Made by a program: the position numbers and the translations under genes. 64,000 bases of DNA, taken from Calliopum simillimum. Lineage: Eukaryota > Arthropoda > Insecta > Diptera > Lauxaniidae. The stretch covers positions 112,553,309-112,617,308 of the forward strand of contig OX638368.1 of NCBI GenBank assembly GCA_951812925.1. The letters are read 5' to 3'. Positions 1-64,000 of this stretch are shown one piece after another (position 1 is the first letter of the stretch; each line of letters starts with the position of its first letter). Under the pieces are notes generated by a model. That model did not search any database, was not told where the DNA came from, and saw nothing but the letters and a program-made list of their open reading frames with translations.

Positions 1-181
1 TATCAGAAATAAACTCAAACAAACGCGATCTTAAAAATCAAAGAATTTTCGAGTTCTACATTAGATATCTAATGTTAATCTCTTATAATTCTCGAGTTGA
101 AAAAAAAATGTTGGGACAACAGTAGAAATCAATTCGCAATTGCTTAGAGAAAAAGTTTTAAGTGCCATTGTGATAGTCGAT

Positions 182-566
182 ATTAACAAAAATCTATATA
201 TTAATACGCAAGACAAAACTTTGTACAACCTTTTTTACTAGTTAGAAATGGGGCACGACTTTGAATTATATACCATTAGAAAAGTATTTGTGTTTAAATG
301 TGCACAAAATTAAACTTGTTTTAATATTTTGCTATCAAGCAAATTTAGTTAGTTTTACCTGGCACAAAGAGGAAGACAAAAAGCTGACTGACACTGACTT
401 CATGTTTCTTATTTTCTTTGCGTTTCCCATTTGACATTGTACCAAGGATAATAAATGAGCATATCTTTTTTGTACCAAATAGCAAAAAAGTACTTAAACT
501 GCCCAAAAAGTACCAAAATTATTTGATACATTTGTGATCAAATTGTGACCATTGGGCGATTCTGGT
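182..566 (+). repeat. Dispersed repeat copy, inverted relative to 56555-57012
   Basis: Blocks such as AATCTATATATTAATACG, GTTAGAAATGGGGCACG, TGTGCACAAAATTAAA and GACCATTGGGCGATTCT recur as the reverse complement at 56555-57012. No coding frame. The 56.5 kb copy carries an extra internal unit, so this is one member of a mid-repetitive family of unknown class. Bases 1-181 and 567-690 hold nothing I can name. Confidence 0.65.
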
Positions 567-689
567 ATAAATAGAAATTCATTAGAATAGTAAGGCTTGA
601 TTTAGATTAAGAACTACGTAAATCATATTTATATTTATTTTAAGAATGATAGATTATCCCACCCAATTTTTAAAAAAAAAAAGTGTTCG

Positions 690-1600
690 GAATCATTCTT
701 TAATCGAATGATGGGACACTTTTGTGAGACAATCGCTCGAAAAATTTTCGGCACTTTTTTGAGACACTTTTCGCGACACTCTTTCGACTTTTTTGAGACA
801 GGTTTTTCGACAAATTTTTGAAGACAGTCTCTCGGTACTTATTTCGACACTTTTTCGCAACACTTTTTTGTAAAACTTTTTTGCGACACTTTAGCGACAC
901 TTTTTCGATAAATTTTTCGACTTTTTTAAGACACTTTTTTCGACTCTTTTTAGCGACACTTTTTAATCGACTCTTCTTTTAAGCGAGAAATATTTTCGAA
1001 ACATTTTTTAAATATTTTGACACTTTTTTGCCCACCCTTTTTTTAGCGACAAATTTTTTTTTTTTTTGAAAAACATTTTTGAAACACATATTTGTGACAT
1101 TTTGGAACACTTTTCTTGGATACTTTTTGAGGCTTTTTATCGACAAATTTTCGTGACACATTTTTCAACACACTTTTTTGCGACAAATTTTTCGACACTT
1201 TTTTTAAACTAATTTCGTAACTTTTTTCAACACATTTTTGCGAAAAATTTTTCGACACTTGTTTGCGACACTTGTTTGCGACACCTTTCTGTGACAAATT
1301 TTTCGACACTCTTTTCAAGCCAATTTTTTGACACATACTTTTCTGCGACAAATTTTTCGACACTTTTTTCAATACTATCTTCGTTACTTTTTTCGAGTTT
1401 TTTGGAAATAGTTTGTTGCGACAAATGTTTCGACTCTTCTGTCAAACACTTTTTTGCGACAGTTTTTTGAGGCACTCAAGCGACATTCTTAGCAGCACTT
1501 TTTTGCGACAATTTTTTGCGATTTTTTTTAGACAAATTTTTCTACACTTTTTTGTAACTCTATTTTAACTTTCTTGTGACACTTTTCGTCACATAAAGTC
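690..1600. repeat. Degenerate TTTTTTGCGACAC-type tandem array
   Basis: About 0.9 kb of irregular units built on TTTTTTGCGACAC / AAATTTTTCGACAC. Lack of stops on the minus strand gives Lys/Ser-rich open frames (VSKNLSQK-like) that are compositional artefacts. The same motif returns at 1694-1830 and at 20113-20230. Confidence 0.8.
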
Positions 1601-1920
1601 ATATCTAACAAACTCTTCAAGATATTTAAATGAATTTTGGTAGGTAAATGTCACACTTAAATACCAAACAAACAGGCATGACAGCGTTTTGAGACACTCA
1701 AGCGACATTTTTAGCAACACTTTTTTGCGACAATTTGTTGCGACAATTTTTTGCGACTTTTTTGATAAATTTTTCTACACTTTTTTGTAACTCTATTTTG
1801 TGTCACTTTCTTGCGACACTTTTCGTGACATAACGTTTTATCTAACAAACTCTTCAAGATATTTAAATGAATTTTTATAGGTAGGTGTCACACATAAATA
1901 CCAAACTAATAAACATGATC
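1471..1920 (+). repeat. Direct duplication of about 200 bp (1471-1680 and 1694-1920)
   Basis: Both halves run from CACTCAAGCGACATT through ACAAACTCTTCAAGATATTT to TAAATACCAAAC, with small indels in the T-rich part. The unit includes the end of the GCGACAC array plus about 80 bp of unique flank, so array and flank were duplicated together. Confidence 0.75.
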
Positions 1921-2996
1921 AGGTAAGCGCCACGCCCTGCTTTTAAATGTATGTTACACTTCTTACACGTGTGCTACACTGCTGTACTTTTTTTTTTTTC
2001 TTTTTAATATAAAACTGTCAAGTCATTTTTTTTTTTATTTCTAACTAAAATTCATAAAAAATTTGCAAGAAAAAACATATCATCTCATTTGGTTTGTTAA
2101 TTGTACAGGCGCTTAAACCTACAGCTTAGTGGGTATTTTTGAAATTTTTTCCCAGATATTTTTACTTAGTCAACCAGGTTCGTTAACCAAAAATATTAAT
2201 TTTTTTACTTTGTTTTTTGCCACTTTTTCTCAAGCAAAAAACGTATGAAATTTGTGGCAAAATGTTTTAATTGTTTGGGCGTTTTTAAGATCGCGTTTAA
2301 AGTGGGCTGTAGCGATGATGCCGCCGATTACACTTGTACGTACATACGTTGTAGTTGTGTTTCTTTTTATTTTCGAGCATAAATGTAAAAAAGAAAAAAA
2401 AACAACAAAAAGACAAAAACAATTTAATCCACAAAATTATGTGTTCACACAAATTAAAGAAAGAAAAAAGAGTCTACGTCGTCTATTCTTCGGTCTTTTT
2501 TGTTATTGCAACCGCTATCATGAGTTGGCAATAATCTTGATACCTATACTTCAACGCCTGAATTGTTTGGAATTTAATTGAAAACTCGTTACTGAGTTTA
2601 ATTCTTTTTTTCTGTTTTTTATTGCTACATTTTGTTTTAGTGGGCTAACTTTGAAAAACAAAAAAAAAAAATGTTTTCTTTCTGTTTGTATTTCCTTTAT
2701 ACCTCGTTAAGCGTTTGGAGTTTTTATCTTAGTTGGGGTACCTATAATTTTTTTTTTTTTTTTTGGGTTTTGCACTAGAGAAAATTACGCATGCGCAGCC
2801 AGCTGTATACAGTAGCTGAATTGCTGGTGATTTAAATGGATGAATGAATGACTGAAAAGCATGCAAAAGAGTTTAAGGATAGAGATGTTGTGTAAAGTTG
2901 GAAAGTTTTGGAAAAGTTTTTGTTATCAATCTTATACATCGCATATTTTTGGAATCGGCATTCTACAAGAAGGGTGTCAGCGTAGAACAAAAGTGA
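1921..2996. other. AT-rich non-coding stretch
   Basis: Poly-T/poly-A tracts and no repeat partner noticed. Open frames here lack coding character. An upstream exon for the signal peptide would be expected somewhere 5' of 4849, but none is convincing here. Confidence 0.5.
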
Positions 2997-3264
2997 GTCA
3001 ATTTTGGCTCATCTACAACAACCACAATATTTACATGTTTTGCAAATCTGCAACAACCAAAATATTTCAATAATTTGCAAATTTTTCAGAACTACAACAA
3101 TCACAAAAAGTTTTTTTAATTTTTTTTTTTTTATATTGAAATTTTTTTAAATTTTTTTGTAGACGACCCAAAAAAAAAAGCAACAAAAAATATTTTTTGT
3201 GAGTTTTGTAGTTCCGAGAGATTTGAAGAATGTTGATATATTGCTGTAGATGAGCCAAAATTCT
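2997..3264. mobile_element. Small hairpin (foldback) MITE-like element
   Basis: The left end TTTTGGCTCATCTACAACAA pairs with the right end TTGCTGTAGATGAGCCAAAA. Further in, CAGAACTACAAC...CACAAAAAG pairs with TGTGAGTTTTGTAGTTC. Total about 270 bp with a T/A-rich centre and no coding capacity. Confidence 0.65.
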
Positions 3265-3418
3265 GCGATGATTGCGCTTGGCTCAGTCATTTTGAAACAT
3301 TGACAACCTTGTTCTAAAACGACCGAACAAACGAATAAAAAATTTAATGCAACTAATGCAAGTTTCTTGGTTAAGTCCTTTGTTTTGTCACAGTTAAACG
3401 ACCAGCAAATTGCATATA

Positions 3419-4320
3419 TGGAGGTAGAAATGAAATGAAGCTTAAACGAAGATGAAATGATGATGAAATGAAAATGAAATGAAGTTGAAATGAAGATGAA
3501 ATGAAGGTGAAATGAAGATGAAATGAAGATGAAATGAAGATGAAATGAAGATGAAATGAAGATGAAATGAAGATGAAATGAAGATGAAATGAAGATGAAA
3601 TGAAAGTGAAATGAAGATGAAATGAAGATGAAATTATGATGAAATGAAATGAAATTGAAATGAAGATGAAATGAAGAGGAAACGAAATGAAGATGATATG
3701 AAAACTAAATTGAGATGAAATGAAAATGAAATGAAGATCGAGTAATGATGGATGAAATGAAGATCAAATGAAAATGAAATGAAGATGAAAGGAAGATGAA
3801 AAAAAGATAAAATAAAGAAGATGAAATGAAGATAAAAAGAAGATTAAATGAAGATGAAATAAAGCGAAATGAAAATGAAATGAAGCTGAAATGAAGATTA
3901 AATGAAGATGAAATAAAGTGAAATGAAGATGAAATTGAAATGAAATGAAGATGAAATTGAAATGAAACGAAGATGAAATTGAAATGAAATGAAGATGAAA
4001 TGAAGGTCAAACGAAGATGATTTGAAGACGAAATGAACATGAAATTGAAATGAAATGAATATCAAATGAAAATGATATGAAGGTGAAAGGAAGATAAAAT
4101 AAAGATGAAATGAGACGAAATGAAGATTAAATGAAGATGAAATAAAGATGATATGAAGATGAACTGAAGATGAAATGAAGATGAAATGAAGATGAAATAA
4201 AGTGAAATGAAGATGAAATGAAGATGAAATGTAGATGATTTGAAGATGAATTGAAGATGAAATTGGAATGAAATGAAATTGAAATGAGGATCGAATAAAT
4301 ATGAAATAAAATTCAATAAA
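3419..4320. repeat. 11-bp satellite (GATGAAATGAA)n
   Basis: Near-perfect tandem units in the first 250 bp, more diverged later with variants such as GAAATTGAAAT. The period of 11 rotates through all three frames without stops on the minus strand, producing long Phe/Ser/His open frames that are not genes. Confidence 0.92.
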
Positions 4321-4848
4321 ATTAAGGTCAAATCAAGAATGTAAAAATTTAAGGAATTTTGGCATGGCGCTAATACAAAGTAGCAAGCATGAATTTCCAT
4401 TTTTCTAACGATTTGACTTATACACGCCATTGATCGCATATACTTTTCAAGCTCAAAGTAACTTGTCACATGAAAAACTTTTTAGTTAAGGAATTTTAAG
4501 CAATTTTAAGCAATATTTTTTGAGGGGACATATTTTTTACTTTCAATTTAAAAAAAAAAATTATATATGATAGAATTTACAGAAAGTAAAAGAATTTACG
4601 ACAGTCGCATTTTACAGAATTTTCCTTTTTTTTTTTCTTTTTTAAATTTATGAGAAATAACCAGCTACAAAGCAAAGAAAAATGAAGTTGTTGCCCTACA
4701 CAGCATCAGCAAAAGCCACGTTTCATTTCTAACTGATGACAAAATCAAAAACAAAAAAAAATCCTTTCCAACATGTACTACAATGTAACATATGCTTCCT
4801 ATTTTTTAATACTTTTCCTACTTTTTTCTCTTTTTTCTATTCCCATAG

Positions 4849-5050
4849 GAGCGCTGACCAAATCACAATTCCCTGTCTTTACAATTTATGCGCAAAAATT
4901 ATGCCTGGGTGTGCGACCGTGCGCACGTGCTTGGTGTGTCGATCGTGTACAAGGATATAAACTGAATGGACATGCAAAACGTACAGTGCCAGTGACATCG
5001 CGACGTGATTGCATGGAATTGTGCCTGGGTGAAACTGAATTCACATGCAG
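4849..5050 (+). CDS. PAN-ZP protein, coding exon A (first PAN domain, N-terminal half)
   Basis: The acceptor is a pyrimidine run ending in CCCATAG and the donor is GTGAGT. The exon enters with two bases of a split codon and leaves with AG of an arginine codon, which the A at 51711 completes. It encodes about 67 residues including CVDRVQGYKL and the cysteine-rich RRDCMELCLGETEFTC, a typical first half of a PAN/apple module. The next exon continues it without a break. Sequence upstream of 4849 in the same frame (hydrophobic, Phe-rich) is the polypyrimidine tract read through, not coding. An upstream exon supplying a signal peptide must exist but was not found in 1-4848. Confidence 0.88.
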
Positions 5051-6002
5051 GTGAGTGTCAAAAGTGAAAAAAAAAAGAAAAATATTTAACGTCGGCGCAT
5101 TTGTTAGAAAGAAATTCAAAAATATTTCACAAAAACAAAAAAAAGCCCCCTAAGAATTTATATTTTTTTCATATATAAAAAAAAACAAGACAAAACACGT
5201 ATTTTTCTTAAAAAAAAAAAAAAAGTTCAAAGCTTTTCGCTTTATGTTTAATTCGTGATTTTAGTGTAAAACACGCCATAAAAAATAACAAAAAAAAATA
5301 CATTTCATCGATAAAAAAAACCACTGCAACAGCACCATAACCATATTGAACTCATAAATCATAACTTTGACAATTTTTGTAGAACAAAATGCAAGAACCG
5401 CAGCAGTCTAAGCAACAGCTGCACTTGTGCAAATTAAAGCCTGCAAGTGATAAAATCATAAATCTTTATTTTCACGTTGCAAAAATGTTGCTAGCGACAT
5501 GTGCGCATGCGCACCGCAGTGTTGAGTTGTTGCGTATTCAGCATTAAAAATTAGTATTAGCTTTGAAAACCGTAAGATTTCCTGTGATTAAGACATTATA
5601 ATAGCAAAGTGTCTAAATTACAAGTAGAAGTTGGCCATACTGGTGGCGATTCTTTTACAGCAGAGGCAGCATTTCAATACAAGTTTTAATGCATAATGGC
5701 AAGTTGCAAGACTTGCATAACACGTTATTTGATTAAAATAGAGATATAATTATTTATAGAAAAAAATATGTAATGACCAATTTCTTATAGTAAAATATTT
5801 AAATTATTTAAAAAAAAAAAAAAAAAAAAACACAAATTTTTAATTTGGTATGATTAATTCGCGTTACCGAGAAATAAAAATCAAATCTGGAGTACTATTC
5901 GATGAATTTTATATTAAAAAATATAAATTAAATAAAAATTCAAAATATATTTAAAGAGTTTAGTTCTCTTTTACATCGAACAAAAATTTTTTATTTATTA
6001 TT

Positions 6003-6043
6003 GCAAAACGCGTTTCGAACGTCATGCGTTCATCATCAGTTGC
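6003..6043 (-). ncRNA. Hammerhead ribozyme-like motif in Penelope arm (minus copy)
   Basis: Exact inverted copy of the motif at 7199-7239, lying about 210 bp downstream of the stop codon of the minus-strand endonuclease frame. Same core, stems and palindromic stem III. Confidence 0.63.
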
Positions 6044-6253
6044 TACACAAAAACTAAAAATTTGAAAATATTGTAACAAAACAAAGAGCAATAAATATTA
6101 ACATATTTTGTCATTTCATACATATAAATATTTAAGTATAAGAGAATTTAAAAATACAATTGTAAAGAACGAAAACGATCAAAATGTGGAGAGCCAAAAA
6201 CTGCAACATGCATAGAAAGTAGAGAGCAAAAAAGGTTTTTCATAATAATTAAG

Positions 6254-6922
6254 TTATTTATGTTTTAATAAATAAAACAAAGATGATGGATTGTTGCCGA
6301 TATTCCTGTTCATTGTTTTTTGTCCAGAATGAATATGTAGAGATTCTAAAATATTTAAGCGATGATAATTAGATTCTGTTTCAATTAATTTAAAGCAATT
6401 GGCATCTACGTTATGGTCATGTTTGACAATATGCTCGACTAAACCACTCTTTAATACATCGCGGTCTCTCACGTCTCTTAGATGTTCATCTCTTCTTAGT
6501 TTAAAAGCTCTTTTTGTTTGGCCGTAATAAACAAATGGACATTTCTTCTTTGCACATTTTGCCATATAAATGCCTGGTCGTTGATCATTATTTATTGGAT
6601 CTTTTGTAGAGCATAATAATGATTTCAATTTGTTATTACTTCGTGGTACCAAATTTACGTCATGATTTGCCAAACAGTTTGATAAAGGTCCAAATACATT
6701 GCGATCATAAGTACATCCAAATCTGTTTGAAGTGTTCTTCGCTTTCTGAGACGAAACAAACGTTGAACAATTCATTTTTAATTTTTTATATTGGTGTTTT
6801 CTAATGAGTAAGTCAATGTTTTGTTGTGTGTAACCATTTATTCGTGCCATTTCATATATTGTGTTTCGTTCTTTAATAAAATTTTGGTGGCTTAATGGCA
6901 AAGTGCACATACGGTGTATCAT
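6254..6922 (-). pseudogene. Penelope-like element ORF, C-terminal GIY-YIG endonuclease part
   Basis: 222 residues, against roughly 800 or more in intact elements, so the reverse transcriptase part is lost. The GIY-YIG signature is visible as GIYMAKC (117-123) and VYYGQTKR (131-138), with basic residues and H147 following. The family's end motif is ESNYHRLNILESLHI (183-197), with the probable catalytic Glu at 193. C123 and C128, with nearby histidines, fit the zinc-finger insertion typical of Penelope endonucleases. In Penelope elements this nuclease nicks the target for reverse transcription. The ATG at the 5' end is probably internal to the original ORF. The frame is intact in the remaining part, suggesting fairly recent insertion. 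Confidence 0.82.
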
Positions 6923-7198
6923 AGAATTAAAAGAAGGAATATCGGCAACAATCCATCATCTTTGTTTTATTTATTAAAACATAAATAACTTAATTATTAT
7001 GAAAATCCTTTTTTGCTCTCTACTTTCTATGCATGTTGCAGTTTTTGGCTCTCCACATTTTGATCGTTTTCGTTCTTTACAATTGTATTTTTAAATTCTC
7101 TTATACTTAAATATTTATATGTATGAAATGACAAAATATGTTAATATTTATTGCTCTTTGTTTTGTTACAATATTTTCAAATTTTTAGTTTTTGTGTA

Positions 7199-7239
7199 GC
7201 AACTGATGATGAACGCATGACGTTCGAAACGCGTTTTGC
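7199..7239 (+). ncRNA. Hammerhead ribozyme-like motif in Penelope arm (+ copy)
   Basis: Order: GCAA, CTGATGA (7203-7209), T, hairpin GAACG-CATGA-CGTTC, GAA (7226-7228), palindrome ACGCGT, T, TTGC (7236-7239). GCAA pairs with TTGC as stem I. The conserved core and a self-complementary stem III fit the minimal type I hammerheads described in Penelope-like elements. The unpaired T after the core and the GUU cleavage triplet are less ideal. Confidence 0.65.
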
Positions 7240-8353
7240 AATAATAAATAAAAAATTTTTGTTCGATGTAAAAGAGAACTAAACTCTTTAAATATATTTT
7301 GAATTTTTATTTAATTTATATTTTTTAATAACAAATTTTTAAGTTTCTGCCTTAAGTCTTTCGTTTATAAATACAAAATTTCTCTGCTGAGGCAGGTGAA
7401 AATGCAATTTTTTGCTTTACTTTAAAGAAATCATGAAAATTGTAGACATGTAAATTAAGCACTAAGCAATATTAAAAAAAAAATGTCCAATAGGGACGGG
7501 TATGGTAAACCGGAGCACATTCGAATCCAAAAGTTTAAATATAATCGATATCAATTAACATATTGCTTTTTGAAAATAACTAGGTAAGCTACGTCTTCTA
7601 ACTATAAAAAACTTAAAGCTGTGAATCTTTTCTTTCAATTTAAGTCAAAAAATGTTCGAAATATTTAAGCCTATTGAAAAATTTATTAATTTTCTGAAGA
7701 AGATCATTTATTTTCAATGCGAGTTTGCAATGTATACCTAAGAAATAATGTGTTGCATACCTTTAGGGTTAAACAGTTAAAGTTCATTTCTTTATGCGAG
7801 GTGGGCGTGTTAATCACACAGATTTTTCGAATAGTTCTCAACTAGCTATAACAAATCAAGATGCGAAATTTTATTGTTATGACAGCAGTCCTACTATTTT
7901 TTTGTTCCAAAATATTTATGTAGCCATAACACTGTGTGGCGGTCGTTTGTCGGTTATTGGCATATAACTTCGACTTAAGGAAAGGTCAAATCGCAAGTTC
8001 ACATTGTTAATTGTCGTAAGACGCATAGGTGCCACAAGAGAAATCCCTTTTAATAATGGTGATTTTTTCTTAAGTGTCTGGAAAAAGAAAAAAACAGCAG
8101 CTGTCAAAATATATCCGTACTCTACGGTAAATCCTTTAAAAATACTTGGTCGTAAAATTTTAAGAACTCGTCAAACTTTAACTTTGTATTATATTGCTTT
8201 TTGCAGCTTTCAATCTACTCCAGCATATTATTTCTGCAACATTTTTATATAATTTAAGGACATTTTAACAAAAATGGTTTATGGTCGCCTCAAAATAGTA
8301 AAAAATTGTTGCAAGTATGCCTATACTAATAAGGAACTAACATAAAAATTATG

Positions 8354-9645
8354 CAGCTGTGCTCAAAATAATAGTACTGAGTGCTTATTTTAAAATTGAA
8401 AACGATTTTAAAAATATCTGAATTTTTTTTTTTTTTTTTTTTTGACTAATTTGAAATACTATTTTTTTACAAGAATTGTATCCTTAGATAACATTAAAAA
8501 AATAACAAGTAAGATTTCAAGTCGATCAAGATAAAAAAAAATTAATATAACTAATTAATATATGTAATTATTGGAAGTTGAATGATATTTTTTATTATGG
8601 AATTTGTTGTGCGTAAGTAGATTGTTTTATATGGGTATAAAATGAATTTTATATAAAATGGTTTAAAATACTTTCATATGAACTTCTATATAAATTTTAT
8701 ACAAAAAAAGTATAAAAGATTTTTATGTAGTGATACTATTGTATAAAATTTAAACCAAAATAGTTTAAATTGTGTTAATACTTTTATACGAACAAGCATA
8801 AACGGTTTGTATACCACATTGAAGCATTGATTTTATACCAAGTTTGTGTGGATCTGTATTCATTCTTATTTGGTTTGAATTTTACACCCAAACTATTTTC
8901 TGTGTAGTATTTACTGTCGCGCCTTTTGTTCAGATCAACTCCAGCACAGCGTTTGCCCGTATTCTATAGTTGCGAAATATTTGTCGGCTAAAATTGGTCG
9001 ACTGTCTTTTTCAAGTCACCCTTTAGATTTTCAATTGTATTAAGGTCTGCATATTTATTTTGGTAGTCTGAAACCACTGCTTGGCGACTTCACTAGCGTG
9101 CTTAGGAGTATTATCCTGCTGAAGAACCGAAATCAGTGTCATTTCTTCTTTAGCATATTGCACCATCCTCTCTGGCATTACATGCACGTACAGGTGGCGA
9201 CCCATGATAACTTTGATCCAATACATAAGTTTTGCCCTCCCAAATTATTTTGTTTTTTTAAGAGCAAGTCGCTCGAAACTACAATGTTGGCCTAGTCCCA
9301 TTTCTGGAAATATTTCTGTTTAACTGTGTACGAAAACTGATAGGGATTTATAATAAAACTCATTTTGTTACTCTATTGTTAGTGATAGCCTGTTTATTCT
9401 TAATTTTTCATAAAATTTTACATGCACTACTATTATTTTGATGACTTACAATCCGGCTTGAACGTGAATCTGTCTAAATAAATAAAAGAACATGTCCATA
9501 AAAATTGAAAGCAATGGATCTTCTGATTGATCGTTCATGGCGCAACAAATTGTAAAAGAAAAATTTTGAAATTGAAAACAATCAGTCAGATATGGCAACG
9601 CAAAGTTGACGGCGAGCATCACTACTATTATTTTAAGCACAACTG
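8354..9645 (-). mobile_element. Tc1-like DNA transposon relic, about 1.3 kb
   Basis: The end CAGCTGTGCTCAAAATAATA at 8354 matches the inverted end CAGTTGTGCTTAAAATAATA at 9645. TA is present at the right border and near the left. The length fits a Tc1-like element. A degenerate transposase lies inside on the minus strand. A further partial end-like motif near 9425 and an AT-rich insert (about 8590-8905) suggest internal rearrangement. Confidence 0.65.
8965..9265 (-). pseudogene. Degenerate Tc1-like transposase fragment
   Basis: The minus strand reads MGRHLYVHVMPERMVQYAKE, then QQDNTPKHAS (region of the second catalytic Asp) and KQWFQTTKIN. A frameshift follows, then NADLNTIENL (region of the third catalytic residue) and DLKKTVDQF before a stop. 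This is the familiar C-terminal half of Tc1-family transposases. Frameshift and stop show it is dead. Confidence 0.8.
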
Positions 9646-9917
9646 TACTATATATGGGTAAATCTTCGAAAAATGTACCAAAACATGCCTATTTTTGTCC
9701 GCACCAATTTTTTTTTTTTTTAGTTTTTTGTTACTTGAAGGTATAGAATATGATGACATTAACTTCTGGAATATTTTTAGAAAATGAGCAAAAACTTACA
9801 GGGGCAATATATATATGTAAACTGGGATATATTGTCCAAGCCGGGTCGAAAGGGTTAAACAATATATGTTATATATATAAAAGATTCAAATAAAATGCAA
9901 GCGATTTTCATTGATAT

Positions 9918-10292
9918 TACTGGTTTAGCAACATTCCATCATTCTCCGTTTCATCATTCTCCGTCATTTTTTGGAACAAACATTTGCTAATTTTGCTTGA
10001 ACTATTTATTAAATGTATAAAACTTAAAATTTTGTCTTAAATAAACTAATATAAATTTTTAGGGTTGCCACCTGGTTATTTTTGAAAATCTTACATAATT
10101 CAATTCTTTTTTTTTTTTTTTGACTAAATTAATATTTTTGGTTTCAGAAACACTCAGATAAACTTTTTTTAAATTTTACAAAACTTTTGGTGTTTATTTA
10201 AAAAAAAAAAAATAAGATGAAGATGAAATGTTACAAAAAAACGACGGAGAATGATGAAATGGAGAATGACGAAATGTTGCAAAAACAGTAGT
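9918..10292. mobile_element. Short inverted-repeat element with CATTCTCCG ends
   Basis: The left arm has CATCATTCTCCGTTTCATCA preceded by TTAGCAACATT. The right arm has the reverse complement, including GACGGAGAATGATGAAAT and ATGTTGCAAAAACAGTA. Arms are about 55-58 bp separated by about 260 bp of AT-rich DNA. No coding frame. Confidence 0.6.
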
Positions 10293-11899
10293 TTCACAAT
10301 GAAAATAGCAATTTTTTTTAAAAAAGTTGAAACGAAGCAAATTTTTTTTTTTTTTTTTTTTTGTTTTTTTAGAAAATAACGTAATATGCGAAACGACCAA
10401 ATTAAGTTCACTAAGCGTTAAGGATAGGACGGAGAATGACGCTTTAACACTTAGTGTTATAATTTCATAGTAAAATATTAGAATTTAATTTTATTTTTTT
10501 TTTTTCAAGAAATTCGTATAGAAGTTCTAGTCTGAATTAAATAGTTAAAATACCAAATTTTAAATTTATACATGGGTTTGAGCCCCGGGACATTGAATGT
10601 TACATTTTTTGGAGAACCACCCATATATTGCTAAAGGTTTCTTTTCCTTAGGCACACAAAAATATAAATTTAAAGAAAATAATTAAATTTTAACTTTGTA
10701 TTATATCGATCTTTGCTGGTTTCGAAGGAATTCAGCATATTGTTTCTGCAAAAATGTTAACTATGGTTTATGGCAGTCTTAAAATTGAAAAAAACTTTTG
10801 CAATTACGCGAACGAAATAATTAGAAAACTAACGTACAAATTTTATATAGTATTTTAAGAGTTTTCTTGTCTCCAAGCACACGCAACAATTTAATGCAGT
10901 TAGAAACGCTGTACTGCACTGCATACACTACAATGCGTTTTATGCTGTGCAGCAGCCGTATTTTCATTGCAGCAGTAAACGCAAAAGTAATAACAGCAAA
11001 ATGAACTGTTGATGCTGTTGGAAACTTTTGCTAAGTAGCAAATGCTGCGCTATCGCTACGTTAAATTGTTATTGATGGATTTATTGTAGTGTTAACGATA
11101 TATATATTTGAGGAAAGTTTAGAAATAGAAAAATAAAAAAACAGTTCAAACTGTGTGTTGTTGAATGACAGTAAATAGAATAGCAAAAACCGAGTTGTAT
11201 TTATTGAGGTGTTGAATAGAGCAATAAAAATAAAAAGTTTAAGTTTACCGGATTAACTTGATCTGTAAATGAGATTTATACTTTAAAGAACAGTTCTTAG
11301 AATAGCAATAAAAAGTTATTTTACGTTGCTTTCTACATTTCTATTGTTAACTGCATCACTTGAAGGTAGACTTGAAGAGATTGCATGGTAAAAATTTGAC
11401 TTTTGAAATAGTTAAAAAGTCAAGCTATTTAGCAGAGCAAAGGTTTTTTTCTTTACACTTTGCCACTTATTGAAAATCATCAATCATCTCAATGGCAAAA
11501 ACCAATTAAGTAAAATCCATTAGTCTGGTTTGACATGGCAAAGAGACGCGCACATAAAATCATTTATCATGTATATGTTATGCTTAACAAGGATAAATGT
11601 ATCCTGTGCTTTAGTTACGTACTTTAAATCATAATTTTTAAGTTAAAAGGCAAAAAGTTACAAATACATTTTTTTTCTCTGCCAGCAAGTACTTTAACCC
11701 ATTATGGTGCGAGTAAAGCAAAAACAAAAAAATGCATTAAATACCATAGCCATGCCAATAAGCCAACAAATGCACCATGCAAACAAGTTTTTGCATACAG
11801 GCATATCTTGTAAAAAGCTAAAAGAAAACATCTAACTATTTATACAGCTTGTTAAAAGCTTGTTAATATAACATACACAGAGGTACATATGTATGTACA

Positions 11900-13751
11900 T
11901 TAGAGTGGTCCAAAATCCGAAAGTGTTAAAAAGTCAAGGTGCGCGCGACTTTTCTGAATCCTTGGATCCTGCTGATTACAAAAAGTGCTTTGGAACCAAA
12001 AAAAAATTGCGTTTAGATATTCCGCAACGAGCTTGAAGGTACTTTTTTAGGAATTTTTGAGTTTTCGAGTTCTCTTTTTAATTTAAACGCTATACCTTTT
12101 GAACCAGATAAAGTATTTGCAAAAATTAAATTGCATTTTGTTAGGAATATTTTGAGACATGTTTTGCATCAATAATAATTAATCTACTTTTTGCCAATTT
12201 TTTTTAGCAGCACTTTAAACTTAAAAATTTGTTAATTTTTTGAGGTGTTTGCACTTTCAACAACCGATTTTTTTCTTATTTTGCTCTAGCAAATTTTTTT
12301 AAACATTTTTACATTTTTATGCATTAATTTATCTTTAAAATAATTTCAACAACTAAGCTATTAATAACACTTTTACTCACAAAAAACTATTAAGTATAAT
12401 TAAATTAGACTAAAAAAAAAAATTCATTTTAGTGTTTTCAAGGCATTGAAATAAGATATCTTAATGGGACGACGTAAGATACCACTTGTTTTTTATAAAA
12501 TCATTAGTTCCTAATCTTTTGAGTAAAACAACATTCTTTGCAATATCGAAATTTTTGCACTTCTTGTTATTTTTGGCAAAACAGGTTAACAGATAGTTTT
12601 CATAGATCTTCAAAAAAAACTAAAAAAAAATTTAGTCAAAAATAAACTAAAATAGCCATTTTCGATGTATTTGTTACTGTTAATTCCGAATTCAGTCTCA
12701 AAATTGCTCTATCTTGTACGGTTGAGGAGATATTCAAACATAAAAGTATGAAAAACACCGTGTTTGCTCTTTTTAAAGTGATATTACAAGTCAAGGTTAC
12801 TTTCAGCCACAAAAAATGGTATAGTGGTTAAAAGTGCCAATCTGTTTCTTTAAAATCCAATTTAAATTATACCGATATCTTTTTTATTCTCGGAGTTATC
12901 CTAACTTAAAAAGTTAAAAAAGTGCAAAAAAAAACGATATTTCAGAGGATTAAAGAGATATCGATTTAATTTAAATTGGGTTTTCAAGAAAAATGCCGTC
13001 ACTCTTATTTTCAATACCAAGCTGAAAGTTACCATGTCGTTATATAACAGCTTCAAAATTATCAAAAACGGTGTTTTTTTGCATTTTTAGGTTAGGATAT
13101 CTCTAAAACCGTACAAGATAGAGCAATTCTGAGACCGGATTTAGAATTTTCATGAACAAATACATCTTAAATGACTATTGTTGTTTCTGTTTCACCAGGA
13201 AAATTTTAAACTCAAAGATTTTTTTTGGCCAAATTTGATTAAACTTTACGGTTTTAAGCAAGTAAAGTGAAGCTGGTGGCTTAGTTGTTGGAGTCAGTTG
13301 ATAGATAAATTAATGCGTAAGAAAATAGAAACATAAAAAAAAATTCGCTAGAGCAAAATAAGAAAAAAATAGGTTCTTGAAAGTGCAAATACCTCAAAAA
13401 ATTAACAAATTTTGAAGTTTAAAGTGCTGCTAAAAAAAATTGAAAAAGACAACATTAATTATTATTAATGCAAAAAATGGCTCAAAATATTTTTAACAAA
13501 ATGCAAATTTAATTTTTGCAAATACCTTATCTGGTTCAAAAGATATAGCGTTTAAATTAAAAATAGTACTCAAAAACTCAAAAATTCCTTAAAAAGTACC
13601 TTCAAGCTCGTTGCGGAATATCTAAACGCAATTTTTTTTTGGTTCCAAAGCACTTTTTGTAATCAGCAGGATCCAAGGATTCAGAAAAGTCGCGCGCACC
13701 TTGACTTTTTAACACTTCTGAATTTTCCATACAAAATTTGGACCACTCTAA
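11900..13751. mobile_element. 1.85-kb foldback element with TTAGAGTGGTCC ends
   Basis: Terminal repeats begin TTAGAGTGGTCC / GGACCACTCTAA. Complementarity continues through AATCCTTGGATCCTGCTGAT, TATTCCGCAACGAGCTTGAA and on towards the centre (TCTATCTTGTACGGTT against AACCGTACAAGATAGA), so nearly the whole element is a palindrome. Flanked by TGTACA at 11894-11899 and 13752-13757. No transposase, so it is non-autonomous. Confidence 0.85.
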
Positions 13752-13757
13752 TGTACA

Positions 13758-14773
13758 TTAAACCGTACCTGAAGTAAAAAGTAAACATTTTCTTTTTTTA
13801 ATTAGCATTTTTCATCATACCTTTGGCATTTACAATAGCCCGATCTTTAATACCACAGGCACACATAAAAAAAAAAAAAACAAGACCCATTGGGTACACC
13901 CCCAGGGCCGCATGTATTCGGAGGCGCTGAGCCCGAAAATCGTATTTTTAGAAAAAAACAAAGTTTTGTTGTCTTTAGTTAGAACTTTATTTGTTCCAAA
14001 AATTTTCAATGTGTGCATATTGCATAATGTCAAAAAATAATTTGGACCACCTAGTTACCCCTTATTAGCCCTCTTATAGCCCCCAAGAGGGATGAAATAA
14101 CGCTTTTTATAAAAATTTATAAGGAATGTATATTTGTAGGTTTTTTGGTGGGCTGGAACAGAACATGACGAAAAAAAATAGTTTTAGTAGCACAGGTACC
14201 CAAGTACCCCTCCAAGAGGGTCAAAATTTCAAGTTTCATAAAAATATAAAATGTATATCAATTTTTAGGTTTTTTGGTGCTCTGAAACTGAAAATGATAT
14301 TTAAAAATTATTTCAACCACCAAGTAACCCCTTAGGACCTTTTTATAGCTCCCCGAAGGGTTGAAATTTGGCTTTTTATAAGAAATATAAATGTATGTGC
14401 ATATCAGGGTTTTTTGTTGAGCAGGAATCAAGTTCAACAATATAGAAATTTTGCTTTGCTGGCTAGGTATATTAAAAAAACTGTAAAGGGTGCATTTTTT
14501 CCCCTCTCTGATTTCCACACTCTAATTTAATATCACTCTGCGGATTTTTCTTCTTAAATGACTCATTTGCATAGTCTATTCATTATGTATGTTTGAATAA
14601 TCATTATTAATGTCTCAAAGAGGGCTATGTTTTTGCCGTTTTAGTACAAGTTCACTAGATCTCAATCCCTAACAACCCTAAGTTCGGTCAAAAAAAAAAA
14701 ATCCAAATTGCCTTGCAAAAATATTTCGGATTCGATAATGTACGGTGGACTCTGTTTTTCAGGTACGGTCTAA
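13758..14773. mobile_element. Adjacent 1.0-kb element with TTAAACCGTACCTGA ends
   Basis: The left end TTAAACCGTACCTGA pairs with the right end TCAGGTACGGTCTAA. It is flanked by TGTACA at 13752-13757 (shared with the previous element) and 14774-14779. It contains a region (about 13853-14480) repeated at 44905-45545. No coding capacity. Confidence 0.6.
13853..14480 (+). repeat. Dispersed repeat copy 1 (partner 44905-45545)
   Basis: Both copies share CACAGGCACACA, GGCGCTGAGCCC, the segments TTTTTGGTGGGCTGGAACAG / TTTTTGGTGACCTGGAACAG and TTTTTAGGTTTTTTGGTGCT, and a series of 90-110 bp subrepeats with CCCCTTAG...CCCCC(G)AAG. Internal subrepeats suggest old tandem growth. Confidence 0.7.
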
Positions 14774-15960
14774 TGTACATAAGTAGATGTGACGATGGAA
14801 CTGAACATACACACAGGGACATTAAAAACAAACCATACGCGATACATCAAAAAGAAAAGCAAAAAAAACAAGTCAAAGTCTAGCAAAAAACCATAAAAAA
14901 CAGTTCATCATAATTCAATAAACATCCATGTATGCAGAATACCTGACACAAAGGAAAAAAAACTAAACAGTTTTTGAGTAGCGTTGGTAACGAGGCATAC
15001 AATATCTACGATACTCAAGACACAAGAGAGTTCAGCTACTTAAGTACGGAAGAAAACATTATTATGTCGCTAATACATAGAGTATAAAACGACGACGACG
15101 AGCAGCTATATCTAATTAAAGAAATGCAAGAAAAAGACAACAGGAAAATCCAAACACAATTGACAGTTAAAAAGAATACTAACTGACAGCAAAATGTTAG
15201 GAGGGAGGAGAAAAAAAGGAGAAAAAAACTTTACTAAACAGCATGTCAATGTTTGCAATCTTTTTAATATCAAATAAATACAATATGAGAAGAGAGTGTG
15301 CAAAAAATCGACATGTGGAAATACACAGTTTGTAGCAGTGGAAAACCTTGAATGGTATGCAAAATACTTGTACAAAAAAAAAATTATAAAAAACCAAAGC
15401 AAAGATGATAAGATACGTATGTATGTTGGGTAGCTGCTGCTGATGATGAAAAAAAAAAAGCCAACTTCCCGTTTTATGCAAAATAGCAGTGCATGGCATA
15501 GCAGGGTTTATGTAATACCAACATACGACAACAATCAGCGTCAGCGACAATGATGACGCTAAGCCAAATGTCTAGCGACCAATCTATAACAAGTAGAACA
15601 GTTTGTTCATTATTGCAAGAACAAAATAGTGAAAATGTTTTGAAATATTTTTGGCTAAATTTTATTTAAGTTGCTATTTGAGCTTTACCCTTGGCGAAAA
15701 ATACTTATAACTGTAGTAGCAAAGTTCATTTATAATTATGGTGTTTTTTTCAAAAAAGCGCCTTCATTCGAAGAAAAATAAAGCATTAATACTTCGTCAG
15801 CCACATTTTAAATTTACATTTTTTTTGCAGCGTAATTAAAATTTTTTCAAAATTGTCAATAAGTGATATCAAACCTAAAATAAAAGAATTTATAATTCAA
15901 TATATTAAAGTTAAATGTCACTCATACGTCATGGTTCACTAAAGTAATAAAAAATAAATA

Positions 15961-16035
15961 AAACGTAGGGCGAACCCACGAAACCCTGAAATTTAGAGTC
16001 TCATGCTCTACCGACAGAACAACTGAATAGTGACA
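15961..16035 (-). pseudogene. tRNA-Lys-derived pseudogene or SINE head
   Basis: The minus strand reads TCGGTAGAGCATGAGACTCT followed by AAATTTCAGGG and GTGGGTTCGCCC, very close to the D arm, anticodon arm and T arm of fly tRNA-Lys(CTT). Acceptor stem halves do not match and the anticodon loop reads CTCTAAA (CTA in place of CTT), so it is not a functional lysine tRNA. It could be a pseudogene or the promoter part of a SINE. Confidence 0.6.
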
Positions 16036-17173
16036 AGAACAATAAATACAAACCGGCTAGGTTTTTTCCATTGCAGATTCCTGTTTTTTTTTTTAATTTT
16101 TTTTTTTTTTTTTAACTTCCACTTTAAGAAAATGAACTGGGAGAGAGCAAACAAAATCACAATTTTGCACATACGGGCAATTTCGTGTTCATTCACATAA
16201 CTAGTCATTTATTTTCTCATCGAAAGTTTTCACTTCTTTACTCGAATATAAATTTGTTTTAAAAAACCTTGTAAGTGGGAAAAAAAACTCACCTGCCTAA
16301 GCGGCCACTCATCTAATCAAATCTTTTTGTAGCTTTATTAATACCAAAGAAAAAAAGCTAGTATTACAGGCCCTACATAACATCGAACCCAAAATTTTGA
16401 GCATAAATAAAAATTACTCATACGACACGTTTCAAAATTTCGATTAAAAAAAAAAAAAATACCAAAGTTCCACTGTGCACTCGGACAACGAATTTGAGAG
16501 ACAATCGGATAGACAAGAAAATTGCTATGTAAGGAAAGAGAAAAAAACTACATAAAAAACAAGAAAAAACACAAAAAAACAGAAAAGGAGTCATGTACAT
16601 GAATAGAAACAACAAACAAGCCAACAAATATTTCTGTTATCAAAAACATGCAGACTAACTGAATTTTGCTAGAGATAAGACGACATTTTTTACAGTTAGT
16701 TAAAGGTCAACCACTGAACAAGCCATTAAGCGCAACAGGTAATTTAGCTTTGCAGCAAAATTTAAAATGAATGATCATTCGCCATCTGCGTAAATGCTGT
16801 CATTTGATGTTGCATCAACAGTAGCAGCAACATGTGATGCTGGATATCAAATACTGACGAGTTGTTGCTTGATGTACACGAAAAGAAAAAACATATAAAA
16901 GTATTCAGAAACAAGCTGTAAAATGCGTGCAAACGACAGATTTAGACATTTTTGTGCGTCAGGTCAGTAAAAACTAGGCAGCAGCTTAACGATTTTTATA
17001 ATGAATGATATAACTCCTGGGTAAAAATTCCGAATTAGCGAATAGTGTAACGTACTTTAGAACACGGCAGCAGATAGCCATAATCTTGTTTATCAAACTG
17101 TAACTGCAAACTATTCCAACTGGATAAATGACTTTCCGAGATATCATCCATTGAAGTAAATAAACCTCAACAT

Positions 17174-17370
17174 ACACAGTAAAAATGTTAGTTTAATTTT
17201 AAAACCCAAAAAGTGTCAATAATTTATATATTTATTAATTTTAAACTATTTTGGAATAAATTTGAAACTTTTTTGGAAAAAAAACGGAATTTAATACCAA
17301 AAACGTTTAGAATCAATACTAAATCAAAAGTAAAAAAAGTAAAGTATGATTTTTAAGTGAGTACAAATTT
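17174..17370. repeat. Dispersed AT-rich repeat (partners near 18996-19200 and 29545-29760)
   Basis: Shared blocks include ACACAGTAAAAAT, TTTAATTTTAAAACC, TTTGGAATAAATTTGAAACT, ACGGAATTTAATACC and the Phe/Lys-like AAAAAGT runs. The 29.6 kb copy is inverted. Class unknown. Confidence 0.5.
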
Positions 17371-17759
17371 AATTTAATCCTTTACTTAGAGCTGAGATAC
17401 ATTTATTGCAGTGGAAAATACCTCGGAAAGTTATGATCTAATTCAAAAAAGTTAAAAGTTAAGGTTCAAAGAACAAGAATAGGGCTATTCAAAGGCGTTG
17501 CTAAAAGTGAATGAGCGCTAAATACCTAAAAAAAGCTGCACTTAAGAGCAAACATATTTCGGATCCCAGACCTGATAGGGAAAAACGGTTGCTAGATTCG
17601 AAATCATCTGCTGCAAATTAACCAAAATAAGTTATCGACATCTCATTCAAAATTTAATTTTAAACTACAAAAAAAAAAAAAAATAGTTTCTTCTTAACAA
17701 AGGAAAAAGTTTTTATACCCTTCCTTGGTCGATAAAACACAAAAAGCTTTTAATATTCT

Positions 17760-18560
17760 TCCTTAGGGTTCAGGTTATCTGCATCGGTGCAGCAGATAAG
17801 TTGCAATATCGTACTTTCCATTTAGAGGAGTGTAACTCCTACTAAAGAGCAAACAGTTTTTGATATCTTGCTATACCAAAATTCATAAAAATCAATCATG
17901 CTATCGTGCTATATAGTGCTAACTCTATATCTATACCAAATTTCATAAAAATCGTATGCAGTATTTTCGCCGTGAGAGCGTTTTTTCCATTTAGGGGCGT
18001 GGCACTGTCCACTGAAAATATAATGGTCAAGTTATCGTTCCTTAGTGCCAATCCTACCTCCATACCAAATTTCGTTGAAACCGATGCAGCGGTTTAGCTG
18101 TGAGAGCGTTTTATCCATTTAAGGGCGTGGCACCGCCCACTGAAAAACATAATGGTCATTTTATCGTTCCTTAGTAGTAACTCTACCTCCGTACCAAATT
18201 TCGTTAAAATCGATGCAGCGGCTTAGCCGTGAGACCATTTTTTTATTTAGGGGCGTGGCACCCCCCACTGAAAAACATAATGGTCATATTATCGTTCCTT
18301 AGTGCTAACTCTACCTCCGTACCAAATTTCGTTAAAATCTATGCAGCGGCTTAGCCGTGAGACCATTTTTTTCATTTAGGGGCGTCGCACCGCCCACTGG
18401 AAAACATAATGGTCATATTATCATTCCTTAATGCTAACCCTACCTCCGTATCAAATTTCGTTAAAATCGATGAAGCGGTTTAGCTGTGAGAACGTTTTTT
18501 CATTTAGGGGCGTGGCACCGCCCACTTTTAAAAAATATATAGTCCTATGCACTGCTCCTC
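17760..18560 (+). repeat. Tandem repeat, unit about 128 bp
   Basis: At least five units, each with GGGCGTGGCACCGCCCACTG, ATAATGGTCATATTATCG, CTACCTCCGTACCAAATTTC and GATGCAGCGGTTTAGC. Spacing of the GGGCGTGGC motif is 128-129 bp. The first units are more diverged. This resembles tandem arrays inside non-autonomous fly transposons. Confidence 0.85.
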
Positions 18561-18995
18561 CTCACAACCTTTCCAACAAAAAAAAAATCAAGCAAATCGG
18601 TTGAGATTTAGGTATAGAAACAGGGACCTAACCGATTTCGTTTGCCTATTTATATATAGATTTTGAAGGCAACAACCCATCAAGTGGGCGTAAAAATATG
18701 CCACGCCTACTTTTTGTCACTTAAATACGTAATATCTTGCGAGTTAAAAAAGATATCTTGATGAAATTTGGTGGGTAGCTGCTGAACGTAAATACCATAA
18801 ACTAGTCGGAAACTAGGCGTAATCAAATTAGTGCCATGCCCACTTTTGAAAGTTTGAAGGTCTTAACACGTTATACATAAGCATATGGAAAGCAATACAA
18901 GCTATTTTGATTGAAAACAGAAGGTGGTGTCGAAAGTAAATATAATACATACGTTTCAAGAAATACCTTCCAACATTTCCCATAGGACTCTTATA

Positions 18996-19200
18996 CAGTA
19001 AAAATTATTTAAGTTTAATTTTAAAACCAAAAAGTAGTTATATAGAACCAAAGAGTAGTTATAGAACAAAAGTACTTATTAGTTTTGAACTTTTTTGAAA
19101 TAAATTTCATACTTTTCTGGAATAAATTTCAAACTTTTTTGAAAAACAATCGGAATTTTATACCAAGAAAGTATTAAACAGTCATTTTTAGTGTGAACTT
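18996..19200. repeat. Second copy of the ACAGTAAAAAT dispersed repeat
   Basis: Matches 17174-17370 through TTTAATTTTAAAACCAAAAAG, GAATAAATTTCAAACTTTTT and CGGAATTTTATACC, with an extra short duplication (GTAGTTATATAGAAC). Non-coding. Confidence 0.5.
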
Positions 19201-20112
19201 TCCGAGTTATGATCCTTTAACGAGAAGATATTTCAGCTCCCATAAGAAGGACGGAATTATCCTTAACTTTTATGTGTCCAACAGGAAATATTCATAACTG
19301 AATTCTGCTATAAACCACATTTTTATATCGAAAAAACCTGCTTATTTCAAATAAGAAACATTACGGCGTAAAGTGATTATTGGATGTTCGCTATGGTCTA
19401 GATCTTCAGGTAAACCTTTGCTGCAACATTTGCTGACATTTTAAGCATAACTTTGATTACAAAGATTCATATACATAATTTTTATCTAAACATAACATGC
19501 CATTTTTAAATGACAAGGTCCTGCTACTTGATACTCTTAAAAGGCAGACATAGAAGACATGAAATTTTGACAATAGCCCAAAGGAAGAATTCTGAAAACC
19601 GCTGCTGCTAACTGAAACTCAATTGAAGAGAACAAACAAACCTCACCTGACAAAATACCTTTAAAAGAGATCATTCTTTTCTAACCAGTTAAGTAAAAAT
19701 AATTATTTATTCAATTCAAATTGTTGGTACATCCCATTTTGTCGTTATGTCTGGCACACGTTAAATGTCAGTGCTAAAACCGAAGCGTTGGTTGAAAAGA
19801 AAACGTTGAGAAAAAAAAAATAATTAACATTACAATGTTACATGTTGGCGTGAAGCCATTACAGTGTTTTTAATTCATTCTGTCATTTTAGTGAAGTTCT
19901 TTAGCTATGCTTAAAGATTTTTTCAACTTTTTGGAATAAAACTCAAGTAAAACTTTAAGCTTTTATATCCTGAAGTAAAAGTTTTGAGTCAACTTTTAAT
20001 TTTATTTCTAAAAGTTTAAATTTTTTTTAAACTTTACCGAAAGAATTTAAAAATTAAGTTAAGTAAACCTTTAAAATTGTTTTCAAAAAACTTGATTTAA
20101 GTTCTGCTTTTC

Positions 20113-20230
20113 TGCCCCACTTTTTTTGTGCCACTTTTTTGCGACACTTTTTTGTGACACTTTTTGCGACACTTTTTTTGTGACACTTTTTTGCGATACC
20201 TTTTTGTGACACTTTTTTGGGACACTTTTT
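20113..20230. repeat. Short TTTTTTGCGACAC array
   Basis: Six or seven units of CACTTTTTTGCGA/GTGACACTTTTTT, the same motif as the array at 690-1600. A short unit count with good identity. Confidence 0.8.
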
Positions 20231-21598
20231 CGCAGTATCACGTTACATCTATGCAACCCATTTTAACGAAATTTAATTGGTCAATGCAGAAAATGAATGC
20301 CATACGCTAGATAAGTGCCACGCTCACTTTGCAAATATAATTTTGACTCATACACTAGCTAAGAAAAGTAACAATAAGTTTGAGTTTTATGTACGTTCAA
20401 CAAAATGCTACAGATTTTTAAAATTTATAAAAGCAAATAATTAAGCAACTGTAAAACTACTACAATAATACCTTAATTTTAACGTTGAACATCAGATCGT
20501 GGCTTAAGCTAAATATTATGCAATGTATATTGTGGACGGACCAAAATATGATGCTCCAAATAGCAGCGTATTTTCAAGCAACGACGCTTGTTAGACAGCG
20601 ATATAAAAATTCATAACTTGCAGCGATTTTTGTGTATTCTGTTGCTGACAGGCAGACAGACAGACATGGCGTGCTATAGTGTGTAGCGTATATTTTTTTA
20701 TGATGTGAATGACAGTTAACAGAGTTGGCTTGCAGTGTTTGCCTGTGTGTATTAGATTCCAAGAAGGTTGCTACTAAGCAGCAGCAGCAGCAGCAACAGC
20801 AGCAACAAAGGGTTTAACTTCTCAATGCCTCTGATTTAAGGACAAGTGGATTTGATTGTGACATAAATGCAAAATTATTATCTTTGCGATACGCTACTAT
20901 GATGATGTTGATGATGCTGACGACGACGATGACGATAGCAATAGACATTGTAGTAAAAGTTGAATGTTTAAAAAAAGTATTTGCAACAAGTGACAGTGAC
21001 AGCCTGCTGCTGCTGCTGCTGTTGTAAAATGCAAAGGTCTCTTCCTTAAGCAGAAATTTTTCCAGCAATTTTTTGCGTTTTTTGGTGAAAGAGCGTTTGT
21101 GGTGCAGGAATTGTTATGACAAGACAAGGGAATTTATTGGTAGTCACTGCATAAAGTGTAGCTGCGGCATAACAAAAAAAACAAAAAAAAAAAAAAATAG
21201 ATGTATCATCATGTATATCGTTAGATGTTAGAAAATGTAAATGCTGTAATTTGATAAGCAATTTATTTGATATATTGCTGATGTTTTGTTGCTGCAGCAT
21301 TGCCTGCGGTATGGAATTGGAAATTCTAAATGCAGCGAGCATGTTAAAGAAATTAAAAGAATTAATAATTTGAAAGTGTCTGAAGGAATCATAGGGTTTT
21401 GTTACTTCTGGATGTTATTAAATTATTAGTAATTAAAACAAGATAATAACTTGAAAAAAAAAACAACTCATTTTATGGCAACACGACACACAGTGGGACA
21501 CAATAGTAGTGTTTCACCCAAATCAGTCTGCAGATCGTAAAATTATTGATTTAAAAAAAAAAATTTTTGGAATGTTTGTATTTTGGTCTCTCACAAAT

Positions 21599-21644
21599 AA
21601 AGTAACGCACTGATGAAGCAGACAAATAATTTGCGAAACGTCGG
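21599..21644 (+). ncRNA. Weak hammerhead-like motif
   Basis: CTGATGA (21610-21616) is followed by A, a possible hairpin GCAGA-CAAATAA-TTTGC, GAA and palindrome ACGT plus C. Core boxes and spacing fit a type I hammerhead, but stem I (CGCA against GGC) pairs poorly. It may be a decayed Penelope or retrozyme fragment. Confidence 0.35.
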
Positions 21645-21919
21645 CAAATTTAAATTTTAAATAAAAAAAAAATTTGTTTTTTATTTGGTTTACCAAATTA
21701 TTGGCCACTAAAAAAAGCCTTTTTATTTCTATAATGTAATAAAATTCTCCATCGATCTGTCTGGCCCGATTTTTGGCTTTCGTCCCCAATTTTTTATAAT
21801 TTTAATCTAATACTGTACTTTAGGTAAAAAATATAAAAAATTCCGATTATGATTAGTGTCCAAGTCACAATTATAAAAATGTTTTTGACTTTTTAGTTTT
21901 AAACTCTCATTTTACAAAT

Positions 21920-22989
21920 CGTTAGCTTAATATGGAAAAGGCGTACCTCAATTTTTTTCGAAATTGACTTTTTTGCATATTCTGGTTGGCCACTCTCTAA
22001 TACACCTCTCTACAAAAATTAGACATGATAATATCAAAAATGGCCAAGTTATAGTCAATTTTAAAAAAGCCCTAACACATAACAAAAAATTCTTGAAAGA
22101 AAAAGCCCTAACTCACAATATGTAGCGTTTAAATAGTGTTAAAATCACTCAAAAACTATTCGGTTAATTAAGCTGAAAACTTGGCACTGAGTGTACTTCA
22201 AATATAGAAAGGTTTTACTGCTATACACGAAGGTTCCCGAAGGTCATCCGAAGGTTTTCTGGTCAAAACGAAAAATATCTGGGTATACTATAGTAAAAAC
22301 ATCTATGGTAGACTATCAATGAACCTTAGTTGATAGTTTTCTAAGACACCCGAAGGTTTTCGAAGGCTATCCGAAGGCTTGATAGTCAAAACGAAAAATA
22401 TTTCGGTATACTAGAGGGAAAATGTCATTGGTGGACTATCAAAAAGGTCTAACTTGAAGTTTTTTGGGACACCCGAAGGTTTCAGAAGTTCCCCCCGAAG
22501 AATTCAAAGGTTCCCGAAAGTCACCCGAAGGCTTCATAGCCAATACGAAACTATATCAATGTATACCGATGGGAAAACATTAATAGCATCTATGAGTTTA
22601 GTTGCCGTGGGTACTTTATTATCATAAACTTTACTTGATGTACACTTTAATGTTTTAAATTGTCGTTACCTATTGATTGTCACCACTTTTATGATAATCT
22701 TCCATACAACACATAAACATTTTCGTTCAAGTTTTTATCGAATCCAGTTACCTTTCTTTGTAAAGGCTTTCCTTTTCATTTTATATTGAATAACTTTGAT
22801 TTTATTCATAATTTTTGATTTGTTGTAAAAAGACCTAACACACAAAACTACCCAAAAAACAAAGAAAATAAAAAAAAAATTCTAGAATGAAAATTGTTGA
22901 TAGTTTTTGCTGTAAATTTTATTCAGTTTTTTCCTTCTCCTGTAAAGTATTGAAAATGTGAGTTACGCCTTTTCCATATTAAGCTAACG
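21920..22989. mobile_element. 1.07-kb terminal-inverted-repeat element
   Basis: Ends CGTTAGCTTAATATGGAAAA...GGCGTA and their reverse complement at 22960-22989 give about 28 bp of inverted repeat. The interior holds three diverged units of about 130 bp (22200-22560) with CCGAAGG motifs and AAACGAAAAATAT. No transposase. Confidence 0.7.
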
Positions 22990-23017
22990 AAATAATCTAT
23001 CAAATTATTAAAAATAG

Positions 23018-23577
23018 GCGGTGCTACGCCCCAAAAAAATGAATTCATCATATCTCCGAAACTACTTGACGCAGGTATATAAAATTTGGTACATATGTGT
23101 GGGGTGGTGCCACGCCCACCAAAAAGCTGATATATCCTATCTCTGAAACTACTTGGCGCAGATCGTTGAAATTTAGATCATATGTATGTGCACAGTAACG
23201 AGACAAATAATATTGACTGGAAAAGTTAGCGGTGTCAAGGTCCTTTGGAAGCTAATCTATCTTATCTACTAAATTACTTCACGCTTGTTATTGAAATTAG
23301 GTACTTATATATGTAAAATGCAATATGACAGACAACGAGCAATGGAAAAATGGGCGGTACAACACCCCTGTTCATATATGTATCAAATTTCAACTATATG
23401 CGCCAAGTAGTTATAGAGATAGGATGTACCAGCTGTTTGGTGGGCGTGGCACCGCCCATTTTTCCAAAGAACTTTTTTTCTTACGATGGTCTTAACATAT
23501 GTACCAAATTTTATCTATCTGCGTGAAGTAGTTTCGGAGTTATGATGAATTCATTTTTTGGAAGGCGTGACACCGTT
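23018..23577. mobile_element. Foldback element with ATGAATTCATCATA arms
   Basis: The left arm ATGAATTCATCATATCTCCG and AACTACTTGACGCAG have reverse complements at 23480-23565 (CTGCGTGAAGTAGTTTCGGA, TATGATGAATTCAT). CCACGCC/GGCGTGGC boxes recur between. Arms are about 110 bp, centre about 300 bp. Confidence 0.6.
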
Positions 23578-25734
23578 AAATAGGATCTTTTTCATACAAA
23601 AATGGCCGCCAAAGACAAAAATTAGAGAAAAAAAAAATAAAATTTCAACTTTAAAGGCTCAGATTTTTGCGAAATCTTTATAAACTCTATAAACCAAGTA
23701 TATTTTTAGAAAGCTCATACGATTAGCTAAAAGTCTCATATATACGAAAGATTTTTCTAAATCGCTGGGGTGGCCCATGAAAATTTTTTTGTAAAACAAT
23801 TCAATAAAACCAGTTTTAACTCTACAACTCGTCAATGTTACATTTTACATCCACTCTCAGATGCGATTCGTCAAGGCCCGTTCTACACCTTGTATTAGTA
23901 AATGAAAAGTATAAATACATATAAACGCTAAAGGATATTTTAAAAAAAATTTAACCCTAGTTTGCCACTTGTCATCCAAACATCACTTTGGTGCAAAAGT
24001 TCATTTATTTTTTTTAAATTTGCATCAGATCAAACTGCCGCAATCTCGATATATTATAAACTAAACTTGACCAGATACGCCAATTATGTCAAAAACTTGT
24101 GTGGAACTCATTTTTCAGAAAGGTTAAACACAAAAACTTTATTATCACAAGTGCAATAAATTACTTTTTTGCCAAGAAAATTGTTCAAATTACCTATAGT
24201 GCGCTGTACAAATTCAGGGAATGTAAAAAATAATACAGTATTTTGATTATTTTATTGCAAAACTCATTTATTTAAATTGATTTAAATAAACTTGCTACAC
24301 AAAAAAAAATAAATTTTCTTTATTGCTTAACATCAAAACACATTCACCTCATTCACCACTAATGCTACCACTAACACGCTACTATGGTACATTCTCACAT
24401 ATCGTCATTTTGCGCGATTAAGGATCAAGAAAAGACCAAGTGCGCACCTTTCAACTTAGCAAGTCAATAACCTGTTAATTCCACAAATTATGCCTTTATT
24501 GCAAGGCAAATTATACGTGTATGGCAAAATTAGATTTTATGCATTTTAGTGTAATGCTACCACCACAGCCAACCAGCCAACTGCAGTAAATTCAATCAAA
24601 TTGCACTACACGGCCAACAACAATAAAACGAAATACAGCAGCAACAACATTAGCAACAACAAATGTGTGTGCAAAATTACGATATAAATCTGTAAATCTA
24701 ATTTATTTCATTTCAAATCTGCGGCTCTGGCTGCATCTCAAAAGTTTCCTTTTGGCCAAGTTAATGATTGTGAACAGATAAGCAGCACAACAACAAACCA
24801 CCATCACCACCACATACAGTTATCATTAAACACCTCATCAGAGTTGTAAGCTTTTGGATAAAAGTTCTATAAGAAAAATTGGTATGTGAAGCGAAAAAAA
24901 CACGAAAAAAACTAAACAATCAGCAAAATTTTTACGTTAGCAATTTGGAAAGTTGCAGTGTTTGCGGTTTTGCTGCGTCAGTTAGTTAATATAGGCCAAC
25001 AAGGCAATCGTAAGTTGGTAGTAAAATTGCCATGGATTGTTTTGGCATGAAATGCCAGCGCGGTTTATGCGCCATGCCAGGCAACAACATAGCAATATAC
25101 AGCAGCAGCAGCAGGAGCAACACCACCAACGCATTTGCTACCAAATCAGGTAATAATGTTGGCATTGTTGCTATTGCTGCTGCTGTTGTTGTTGTTATTT
25201 TGTTCTATTGTAATAATAACAAGCATAACTGTTTTCTTTGCTTGTTGCTGTTGTTGCACTTATGACCATGTTGGTTGTTTAATATTGGTACTGCAGTTGA
25301 CTCTGTTGGTTCTTTTTTTTTAGCGCAAAATTTGTGATTTTCTTTTTTTTAGTAGCAGCAATAAATTTTGCTGCCCATCTTTAGTTGGTGTCTTTAAAGT
25401 TTATACGGAATTTTGTATTCCAATAGGAATTAGCTGAAAATTGATAAATTTTCATAGGTTTTGAAAACCCAAAAAAAAAAAAAAAACATAATGTCATGAA
25501 TAATGGGAATCAGTCTTTTAAGAGGCGCACAGAAAGACAGCTAGTATACAAAGTTGGCATGGATTTAATTTTTCAAATTGAAACAGAAAAAAAACTATCT
25601 AATGCATCTTAGTGCATGTTTTCAAAATAAAATTACAAGCTTTTTAAGGGTCACAATGCCTGAAACTTGATTATATCGTTCAGAAAAAATTGTATGCAGG
25701 CAGGGTAGAAAATATAGATTCTACTCGAAAATAT

Positions 25735-26420
25735 TCAAAAAACAAAACATCCAATGAAAAACATCCAAAAAACAAAACATCCAAAAAAAAAAAACAACCA
25801 ATGAAAAACATCCAAAAATAAATACACCCGATGAAAAAATAAATTCCAAAAAAAATCAAAAAAAATCCAATGAAAAACATCCGATAATAAACATTCAAAA
25901 CAAAAAACATCCAATGAAAAACATCCAATGAAAAACATCCAAAAATAAAAGCACCCAATGAAAAAAAAAAAAACATCAAAAAAACATCCAAAAATAAAAA
26001 CATCCAAAAAAAAATCCGATGAAAAACATTCAAAAAAAACATCCAATGAAAAACATCCATAAAGAAACATCCAAAAAAAAAACATTCAAAAATAAAAAAA
26101 TAAAAATAAAAAAAACATTCAAAAATTTTTGGACATTTTTTAAAGGATGTTTTTTTTTATTTGATGTTTTTATTTTTGGATGTATTTATTTTTGAATGTT
26201 TTTTTTTATTTTTTTTTTTGAATGTTTTTATTTTTGGATATTTTTTGTTTTTAATGTTTTTATTTTTGAATACTTTCTTTTTGGATGTTTTTTTTTTTGG
26301 ATGTTTTTATTTTGGGATGTTTTTATTTTGGGATGTTTTTACTTTTGGGTGTTTTTTATTTTTGGGTGTTTTTTTTTTTTTGATGTTTTTCATTGGTTTT
26401 TTTTTTTTTTTTTTGATATT
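25735..26420. repeat. Palindromic minisatellite (CATCCAAAAATAAAAA)n / inverse
   Basis: Left half (25735-26120) repeats AAAAACATCC with ATGAAAAACATCC. The right half (26140-26410) is the inverse, ATTTTTGGATGTTT. Open frames rich in Phe/Gly/Cys arise from it and are not genes. A related array lies at 59280-59560. Confidence 0.85.
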
Positions 26421-26504
26421 TTTGATAATCAACGAAAATTTAAATTCAATTTCATTGGAATTTAACTCCGATTTGACCAATTCCTAATAGTGGCATCAAT
26501 ACTA

Positions 26505-26770
26505 CATATCGTCGGGTTAAAACTACAACCATACATCTACATGTACTGACATTTTGAGTTAAGTATACAAAAACATGAAGAAAAAACGGATCTTTGCCCC
26601 AGTTTAGTCGGTTTTTTGATATGTAGGACACATCCAATTTTACATAAAGAGTAAAAAGTAGAAAACTGCAAAATCCCATACAAAAAACGAAATTTAAAAA
26701 ATTTAAAATGCTTTTTTCTCAAAACATGAAAAATGTAGATGTCTAGTTGTAGTTTTAACCCGACGATATG
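26505..26770. mobile_element. 266-bp MITE with CATATCGTCGGGTTAAAACT ends
   Basis: The end CATATCGTCGGGTTAAAACT plus ACAAC is the exact inverse of 26746-26770. CATCTACAT / ATGTAGATG extends the pairing to over 40 bp with mismatches. No coding frame of note. Confidence 0.75.
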
Positions 26771-26885
26771 AAGTAAGAAGAATACTGCGCAATATAATAC
26801 ATAAATAAAAATTCTTACACTTGCAAAAAGTTCATACTTTTTCAACTATACTAAAATTTAAATTAAAGCCATTATCAGTAGACAC

Positions 26886-26988
26886 TGAGGGGATTCCTGA
26901 AAACGTGTAAAAGCCTCGAAAACCTCGTTAGTTTTACGAGTTTACAAGGTTACAAGGAGGCTTTTACACGTTTTCAGGAATCCCCTCA
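26886..26988. repeat. Perfect 32-bp inverted repeat (hairpin)
   Basis: 26886-26917 (TGAGGGGATTCCTGAAAACG and on) is the exact inverse of 26957-26988, with a 39-base loop holding a small CTCGT...ACGAG stem. Lack of mismatches in an otherwise decayed intron suggests youth or constraint. Confidence 0.85.
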
Positions 26989-27176
26989 CTATGTTTATGA
27001 ATTCAAGCGAGTTCGGCGTAAATTGTTACTGTGGAATCAAGCTATTGTCTTCATGGTTGCCACTTTAGTGTTTTTTTATTAAATTTATAAAAAATTTTAA
27101 GTATTTTATCAAATATATCACCACTTTAAAAACTTTAATATTAATGACGATAAGAAATACCCATGAGGGCGACCGA

Positions 27177-28000
27177 TTAGTCTAAATTCTGGTACCATCA
27201 CATATAAAGTTCGATTTACGTTTTGTATTGTTTGTAATTGGATGTAATCAATTGTCTCCTAATGCATTACATTGAGATCAAAAAGAGGTCAATTGTCTCC
27301 TTATACATTACATTGAGACCAGAAAAAAGTCAATTGAGGAGTGGCCGTACCAAAGGACCTAAGTACCATTTCGAGGCAAAAATAGTGTCATAATATGAAA
27401 CGGGTGGCATTTTGTTAGAAATTGATAAAATTGTTTTCTGTTTCCACTAAAAATATTCGTGACAGTGTGAAATTGATGTCATTATGTTGAAAAAATTATA
27501 AAAGTCAAATAACAGACTATTAGGCTCATAAAAAGTAGGAAATGGTACTTAGGCTTTTTGGTACGGCCACTCCTCAATTGTCTCCTTATGCATTACATTC
27601 GGACCAGAAAAAGGCCAATTTTTTTTTATTTTATTTTTAAACTTCAAAGAATTTTATTTAATATATAAGTTTTACACAAAAACATCAAAAGATTTCATAG
27701 TCGAATGTGCTGAAGACTTTGTTAACTATTTCTGAGCATTGTGTTCCGGGTTCAAATCTCAGTGCGGATGAAATTTTTTTTATTAATTTTTTTATATGAC
27801 GGCGATATTGGACACATGTTTCATTTTCCGCTCCGTTTACTCGATGGTGTGGAATTGATGGCATAATGTTACAAAAATGATACCGGTCAAATAACTAATT
27901 ATTATGGCACATAATATGTATGACATTACTTTTATTTCGAAATGGTACTTAGGTTTTTTGGTACGGCCACTCCTCAATTATGTCCGCCTGTCCTACAGGG
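27177..28000 (+). mobile_element. tRNA-like family copy 1, with MITE insertion
   Basis: Starts at a segment shared with 50586 onwards (TAGTCTAAATTCTGG-like). Contains CAATTGTCTCCTTATGCATT blocks and one tRNA-like T arm (GTTCCGGGTTCAAATCTC, about 27747-27764). Ends TCCTACAGGG. MITE copies at 27336-27575 and about 27825-27975 interrupt it. Confidence 0.6.
27336..27575. mobile_element. MITE copy 1 (GAGGAGTGGCCGTACC ends, AATT duplication)
   Basis: Terminal repeats GAGGAGTGGCCGTACCAAA...CCTAAGTACCATTTC and inverse. AATT flanks both sides (27332-27335, 27576-27579). Uninterrupted copies of the host repeat read CAATTGTCTCC across the site. Size 240 bp. A partial copy ends at 27975 and a diverged relative may lie at 28585-28790. 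Confidence 0.8.
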
Positions 28001-30609
28001 AATTTAACCATAAAAAATATTTTTATAGAAACCAAAGCACAACATTTTTTCAAAACTGATGAATTATCAGAATCGCAGCAAACTTAATTTTTATATTGAA
28101 TTTTTAAATCATATACAAAAAAAGTTTGATTTTGGAATATATCTCTGATTTCCTAACAAAGTTTTGTATGAAACTGAAATATCAATAATGCCTTTGGTAC
28201 AAAATTTTTCTTATTTAACTCAATGTGATATTGTTATAATATAAACACAATGGATCCTCTTAAAACTTTCAAGATATGACCTCAGAAGTGATATGGATAT
28301 TGCCTTTTTGGGAAAAAATTAGTTTCATAAGATATGGAACGGAAATGATTTTGTATATAGAAAAATGTGTCTTCCTCATAGTTCAGCAGTTGCTGATTGT
28401 ATATTTTTTTAGTTTATCCTTAATAAAGACTAAGAGTTCATTGCAATGAATAATATAATGTTGTCTAAAGAGCTTATTCCAAAAAACACAGAAAATCATT
28501 ATGTTTGGTCAGCAAAGGAGTTAAACTAAAGAGATTATTTTTAATACATGTTATCAAAAAAAAATTATTATATTTCAATTTTCAAAAAAGGGCAAAAGTA
28601 ATGTCATACACATTATGTGCCATAACAATAGGTTATTCGACCAATATTATTTTTTAAGCTCAATGCTATCTATTCCACACTATCAAGTAAACTTCCTGTG
28701 TAAACAGAGATTAATTTTATGAATTTCTAACAAAATTATAGCTATTTAATATTATGACATTATTTTTGCCCTTTATTGACTTCCGCCCTTTTAACATTTG
28801 CCGATTCATTTATAATTCAGAAATTTATATATAAAAAATTGAAATTGAATTGAATTGTGGAAAAGTTTTTGACACGCTTAACGAAAGGAAGATTTTCTAT
28901 CCTTAAGTAAATAGCACCATTAATCTTAAAAGCCTGACAAATAGCTTTATGAAAGTGTTGTTGGTCTGACATTATAAATTTAGCGCCATAAGGAAGTCAT
29001 CTGCAGCTCAATTCCGATGATGGCGGTATTGAAGCATGCATGCACCCACCAATAATAGCAAAAATTATAAACACAAAAGATCGCTATTAAACGCAATGAC
29101 TGAAGATAGTTGTTGTTGCAACGCACAAGCAACTTTTACTGCAGCAACACAGCAAAAAGCAGCAACTAATTTAAACTAATGACCATATGCGGGCATAATT
29201 TTCGCGCCTTCAACATTTGCCGCCGTTGATATTGTAGCCGCTGCTACACGGCCTCTATATGGCACCTACAACAAGTCTAACAGCATATTGTTGTTGTTAC
29301 TGCAGATGTTGCTGTTGCCACTAATGCTAGCAATGCAAGTGTTTGGCAAATAACTGTCTTCAGTGCACATAAAAGGCAAAAATTGTAGAAACAAAATAGA
29401 ATGTTATACGTATTATTAATTAAAATAATTCATCCTTAGAACTTAGTAATACCAACCCAGTAGGAAATATCGATTTTGATTATAGCAATTTTTTTAAATA
29501 AGCTAGCAATGTTTTTGAAAAAAGTACTTAAAGCAATTACACATTGAAAAATTATAGTGTATTTTTCATACTTTTAATTCCCTTTAGTATTGATTTTAAA
29601 CTTTTTCGATATTAAATTCTGATTTTTTTCCAAAAAAGGTTTGAAATTTATTCCAAAATAATTTTAAATTATTTTTTTTATTTTTTTTTTTTTTTTTTTT
29701 TTTTTGCATTGTTCTATATAAATACTTTTTGGTTTAAAAAATTTAGCCAAAATTCATACTGTGTGCTGTTTTTTCGTGAAATAAAGCTAATAAATTTAAA
29801 AAAAATAAAACTATTCCTACTGGGTTCCAAACAACATTCAACCAGCAATGTGTGTGTCTGTATTTTGCCTTCAAGGGTCGCCACACAAAATTTAATTAGA
29901 ATGCAAAGTGTTGCAGCAATTGCGGTGGTGCTGCGCTAACAAACGCATGTTCTAACAACACAGCAACGACAACAACAACAAAAACTAAAGACAACAGCAG
30001 CAACATTAAATAAAATTCTAATTAGCAGCAACAAAGTTGAGCGTTTCTGCACACAATACATTATTATGCAAAAATGCTGCGGCTGCGCAATTGTTTCTTG
30101 GTGAAATTATTTTTTGTATTCATTAGATTCTTGTTTTGATTACAGTTGCTAGTGCCACTACCTCTACTGTTTTTGTTGTTGCTGTTGCTCTAGTTGTAGT
30201 GATCTTAAGTAGTAATAGTAGCGGCCATAGTTTTGTGGTCGCTGAAATTCATGTAATTTATTTGAATGTGTTTGAATGTTGATGATAAAGATGGTAGTTG
30301 CATCAGCAGCAGCAACTTTACTTCCTTATGTTGCTGCATAAAAATTACATTATTTTTTCTTTCTAGTAACAGCAATTATGTTTATTCAAAGAGCAAATAA
30401 AAATTTAGCATTAAAGAAAAATTTTTTAATTTATATGCTTTGATCAAATTTTAATAATCAGCAACATGTCGGCAAAACAAGAGATCTTAAAAGTAATTTA
30501 TATTATGAAACAAATATTCACCTTTGTTATTAGCGGCCAGTTAAATTTGAACAAGTAAAATAAATGCAAGACATTGATTAGACGTTACATCGAACTTGAG
30601 ATTTTTAAG

Positions 30610-31889
30610 TTTTAATTTTTTGAATACTTAAAAATATTTTAAAATGTTTTGAAGTGGTTTAAGTAGATAATCATAAGGGCGACTTTTCAGAAAGAGCGCA
30701 GTTTTGACTAGAGAAAAAGTAAAAAAAAGGGTATACCATTTATAACCCAAGCGTTTTGTTTCAAAATTAGTGAGGCGCATAATTAAGGGTTTTTTGTGAA
30801 ATTGCTTAGTTATGGATTGTGATATAAAAGGTTGCCATAGTTTAAAATTTAACTTTTTACAAATAAAATAGCAGTAATAAAAATAAATGGAAAATATGAA
30901 TTCTAAAATATGTACATCGAACTTAAGATATTTCAGCTCTAAATATGATACTCATACGTCATGTTAAGCAAAAAATTTGCTTTAAATCAATCAAGTCATT
31001 CTAGAAGTGGAACGACAAAGTGTTTTACAACTTTGCAAAATTAATTTTTTTTTTTTTTTTACTTTTAAGAGCAATGAACTCTCCAAAATAATTCTAGTCA
31101 TTGATTGATTTCCTATTAAGAATGACAAAAATTTCGTGCGAAAAAACTTATTTTTCGAAAAATGACAATCGTCGTCGCTGTACTCGTTGTAATGTATGTA
31201 TGTATTCTCCTTTAACTCCTAGGAGGAGCATAGGGCCAATAGGAGCATAGGGCCAATAGGAGCATAGGGCCAATAGGAGCATAGCGCCATAGGGTCGTTG
31301 TAATACACAATTCTAATTTTAGGTATTAAAATAATTTAACTTGTTTTGAAGTAGTTTAAATAGAACCATGTGGGCGACTCTTCATTTAAGGCGGAGTTTT
31401 GACTAGAGAAAAAGTGAAAAAGAAAGTTACATATACCATTTAAATGCCAAGCGTTTCGGTTCAAAATTATTGAGACGCATAATTAAGGGCTTTTTGTGAA
31501 ATTGCCTAGTTATGGATTGTGATATTTATGGCGGCCATAGTTTTAAATTTAGTTTTTTATAAATCAAATAGCAGTAATGAAAATAAATGGAAAATATGAA
31601 TTGTAAAATACATCGAACTTAAGATATTGTACCTCAAAATATGACACTCATACCTCATGCTAAGCAAAAATTTTGCTTTAAATCAATTAAGTCATTTTAG
31701 AAGTGAAACGACAAAGTGTTTAACAACTTTGCAAAATTAGTTTTTTTTTTACTTATAAGCGCAATGAACTCTCCAAAGTAATTCTAATCATTAATTGGTT
31801 TCTTATCAAGAATGACAAAAGTTTCTTGCGAAAAAACGTGACTTTCGAAAAATGACAATCGTCGTCGCTGTTGTCGTTGTAATACACAA
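30610..31889 (+). repeat. Direct duplication of about 590 bp (30610-31195 and 31310-31889)
   Basis: The two halves share GTTTTGACTAGAGAAAAAGT, ATTGCTTAGTTATGGATTGT, ATAGCAGTAATAAAAATAAA, GAACGACAAAGTGTTT and TCGAAAAATGACAATCGTCG in the same order, with many substitutions. There are no terminal inverted repeats, so this looks like an intronic segmental tandem duplication. The centre holds a short minisatellite. Confidence 0.8.
31221..31297 (+). repeat. Minisatellite AGGAGCATAGGGCCAAT, about four units
   Basis: The unit of 17-19 bp (AGGAGCATAGGGCCAAT) is repeated with very little divergence, placed between the two halves of the 590-bp duplication. Confidence 0.85.
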
Positions 31890-33007
31890 TGTTGTTGTTG
31901 TTGTTGCTGCTGCTGCTGCTGCTGTTGTTGTCGTTGTCACAGTAGTCTCGCTTGCAGCAAAGATTGTGCTAAGTGCTTTTACTGTTGCTGTTGTTGTTGC
32001 TGTTGCTGTCGGACTTAAACATTTTAGCAGGAAGTGTTTTTTCTAGTGCAACTAAAAAATACCAAAATTGATTTCTTGTTACTTATGTAGAGGAAAAAGG
32101 GTTTGGGTTTGGGGAAAACCACACTAACACAACTGCCATGTCTTAAGTTTACGGGTGGGTTTTCAATTTGATTGTTCGGTACGGTTTCTGTTTTGTTGTG
32201 CCTTTAATTGTGTTTTTATTGGCAAAATCAAATGTAATTTGATTGGATGTTGCTGTTGTTTTTTGTTGGCTTGTGGGTGGCGCAATTACGTTGATTTTTC
32301 TTGTAGATTACGCGAAATTTATCAGAATTTCAATTAAAATTCAATTAAACTTTTGTCAGGAAAATGTTTGTTTTTTATAGTATATGTATGTGTCTAAGAG
32401 TAAAGTGCTGCTTGCACAGCACGAATGGTAGACAACGTGTTGTTGGCTTTTTGGTTTGTTAGTGATGCTAACAGCGCGCCGCTTGGCATGTTAGGTGAAA
32501 TATTTCGTGCAACAATTGCTTGATTGGATGGCGTTTTTAATTTGATTTATGTTTTTTTTGTTAATTAGGTTGGATAAGGAAGTTTTTTTTTTATTGTGCC
32601 CAGTTAAAGCAACATGTCAGCAAACACAAAACTGTCGGGAACTTGAAAATTATTTATGCTAGTTGCCCCGAGAACGACTTCGTTCGCCCATCCCTGATAC
32701 CTTTTACCAATGTATATACCTAATCTCTTCCATTTCTGTCAAACAATTTTTTTTATGTGATTTGGTGTTGCCCATTTTTCCAGCGGATAATATTTGTCAC
32801 TGTGACAAAGATTTTTAATATTCTAGACGAAGCCGAAGGTATTTCAAATATGTACTTATTCTGCATATCTTTAAAAGAAAAAAAATCTTGCTAATCGAAT
32901 TATTGGTTTTAGAGTTATGGGATTTTCCAAGAACTTGAGGGTATTTCGAAATAAAATGTATACTAAACGAACAAAAAAATCATATAATGGAACAAAAGTG
33001 TATTAAT

Positions 33008-33756
33008 CCTGCAGGACCACGGTCTCTTCCAAAACTAGTTTGCAAACTTCTCCAAGGGAGAAACTTAACTTATTGTCTCCTTATGCATTAGAATCGGAAC
33101 AGAAAAAGGACAATTGGCGCCTTATGAATCACAACAGAACCAGAAAAAGGACAATTTTTTTTTTTATTATCTTTATAAATTTCAAATAGTTTAATTCGAA
33201 ATTCAAACTTTACACAAAAATGTCGAATGTGCTAAAGTTGTTTGTTCTGAGCAATGTGTTCCGGGTTCGAATCTCAGTGTGGATGAAATTTTTTTTATTA
33301 ATTTTATATTATTTTATACCTCGGTTGGACAAATGTTTCATTTTCTACTCCGAATACTCTTCAGGAAAATTGTTTATTTAAAAATTGGAATTGAGAATCA
33401 CAGAGTGGAGGATTTGAACCTGGGCCTCTCCACGCAGCACAAGTCATTAGACCGATACACTATCGTTTGCTCTTGTTCACAGTCGACGTACTGCCAAACA
33501 GTACGTAGTCAGTAACGTTATAATTTCACTGACACAATTGGACCACTTTTGGTACTAATGACGGATTATTCATTACATTCGAACCATTTTTGATACAAAT
33601 GACCGACTTTGCATTACATTTGGACCATTTTTGTCACAATTGATAATTTAAGTGAATATATTCTAGTTTTAGGTGTAGTTCGTATTGGTCTACTTACAAA
33701 ATAACCAGACCTAAAATTTTATTATTGTGACAAAAGTCTCCGCCGGTCCTACAGGG
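33008..33756 (+). mobile_element. tRNA-like family copy 2 (CCTGCAGGACC...GGTCCTACAGG ends)
   Basis: About 750 bp. Starts CCTGCAGGACCACGG and ends CCGCCGGTCCTACAGG, so short inverted ends. It contains a forward tRNA-like T arm (GTTCCGGGTTCGAATCTC, about 33258-33275) and a reverse one (GGATTTGAACCTGGGCCTCT, about 33410). The second half has three diverged units built on TGGACCATTTTTG. No ORF with coding character. Confidence 0.7.
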
Positions 33757-36700
33757 AAGTTATGGAGACATATAGAAAGAAGACAGGCCAATATTCTTCC
33801 TTGTTATTAGCGGCCAACATTTGAATTTTAATTTTTAAAAAATAACTCTTGAAAAAGTGAAATTAAAGCATGATATGGAATGAAAGTTGGCTCGAACACG
33901 AGATTTTTAAATTTTAATGCTTTAAAACTCTTTTGCCTAAATGCTACTAATACGTCATGTTAGAAAAAAAAAATACAGAAAGCAATTATGTTATTCTTGC
34001 ATGAATTATACCAATCTTGTGGCAGAAAGATAGCATTTATTTTTAATATAGTCTTTAATTTTTATTTCTGTGAGATTTTTTCGAGCAAAAATTTAAGAGA
34101 AAAATTGTTGAGGTATTTAAAAATTATTGTATTGTAGGTTTTGGTTTGGTTTAGAAATGCACTAAGACTAAGCGACATACGAAACACATATGAACCCAAA
34201 GCCATCCCAGATTATTCACCTAAACATTTTAAGATTGTGGATCCTTAGAGTATGCACTCTCAAAAGTAATCTGAGGATAAAATAAACAAAAACATGATTC
34301 TGATCAGGTTGTCAATTAATGAATATAATTAAACACAAAAAGGCATACACATGGCATTCTCACAAAAAGAAGCAATTTCTTAATTTTGGCAAATTGGTCG
34401 TTTAACCTTTTTTTCACTCCTTTTTGACAAAGCCAATTAAAGTTATTTTTCTTTACAAGTTTTTTTTTTTTTTTTTCTTTTATTTGTTGCAGCTCGACAT
34501 TTCGTAATTTACCATAAACGTGCATTTAACCTGCCGCTTTTTTTTTGGCAACAGCCATTTATTTATTTCAATGCCAGTCAATCGTTTGCTCAAATTTTCA
34601 TGTCTACGTGCGAAACTAAATGTCTACACTCTTTTTAAAGACCTGCTTAATGCTTAAGCTTGGTTCCAGCATCCTTACATTTTTTTTTTTTTTTTTTTCA
34701 GAATTGAAGTTCTTTTTTTATTCTGCAAAAGTCAAACATGTTTTAAAAACATAAATTAGTGCGCGCATGATTTCTGTTCTGCTGCATTGAAAATAAGACG
34801 CAAACAAGCAGCAGACGGCGCAGTAATATGGGGTCTTTTATTTCATATTATGGCTGGCATTTTTGCAACCTGCTTGAAAAAACCTTTTTTTTTTTGTTCT
34901 TTGAAAATACCTTCACCTTTTAATGTTGTTTGCTTCTTTTACCGTTTCTTGAAAGTTATGTAATTGCAAACTCTTTGGGTTTTTGCTTTTTATGCCATTC
35001 TTTTGATTATGTATTTCGTTAACTGCATTCTTGTTTTGGTAGTACATTTACGCTTTGTTTTTCGGTTTTTAAAATTTGTTCCCTTTGTTTTTTTGTTTTT
35101 GGAGGCTGTGACTGTGATAATCTTAAAAACGTGATCAAAGCCACTCATTTTTCGTAACTTTTATGAATTCTTAACGATTAGCAGCGAATGAAAATATGAA
35201 AGTACAAGAAAAATACAAAGTTGTTTAAAGGGCGTTGCTTTGATTACGGAAATCTTCAGGACTTGAATTTATTTTTAAGAATTTTTTTTTGAATAAGTAA
35301 GGGTATTATGAAACAAACGATAGCTTAAAATAAAAAACAATTAATTGAGATTTTTTTATTCGGAAAAGTTAATGTACTACACTGTTCTTTGTGGTAGTAC
35401 TTTACCGCATGGTAAATTACCTATAGCGCACTTGTGTGGAATCGACAAGGCTGGAAATTAAGTTAATGAACTTTTCATTTTTGGATTTTTCCATAAAAAT
35501 TAGATTTGATCTTTTAAAGATTTGTTTTTTTCTTCTTCAAATCTATTTGAATTTTGCTTAGCTTGTGTTTGTAAAAACCCGCTGCTCGGTGCATTTTTCT
35601 ATAAATTTTTCCTGAACAAATTTCCTCAAGTTTCACACGCAACAAGGCAACGCACATGCATTGATTTTAATTATAATGCATTCAAAGTTGTTTTTTCTCT
35701 CATGAGCAAGTGCAACAAATATGAAATTGCGCTGCTATAAAGACGCCCTCCCATTTGCTGTTTGCGAACAAGAAAAAAACGCACAAAATTATTGACCAGT
35801 GCAACAAAACTACAAAAAAAAATCGAAGTGAAAAGCATTAGACAGCAAATAGAAGCTGCTGCATATAACGGGCAAATATCGCCACCATGCTGCTGCTGTT
35901 GCTGTTATTGTTGTTGCAGCTTAAGCGCTAACATGTAGAAATTATAACGTTGCATTTGGCTAAGTGGCGCATGCGCACAAATCAAACGCCAGCTTTCAAG
36001 CCAACCACTAAGAAGTGGCAACATGCTGCACGAAAACTGAACACACGCAATGCAACAAAAATTGAAAGAAAAAAAAAATTCTAATTTTAAATTGAAACAA
36101 AATGTTGCTACAGTGGCTGCTGCTGTCGATTGCATGCAATCAAAATCGTAGCAGCACTTACTCCTCTCGTATGCCATTTTTATTGAGAAAACAATCAAAA
36201 ATTTCAACGCGCAGTATCAGTAGCTGCAGCAGTGGCGCTGCGTTTTGTTCACTATCTAAATGGTGTGTGTGTCGTCTGTCTGTCCGTCTATTTGTCTATA
36301 CAATTTTCTATCTTGTCGGTATGTCTAACGCTGAAAGTAGGTTTTTTTCTTTTGCGTTTTACTGCTCAGACACACGTTAGATTGGCGCTAAAACTGCACA
36401 AAGCACAAAGCGTTACGCATGCGCAACTACCGCATCTGCAATATCAATCTACTGCTGCACCTAATATGAATATCCGTTCTGATTGTTGTTGTTGTTGTTG
36501 TTGCAGCTTAATTAGATTAGATTGCAAGTCATTTATTTTGCTTCGCTAGGATGTTTATCGTTTTGGCTACCGACTGACTGTCAGACATTTGACTTTGGTT
36601 CAAGACTAGCGTGCGTCATGCGCTGATGCAGTTTCTTTGCGCTAAGGTGTTGCAAAAAATTATATATTTGAGTTTTAAGTGATAGTTTCAAAAATATTTT

Positions 36701-36769
36701 TCCACATTTATTTGTTGAAAAAGACACGATGCGCAGCCCACTACTGTAAGAATTCTCTTTGATCGAGAA

Positions 36770-37590
36770 ACAACCAAAAAATTTGAAAAAAATCGAAAAA
36801 AGTTTCAAAAGTCGAAAACGGTCAAAATGTCGAAAAATTGTTAAAAAAGTAGCAAAATATTCGAAAACTCGAAACATAATTAAAAATTCGAAAATGTTTA
36901 AAAACATGAACAATGTTCAAAAAGTTAAAAAAAATTTTTTTAAATGCAAAAAAAAGTTCAAAAAGGCAAAAATGTTTATATTTCTTTAGTCGAAATTTGT
37001 TTTACTTATAACAGTCGGAAAAAGTTAAAAAAGTCGGACTTCAAAAAGTCGAATAAAAAATCAAAAAGTCGGAAAAAAATCGAAAAAAAGTTCAAAAACT
37101 TGAAAATTGTCAAAAAGTCGAATAATTGTTCCAAAAGTCGTTGAATGTTCAAAAAGTCGAAAAAAGTTAAAAATGCTCAAAAGTCGAAAAAACTCAAAAA
37201 CTGTAAAAAGTTCAATAAGTCGAAAAATGTTCAGAGAATCGAAAACAAGTACCAAAATTCGAAAAATTGTTCAAAAAGTCGAAAAATTTATCAAAAAGTC
37301 GAAAAATTGTTTAAAAAGTCGAAAAATTGTCAAAGACTCGAAAAAAGCTCAAAAACTCCAAAACGTTCAATAAGTCGAAAAAAGTTAAAAAGTCGAAAAT
37401 TACTCAAAAAGTCGAAAAATACTCAAAAAGTCGAAAAATATTCAGAAGTCGAAAAATTCTCAAAAATCCCAAAAAAGTTCAATAAGTCGAAAAATGTTCA
37501 AAAAGTTGAAAAAATTCAAAAGTTGGAAAAAGTTCAAAAAGTCGAAAAAAAAACTTCAAAACTCAAAAAAGTGTTCAAAAAGTCGAAAAA
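36770..37590 (+). repeat. AAAAAGTCGAAAAATTGTTC tandem array
   Basis: About 0.8 kb of units near 20 bp (AAAAAGTCGAAAAATTGTTC) with frequent length changes. It yields Lys/Ser-rich open frames in several frames on + and Phe/Leu-rich ones on minus, which are artefacts. Confidence 0.85.
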
Positions 37591-37743
37591 GTCGGAATTT
37601 TGAAAAGAAGAATTGGTCAATTTATAATGGAACAGTTGATAGTCTACCAACCATGGCTTGATTATGCAATTTATTTTCAACAAAAAACAGAAGAAAATCC
37701 AGTTTTTATAACAACAAAAAGCAGAAGAAAATCCAGTTTTTAT

Positions 37744-38046
37744 AACATTTTCATGATAAGCAATGAAGCTCACTTCCAATTAAATGGTTTCGTTAATAAA
37801 CAAAACTGCAGAATATGGGCGACGGCGAGCCCAAGAACAGTACATAAGCCATAATTACACCCACTTAAATGTACTGCTTGGTGCGGTATATCGTCCAAAA
37901 GAATCATTGGCCCATATTTCTTCAAGAATTCACAGAACAGCGCACTTACTATTAATGGTGAACATTACAGAACGATTTTGGAAAATTTTTTGAGGCCACT
38001 AGAGCAAAACAATCCACAGCTGTGGTTTCAACAAGATGGATTAGCT
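37744..38046 (+). pseudogene. Degenerate mariner-type transposase, catalytic-core fragment
   Basis: One frame reads MISNEAHFQLNGFVNKQNCR, IWATASPRTVHKP, an in-frame stop (37852-37854), HPLKCTAWCGISSKRIIGPY, NGEHYRTILENFLRPL and LWFQQDG. This is the DDE/D core of the insect Tc1/mariner group with the SDEAHFxLNG-type motif. Here the first catalytic Asp is Asn (SNE). The second acidic site (QQDG) remains, but the rest is cut off by the hairpin element that follows. Confidence 0.8.
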
Positions 38047-38070
38047 AAAGGAAAACTTCTTTGTTTTATT

Positions 38071-38328
38071 TATTTATTTATTTATTTATTGATCTGTTAG
38101 TGTAAAAAGACAAATGTCTTATAATGTAACACCAACAACATGTTTGAATAATACAATTATATGATTATACGAATTTGAATTTAACTTAAATTTAAGAATA
38201 ATAAAGATATTAAGTTAAATTCAAATTCGTATAATCATATAAATGTATAATTCAAACATGTTGTTAGTGTTACATTATAAGACATTTGTCTTTTTACACT
38301 AACAGATCAATAAATAAATAAATAAAAA
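38071..38328. mobile_element. 258-bp near-perfect hairpin MITE
   Basis: Arms 38071-38188 and 38211-38328 are inverse copies with about 22 bases between. They run TTTATTGATCTGTTAGTGTA, AGACAAATGTCTTATAATGT, AAATTCAAATTCGTATAATC. It sits inside the mariner relic, so it inserted later. A TTTATTTATTTA run marks the edges. Confidence 0.85.
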
Positions 38329-40645
38329 TCATAACAATTTTCTTGTACCACTACCACAAGAAGTGAAAGCAGACTGGAAAAGAGAAAAAAATTTACCAAA
38401 GATTACCAAAAATTAATTTCACAGGTTTGCCAGGTTTTACATATAAAAAAAAAAAAAAATTTTTCGACAGTAAACATTTAATAAAAAAAAATAACAATTA
38501 GAATACAGTTTTATAAATTTGCACACTATTTGTTTACAAAAGGACCACTTTAAGGAAAACCAAGAGGAAAGAAGCAGAAGAATATCATCCATGTAAATGC
38601 TAAAGGCTAAAGGCTCTAAAAATGTTGTCGTCATTAAAAATGTACATCACTCTTAAGCCATTGGGTAATTTTTCATTTTAAACAGAACATTTTTCGTACC
38701 ACTCTAAATGATGTCTATGATTATTGTCGATGAAATCGATGCTTTATACATTACTCCTTATTCTACATTATTTCTCACACGAAGTGCGTTACTGTGGTAC
38801 AGCTCCTAATTGGAACTCATTTCCTTTTTTCTTTATGTGCACTTAGCAAGAAAATGATTTCTCCGTGCAGTGCACCAGATCATGATTTTTCCCAGAATTT
38901 TTAATTTGCTTAGCAATTTTTCGAAAAAAAAAAAAAAACAGCATTTAAATTAAGCAAATGAATTGCGTGGCTGCTGCAATGTAAATCACTTGCACGCGCA
39001 AAATATGGTGGGCAAACTTGCTTCACATGCTTGGGCCATCAAAATGAGATACTTTTTTAATCAGCGCGAAATTGCAGCCTTGAAAAAAGTGGGCGTTAAT
39101 TAAATTTGCGAAAAAAGAGAAAATTTTGATTTAAAGCTTGTGAACAACAAAAAAAAACAAAAATTCAGTAAATTGTTGTCGAATTTTTTTATACTAAAAT
39201 ATCGTTTAGCTGTGACAATTTGCATGTTTATCACGAAAAAATTGTCACTCAATGCATGCAATCAGTCTGTTAAAATTTAGCGGAAAAAAATGAAAACCAA
39301 TTGAACAGCTTTCAGCCAATTTTATTAAACTGACAAATCGTTCACCAACAAATTTTTGGGAGACTTTCTCAATCAATCTCAATGCAGCAATCTAATTCAA
39401 TAGATCTTTTTTTATATTTCATGGCAAAATTTCCTTTCCATTATTTTAAGTACCTAAGCAAGCTGTGTTCACACTGAACAAGTTTGTGGCTTAAGTTTTT
39501 CGTTTTTTTCTTATGTGTCACAAAATGCACACCCTCAATAACTTGGATAGAGCCAAGTGTTGTGCGTACTTAATGTGGGATTACATTGAAATATTTCCAA
39601 GAGGAATTCACTGACATTGCTACAAGATCTTTATACAAAGTCTTTTGCTGTTGTTTTATTTTTTTTTTTATTTCAATTTATTGTTGATTTGTGTGGAAAA
39701 CCACACATTATTGCGTGCGCTTTGTAATCAACTTGTATAGCTCGCTTGCTTCTTAAGGAACAACACCTGTTGCGCGAATTTTTGTTGTTGTGATCCTTTT
39801 AAAAATGTAAGCAACCTGAGGCATATTTTCGTTGCAAAGGACTATTTTTTTTTTTCGATTTTCACATTGGGCTCAGTCATTGATACATGAAATCAATAAA
39901 TTATTTTGTGGCTTGTGGTGGTTTATTTTATATTTTTGTTGTTGTTTTTATTTCTCCATAATTATTGAGCAAGACAACAACATTAAGCGCATGATAGCAA
40001 TACATAGTAGTACTATGTAGGTAGTGTTGCTGTTGTTGCTGCTGCTGTTCCTAGTGTGGTGATTGTCTGTTGCTGCTGCTACAATCATAGGGTGAATCAT
40101 TTCAACACCAATTGTAAATCATATTTATTTTGTATATCAAAGCAGCAGCAGTAATTTATTGTTGTTGTTATTAAATATGCAATTGCTGTTATTGTTCTTG
40201 GCATTGTTGGTTGCCCAGGAAAAGTGCTGAAGGTGTTTGTGTTGAAATGATTTATTTAATTGCATGTGCGAGTGCCAATTACTGATTACTTGATGCCAGT
40301 AGGAAAATTTGGTTTTATATTTTCATTGGTGGTTTGTAAAAATAATGGAAAATATGTATTCAGGTCTTTTGACAAGGAATTATTGTCATGAGTTTCACTA
40401 CAAAAAACCATCAGTTTATACCTAGAACATCTAGTAAATAAAAAAGTTTCATTGTTTTTAAATGATGTTTCAAATGCAATCAGCTATATACAAACAAATA
40501 TTTTCAGGTCAGTGTAAAACGTACGAGTAGAAACCCTGCAGGACCGACGGAGTCAATTGTCTCAATAGTACAATCTTTGGACTAGTTTTTTGTAAGTAGT
40601 CCATAATGAACTACACCTAAAACTGGAATAAATTCACTTAAATTA

Positions 40646-41438
40646 CATAGGCTTACAAAAAAAAAAGGCATGGCGTTTTGATCAGACTATGTGTTTTCTA
40701 GGGACTTTGACGTCCTGAATCCAAATCGGGGGTCCGTTTTTTTCCAGAACGTCATGGTCATGTGTCGTTTAGTGATAAATTCACTAATTCTATATAATTG
40801 AATTCTTAGTCCTTAAAAAGGGTCTCTCGGACCTAGTTTCGGAGATATAGCCATCGGAAGATCCGAATATATCTTCTTCAAAAACCGCTATAAGTTGGGA
40901 ACCCCTGGATGGATTTGAAAAATATTGGTGTCATATGAAAGGTATTTTGTTGTTGTTGTTGATGTATTTGTTGTTGTAATTGAAAAATTTCACAAAATTT
41001 CAAAAAGGGTCGTACCTCCAAAACTATGAATCCAATTGAAAATATGCCCATGACATACGCTGTCAAAATACCTTTCACACGACACCAATATTTTTCAAAT
41101 CCATCCAGTGGTTCCCAACTTATAGCGGTTTTCATAGAAAATATATCCGGATCTCCGATGGCTATATCTCCGAAACTATGTCCGAGATACCCTTTTTGAT
41201 CACGTATTATTTTTAAAGACTAAGGATTGAATGATATGGAATTAGTTTAAGAATTTTAGCGAATTTATCACTAAACGACACATGCATCCCATTTTGACCC
41301 CCATATGACCTTGAAATCTTTTTCCTCAGACGTTCTGGAAAAAAACGGACCCCGGATTCAGATTCAGGACGTAAAAGTCCCTAAGAAAGACATAGTCTGG
41401 TCAAAACTCCATGACATTTTTTTTTTTGTAAACTTGTG
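40646..41438. mobile_element. 793-bp foldback element, TTA target duplication
   Basis: Ends CATAGGCTTACAAAAA / inverse TTTTTGTAAACTTGTG. Long arms contain AACCGCTATAAGTTGGGAAC and TGGATTTGAAAAATATTGGT with inverse copies. TTA lies on both sides (40643-40645, 41439-41441). Removing it restores the AAATTATCAATTG sequence seen in other copies of the host family. Confidence 0.8.
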
Positions 41439-41627
41439 TTATCAATTGTATCAAAAATGTTCCAAATGTAATGCAAAGTCGGTCAATTGTATCAAAAATG
41501 GCCCATGTAATGCTTAATCCGTCATTAGTACCAAAAGTGGTTCAATGGTGTGTCGAATCTTTCAGTGAAATTATTGTAACGTTACTGACTATTTACTGTT
41601 TGACAATTCGTCGATTGTGAAGAAGAG

Positions 41628-41702
41628 CAAACGGTAGTGTATCGGCCTAGTGACTTGCGCTGCGTGGAGAGGCCCGGGTTCAAATCCTCGTCTCGCTGAT
41701 TT
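41628..41702 (+). other. tRNA-like promoter region in repeat copy 3
   Basis: AACGGTAGTGTATCGG resembles an A box and GGGTTCAAATCC is a B box at normal tRNA spacing. Stems are imperfect, so it is a tRNA-derived pol III promoter rather than a tRNA gene. Confidence 0.5.
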
Positions 41703-42013
41703 TCAATTCCAATTTTTAAATTTCTATTAATTTGTAATCAATTTGTCTGAAGAGTTTTCGGAGCAGAAAATAAAACATATGTCCAACATAGCCGAGGCAT
41801 AATATAATAAAAAATTAATAAAATAATGTTCATCCACACTGAGATTCGAACCCGGAACACATTGCTCAGAAATATATAACGAACTCTTTAGCACATTCGT
41901 CTATTAAAAGGTTTTTGTGTAAAATTTGTTTTTTTATTAAATTCTTTGAAATTTATAAATAAAAAAAAAAATGGCCTTTTTCTGTTCCGAATGTAATGCA
42001 TAAGGAGACAATT

Positions 42014-42270
42014 GAGGAGTGGCCGTACCAAAGGGCCTAAGTACCATTTCGAGGCAAAAGTAGTGTCATAATATGAAACGGGTGGCATTTTGCTAGAAAT
42101 TAATTAAATTGTTTTCTGTTTTCACTAAAAATTTTCTTGATAGCGTGAAATTGATGTCATTATATTGAAAAAATTATAACAATCAAATAACAGACTATTA
42201 GGCACATAAAAAGTATGACATTACTTTTGCCTCGAAATGGTACTTAGGCCCTTTGGTACGGCCACTCCTC
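42014..42270. mobile_element. MITE copy 2 (GAGGAGTGGCCGTACC ends)
   Basis: 257 bp. Terminal repeats of about 48 bp with few mismatches. AATT on both sides (42010-42013, 42271-42274). About 90% like the copy at 27336-27575 by eye. The open frame at 42244-42783 on minus overlaps its end and is not a gene. Confidence 0.82.
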
Positions 42271-42964
42271 AATTGATTTGTTTCTAGTCCGATTATAATG
42301 CATAAAGACAATGTAAAACGTTAATAGAACTTTATAGGTGATGGTCCCAACACAGAATTTTGACTTGTCGGTTTCTCCCATGGAGTAGTTTGCAAACCAG
42401 TTTTGGATTAGTCCGTAGTCCTGCAGGGTATATACAAACGAATACTTCAGGTCAGTGTAAAACGTGTGGCAGCTTTTATACATTTTGGAAAGAGTGCGTA
42501 AACAAAAAAAAAGCATAAGAGAAGAGAGAGCTACTATTGTAGTGTACACTACAACTACAGTATATGAACTGAACTGGATTGAACTGAAGCAAATCAGACA
42601 AGACAGATATGAGGAGTACTTGTTTTTTCTTCTTTCATATTCATGTACTATCAAGATTTTTGCATGCGATACTGAACTGAAGTATTTGATAAATAAAAAG
42701 CGGTTACATGACGTATCTTGAAATAAAATGTTTTGAAACTCCAACAAGACGTCTTTTGCAGATTTCTTGTAGATGCCAAACATGAAAACAATACACTATC
42801 CGGGCGTAATCCGATGAGTGCCACACCAACTCAGAGACTATTTATTATCTTTTTCGGAAAAATCAAAATATGACTTCAGGTCAAGAGATCTCACTAAAAT
42901 AATGAAGTTGAATATGAAATTAATATTTTGAGTAGCTTGACAAATCTAAGTATTTGAATATAAT

Positions 42965-43475
42965 ATACTATTTAGTACTAAAACTAAAAAAAAACTCTTC
43001 AGAGTAACTTTTTCGGAATTTGATAAGAGAATATTATTCTCAATACTTTTTTATTACTAAGGTTACAAAGAACGCTCCATTTCCTACAAAATATTCTTTA
43101 AAACTATTTGAAAAAAGTAATATTTTTAGTACTTTTTTAGTACTAAAATTTTAAGAAAATCTTCAGAGTAATTTTTTCGGAATTTGGTAAGAGTACAATT
43201 TTTAATACTTTTTCTAGTACTAAGTTTACAAAAAGCACTTCGTTGTAAACTAAATATTTTTTAAAGCTATTTGACAAAAAGTAATATTTTTAGCACATTT
43301 TTAGTACTTAAATTACTAAAAGCTCTTCAGAGTAACTTTGTCGGAATTTAATAAGAGTACTATTTTTAATACTTTTTTTTACTACAAAGAATACAAAAAA
43401 CGCTTCATGACCTACAAAAACAATAAAAAAACATATTTGACAAAAATTACTATTATTAGTACTAAATAGTATGGG
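42965..43475 (+). repeat. Tandem repeat, three units of about 164 bp
   Basis: CTTCAGAGTAACTTTTTCGG recurs at about 43000, 43163 and 43328, with TTTTTAATACTTTTT and AAAGTAATATTTTTAG between. The borders show TACTATTTAGTACT / AGTACTAAATAGTA, possibly terminal inverted repeats of one element. Confidence 0.75.
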
Positions 43476-44904
43476 CATAAAAGTGCTAAAAAAACGATCT
43501 GAATCTTCCTAAAAAAAACAGTATGTTGAGCAATTGAGCAACAAAGCGAATTTTTTGTCGATGTCAGTTATATCACAGCCGTGTCCGAAAGTTTTTAAAT
43601 ATTCTACATTTGTTATTATTTTCTTTAGCAAAGAAAAAAGCGTAGCATTTTTATTTTTTACTTTATTCTTTATGTCTAGAGTTTTTCTTTTTACTTAATT
43701 TTATTTTTTTTTCTAATTTATTTTTATAACCAAAATTATACGTTTTTTTTTTTTTTCTAAATAACTTCCCTTCGCTGAAAACTCAATTTTTTCCCTTTAT
43801 TTTTCGCAATTTAACAATAACAGTTTTATAATAAATTGCTAGCAATTTACTAGCAACCTTTCTGCGCTTAACTCGTAAAAACAACAAGAAATATAAAGAA
43901 GCGGACAGCAGCAACAGCAACAGCGACAGCAGCAACAAAAGTGAGTAATGCGCCGTTATGGCTTTTTAAATCCTATTTGTGCTGAGTTGTTGCTGTTTTA
44001 ACCTCAAACGGTGATTATCATCCATCTAAACCAATTGTTGGCGATTTGATTTTTTGATTTTAATGATTTTTCCAGTGCACTGGACAACTCAATCGCTGCT
44101 TGCCATTGCCATTGCTGTTGCAGCTAGTAAACCAATTTTTGACAGCTGTTGCTGCTGCTTTTGCTGTTGCTTATACTGTTGAGTTAATAACGAAAAAAAA
44201 ATAAATAAATAACTGTTACTGTTGTAGTTGCAGTTGCTGCTAAAGGGTTTTGTGATGAGTTTTAATGTTGTTGTTACTGAAAAGTGCAAAGGTGAAATTA
44301 TTTATTTGGCATTTGCAATGTGGTTTCTTTTTGGTCTATTTAGTAGTAAGTAACTGAGGGAAAGAATTTATATTACTTCAGACAATTTAGTTTTCCATAA
44401 AAATTTAAGTTTTTAGTCATTGAGTAAATAATTCAATATCTCAATGACTTCTTTTGATTTTTATTCGACAAGCGCTTAATTTTCTACAGAAAAAATTCTC
44501 GAAAATCAAAGTTTGGGTTTCTTTATACACTCATTTAGCCTTTTTCTTCTCTACGAAGAGAAATAAAGCTTATTTTCAGCTGTTTTCTAGCATAAGAACT
44601 CATTACTAGATGTTTATTTTAATAAGCCACAAAATCACATATATAGGGTAAAATGGGGCACGTTTGACTTTGGGGCACATTTGACTTTGCCGATTTTTTT
44701 GTGAGGAAGTTCTTGGAGTCCAAAGTCAATAAGAGTTGTCTCAATTAATAAATTTTATGAGCTTAATATTTTTTTTTTTTTTTAAGCGAATGTTAAATGT
44801 GCCGCTCATTTTGACAAAATAACTTTATTGGAAAAATATTAAAAAATCTTTAAATCAGTTTTAATGAAGTTATTTTGTCTATGGTTTAATCTTGAATAAC
44901 ACAG

Positions 44905-45545
44905 GCACACAAAAAAGTCAAGACCCAGAGGGTACACCCACCAGGCCTCATGTATGAGGGGGCGCTGAGCCCAAAAATCTTATTTTTATAAAAAAAAAAA
45001 AAAACTTGGTTTCCCGCTAGCGATCCCTTAATACTCCTTTAGGGGCTAGAATTTTACTTGTTCTAAAAATTTTAAATGTGTGCAATTGCTAGGTTTTAAG
45101 GTGCTCTGAAAGCGAAAATAATGTCAAAAATAATTTGGAGCGCCTAGTCACCCCTTAGTATATCCCTTATGGCCCCCAAAGAGGGATGAAATAACGCTTT
45201 TTATATAAATTTATAAGGAATTTACATTTGTAGATTTTTTGGTGACCTGGAACAGAAGATGACGAAAAAAAATAATTTTAGTAGCACAGATACTCCCTAA
45301 CGCCCTCTCTTAGGGGGTTAAAATTTCACGTTTCATAAAAATATAAAATGTATATCAATTTTTAGGTTTTTTGGTGCTCTGAAACTGAAAATGATGTAAG
45401 AAAACTATTTCAACTACCAAGTACCCCTTAGCACCCACTTATAGCCCCCCGAAGGGTTGAAATTGGGCTTTTTATAAGAATTAAATATGTATGTGCATAT
45501 TTTTGTTTTTTGGTGAGCAGGAATCAATTACAATCAATAGCCCTG
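44905..45545 (+). repeat. Dispersed repeat copy 2 (partner 13853-14480)
   Basis: Same order of blocks as copy 1 with one extra subrepeat (GCTAGGTTTTAAGGTGCTCT). Non-coding. Confidence 0.7.
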
Positions 45546-45924
45546 TTTTTTTTTTTTGACGCTTACATACAATTGTGGTAATTTTCAAATTGCGATAACT
45601 TATGAACGGTGAGTCCAAGGGTCTTTTTCAGGGAAAACCACATGCTCTAAAAATAATTTTAATCATTTGTAAAAAAAGAAATAGTTATTTAGAAGTTATT
45701 TAAAAAAAGTGCTTTTTTGCCGTTTATCTGCGCCTAACCAGATTTTATAGAATAACTCCTAAAAGATAAATTTTTTTAAATATAAAATGAAAAGTTTTTG
45801 TAGAAAACGTGAATCTCCATAAAAAAGTTCCTTAGAGTTTTTATTGTGCGACTCACTGTTCAAGAGTTATCGCAATTTAAAAATATCCACAATTGTATAC
45901 ACGCGTCAAAAGAAACACGGCTAA
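45538..45924. mobile_element. 387-bp foldback element (ACAATTGTGG arms)
   Basis: The left arm AGCCCTGTTTTTTTTTTTT with TTGACGC, TACAATTGTGG, AAATTGCGATAACTTATGAA and GTGAGTC is matched in reverse by 45838-45924 (GACTCACTGTTCAAGAGTTA, CGCAATTTAAAAATATCCAC). Arms about 90 bp. Confidence 0.7.
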
Positions 45925-46239
45925 TGTTTCAAAAGCTGTAATGACTTTTAAAATCAAAGTAGTAACTTTATAAAATACAGCAATTTGATAATAACATGTT
46001 AAATCTGCCCCAGTTTGCCTTATACATATTCTCTCATAGTCGGCCTTTAAATTGCATCGCAATTTTTGACTTTTTTTTTATTTGCTTTAGTTATATTGCT
46101 ATCTGCGCTTTTCAACAAGCGGTATCCTAGCATTTCCGATATAAAGTCACTCGAACGAAACGAAAAATTTATATATTTGTGTCAATTATTTATATTATTG
46201 AGCGAACTTTTTTATTGCAATCCGACTCGACTTGTCGTC

Positions 46240-46560
46240 TCGATATCAACTAAAAGTGAGGAGTACCTCTACTACAACAGTTGATCTTGTCGTAATTTTC
46301 AATTGATAGCGCGGCGGCGGCGCAACCATTGGAATGGAGCGCGTTACTTTAAAGTGAATTTTTACGCAAAGTCAAAAGCGAAATTCGCTAACAATAGGCT
46401 TGTTAGTTACTTAAAGGTAGTTAGTTAGTTAGTTAACGCTGCAGCGACTCCGAGAATACGTGCTCGTATCGATTTTGTTTGTTATTGTTGTCGGCTTAGA
46501 CGACGCTACGCTACGCTACTCCTATTTCACGTGTGGTCGTCGTCTCTTGCTACGCTTTTT
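46240..46560 (+). promoter_or_regulatory. GC-richer island, possible alternative promoter or 5' exon
   Basis: A unique stretch with GCGCGGCGGCGGCGCAAC, GTTAGTTAGTTAGTTA, GCTACGCTACGCTAC and CAGTT-type initiator-like sites, unlike the AT-rich surroundings and about 5 kb before exon B. Composition resembles fly 5' UTR/promoter DNA. No open frame, TATA box or splice link can be proven. Confidence 0.3.
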
Positions 46561-47601
46561 TCAATTGATGATATCGCAAATATTTTTGCTTTTATTGAAC
46601 CCACAAAAAAAAAATGGAATAAATTGCAACACAAAATAAAAAAAAAAAAAAAAATGTCACTATTGCGCAGCACCTTTGAGGCATTTGCGCTACTTCCTGG
46701 TTCTTATGGTGATTCTACTTTACACCTACATACATTCTCGCAGCAAATGGACTATTTATTTGTATGACAATTAAGCTGATATGATTCTTGAACTTGTGAA
46801 CGTTGTTCGAAATTAAATTTTATTTTAAAAGCTGATATTAGCTGATATTTAAATTTTAATATAGTTGGCTGAAATAAAACGTACTTAATGACCGAAGGGA
46901 ATTTTTGTGCTTTTGCATGTATACTGGATCAAGTAACACTTTATGTGAGCTACAAAATATAAGAGTTTTAAAACAGTCAAAAATATGATCCTTTTTGGAG
47001 CGTAGGTACACGAAAGAATTTGACTCATTTCACAGTCAGTGAAATGAATAGGCCTTATCATGAACTTATTCCTTTCTCGAGAGAGAGTATTTGCAATCGT
47101 AAATATTTCGAGAATGGAAATTCACTTTCCAGCAGAGATACCTTCCAATTTGTTTCATATTTTTCATAATGTCGCCTGCGGGCATGGGTTGAGTGTGGGC
47201 ACCCTCCTAAAACTTTTGACAGAAAACGAATACGGCTGTTTTGACAAATGTTAAGCGGGTATTCTGACAGCACGAAGTTTTTGTGAAGAAAACAAATTTT
47301 GAATAAGTGAAAGTCAACACAAAAGTTTTTTTCAATAATTTTCCAAGTGCGATAAATCGAAGTGAATCGATCGAAAAGCTGAGTGCAATCTATAACCGAA
47401 TGCAACTAAAATATTCGCACAACACAATTTGCTTATTGCTTTTCAAAGTGGCTGTCAAAGTCGGTTGTGGGCACCTCTATTGTTTGATTTAATGGGTTTT
47501 CTAATCCATTTTTACGCTTTTATTAATGGAAAAGAAAGAACCCACAGGCCCTTTAAAGATATTGCAGAAAAAAAGTTGTTTTCATTAATTGTGGGTGGTA
47601 A

Positions 47602-47742
47602 GTTGATGAGTTTCCAGACAAGTGGACCGAGGAGCAGACGGAAGAAATGGATTGGTACAAAAAAATAATGCTTGGCAAAAGAACAATGTCAACAAGGGCT
47701 AGATGTCACCTAGTTGAAGCCAATCAAGTCTGGTTTCAGTAG
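47602..47742 (+). pseudogene. Decayed coding fragment of unknown origin
   Basis: A 46-codon stretch reads PDKWTEEQTEEMDWYKKIML then GKRTMSTRARCHLVEANQVW and stops. Upstream in another frame is RTHRPFKDIAEKKLFSLIVG. Residue composition is protein-like, not low complexity. GTGGGCACC boxes (47198, 47466 and inverse at 47882 and 48091) surround it, suggesting a dead transposon. Family not recognised. Confidence 0.3.
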
Positions 47743-48894
47743 CGCTGATTTTGTTGAAGCCGTTGAGCAGAATTTGTTGAATTTGTGTGTATCAATATTT
47801 CCAAAATAAATTAATTTTGCTTCCTTCTTCAGTTGATTGTGTTTAACGTTATATTTTCTTATTTTTAGCCGAATTTCTAAGGGTGCCCACAACCGACCCA
47901 CACATTTTTTTTTTTTTTTTTTTTTTTTGTCAAAAATTATCACTTCACTATTTTTTCATATAATTTTTGCAACTGACGAAATCAATTTACTTTTTTCACC
48001 AGTAGTCAGCTAAGGTCACTAGCTTTCCTTTGATGCTTATATGTTTGCATAATATACATTTGATCAAAAGATATGAGACGAAAACAAAATGGTGCCCACA
48101 CCCGACACTATTCCCTTACCTACTATGAGAAGAACACTTAAAAAAATATTCAATCTTGATACTATGAGGAAGATCTGGTCAAGCGCTGGCTTTTAGTCTA
48201 TAAAAAAAAATTTAAATCTGACAAAAAAATTTAATTTAAAATTAATGCAGCACATATGTATTATATTCATAGCTTTCGGCTTTAATGAGCACATACTCGT
48301 TAATCTTTTAAAGTGATTATGCATTATTTCTCATCTGTTAACCCATATTATAAACAACTCCCCTAGAAAATTCTAAAAGTGTAAGAGAAATTTGTTTTTT
48401 ATACATTTATTAATTACTTAGAGCACTAGGAACACAAATGCGTGTGAATTTCTCAACAACGTAATTTTCCTATTAATCAACCGCATATTTCCAAAGAATT
48501 TTTCTTTGTTTTATAGCATGTTCTACAAGTTTTTCCTGCACAAAAAAAAAAAAAAAAAGAAGACAGTTTTCTTTATTGTAATTAAGTGACTACTCTCGAT
48601 CTAACAAATTAATCTTTGTTTTTTTTTCTTGTTGCTATTAAAATTCTAGTCTTTATTAGCAGTTTATTTTCGTAATCCATATTACAGTTTTATTCAAACT
48701 ACTGTTTCTGTTGCCAATATTAAAAACACACCATCTGTCACGTTCTGCATGCTCATTTATATGCATGATAAGCTTTTATTATCGTACGAGCCATTCTAGA
48801 CGCTAATCCATTCAATAGTTGGCATTATATGGGATAACCAAAGAGGCGCGTATTCGTTTTACTGTTTAAGAAACTTGTTGGCGAAATTTTATAA

Positions 48895-49679
48895 TAGCCC
48901 AGGAAAATAAGACGATAAAAGAGCTTCCGTGCGAAAAAATTCCCAGTGGAAATTTTTCACCGGAATTGTCTTTATTTATGCATGATATACAAACTGTGAA
49001 AAGTCCATTGCAAAGTCGTGTGCGCATAAAAAGTTATTCGGGCTCAAAAGTCGCTAAAATCAGTTTTTTGCAAATATCTCGCTAATGCTAACTTTTACAG
49101 AAAAATGTTGGTCTCTAATTTTGTAGCACAGGAAATTTCCTACAAAAGTACGCTAAAAGTATTTGCGTACGACTTCTAGTTTAGGAGATCACCCAATTTA
49201 AAAAGTTGTTAATAGTTATGATATGAAATACTACCTATGAGTTCATATTAAAATATCTTACTTTTTAAATTGCAATAACTCTTCAACGAGAAGTTGTACA
49301 AACAAAATTAAAATGCCGTTTGAAAGATAATTTAATTTTCTATATACCGTACAAAATTTTTTTTTCGAACGGCTCATGACCTTAAAAATATTCTTGAATA
49401 ACCGTTAAAGCTTCGAAATTACTGGTTTTTTAAGGATATCTGAGACCAAATTTGTAGAGAATTACAAGATCTACAAAAAATAAGCAATACGTGTACACAT
49501 AGAAGTAACCGTATAGAAGATATTCAATAAAAACCGGTTTTTTGGCATTTTAAGGGTTTTTTTGGAATATCTTCTAAACGGTTACTTCCATGTGTATATC
49601 ATGCATAAATAAAGACAATTCCGGTGAAAAATTTCCACTGGGAATTTTTTCGCAGAAAATGTCTTATTTTCCTGGGCTA
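48895..49679. mobile_element. 785-bp foldback element, TAA target duplication
   Basis: Ends TAGCCCAGGAAAATAAGAC and inverse. The next blocks TTCCCAGTGGAAATTTTTCA and GGAATTGTCTTTATTTATGC are also inverted at 49590-49650. TAA on both sides (48892-48894, 49680-49682). A 3-bp TWA duplication resembles PIF/Harbinger-type insertion. Non-coding. Confidence 0.75.
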
Positions 49680-50390
49680 TAAAATAAGAGATAAAAACTT
49701 TTTTTTTCAAGAAAAATCTATCCAGTTTTAATAATGTAGCCATTAACAAAAATCTATATAATAACGCGCCATTAATTGCTTAAAAGAATTTATAAATTTC
49801 CGGCTCGTTGCTTACATCGAAACTATGATATCAAAGTAGAAAGAACTATATTTTATTTTTCGTAGCATGACGTATGAGTTATATAAATTATGATAAAATG
49901 CAATAACTCAGTTTCGATGTATGATAAAGGACTGTCATAAATTAAATATTGATAAACGGCCGCTTAACAGAGGCGAGTTTTTAAACGAAATTCATAATTG
50001 GCATAAGAGGAATAAGCAAAAAAGAAATGCAAAGACATAATAGTTTAAATAAACCGAGTTTGAGATCACAAATATCACAAATACTATCTTAGCCTTTGAT
50101 ATTGTGTCTTTTATAAGTGCTTTTTGGTAATTTTTTGTTATTCCCGAATACTTCGGTTGAAAAAATTAAGAAAAATTACTATTTGAAAACCATTAAAAAC
50201 GAGAGGTGAAAAAATTTCACTGCCCATAATGTTTAGATCCTAAAAGGATCTAAATATAATATTAATGCAAATACAATTAAAATAAAACCTTCAATCGACC
50301 TCTGAAGATCAAAATTATTAAAACGAGTTAATTGAAAAAAAAAAAAAAATAAATTTAAAAAATTCTACATTATCAAATAAGAGAGATTCC

Positions 50391-51347
50391 CTTGCAGGAC
50401 TACGGACTATTCCAAAACTAGTTTGCAAACTACTACATGGGAGAAACCGACAAGTCAAAATTCTGGATTCATCACATTATTATTTATATTTGAATGTATT
50501 TAAGCTAGTATCAATACCCTGCAGAACCACGAACTATTCCAAAACTTATTTGCAAACTACTCTATGAAAGAAACCGAATAGTCCAAATTCTAGTCCCATT
50601 ACATATAAAATTCTATTTACGTTTTACATTGTTTGTCATTGGGCGTAACCAATTGTCTCCTTACGCATTACATTCGGATCAGAAAAAGGCCAATTGTCTC
50701 CTTATTCATAACATTCGGACCATTAAAGGGCCAATTTTTTATTTTATTTAGAAATTTAATATACAAATTTTACACAAAAACGTCAAAAGGTTTCATAGAC
50801 GAATGTGCTAATGAGTTTGCTATATATTTCGGAGCATTGTTTCCGGGTTGGAATCTCGGTGTGGATGCATTTTTTTTATTAATTTATTTATTATGTTGCT
50901 ATGTTGTTTCATTTTCTGCTCCGAAGACTCTTCAGACAAATTGTGTTCAAATTAATAGAAATTTAAAAATTGGAATTGAAAAACACCGAGTGGAGGATCT
51001 GAACCTGGGCCTCTCCATGCAGCACAAGTCATTAGACCGATACACTATTGTTTGCTCTTACTCACAGTCGAAGTACTGCCAAACAGTATGTAGTCAGTAA
51101 CTTTATAATTTCACTGACAAAATCTATACACAATTGGACCATTTTTGGTATTAATGACGAATTATGCATTACATACGGACCATTTTTGATACAAATTACT
51201 GACTTTGCATTACATTTGGACCATTTTTGGTACAATTGATAATTTAAGTGAATTTATTCTAGTTTGAGTTGTAGTCCATTATGGACTATATAACAAAAAA
51301 CCGAAGATGGGACTATTGAGACAATTGTCTCCGCCGGTTCTACAGGG
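50391..51347 (+). mobile_element. tRNA-like family copy 4
   Basis: Starts CTTGCAGGACTACGG, restarts CCCTGCAGAACCACG at about 50517, and ends CCGCCGGTTCTACAGGG. Contains the opposed tRNA-like arms (GTTTCCGGGTTGGAATCTC, about 50838; GGATCTGAACCTGGGCCTCT, about 50995) and the GGACCATTTTTG units. It ends about 360 bp before exon B. Confidence 0.65.
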
Positions 51348-51710
51348 TCTTTTTAAAAAATGCTTCAAAAATAAACCAGCAAAAAGTAATTTAGTTCATA
51401 CATATTGTACTTTCTCCAGCACAAAACATAAAACTTTGTCTACATCAAGTTCTTACAAACATTTCCTATAAAAAAGCAAAAAAAAAACAAAAAACAACAA
51501 CTGCAAACTCGATAACAACAACACAATCCAGTAGCTATACATTTAGCATTAAGAACAGAACACAGATTTAGATAAAACGTTCGATAGGTAGAATTTAATT
51601 TTGCAACTGAAATGTTTGACATTTAAATGCAATCAATGAATGGCTACAACACGAATTTTCATATTTTTACTAACAACTTCTTTTTCTCTTTTCATTCTTT
51701 TCATTTTTAG

Positions 51711-51962
51711 ATCGGCCAACTATTATCGTGCCACCAATAATTGTGAACTCTCTGAAATGGATCGTATTACCTTGGCCGGTACAAGTGCATTCCAAGTAAA
51801 CGATGGCATCGATTATCTAGAGAATAACTGCGCTGAAGAACCCAATAAATTGTGCGAATTCAAACGTTTGTCTGGTAGAATTTTGAAGACTGTCGATTCA
51901 GTTTATCAGGATGTTGGTAGCATTGATGAATGTCGAGATTTGTGCTTGAATTCACCATACAG
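51711..51962 (+). CDS. PAN-ZP protein, coding exon B (end of PAN 1, start of PAN 2)
   Basis: The exon is 252 bases, phase 2 at both ends. It finishes the first PAN module (SANYYRATNNCELSEMDRITL) and begins the second (CEFKRLSGRILKTVDSVYQD, then DECRDLCLNSPYR). The conserved Y-x-x-x-x-x-x-C-x-L pattern and paired cysteines are PAN/apple hallmarks. The acceptor is TCATTTTTAG and the donor is GTAAGG at 51963. Because entry and exit phases match, skipping would keep the frame but would fuse half modules. Confidence is high because both neighbouring exons continue the domain. Confidence 0.92.
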
Positions 51963-54900
51963 GTAAGGCTGACTGGCTGTCTGTGTACTTAAAAAGTAGT
52001 CGAATGAGCGAAAAAGAAAAATTGTTGCAACAGGTTTTTTAAGTTGATAGATACAATTTAGCGATCAACGCGAGGCGTTGATTTAGAACGATGGATAATG
52101 TTCAAAAAAGAATTATGCTTCATTTTACTATGGTTGGTTACTAAGTCTTCTATGTGATTTCACTTAGGAATCAACTCTGACTTAAACACAAATATGACTT
52201 AATTATGAAAACAGTTGCATTGTTCCAACGATAACTAACAATGGCATTTAGGGCTGGACATATCTTCAGAAGAAGATGTAGTTGGCAATGAATGAACTTA
52301 TAAACTGTGTCTATCAATCCGAATGTATCAGTCAGTATTTGGATAGTGTTGATTTAATCACTTGGCAAAAACAGTTTGTTACGAAATAAATCAATAATTA
52401 GGGAGCTGGTGGCAGAATAAATTATTGTGAAGATTGGTGTAAATCAATCTATATAAATATAGGCCATGTCTGGCAATTATTTGCTGCTTATTTTTAAATT
52501 GGCGGCTTTTCGTGTCTGCCAACTAAGTATTTTAAAAAATTGGTACGTTGCCTTTTTGAATTATAAATTTTTTTTCTTTATGACAAAAAAAAAAATGTGT
52601 TTTCATCGTCAGGCAGACTACGTTTTTTGTAAAGATAACATCATAGGGAGTAATAAAATCCATGTCTGCCATTCCAATAATGCTGCAAAAAATAACTATA
52701 AAAATTTAAAATCTTAAAATAAAGGTCTCTGCAAAAATTTATTTTTCCAAACTGCATTTTACTTTATTTGCTAGAACCACGTGTAAGCACAATTTTTTCA
52801 TGGTTTTTTTTTGCATTTTCTAAATTGTATGAAATCCAAAAAGTGCGTTCTGGACGTCTGCTATCTTGGACTTATTTTTTGATGGAATTACTTTAACGCA
52901 ATATAGCAATGGCAGACACGATACGATGACACACGGTAGCATACGTTTTTTACAATTTCGAATGAGTTTTGGTATAGCATTAGCTGCAAATCCAACAATG
53001 AACATGTCCTTATTAATTGCCAGTTTCGGAGATATGATGTGTTTTAGATTTTTAGGGTGTGGCACCGCCCACTTTTCTAGTGAATGTTATTTCTTCTTAT
53101 GCCTTTTACAAACATACCAAATCTTATATATCTGCGTCTAATAGTTTCGGAGATATGACGATTTTTTTTTGGGGCGTGGCACCGCTAATTTTCACTTTAA
53201 CCCTTTCAACACTGACGGGACATATGTGTCCCAACGAGTGTTTTCCTTTATTTAACAAAATTATTCATATCAATTGCTACATATTTTCATCCAATCAGTT
53301 TTTAGCAGTCAATGTGATAATCCCCATGTTTTGGTTTCATTATTTCTTATATGGGTCTTATGGATCATAATAATGAACATATATGTACATATGTCCCAAT
53401 AGTCATGTTACAAAGCACACCATAATAACATACAACGTTACTATTGGGACAAATGTGTCACAGCTGTACGCTTAGTTCCATAACTATTGGAATATATATG
53501 TCCCAGGAAATTGTTATTATGATGCTTTTGGGACATATATGTCCACGAACAGTTACTGATGGGGCATCCTTGTCCTAGGACATAATTCTTATCCTGGTGA
53601 TATTTTCCGAAACCCATCCTATGGTTCATTATTTGAGCCATTACCAACCAATTCACATCAATAAATAATTAGTATCTCTTTAAAAAAAAACCCGTGTTGA
53701 AAGGGTTAAATTGATATCAGCTTACTTGACTTGATTGAATGCATATAAATTTATTCAAATATCACTCCTGCGTTTAATGCGACTAGCATTTTTAAACAAA
53801 AAAAGCGATTTTTTCAAATTCAAGTGATTTCGACCAGTGACACTATTTTTGTGGATCAGATTGTGGAAAAAGCGGGCATCTTTTATGATAGGTGAATGTA
53901 TAACCTTTAATTTCTAGCTTGATTTTTGTGAAAAAAACTGTGACCTTGTTGTGAATTTTTTTTTTTTTTTTTGTGTACACTTTATTGCCAAAAAAAAACC
54001 ATAGTGTGTCGGTTTGATGTAAAGTTCATTGGCATCCCGTTTTATAGACAAATATCACTGGTATTCTGCTTCCATGTATCACTTCTTATGAATTTTTGCC
54101 CATCCCAAGTCATCAACATAACGAATCAGTTGCGTCATAAATTTAAAAGGAAATGAAACCTGTTGGTGATAATTAGATATACTGTTGCTGTTGTTTGTTG
54201 GCATTAACGCAGAAATGAAGTTCATTCATTACATACTTAAGTGTATGCTCCAATACATTAGCGTGTCACTGTCACTGACAGGCAGCATCAAGTGGCAGCA
54301 ACGCTGTTTATTGCAACAACTGTGACAACAACTTTGCTACTACTTCTTCAGTCCGTTGATTTTGTAAGCTCAATTGATGAAAATATATCACGATTTTGCC
54401 AATAAATGCAGTACACTCTGATCGTATAATGTTGCCAATGTTACAAGTGTCATTCAGGCAGCGTTTGCCGATAGAAAGTTGCAACCACAATGTTGCTGCA
54501 GATCGTTTTATTTTGCTGTTTTGTTTTATATGTTTGTGTCTATCGCATCAGTTTAGATTAGTTTGATGGTTTTCTAATGATAGCCGGGAGTACACTTTGA
54601 TGCTGAGCAACAGCAACAGCAGCAGCATGAATAATAACAACAAAATGTTGCAATCTTGTTGTTGTGGGTTCATTTATGTATATTGAATTGAGCGCACACG
54701 ATTTACGGTATGCAATGTAAATGTTGTTAGTTGTTGTTTGTTGCGAGAGTACTAAGTGATAAATCGCCAAGTGAACACATGGATTCTTGGACACAAGATG
54801 GATGAAAGTGGGTTCAACGGTGTTTGCAAATATGTTAATTAATTTTGTATTCCCGTTTTAAGCCAGCTGTCAAGGTTATTTGACTTTATCAATAATGCAC

Positions 54901-54971
54901 CTAATGGCATGTTTTTTTCTATGCCTTAAATGTTGATGATTATTAATTCGCTCTTTATCTCGGTGTTTCAG
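51963..54971 (+). other. Second visible intron
   Basis: GTAAGG at 51963 to TTTCAG at 54971. It holds GGCACCGCCCAC-type repeat fragments (53050-53190), the piggyBac-like MITE (53201-53705) and CAG/CAA simple repeats near 54.2-54.7 kb. No coding exon seen. Confidence 0.8.
53201..53705. mobile_element. 505-bp piggyBac-like MITE with TTAA flanks
   Basis: Ends CCCTTTCAACAC and GTGTTGAAAGGG lie directly between TTAA at 53197-53200 and 53706-53709, the target duplication of piggyBac elements, whose ends also start CCC. The interior repeats the palindromic GGGACATATGTGTCCC motif five or six times in variants. No transposase. Confidence 0.8.
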
Positions 54972-55903
54972 ATGCCATTCATATGATTTTGGTGATACTG
55001 GTGACATGGTTTGCCGCCTTTCACATCATAGCCGTGCCACACTTTCTGATGTACAGGATCCCTATTTGGAAGTACCCGAAGCAGCCACCTACGAACTCTC
55101 TTCATGTTATAATGTAACGATTGAATGTGGCGCTGGCGATATGATTGCACGCATACGCACCTCTAAGCTTTTTGATGGTAAAGTCTATGCCAAGGGTGCT
55201 CCCAAGAAATGCGCCTTTGATGTTAAGAGCTCACTGGAATTCGAGCTACGCATGGGTTATCAGGATCTCGAATGTAATGTGCGCCAAAGCGGTTCAGGTC
55301 GTTATATGAATGATGTCGTTATTCAGCATCACGATACCATAGTTACATCATCTGATTTGGGTCTGGCTGTAACGTGTCAATATGATTTAACCAATAAGTC
55401 TGTTTCAAATGAAGTTGACCTTGGTGTTAAGGGTGACATTGAACCAGCGCTATCCGAAGAGGTTATTGTCGATTCACCAAATGTCATTATGAAGATTACC
55501 TCACGTGATGGTTCTGATGTTATGCGCTCCGCTGAGGTCGGTGATCCCTTGGCATTGAAATTCGAAATACTCGATGAACAAAGTCCCTATGAGATTTTCG
55601 TGCGCGAACTTGTTGCCATGGACGGTACCGATAATGCAGAGATTACGCTAATCGACTCAAACGGTTGTCCCACAGATCACTTTATTATGGGTGCCATCTA
55701 TAAGAGTTCATTGTCGGGTAAGATACTGTTGTCACACTTCGATGCATTCAAGTTCCCATCGTCAGAGGTTGTACAATTCCGTGCTTTGGTTACACCATGT
55801 ATGCCATCATGTGAACCAGTGCAGTGTGATCAAGAGGATATGAGTGGAGAGCTGAAATCATTGTTATCGTATGGACGAAGGAGAAGGTCGCTGAATGCAA
55901 CAG
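54972..55903 (+). CDS. PAN-ZP protein, coding exon C (end of PAN 2, whole ZP domain, furin site)
   Basis: This is the longest exon (932 bases), with acceptor GTTTCAG and donor GTGAGT at 55904. The first residues (RCHSYDFG, then MVCRLSHHS) complete the second PAN module. The ZP domain runs from about residue 197 to 440 of the visible protein, with cysteines near 197, 204, 232, 253, 287, 384, 428, 432 and 437. Its typical end is VQFRALVTPCMPSCEPVQC. NVT (199), NKS (293) and NAT (460) are candidate N-glycosylation sites. GRRRRSL (453-459) follows the domain as a furin-type site, where ZP proteins are normally released for polymerisation. GC content and codon use stand out from the AT-rich surroundings. 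Confidence 0.95.
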
Positions 55904-57485
55904 GTGAGTTGGAACAAAGTTAACAACAACAACAAACAAAAAAGAAACAACATATATAGTTGTTGTTGTTGTGCAGAATTGACGGCGCAATGGTTAAGTG
56001 AATCGGACGACAACTCTATTTGCGCAAGTTACAAATGGTGACAGACTGTTAGGGCCAAACGGAAAACAGGGTGTATGTGTAAAAGAGAATATTTTGCATA
56101 TAAAATTGTTCTCAAAGAATGAGGATAAAAATATTATAAAAAATTATGCCTATGGCATGATAAGTCTTGAATACAGAGCTTAAGCCGATTTAAGAAAAAT
56201 AGAGTTTTTTTACGATTTTGTAGGGTCTATTTAGATATTACTCGTAATAATGTTCAAAAACGAAAGATTAATTCCGACCCTTTTTGCAACAGATCTACGA
56301 ATCTTAAACTGAAATGTTCCAAAATCCAAATAAAAAGTTTTTTATAATTGCACATACTATAGAGTAAACGATTATGTGAAGAGATGACCTTTGAGCATTA
56401 GATTGAGATATCTCTGCTCGGATGTTAGTTAGGTCTATGCGTCTGGGGGATTTTTGTTCATTTTGAGATAATCTTTAGTAATTTGAAAATCGATAAATGG
56501 CTGCTTCTAAAAAATTTAATAGCGCACACTTACATTTGAATATTTATTAAAACTAGAATCGCCCAATGGTCAAAATTTGACCACAGATACATTTAATAAT
56601 TTTTTTACTTTTTGGACAGTTTTGGTACTTTTTTGACAGTTTTAGTACTTTTTATGCTATTTAGTGTAAAATAGGAAAGCTGTGTGACCGCGTATTTTGT
56701 CGTTGTTAATATTGTAAAATTTGCATTTAATTTTAACTGGCTTAATGGCAAAATCTTGAAATAATTTTATTTTTGTGCACATTTACACACAAAAACCTTC
56801 CTAATTGTTTATAATTTAAGGACGTGCTCCATTTCTAACATAGCAAAATAGGTAGGACAAATATTTGTCCTGAATATTAATATATAGATTTAACTTTATG
56901 CACATCTTCAAGCAAATACCTTTCTAATGGTGTATAATTTAAAGTCGTACTTCATTTCTAACATAGTAAAAAGAGATGGACAAGTTTTTGTCCGGCGTAT
57001 TAATATATAGATATGAGAACAGAAGCAATAAATATATAAAAAATTAGTCACATCACTTAAACTTTTTGGCACAAATAGATGAGATTTTGTACCAAGGGTT
57101 TTGGGAATGGGTAAAACATATTGTGACTAGGCTAGTTACTTATGAAATTTAAATGATATGATATCGCCGAACTTATAGCCACAAACTCAAACTTTAGATT
57201 CTCTTCAAATCACCCTGTGAGTAAAAAAATAACTTCAATTGAAAGAACTTTACTGAACTTCATGGTCATGCTTAACTAATTTCTGTGTCTTGATATTTTT
57301 GTCTCGACAGTAATGATGACGTTTATTTTGTAACTTCATATGCCACGAAAGCAGCAATAGAGTACTAGCACACGACCTAAAGCGTCATTAAAGCGCTGCT
57401 GTGCGATTCCTTATCCAAGCAACAGAAAGCAAAAACTAGCTCTACTACCCAGGTTCTAAAAAAACCCTTTCTTTTATTTTTATAG
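55904..57485 (+). other. Third visible intron
   Basis: GTGAGT at 55904 to TTTATAG at 57485. It holds the dispersed repeat at 56555-57012 and a short CAACAACAACAAACA run. No exon seen. Confidence 0.82.
56555..57012 (-). repeat. Dispersed repeat copy, inverse of 182-566
   Basis: Shares AGAATCGCCCAATGGTC, TTTGTGCACATTTACAC, ATTATACACCATTAGAAAGG (minus) and related blocks with 182-566. A unit of about 125 bp with AATCTATATATTAATA is present twice here and once in the other copy. Confidence 0.65.
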
Positions 57486-57707
57486 CAACATTTACTGGCC
57501 TTAGCAGCAGCAGCAGCAGACGTTCACGTCGTGAGACAACCAACAAAAATAGTCAAGAGGATATGCTGTTGGTGCAATCAATTCAGATCACTGACAAATT
57601 TGGTTTCGATAAGCAGCAACAACAAACTAAATCGACCGGATACGATAGCAATGAAACAGTTTTCATTTCAGGCGATGCTACACAAGGATTCTGTGTTAAT
57701 GCAATTG
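57486..57707 (+). CDS. PAN-ZP protein, coding exon D (linker with second basic site)
   Basis: The acceptor is TTTTTATAG and the donor is GTAAGT at 57708. The exon is 222 bases, exactly 74 codons, phase 1 on both sides, so it can be included or skipped without changing frame. It encodes a Ser-run (SSSSS), the basic motif RRSRRE (a second furin-like site) and a polar stretch with a Gln run (QQQQ), and ends in QGFCVNAIG just before the membrane helix. No known domain is recognisable. It joins exons C and E in frame, which supports it as coding. Confidence 0.85.
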
Positions 57708-58666
57708 GTAAGTTCTTGTTGTTGTCTATCCTCGTATATGTGGAGTAAATGCTGCATGGGTATATTACAGCATGGGTGCAGTGCAGCGCGGTAGCATAAA
57801 ACAAACGCAGGGGTCTTGAGCATTTTTTCATTGAATTTTTTTTTTTTTTGTTTCTTAAGGTGTGCAACCAGGCGTTAAGAACTGACGTAATTGTTTTCAG
57901 TTATTATTTAAGCCTTTATATTAGATTTGAGATAAACATTTTCTTTCAAATAACGAATATAAAAAAAAAGCCTCATGTGCCGAAATGGTGAATGTACTAC
58001 CTACTACTACATGGGTTGGCTTGAAAGATGAAAAGAATGTAATGCAATTTATAATAATAACTAAAAAAAACCATGAAGAGAAAGTAAATTTTTTTAAGGC
58101 ATTCATGATTATAGTTCACAAAATTACTATTATTGTTGTGTAGTAGACAAATTGACTAATATGGATGATACTCTGTGTAGAAAGTGATAAATCGTGTATT
58201 CAAATTGTAGTGAAAAAAATGCCGAAAGTGAGTTATGTTGCGCAAAACTAAAACGTGCCTTACTTTAGGCAAAATTGAAATTAATGCATTGTAGTTTTAG
58301 TATAATGAAATAAAAAAAACAACAATAAATAATTTTTAATATTCAATAATTGGGAGATAACCCTTTTGCATTTGGTGCATTAGCTTCGAAAGCTATGACA
58401 GAAGAGTGGAAATGAAATCAGATCAAAAAAACCTTGGAATTTCTTTCAAAAATGAACACAAAACGGTCATATTATACACTTCAGCTCTATTGATAAGTAT
58501 GTAATTTTTTCAGTCGCTGGGTCGTTTTTCAAGGTTATTTTTAATTGATTTTTTTTATTGAACTTTTAGTCATATATTTGCAAAGATCGATTTACATATA
58601 AATCTATCAATGCATTTTTCTAACACATAATTATGACAAATCAAGGAACGGATTAAAAACACGGCT

Positions 58667-58713
58667 ATAGTGACATATGTTTCGTCTTTCGCCACAAAGA
58701 CTCATCAGACTAT
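58667..58713 (-). ncRNA. Hammerhead ribozyme, type I, palindromic stem III
   Basis: Minus strand: stem I ATAGT (58713-58709), core CTGATGA (58708-58702), stem II GTCTTT-GTGGCG-AAAGAC (58701-58684), GAA (58683-58681), stem III ACATATGT (58680-58673), cut-site C (58672), stem I ACTAT (58671-58667). All conserved core bases are present. Stems I and II pair without mismatch, and the cleavage triplet is GUC. The self-complementary stem III resembles the minimal hammerheads of retrozymes and Penelope elements, thought to act as dimers. Confidence 0.87.
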
Positions 58714-58792
58714 TTTTGTTGTAATTATAATTATATTTATTTTACTAAATTAATTATAATTGAAAAATTGCAAGTTTGAAAACTTTTTGTGT

Positions 58793-58875
58793 TTTTGGTC
58801 TGGGCGGGAGTCGAACCAAGGATCTCCAGGTTGGTAGCAGAAGTCGTTACCACTGCACCAACCTTGCCCGGCTGC
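58793..58875 (-). other. tRNA-like pol III promoter of the ribozyme element
   Basis: The minus strand carries an A box (TGGTGCAGTGGTAACG) and a perfect B box GGTTCGACTCC (58807-58817) at tRNA-like spacing. Acceptor and T stems do not pair well, so it is tRNA-derived rather than a tRNA gene. It would drive transcription towards the ribozyme. Confidence 0.7.
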
Positions 58876-59279
58876 GAAGCCGACTTTTGCCAGTTTTGTT
58901 TGTGTGTTAATACGTATTGATATATCATAATTGTTGTTTGTGTTATTTATTGATATTTGGTATAGTTGTTCCTTTGGAACAAAATTCAATACCGATTGCA
59001 GGTGTTTCCACCTTATCAGGGCGTGTTCTCACAAATAACTTCTTTAAGAATTTTTAAGTGTGTTACTTAATGACATTTTATATATTGAAAATTGATTTCT
59101 TTATTGAACTTTTAGTCATATATTTGCAAAGATCGATTTACATATAAATCAATCAATGCATTTTTCTAACACATAATTATGACAAATCAAGGAACGGATT
59201 TAATCCGTTTAATCAATGTATAGTATGTAACGATTTCAAACCTTCAAAAATATGAATGACATCTTTCCATGATTCCACT

Positions 59280-59560
59280 CAAAAATAAACCCAAAAAAAG
59301 CATCCAATAAAAAACATCCAAATATAAAAACATTCAAATAAAAACATCCAAAAAAAACATCCAATGAAAAACATCCAAAAATAAAAACATCCAATGAAAA
59401 ACATCCAAAAATAAAAACATCCAAAAATAAAAACATTGGATGCTATTTTTGGATGTTTTTATTAAAGATGTTTTTCATGGGATGTTTTTATGTTTGGATG
59501 TTTTTCATTGGATGTTTTTTTTTGGACATTTTTCATTGGATGTTTTTTTTTTTTTTTTTG
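59280..59560. repeat. Palindromic minisatellite, relative of 25735-26420
   Basis: AAAAACATCCAAAAATAA and ATGAAAAACATCC units turn at about 59440 into the inverse TTTTTGGATGTTT units. The right edge continues TTTTTTGATATTTTTGATAA, as at 26405-26430, so both arrays share a boundary. Confidence 0.8.
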
Positions 59561-59786
59561 ATATTTTTGATAATCACTGTTTTCACAGAAGATAAATATC
59601 GTAGGTAATATTGTTGGTTTATGGTTGGTTATGCACAAACCGATTTTGTAAAGAGCTGTTCAATTTGTATGACTAATTTTAGCTTGTTTCTTTAAACCGG
59701 ATGCTATTTTAGTTATAGCTTGGCTAAGGCAATATTTTTGATTTATGCTTGGTTATGCACAAACCGACATGGTTTGCCGTAGCTAA

Positions 59787-60310
59787 TCTATACATATATA
59801 TAAAAATGAATGTTTGCATGTCTGTATGGTCCTTATAGACTCCCAAACGACTGGACCGATCACCGTCAAAATTTTTATTTACAGGTTTTTGGGGACGGCG
59901 TGTTTCTGCATCATTAGTTTTTTCGTTTTTTTTTTTTTTTTTCATTAAGGGTCGCCTCTAGGATGCCGGAACCAAAAATTTTTTTTTTTTTTTTGTGTTT
60001 TCTACGCGTTCCATATCTTTTTACAACATTTTAATGGAAAAAAAATTTTTTCACTCAACGGTGACGGAACGAAAAATTTAAAAGTGGTCCTCCCTTACAT
60101 ATCGGAACCAAAAATTAAAAAAAAATTTTCGTGTTTCCAAAAAAATTAGTTTATCATATCAGTGCCACGCCCTTTAAAAAATGTCATATCTCTGAAACAA
60201 TTGAACAAGCAGAGATGAGATTTGAGACATAGTTTTTATTCTTTGGTTTAATTTAATTGGAGATGCTTTGTACAAGAAAAGGTGTAGCAACGCAAACTGG
60301 GCAATTCTAG
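59787..60310 (+). mobile_element. Possible non-autonomous Helitron
   Basis: Starts TCTATACATATATATAAAAA after A and ends AATTCTAG before T, fitting Helitron termini (5' TC, 3' CTRR, insertion between A and T). The ACTGGACCGATCACCGTC-type body is common in fly Helitron-like repeats. The hairpin expected near the 3' end is not clear. Confidence 0.4.
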
Positions 60311-60868
60311 TAGACTATATATTCACTTGGTTATTTATACACAAATTGATTTGGTTTGCCAAATAAAAAGCTTTTTGATAAAAAATTTTAATTAGTTTGA
60401 TAACCAAAGTAAGACCTATTTTGGTCTGGCTAAAAGACGTATTGGAAGCAAGGCATTTGTCTATTCAAGTTGTTTTCATCTGGTTTGATTTTTTGTTCGC
60501 CACTTAAGCGGATTTTGAGGCAGTTGAACAAAATCTTATTACACGCAAAAAGATGATACGGAAAAATTGATTTGTGAATAGTACAAAGTGATAATAATCT
60601 CATCAAAAATTACGGTTTGTTCCAGTAATTCATGAAAACTTTTTGAAAAAGTAATGGCACGAAAGTAAAATATACGGTTTAAACTTCAAAAAGTACTGAC
60701 ACAAACAGTAAAAAATATTGAAAAGAGAAGTAAAAAGTTGTCACATGAAAAAATACCAGTAAGCTCTGCAATATTTGCCTGGAATACATTTCAATTACTA
60801 CTGATTAAGATTGTAAAAAAGTTTATTAATATATTTTTAATAAAATAATAAGCTATAGAAATGAAAGT

Positions 60869-60935
60869 GTTACAGTAGCTCAGTGGTTAGAGCGTCACCT
60901 AGAACACAAAGGTCTTAAGTTCGACACCATCAACA
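60869..60935 (+). other. tRNA-like unit (SINE promoter or tRNA relic)
   Basis: A box TAGCTCAGTGGTTAGAGCG (60876-60894) and B box AGTTCGACACC (60918-60928). The anticodon arm is irregular and the acceptor stem is absent. It sits between ACGGAAAAA-type motifs (60555-60570 and inverse near 61075-61086) that may mark a larger element about 240 bp before exon E. Confidence 0.5.
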
Positions 60936-61173
60936 TAAACTATTTTTTTATTTTTATATTATTTAAAAAATATACTGTGTGTAATCAGTAAAAAATACGG
61001 TTTTTTTACGGGCGCACAGTTAGTGAAAAAATCAGTAGAAATAAATGGAATAGTCAATGAATTTTTACGGTTTAGTTTTTTCCGTGTAGTATATATATTA
61101 TAAAAACAGAAATACAGCTAAATTTGAAAATCTTTAACTGATTTTTTTTTCTTTTTAAATTTCACCGCTTTAG

Positions 61174-61433
61174 GTCTAATTGTTGCCGCCACAGTATTCC
61201 TGCTAGCACAATTGGCTGTAATCTCAATCTGGACCTATCTATATCAACGTCGTCGAAAGCAAAACGCCTATGAAGGTGGCCTCAGCAATGCCTCCAGTTA
61301 TGGTGGAGGTGGCGCACACAGTGGCTCATCGGGTGCATCGACAATTGTGACGAATGTGCCAAATACAAGATCAGAATCTTTATGTAAGCTGTATGATAGT
61401 GGTTTTGCAGGCAGGCATGGACGTCAATTTTAG
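61174..61433 (+). CDS. PAN-ZP protein, terminal coding exon E (transmembrane helix and cytoplasmic tail)
   Basis: The acceptor is CGCTTTAG. The exon starts with a hydrophobic helix (LIVAATVFLLAQLAVISIW) followed by the basic stop-transfer QRRRKQ, so the tail is cytoplasmic. The tail is Gly/Ser-rich and ends in KLYDSGFAGRHGRQF before TAG at 61431-61433. A GTAAGC inside the exon at 61384 resembles a 5' splice site and could give an alternative tail. The stop, the upstream phase and the position directly after the ZP exons make this the natural end of the gene. Confidence 0.93.
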
Positions 61434-61860
61434 GATGCGCGCTTTTTTTTAATTTTATTTTTTTTTTTTTTTAATGAAAGAACAGACAAAAAAGAAAATT
61501 TTCAATAGAAAAAAAAAAAATTATATGCGAAATAAAACCACCTTTGCAAATGCTGTATGACAATTCTTGCCGCCGAAAAATTGTGTGAAGAACTATAGGG
61601 GAATTGAAATTATTCAAATGAAAAATTTTAAAATAAAAAAAAATTAGAAGAAACAGAGAGCAGCCATGAGAATACACAGAGGTAAAAGAAGTTAAGGCAG
61701 GAGAAACATTATGGTGCCGGCATGTAAACGAGGGCAATATTATGCAAAATAAATAGAAATAAAATTAAAAATTTTCTTTTTATACTTTTTGATTGTGAAG
61801 CAAAGAACAAAATAATAAGTATAACGATATTTTATGCTTAAAGAATTTCAAAAAAAAAAT
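61434..61860 (+). other. Probable 3' UTR of the PAN-ZP gene
   Basis: Sequence after the stop is AT-rich. It has AATAAA hexamers at about 61531 and 61748, and further ones downstream, so cleavage could occur at several points. The exact end is not determinable from sequence alone. Confidence 0.5.
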
Positions 61861-63571
61861 ATATTAAAGGAAATATATAGTCTAAAAACTAGTGAATTAA
61901 GGTAAAACTGCATGAACAAAATTTAATAAAATTAAATTTTTTTTTCCAATTTCTGACGCGAAAACGAAAAGTTTTGAAAATTTAGTTTTTATTATTTATG
62001 TATTTGGAAAAAAGGACGATTGAGAGATAAAATAAAAATAAATTAAGCATAAAATTAATATATAATTAAATAAAAAATATATAGTACTTTAAGTTTTTAA
62101 TTGTTTAAATAGTTATTATTCTTAAGCAGTAATATTTATGCAATAAAACACCATATAACATTTAACATAAATAAATAGTAAAGTAAAGAAAAGAACTGCA
62201 TTTACAATAATTTTTTAAACAGTATACACATATATAATTTTTTTTCTTTTTTTAATTTACTTAATAAAATAGACCACTACAATTCTTAAAACAAAATAAA
62301 AGTAACGTTAAAAACCGTTTAAAATAATGAAAAAGAAGAAATGAAATGCAATATAATTTTAATTGCTTAATTTTAATTAGTTTTATAACAAAAAGAAAAT
62401 AAAACACTTTCACTTGTCCTTTTTTCTAATGTGAAAAAAAAGATAATTTTAATTTAAACATTTAATTTTTAACTTCTTATTGGTCTTTTCTGAATGCTAT
62501 CTACTTATGTATGTTGAACTTTGAATGAAATAAACTAAACAAGTAGAACAAGTAATATTTCGAATTAATGAAATGAAATTTTTATTTATAATTTTACGCT
62601 CAAAACTCAAACTATTTTGTAACTTTGCTGTTATTTTTTTGATTTTTATTTTTTATCATAATTTATTTGTAGACAATTTTAGTCCTATTTGAAAGAAAAT
62701 TCTTTATTAATATAATTTTTATAGCATATGATTATAACTATTTCGTTTTTATTTAAATGCATCATAGTTAAAAAAACAACAGCATTGTCAATTATTTAAG
62801 TTAACTGCAACGTCGTCGACGTATTTGAAAGAAAATTATCGAAGAAAAATTTTAATTTTGTACTTTTTTTTATGATACACAAAATAAACGTAATAAAAAA
62901 TATATAAACAAAAATACTTTTTATTGGGTAATTGGTATGCAACACTCGGGGAATTGTCCCTATAAATCCAATGCACTGCACATTGGTATTTTGGCGGATA
63001 AAGAGCAATTTTTCGACCACTAAATTTCAGAAAGTAATGATGCAGTTTTATAGAGAAATGTTTCTCTAAAAAAGGTGTCATTAATATTTTTTCTTTTCGC
63101 ACTAAATATAATATCTTCTTACGATGTAATAATCTTTTTCAAATTTTAAATTCTAAGAATCTAAATGATTATACTTCATTAATTGATTTTATTAAAGAAA
63201 CTAAGATTATTGATCTTTTATAAATTGTCTTTTTGACTTTTTTTTCACAACCTTTCCTTCAATCTAGAGTTTACCCTGGCACTTTAAAAAAATTTTTTCC
63301 GCCAACCAATTCAATAATTAAAAAAAAAAAAAATATTTTTTCTAAAAATGTCAAATTTTTACTTGGAAAAAATGAGCCAAAGTCACTTAAAGAGAGGATT
63401 AGTGTCGATGAATATTTTTCTTAAGTCTTAGACATGTTTACGAAAAAGTAAACAAAGAGTATCGCGTTAAATATTACAGTAATAGCGAATGTAACAGATA
63501 TAATCGTCTTAGAATTCTTTGTCTGACATTTCTTCATCATTGGTTTTTTAGAATTTTGAATAGTTTTCAAA
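61861..63571. other. AT-rich intergenic stretch
   Basis: Very AT-rich, many AATAAA-like words. No repeat partner or coding frame recognised. Confidence 0.5.
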
Positions 63572-63850
63572 ATGAGTTCATTGAAAGAAAATGTGCGCAA
63601 AAACACGATTTTCCACATTTGTCTCACAAATAAAGCAAAAATATTGCAAAATCTATGGTGGCTTGCGTACTTAAAAACTTTAGTGAACGATTAAGTACGG
63701 AAAGAAAAGTTGGAAGTGTTCGAAAAAAAAAAGGATTAACCTCAGAGGAAAAAGCAAAAGTGTCAAGTGCCTATGAAAAAAATACTGTACTCTCCATTAT
63801 AGATGTGGCTAAAAAAGTGCATATGTCGCCCGGAAAAAGTTTGCAGAGAG
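63572..63850 (+). pseudogene. Mariner-type transposase N-terminal fragment, frameshifted
   Basis: ATG at 63572 reads MSSLKENVRKNTIFHICLTN then KAKILQ. A frameshift leads to KSMVACVLKNFSERLSTERK, GSVRKKKGLTSEEKAKVSSA and LSIIDVAKKVHMSPG. This is the paired helix-turn-helix region (GSxRKK...DVAKKxxMS) of insect Tc1/mariner-type transposases. It is followed by a stop and no catalytic core. It could belong to the same family as the core fragment at 37744-38046. Confidence 0.7.
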
Positions 63851-64000
63851 GTTTTCAATCATATAGTATTAAGTAGAGCAGAACAGGGTAATGTCGTGCA
63901 CTGGCTGTTTTAGCCCAAAGAATTGAATAATTTACCAACTGTCCGTAAGGTAGGGACCTGCTGACCTACTGAGCTTATGCATATAATACTAGCAATTTTC

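Follow-up and report, generated by a model that had tools for sequence, protein, structure and literature searches.

The window, by which we mean the whole 64,000-nucleotide stretch of Calliopum simillimum DNA that was analysed, carries a retrozyme copy on its minus strand. A previous reading of the letters alone (the sequence-only reading) had interpreted this copy as a tRNA-promoter element with a complete hammerhead ribozyme, arranged as about 1.2 tandem units. Its features, in window coordinates, are as follows.

58543-59203, minus: retrozyme copy, 1.21 units of 546 nt (unit BLAST and direct repeat)
59096-59203, minus: first repeated stretch, 5′ partial, 97% identical to 58550-58657 at a spacing of 546
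58550-58657, minus: second repeated stretch, partner of 59096-59203
58797-58872, minus: tRNA-like stretch with A and B boxes, read from the letters
58850-58860, minus: A box TGGTGCAGTGG, read from the letters by its consensus
58807-58817, minus: B box GGTTCGACTCC, read in the same way
58763-58782, minus: T4 (58782-58779) and T5 (58767-58763) runs between the B box and the ribozyme, at which Pol III might stop
58667-58713, minus: hammerhead with complete core (pattern, pairing by letters and conservation)
58713-58709 and 58671-58667, minus: strands of hammerhead stem I, AUAGU/ACUAU, fully paired
58708-58702, minus: CTGATGA of the hammerhead, read from the letters
58672, minus: end of the GTC, with the predicted cut at 58672/58671, read from the letters

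The 546-nt period and the arrangement in about 1.2 tandem units, as originally proposed, are borne out by this mapping. The 113-bp repeat of the sequence-only reading belongs to the unit, which speaks against a target duplication of an unrelated element. When mapped to the unit, the 3′ end of the copy (58543) lies at position 128, in the short of the two end zones described below, and its 5′ end (59203) at position 15. The retrozyme consensus has a GC content of 0.32, i.e. below 50%, its longest ATG frame is 63 aa and it contains no reverse transcriptase or endonuclease ORF. Since an ORF with a telomerase-like reverse transcriptase and a GIY-YIG endonuclease is absent, the retrozyme is not itself a Penelope-like element (PLE). 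No match to the element was found in the phage collection.

A short palindrome, AACGGATT / AATCCGTT, is located at the 5′ junction of the copy (59190-59215) and is possibly the trace of a second, tiny arm. Just past the 5′ end lies a large inverted array of AAACATCC-type repeats (59281-59548), the arms of which reach 67-77 nt and are 70-90% complementary. The only host-gene-like ORF among those examined (54940-55923) carries domains of the cuticlin / vitelline-envelope type (PF25057, PF25272).

The sequence CTGANGAG..CGAAAC..GTC, which we take to be the hammerhead pattern, was found a single time in the window, at 58672-58708 on the minus strand, and did not appear in any of 100 dinucleotide shuffles. 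In addition to stem I, stem II (GUCUUU/AAAGAC) is fully paired in the letters, while stem III is minimal (CAUAUG), so that the core, the two paired stems and the GUC cut site that had been described are all present. A search of the window against Rfam, which had been suggested as a check, gave no match at the gathering score and a sub-threshold hit to Hammerhead_3 at 22.7 bits (cut-off 48.5). The minimum-energy fold of a 68-nt stretch with the hammerhead is not a hammerhead, and its stability is no better than that of shuffles (z +0.52).

Genomic copies and conservation of the hammerhead

The 690-Mb assembly was searched with 58543-59201 as the query; the best 40 of 1971 candidates were scored and gave 124 pieces, which is a lower bound. 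From these, 36 further loci with flanks were chosen by best score and combined with the window copy to a set of 37, a choice that is biased to young copies and therefore misses old ones. With unit coordinates counted from the predicted cut, the 37 loci carry about 1.2 to 7.6 units each. The 63 full units are about 535-554 nt long, one unit of 1091 nt having been dropped. The genomic copies of the same period that the sequence-only reading had called for are thus present in large numbers as tandem multimers, in agreement with its view of a mobile hammerhead element of the retrozyme or Sm-alpha sort. An old copy (about 88% identity over 320 nt) was also seen at L060 4191-4585, about 800 bases from a PLE copy.

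The core and the start of stem I are kept in 59 of the 63 full units. Variants common to at least two loci were found in 0 of 58 hammerhead columns compared with 49 of 486 other columns (Fisher p = 0.003); when single-locus variants are included, 197 of 544 windows of hammerhead size are equally quiet and the hammerhead is unexceptional. It is the pattern, the pairing and the conservation that make the case for a putative ribozyme; in isolation, the stretch shows no energetic preference for the hammerhead. By sequence and pairing, and at a score below the Rfam gathering score, this is a type I hammerhead in a non-coding repeat, a feature by which retrozymes are recognized, and the RNA of the element would presumably cleave itself.

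Within arrays (59 unit pairs from 17 arrays), the median difference between units was 0.18% and 36% of the pairs were identical, compared with 1.47% and 7.6% for pairs with shuffled labels; none of 5000 permutations was as low as the observed value. Unit length is also often constant in arrays, for example five times 548 nt at L009 and six times 545 nt at L011. Three arrays (L019, L037, and L039) are mixed and not homogeneous. The homogeneity of units within arrays that differ from each other supports the earlier proposal of a spread via tandem or circular RNA. Near-identical units within most, mutually different arrays would fit a single RNA circle that is copied again and again; an array that was homogeneous beforehand could give the same homogeneity through its transcript.

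Insertion ends of the retrozyme

The analysis of the outer 3′ ends revealed that 58 of 63 lie in two zones, about 130 and 175 nt beyond the ribozyme cut. Thirty long ends are located at unit positions 160-195 (13 of them exactly at 175) and 28 short ends at 118-146, with 5 at other positions; the zones were defined after inspection of the ends. At 26 of the 37 loci the units form a head-to-head inversion (fold-back) with both 3′ ends pointing outward, and 21 of these 26 fold-backs pair a short with a long end (permutation mean 11.3, p = 5e-5). Five fold-backs break this rule as scored: L023 and L044 combine a long end with an end at unit 106 or 75, L013 adjoins an N run, the right arm of L037 is interrupted and extends past the fetched stretch, and the flanks of L039 are palindromic in themselves. 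The flanks of L030 and L031 are the same, and these two loci may represent one event.

The inner junctions are scattered over unit positions, with an overlap of 1-12 nt in 20 of the 26 fold-backs. Comparison of the two arms in 22 fold-backs showed that 17 pairs are closer than average, the mean distance (0.0243 vs. 0.0233) not being smaller. In 3 of 20 fold-backs the arms disagree at diagnostic sites, and one insertion may therefore use two RNAs. At the 11 loci with a single orientation, the outer 5′ ends range from unit 15 to 445 and do not cluster at the cut. The edge of the window copy about 15 nt past the predicted cut, from which a spread through self-cleaved RNA had been argued, is therefore one of many, and this argument fails.

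Flank strings of at least 9 nt (9-16 nt) are shared at 23 of the 37 retrozyme loci, compared with 9.8% of mismatched pairs, and are thus longer than the >4 bp used as a retrozyme criterion for target duplications. No target repeat of 9 nt was found in the flanks of the other 14 loci, the window copy among them. The insertions lie in AT-rich surroundings, with an A+T content of 0.793 in the 20 nt next to the insertion and of 0.686 at a distance of 100-600 nt (59 of 72 flanks richer). Judged by eye, the retrozyme ends listed show no conspicuous poly(A) or simple-repeat tail. Fixed 3′ ends, the fold-back layout and a link to Penelope-like elements did not figure in the sequence-only reading.

The Penelope-like family of the window and related modules

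The window also contains a copy of a Penelope-like element with a comparable layout:

5843-7337, minus: PLE copy, fold-back with target repeat (arms and target repeat; family RVT_1)
5843-6990, minus: PLE arm with the long end at 5843 (fold-back mapping)
6935-7337, plus: PLE arm with the short end near 7337 (fold-back mapping)
6254-6955, minus: PLE ORF, endonuclease part (ORF list), identical except for a few changes to part of the 557-aa frame at L046
6033-6039, minus: CTGATGA, hammerhead-like motif in the PLE terminal repeat, with a second, inverted copy at 7203-7209, plus

The endonuclease part (6254-6955) gave no Pfam match, and a first protein search with it returned one unnamed relative. 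A longer reading frame of this family, the 557 aa of L046, matched RVT_1 with an E value of 1.3e-11; reverse-transcriptase matches of L046 were weak and below the cut-off in NCBIfam, and weak among solved structures, telomerase included (E 0.31 to 0.38). PF00078 and PF01541, the latter of which we take to be GIY-YIG, occur together in at least 20 of 120 listed relatives of the PLE protein; the nearest named relative among these 120 is from the fly Eurosta solidaginis. This pair of domains defines endonuclease-bearing PLEs, and judging from these matches the family of the window appears to combine a reverse transcriptase with GIY-YIG. For the PLE ORF, the best 150 of 947 genomic candidates were scored, some in frames of >800 codons. 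Head-to-tail endonuclease matches with a regular spacing of about 2.8-2.9 kb were seen at C2:87222737-87229192, C4:43288087-43291588, and C4:9680937-9684446, some of them in frames of 700-800 codons.

To the window copy, 20 further loci of the PLE family were added (21 in total; best 40 of 96 candidates scored). Opposed arms are present at 13 loci, including the window; 12 of these pair an end at q1077-1086 with an end at q1147-1148 (permutation p = 0.0014), and the 13th (L053) runs into N. L051 and L062 show one arm in the locus mapping, and their complementary arm is visible in the genome match table. Target repeats of at least 9 nt are present at 13 of the 21 loci, compared with 7.6% of mismatched pairs. 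The A+T content is 0.745 next to the insertion and 0.678 in the distant control (27 of 41 flanks richer), so that the AT-richness at PLE insertions is less clear than at those of the retrozyme.

A comparison of the 3′ ends of the window PLE and the retrozyme revealed no clear sequence match. The two elements share the end rule, the inversion and the target repeat, but not the 3′ sequence, and the exact partner PLE family can therefore not be named. An AC-rich hairpin common to both elements had been considered as a PLE signal and was rejected, being significant neither between the two start sites of the retrozyme (z -1.14) nor in the PLE tail (z +0.10).

Modules related to the tRNA-like stretch and ribozyme were found in two further families, the first of which has three copies in the window:

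41600-41850, plus: family 2 copy A, an older relative with tRNA-like stretch, T5 run and hammerhead-like motif at 41747
50850-51085, minus: family 2 copy B, motif at 50935
33280-33510, minus: family 2 copy C, motif at 33364

All three align with the focal element in the order tRNA-like stretch, T run and hammerhead-like motif, and inspection by eye shows a two-sided change, from U-A to C-G, at the inner stem II pair. Also by eye, a tRNA-like B box on the opposite strand lies downstream of the hammerhead-like motif in this family (41439-42014, 50691-51242, and 33111-33646).

A third family was identified among 20 PLE 3′ regions. At two of them (L070 and L072), sequence with 80-82% identity to unit 380-539 is followed by short-zone sequence, the hammerhead being damaged, and the module stands in the same order downstream of an endonuclease match. 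A 36-bp minisatellite flanks the module of L070 on both sides (194-343 and 670-815). The third family is large: the best 40 of 1564 candidates were scored, each of them at 95-100%. One new copy, C3:59206109, lies about 275 nt from an endonuclease match, which brings the loci with a related module beside such a match to three. The module might accordingly be the terminal repeat of a PLE, in which case the retrozyme would be a PLE derivative without ORF and not a partner in its own right, as the arrangement at these three loci would suggest. However, 18 of the 20 PLE 3′ regions lack the module, and only 2 of the 40 best third-family copies adjoin a scored endonuclease match (best 150 of 947), so that we regard this derivation as conceivable and lean against it. 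Fifteen of the 20 regions instead match a loosely set hammerhead pattern, of the type usual in PLEs.

Transcription, insertion and relation to known elements

The A box and the B box, which we assigned by consensus, lie on the same strand as the hammerhead (minus, 58860-58850 and 58817-58807), as had been stated. ARAGORN called no tRNA for the tRNA-like stretch 58797-58872. T4 and T5-or-longer runs separate the B box from the ribozyme in 32 of 34 scorable full units, the remainder of the 63 falling outside the strict box or core pattern. Moreover, an A-to-T substitution in the B box is found in 34 of 103 genomic pieces, affecting every scored piece at 12 of the 37 loci, some at 3, and none at 22. 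The boxes of the postulated tRNA-promoter element are thus present, while its promoter role is weakened by these changes and by the T runs, which also lead us to question whether a Pol III transcript would contain the ribozyme. It is accordingly doubtful that the tRNA-like stretch still drives ribozyme transcription. The emphasis of the sequence-only reading on a tRNA-derived SINE, in which a live Pol III promoter produces the ribozyme RNA, agrees with the boxes on the right strand, with the retention of the tRNA-like stretch in the related families and with Sm-alpha, which is described as tRNA-Gln-derived with a hammerhead (PMC2770079). Set against the T runs and the altered B boxes, this now appears unlikely.

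From the insertion signature of the retrozyme we infer a Penelope-like machine, and the element is probably a non-autonomous retrozyme whose RNA circle is inserted by such a machine from two internal start sites. RNA of the ~546-nt non-coding unit would be cut to unit length by its own hammerhead and closed to a circle. The Penelope-like machine would open an AT-rich target on both strands, and reverse transcription would begin inside the RNA about 130 or 175 nt past the ribozyme cut, usually with one site per strand, and go round the circle several times. The two cDNAs would then be joined 5′ to 5′, mostly via short overlaps, so that the resulting array is head-to-head and has a target repeat of about 9-16 nt on either side. 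More tentatively, the array may be born in one step, with a Penelope-like particle, which might be a dimer and carry one or two RNA circles, using the short site on one strand and the long site on the other for several rounds. The one-sided tail would then reflect a built-in strand asymmetry of Penelope insertion, which the retrozyme would obey since its module of ribozyme and start site would be that of a Penelope element, perhaps a terminal repeat without ORF to which a tRNA-like stretch was added.

A PLE-type insertion could also have used the linear multimeric transcript of an existing array, for the copying of which the hammerhead would not be needed. Such a template is suggested by the arrays present genome-wide, by the mixed arrays at L019, L037, and L039 and by ribozyme mutants of an Anolis PLE that still insert in vitro (PMC11167929); it seems rather improbable, given that most arrays are homogeneous while arrays differ, and that the hammerhead columns hold no shared variants. 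Variable 5′ ends and inverted 5′ parts with short overlaps would be in line with a LINE-mobilized SINE that acquires 5′ inversions through twin priming. Twin priming leaves the inverted part with an arbitrary outer end. In the present element this end sits in one of two fixed zones, with the other zone at the other end, and the listed ends have, by eye, no conspicuous poly(A) or simple-repeat tail; twin priming is set aside on account of these zones as very improbable. Spread as a satellite at the DNA level, via unequal exchange or DNA circles and with the ribozyme as a relic, would produce head-to-tail arrays with homogeneous units, but it is disfavored by the target repeats, as well as by the end zones, the pairing of short and long ends and a hammerhead free of shared variants, and is likewise hardly credible.

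Metazoan non-LTR retrozymes have been described with repeats of 150-450 bp and with insects among their hosts (Cervera and de la Pena 2020, PMC7229834). The element analyzed here resembles them in its non-coding, low-GC tandem repeats, type I hammerhead and target duplications (PMC7229834). It differs in the unit of about 535-554 nt, compared with 150-450 bp as a described range and not a definition, and in the tRNA-like stretch, the tRNA passages in the sections of PMC7229834 considered here referring to tRNA ligase and tRNA processing; neither a head-to-head layout nor two 3′ end zones were met in these sections. With Sm-alpha and Sj-alpha of Schistosoma it shares a tRNA-derived stretch combined with a hammerhead and a high copy number (PMC2770079, PMC8490949), a likeness at the level of description, and the member described in PMC8490949 has a unit of 335 bp compared with 546 here. 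Plant LTR retrozymes are similarly non-autonomous and hammerhead-bearing with a circular RNA intermediate, which is presumed for the present element, but are described with type III hammerheads, LTRs, 4-bp duplications and a Gypsy partner (PMC7229834, PMC7761336). We conclude that this is a retrozyme-like element resembling Sm-alpha, and thus of a kind already known, with a larger unit.

The likeness to PLEs concerns the insertion itself. Both strands are cut by a purified PLE protein, which extends them from two adjacent internal start sites; the stretch between these sites corresponds to the 30-40 bp genomic tail, and no strand difference in start-site use was seen (PMC11167929). PLE insertions are described as head-to-head with a tail at one end, which is called optional, and with target site duplications of 8-10 bp (PMC3846280). 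The retrozyme shares with PLEs the head-to-head inverted ends, the tail at one end, the short target duplications, the AT-rich targets and a hammerhead upstream of the start sites (PMC11167929, PMC3846280), and its layout fits the published layout of PLE start sites; unlike PLEs, it has no reverse transcriptase or endonuclease ORF. The zones are about 45 nt apart in the retrozyme and 68 nt in the PLE family of the window, compared with the published tails of 30-40 bp. Among the titles and abstract openings listed from the open-access literature, subscription journals lying mostly outside, we found no retrozyme report of such end zones or of a PLE-type insertion. What we would call new is the pairing of a short with a long end in nearly every fold-back, for the retrozyme and the PLE alike.

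Animal retrozymes occur as abundant small RNA circles, and the enzyme that returns them to the genome was an open question. PLEs have been named as a strong candidate partner without demonstration (PMC7229834), and animal retrozyme repeats are described as having no conserved motif that would reveal the partner (PMC7761336). With two end zones, a tail on one side and the corresponding pattern in a PLE of this window, the question of the retrozyme partner becomes directly testable; these observations also suggest one start site per strand as a rule for PLE insertion.
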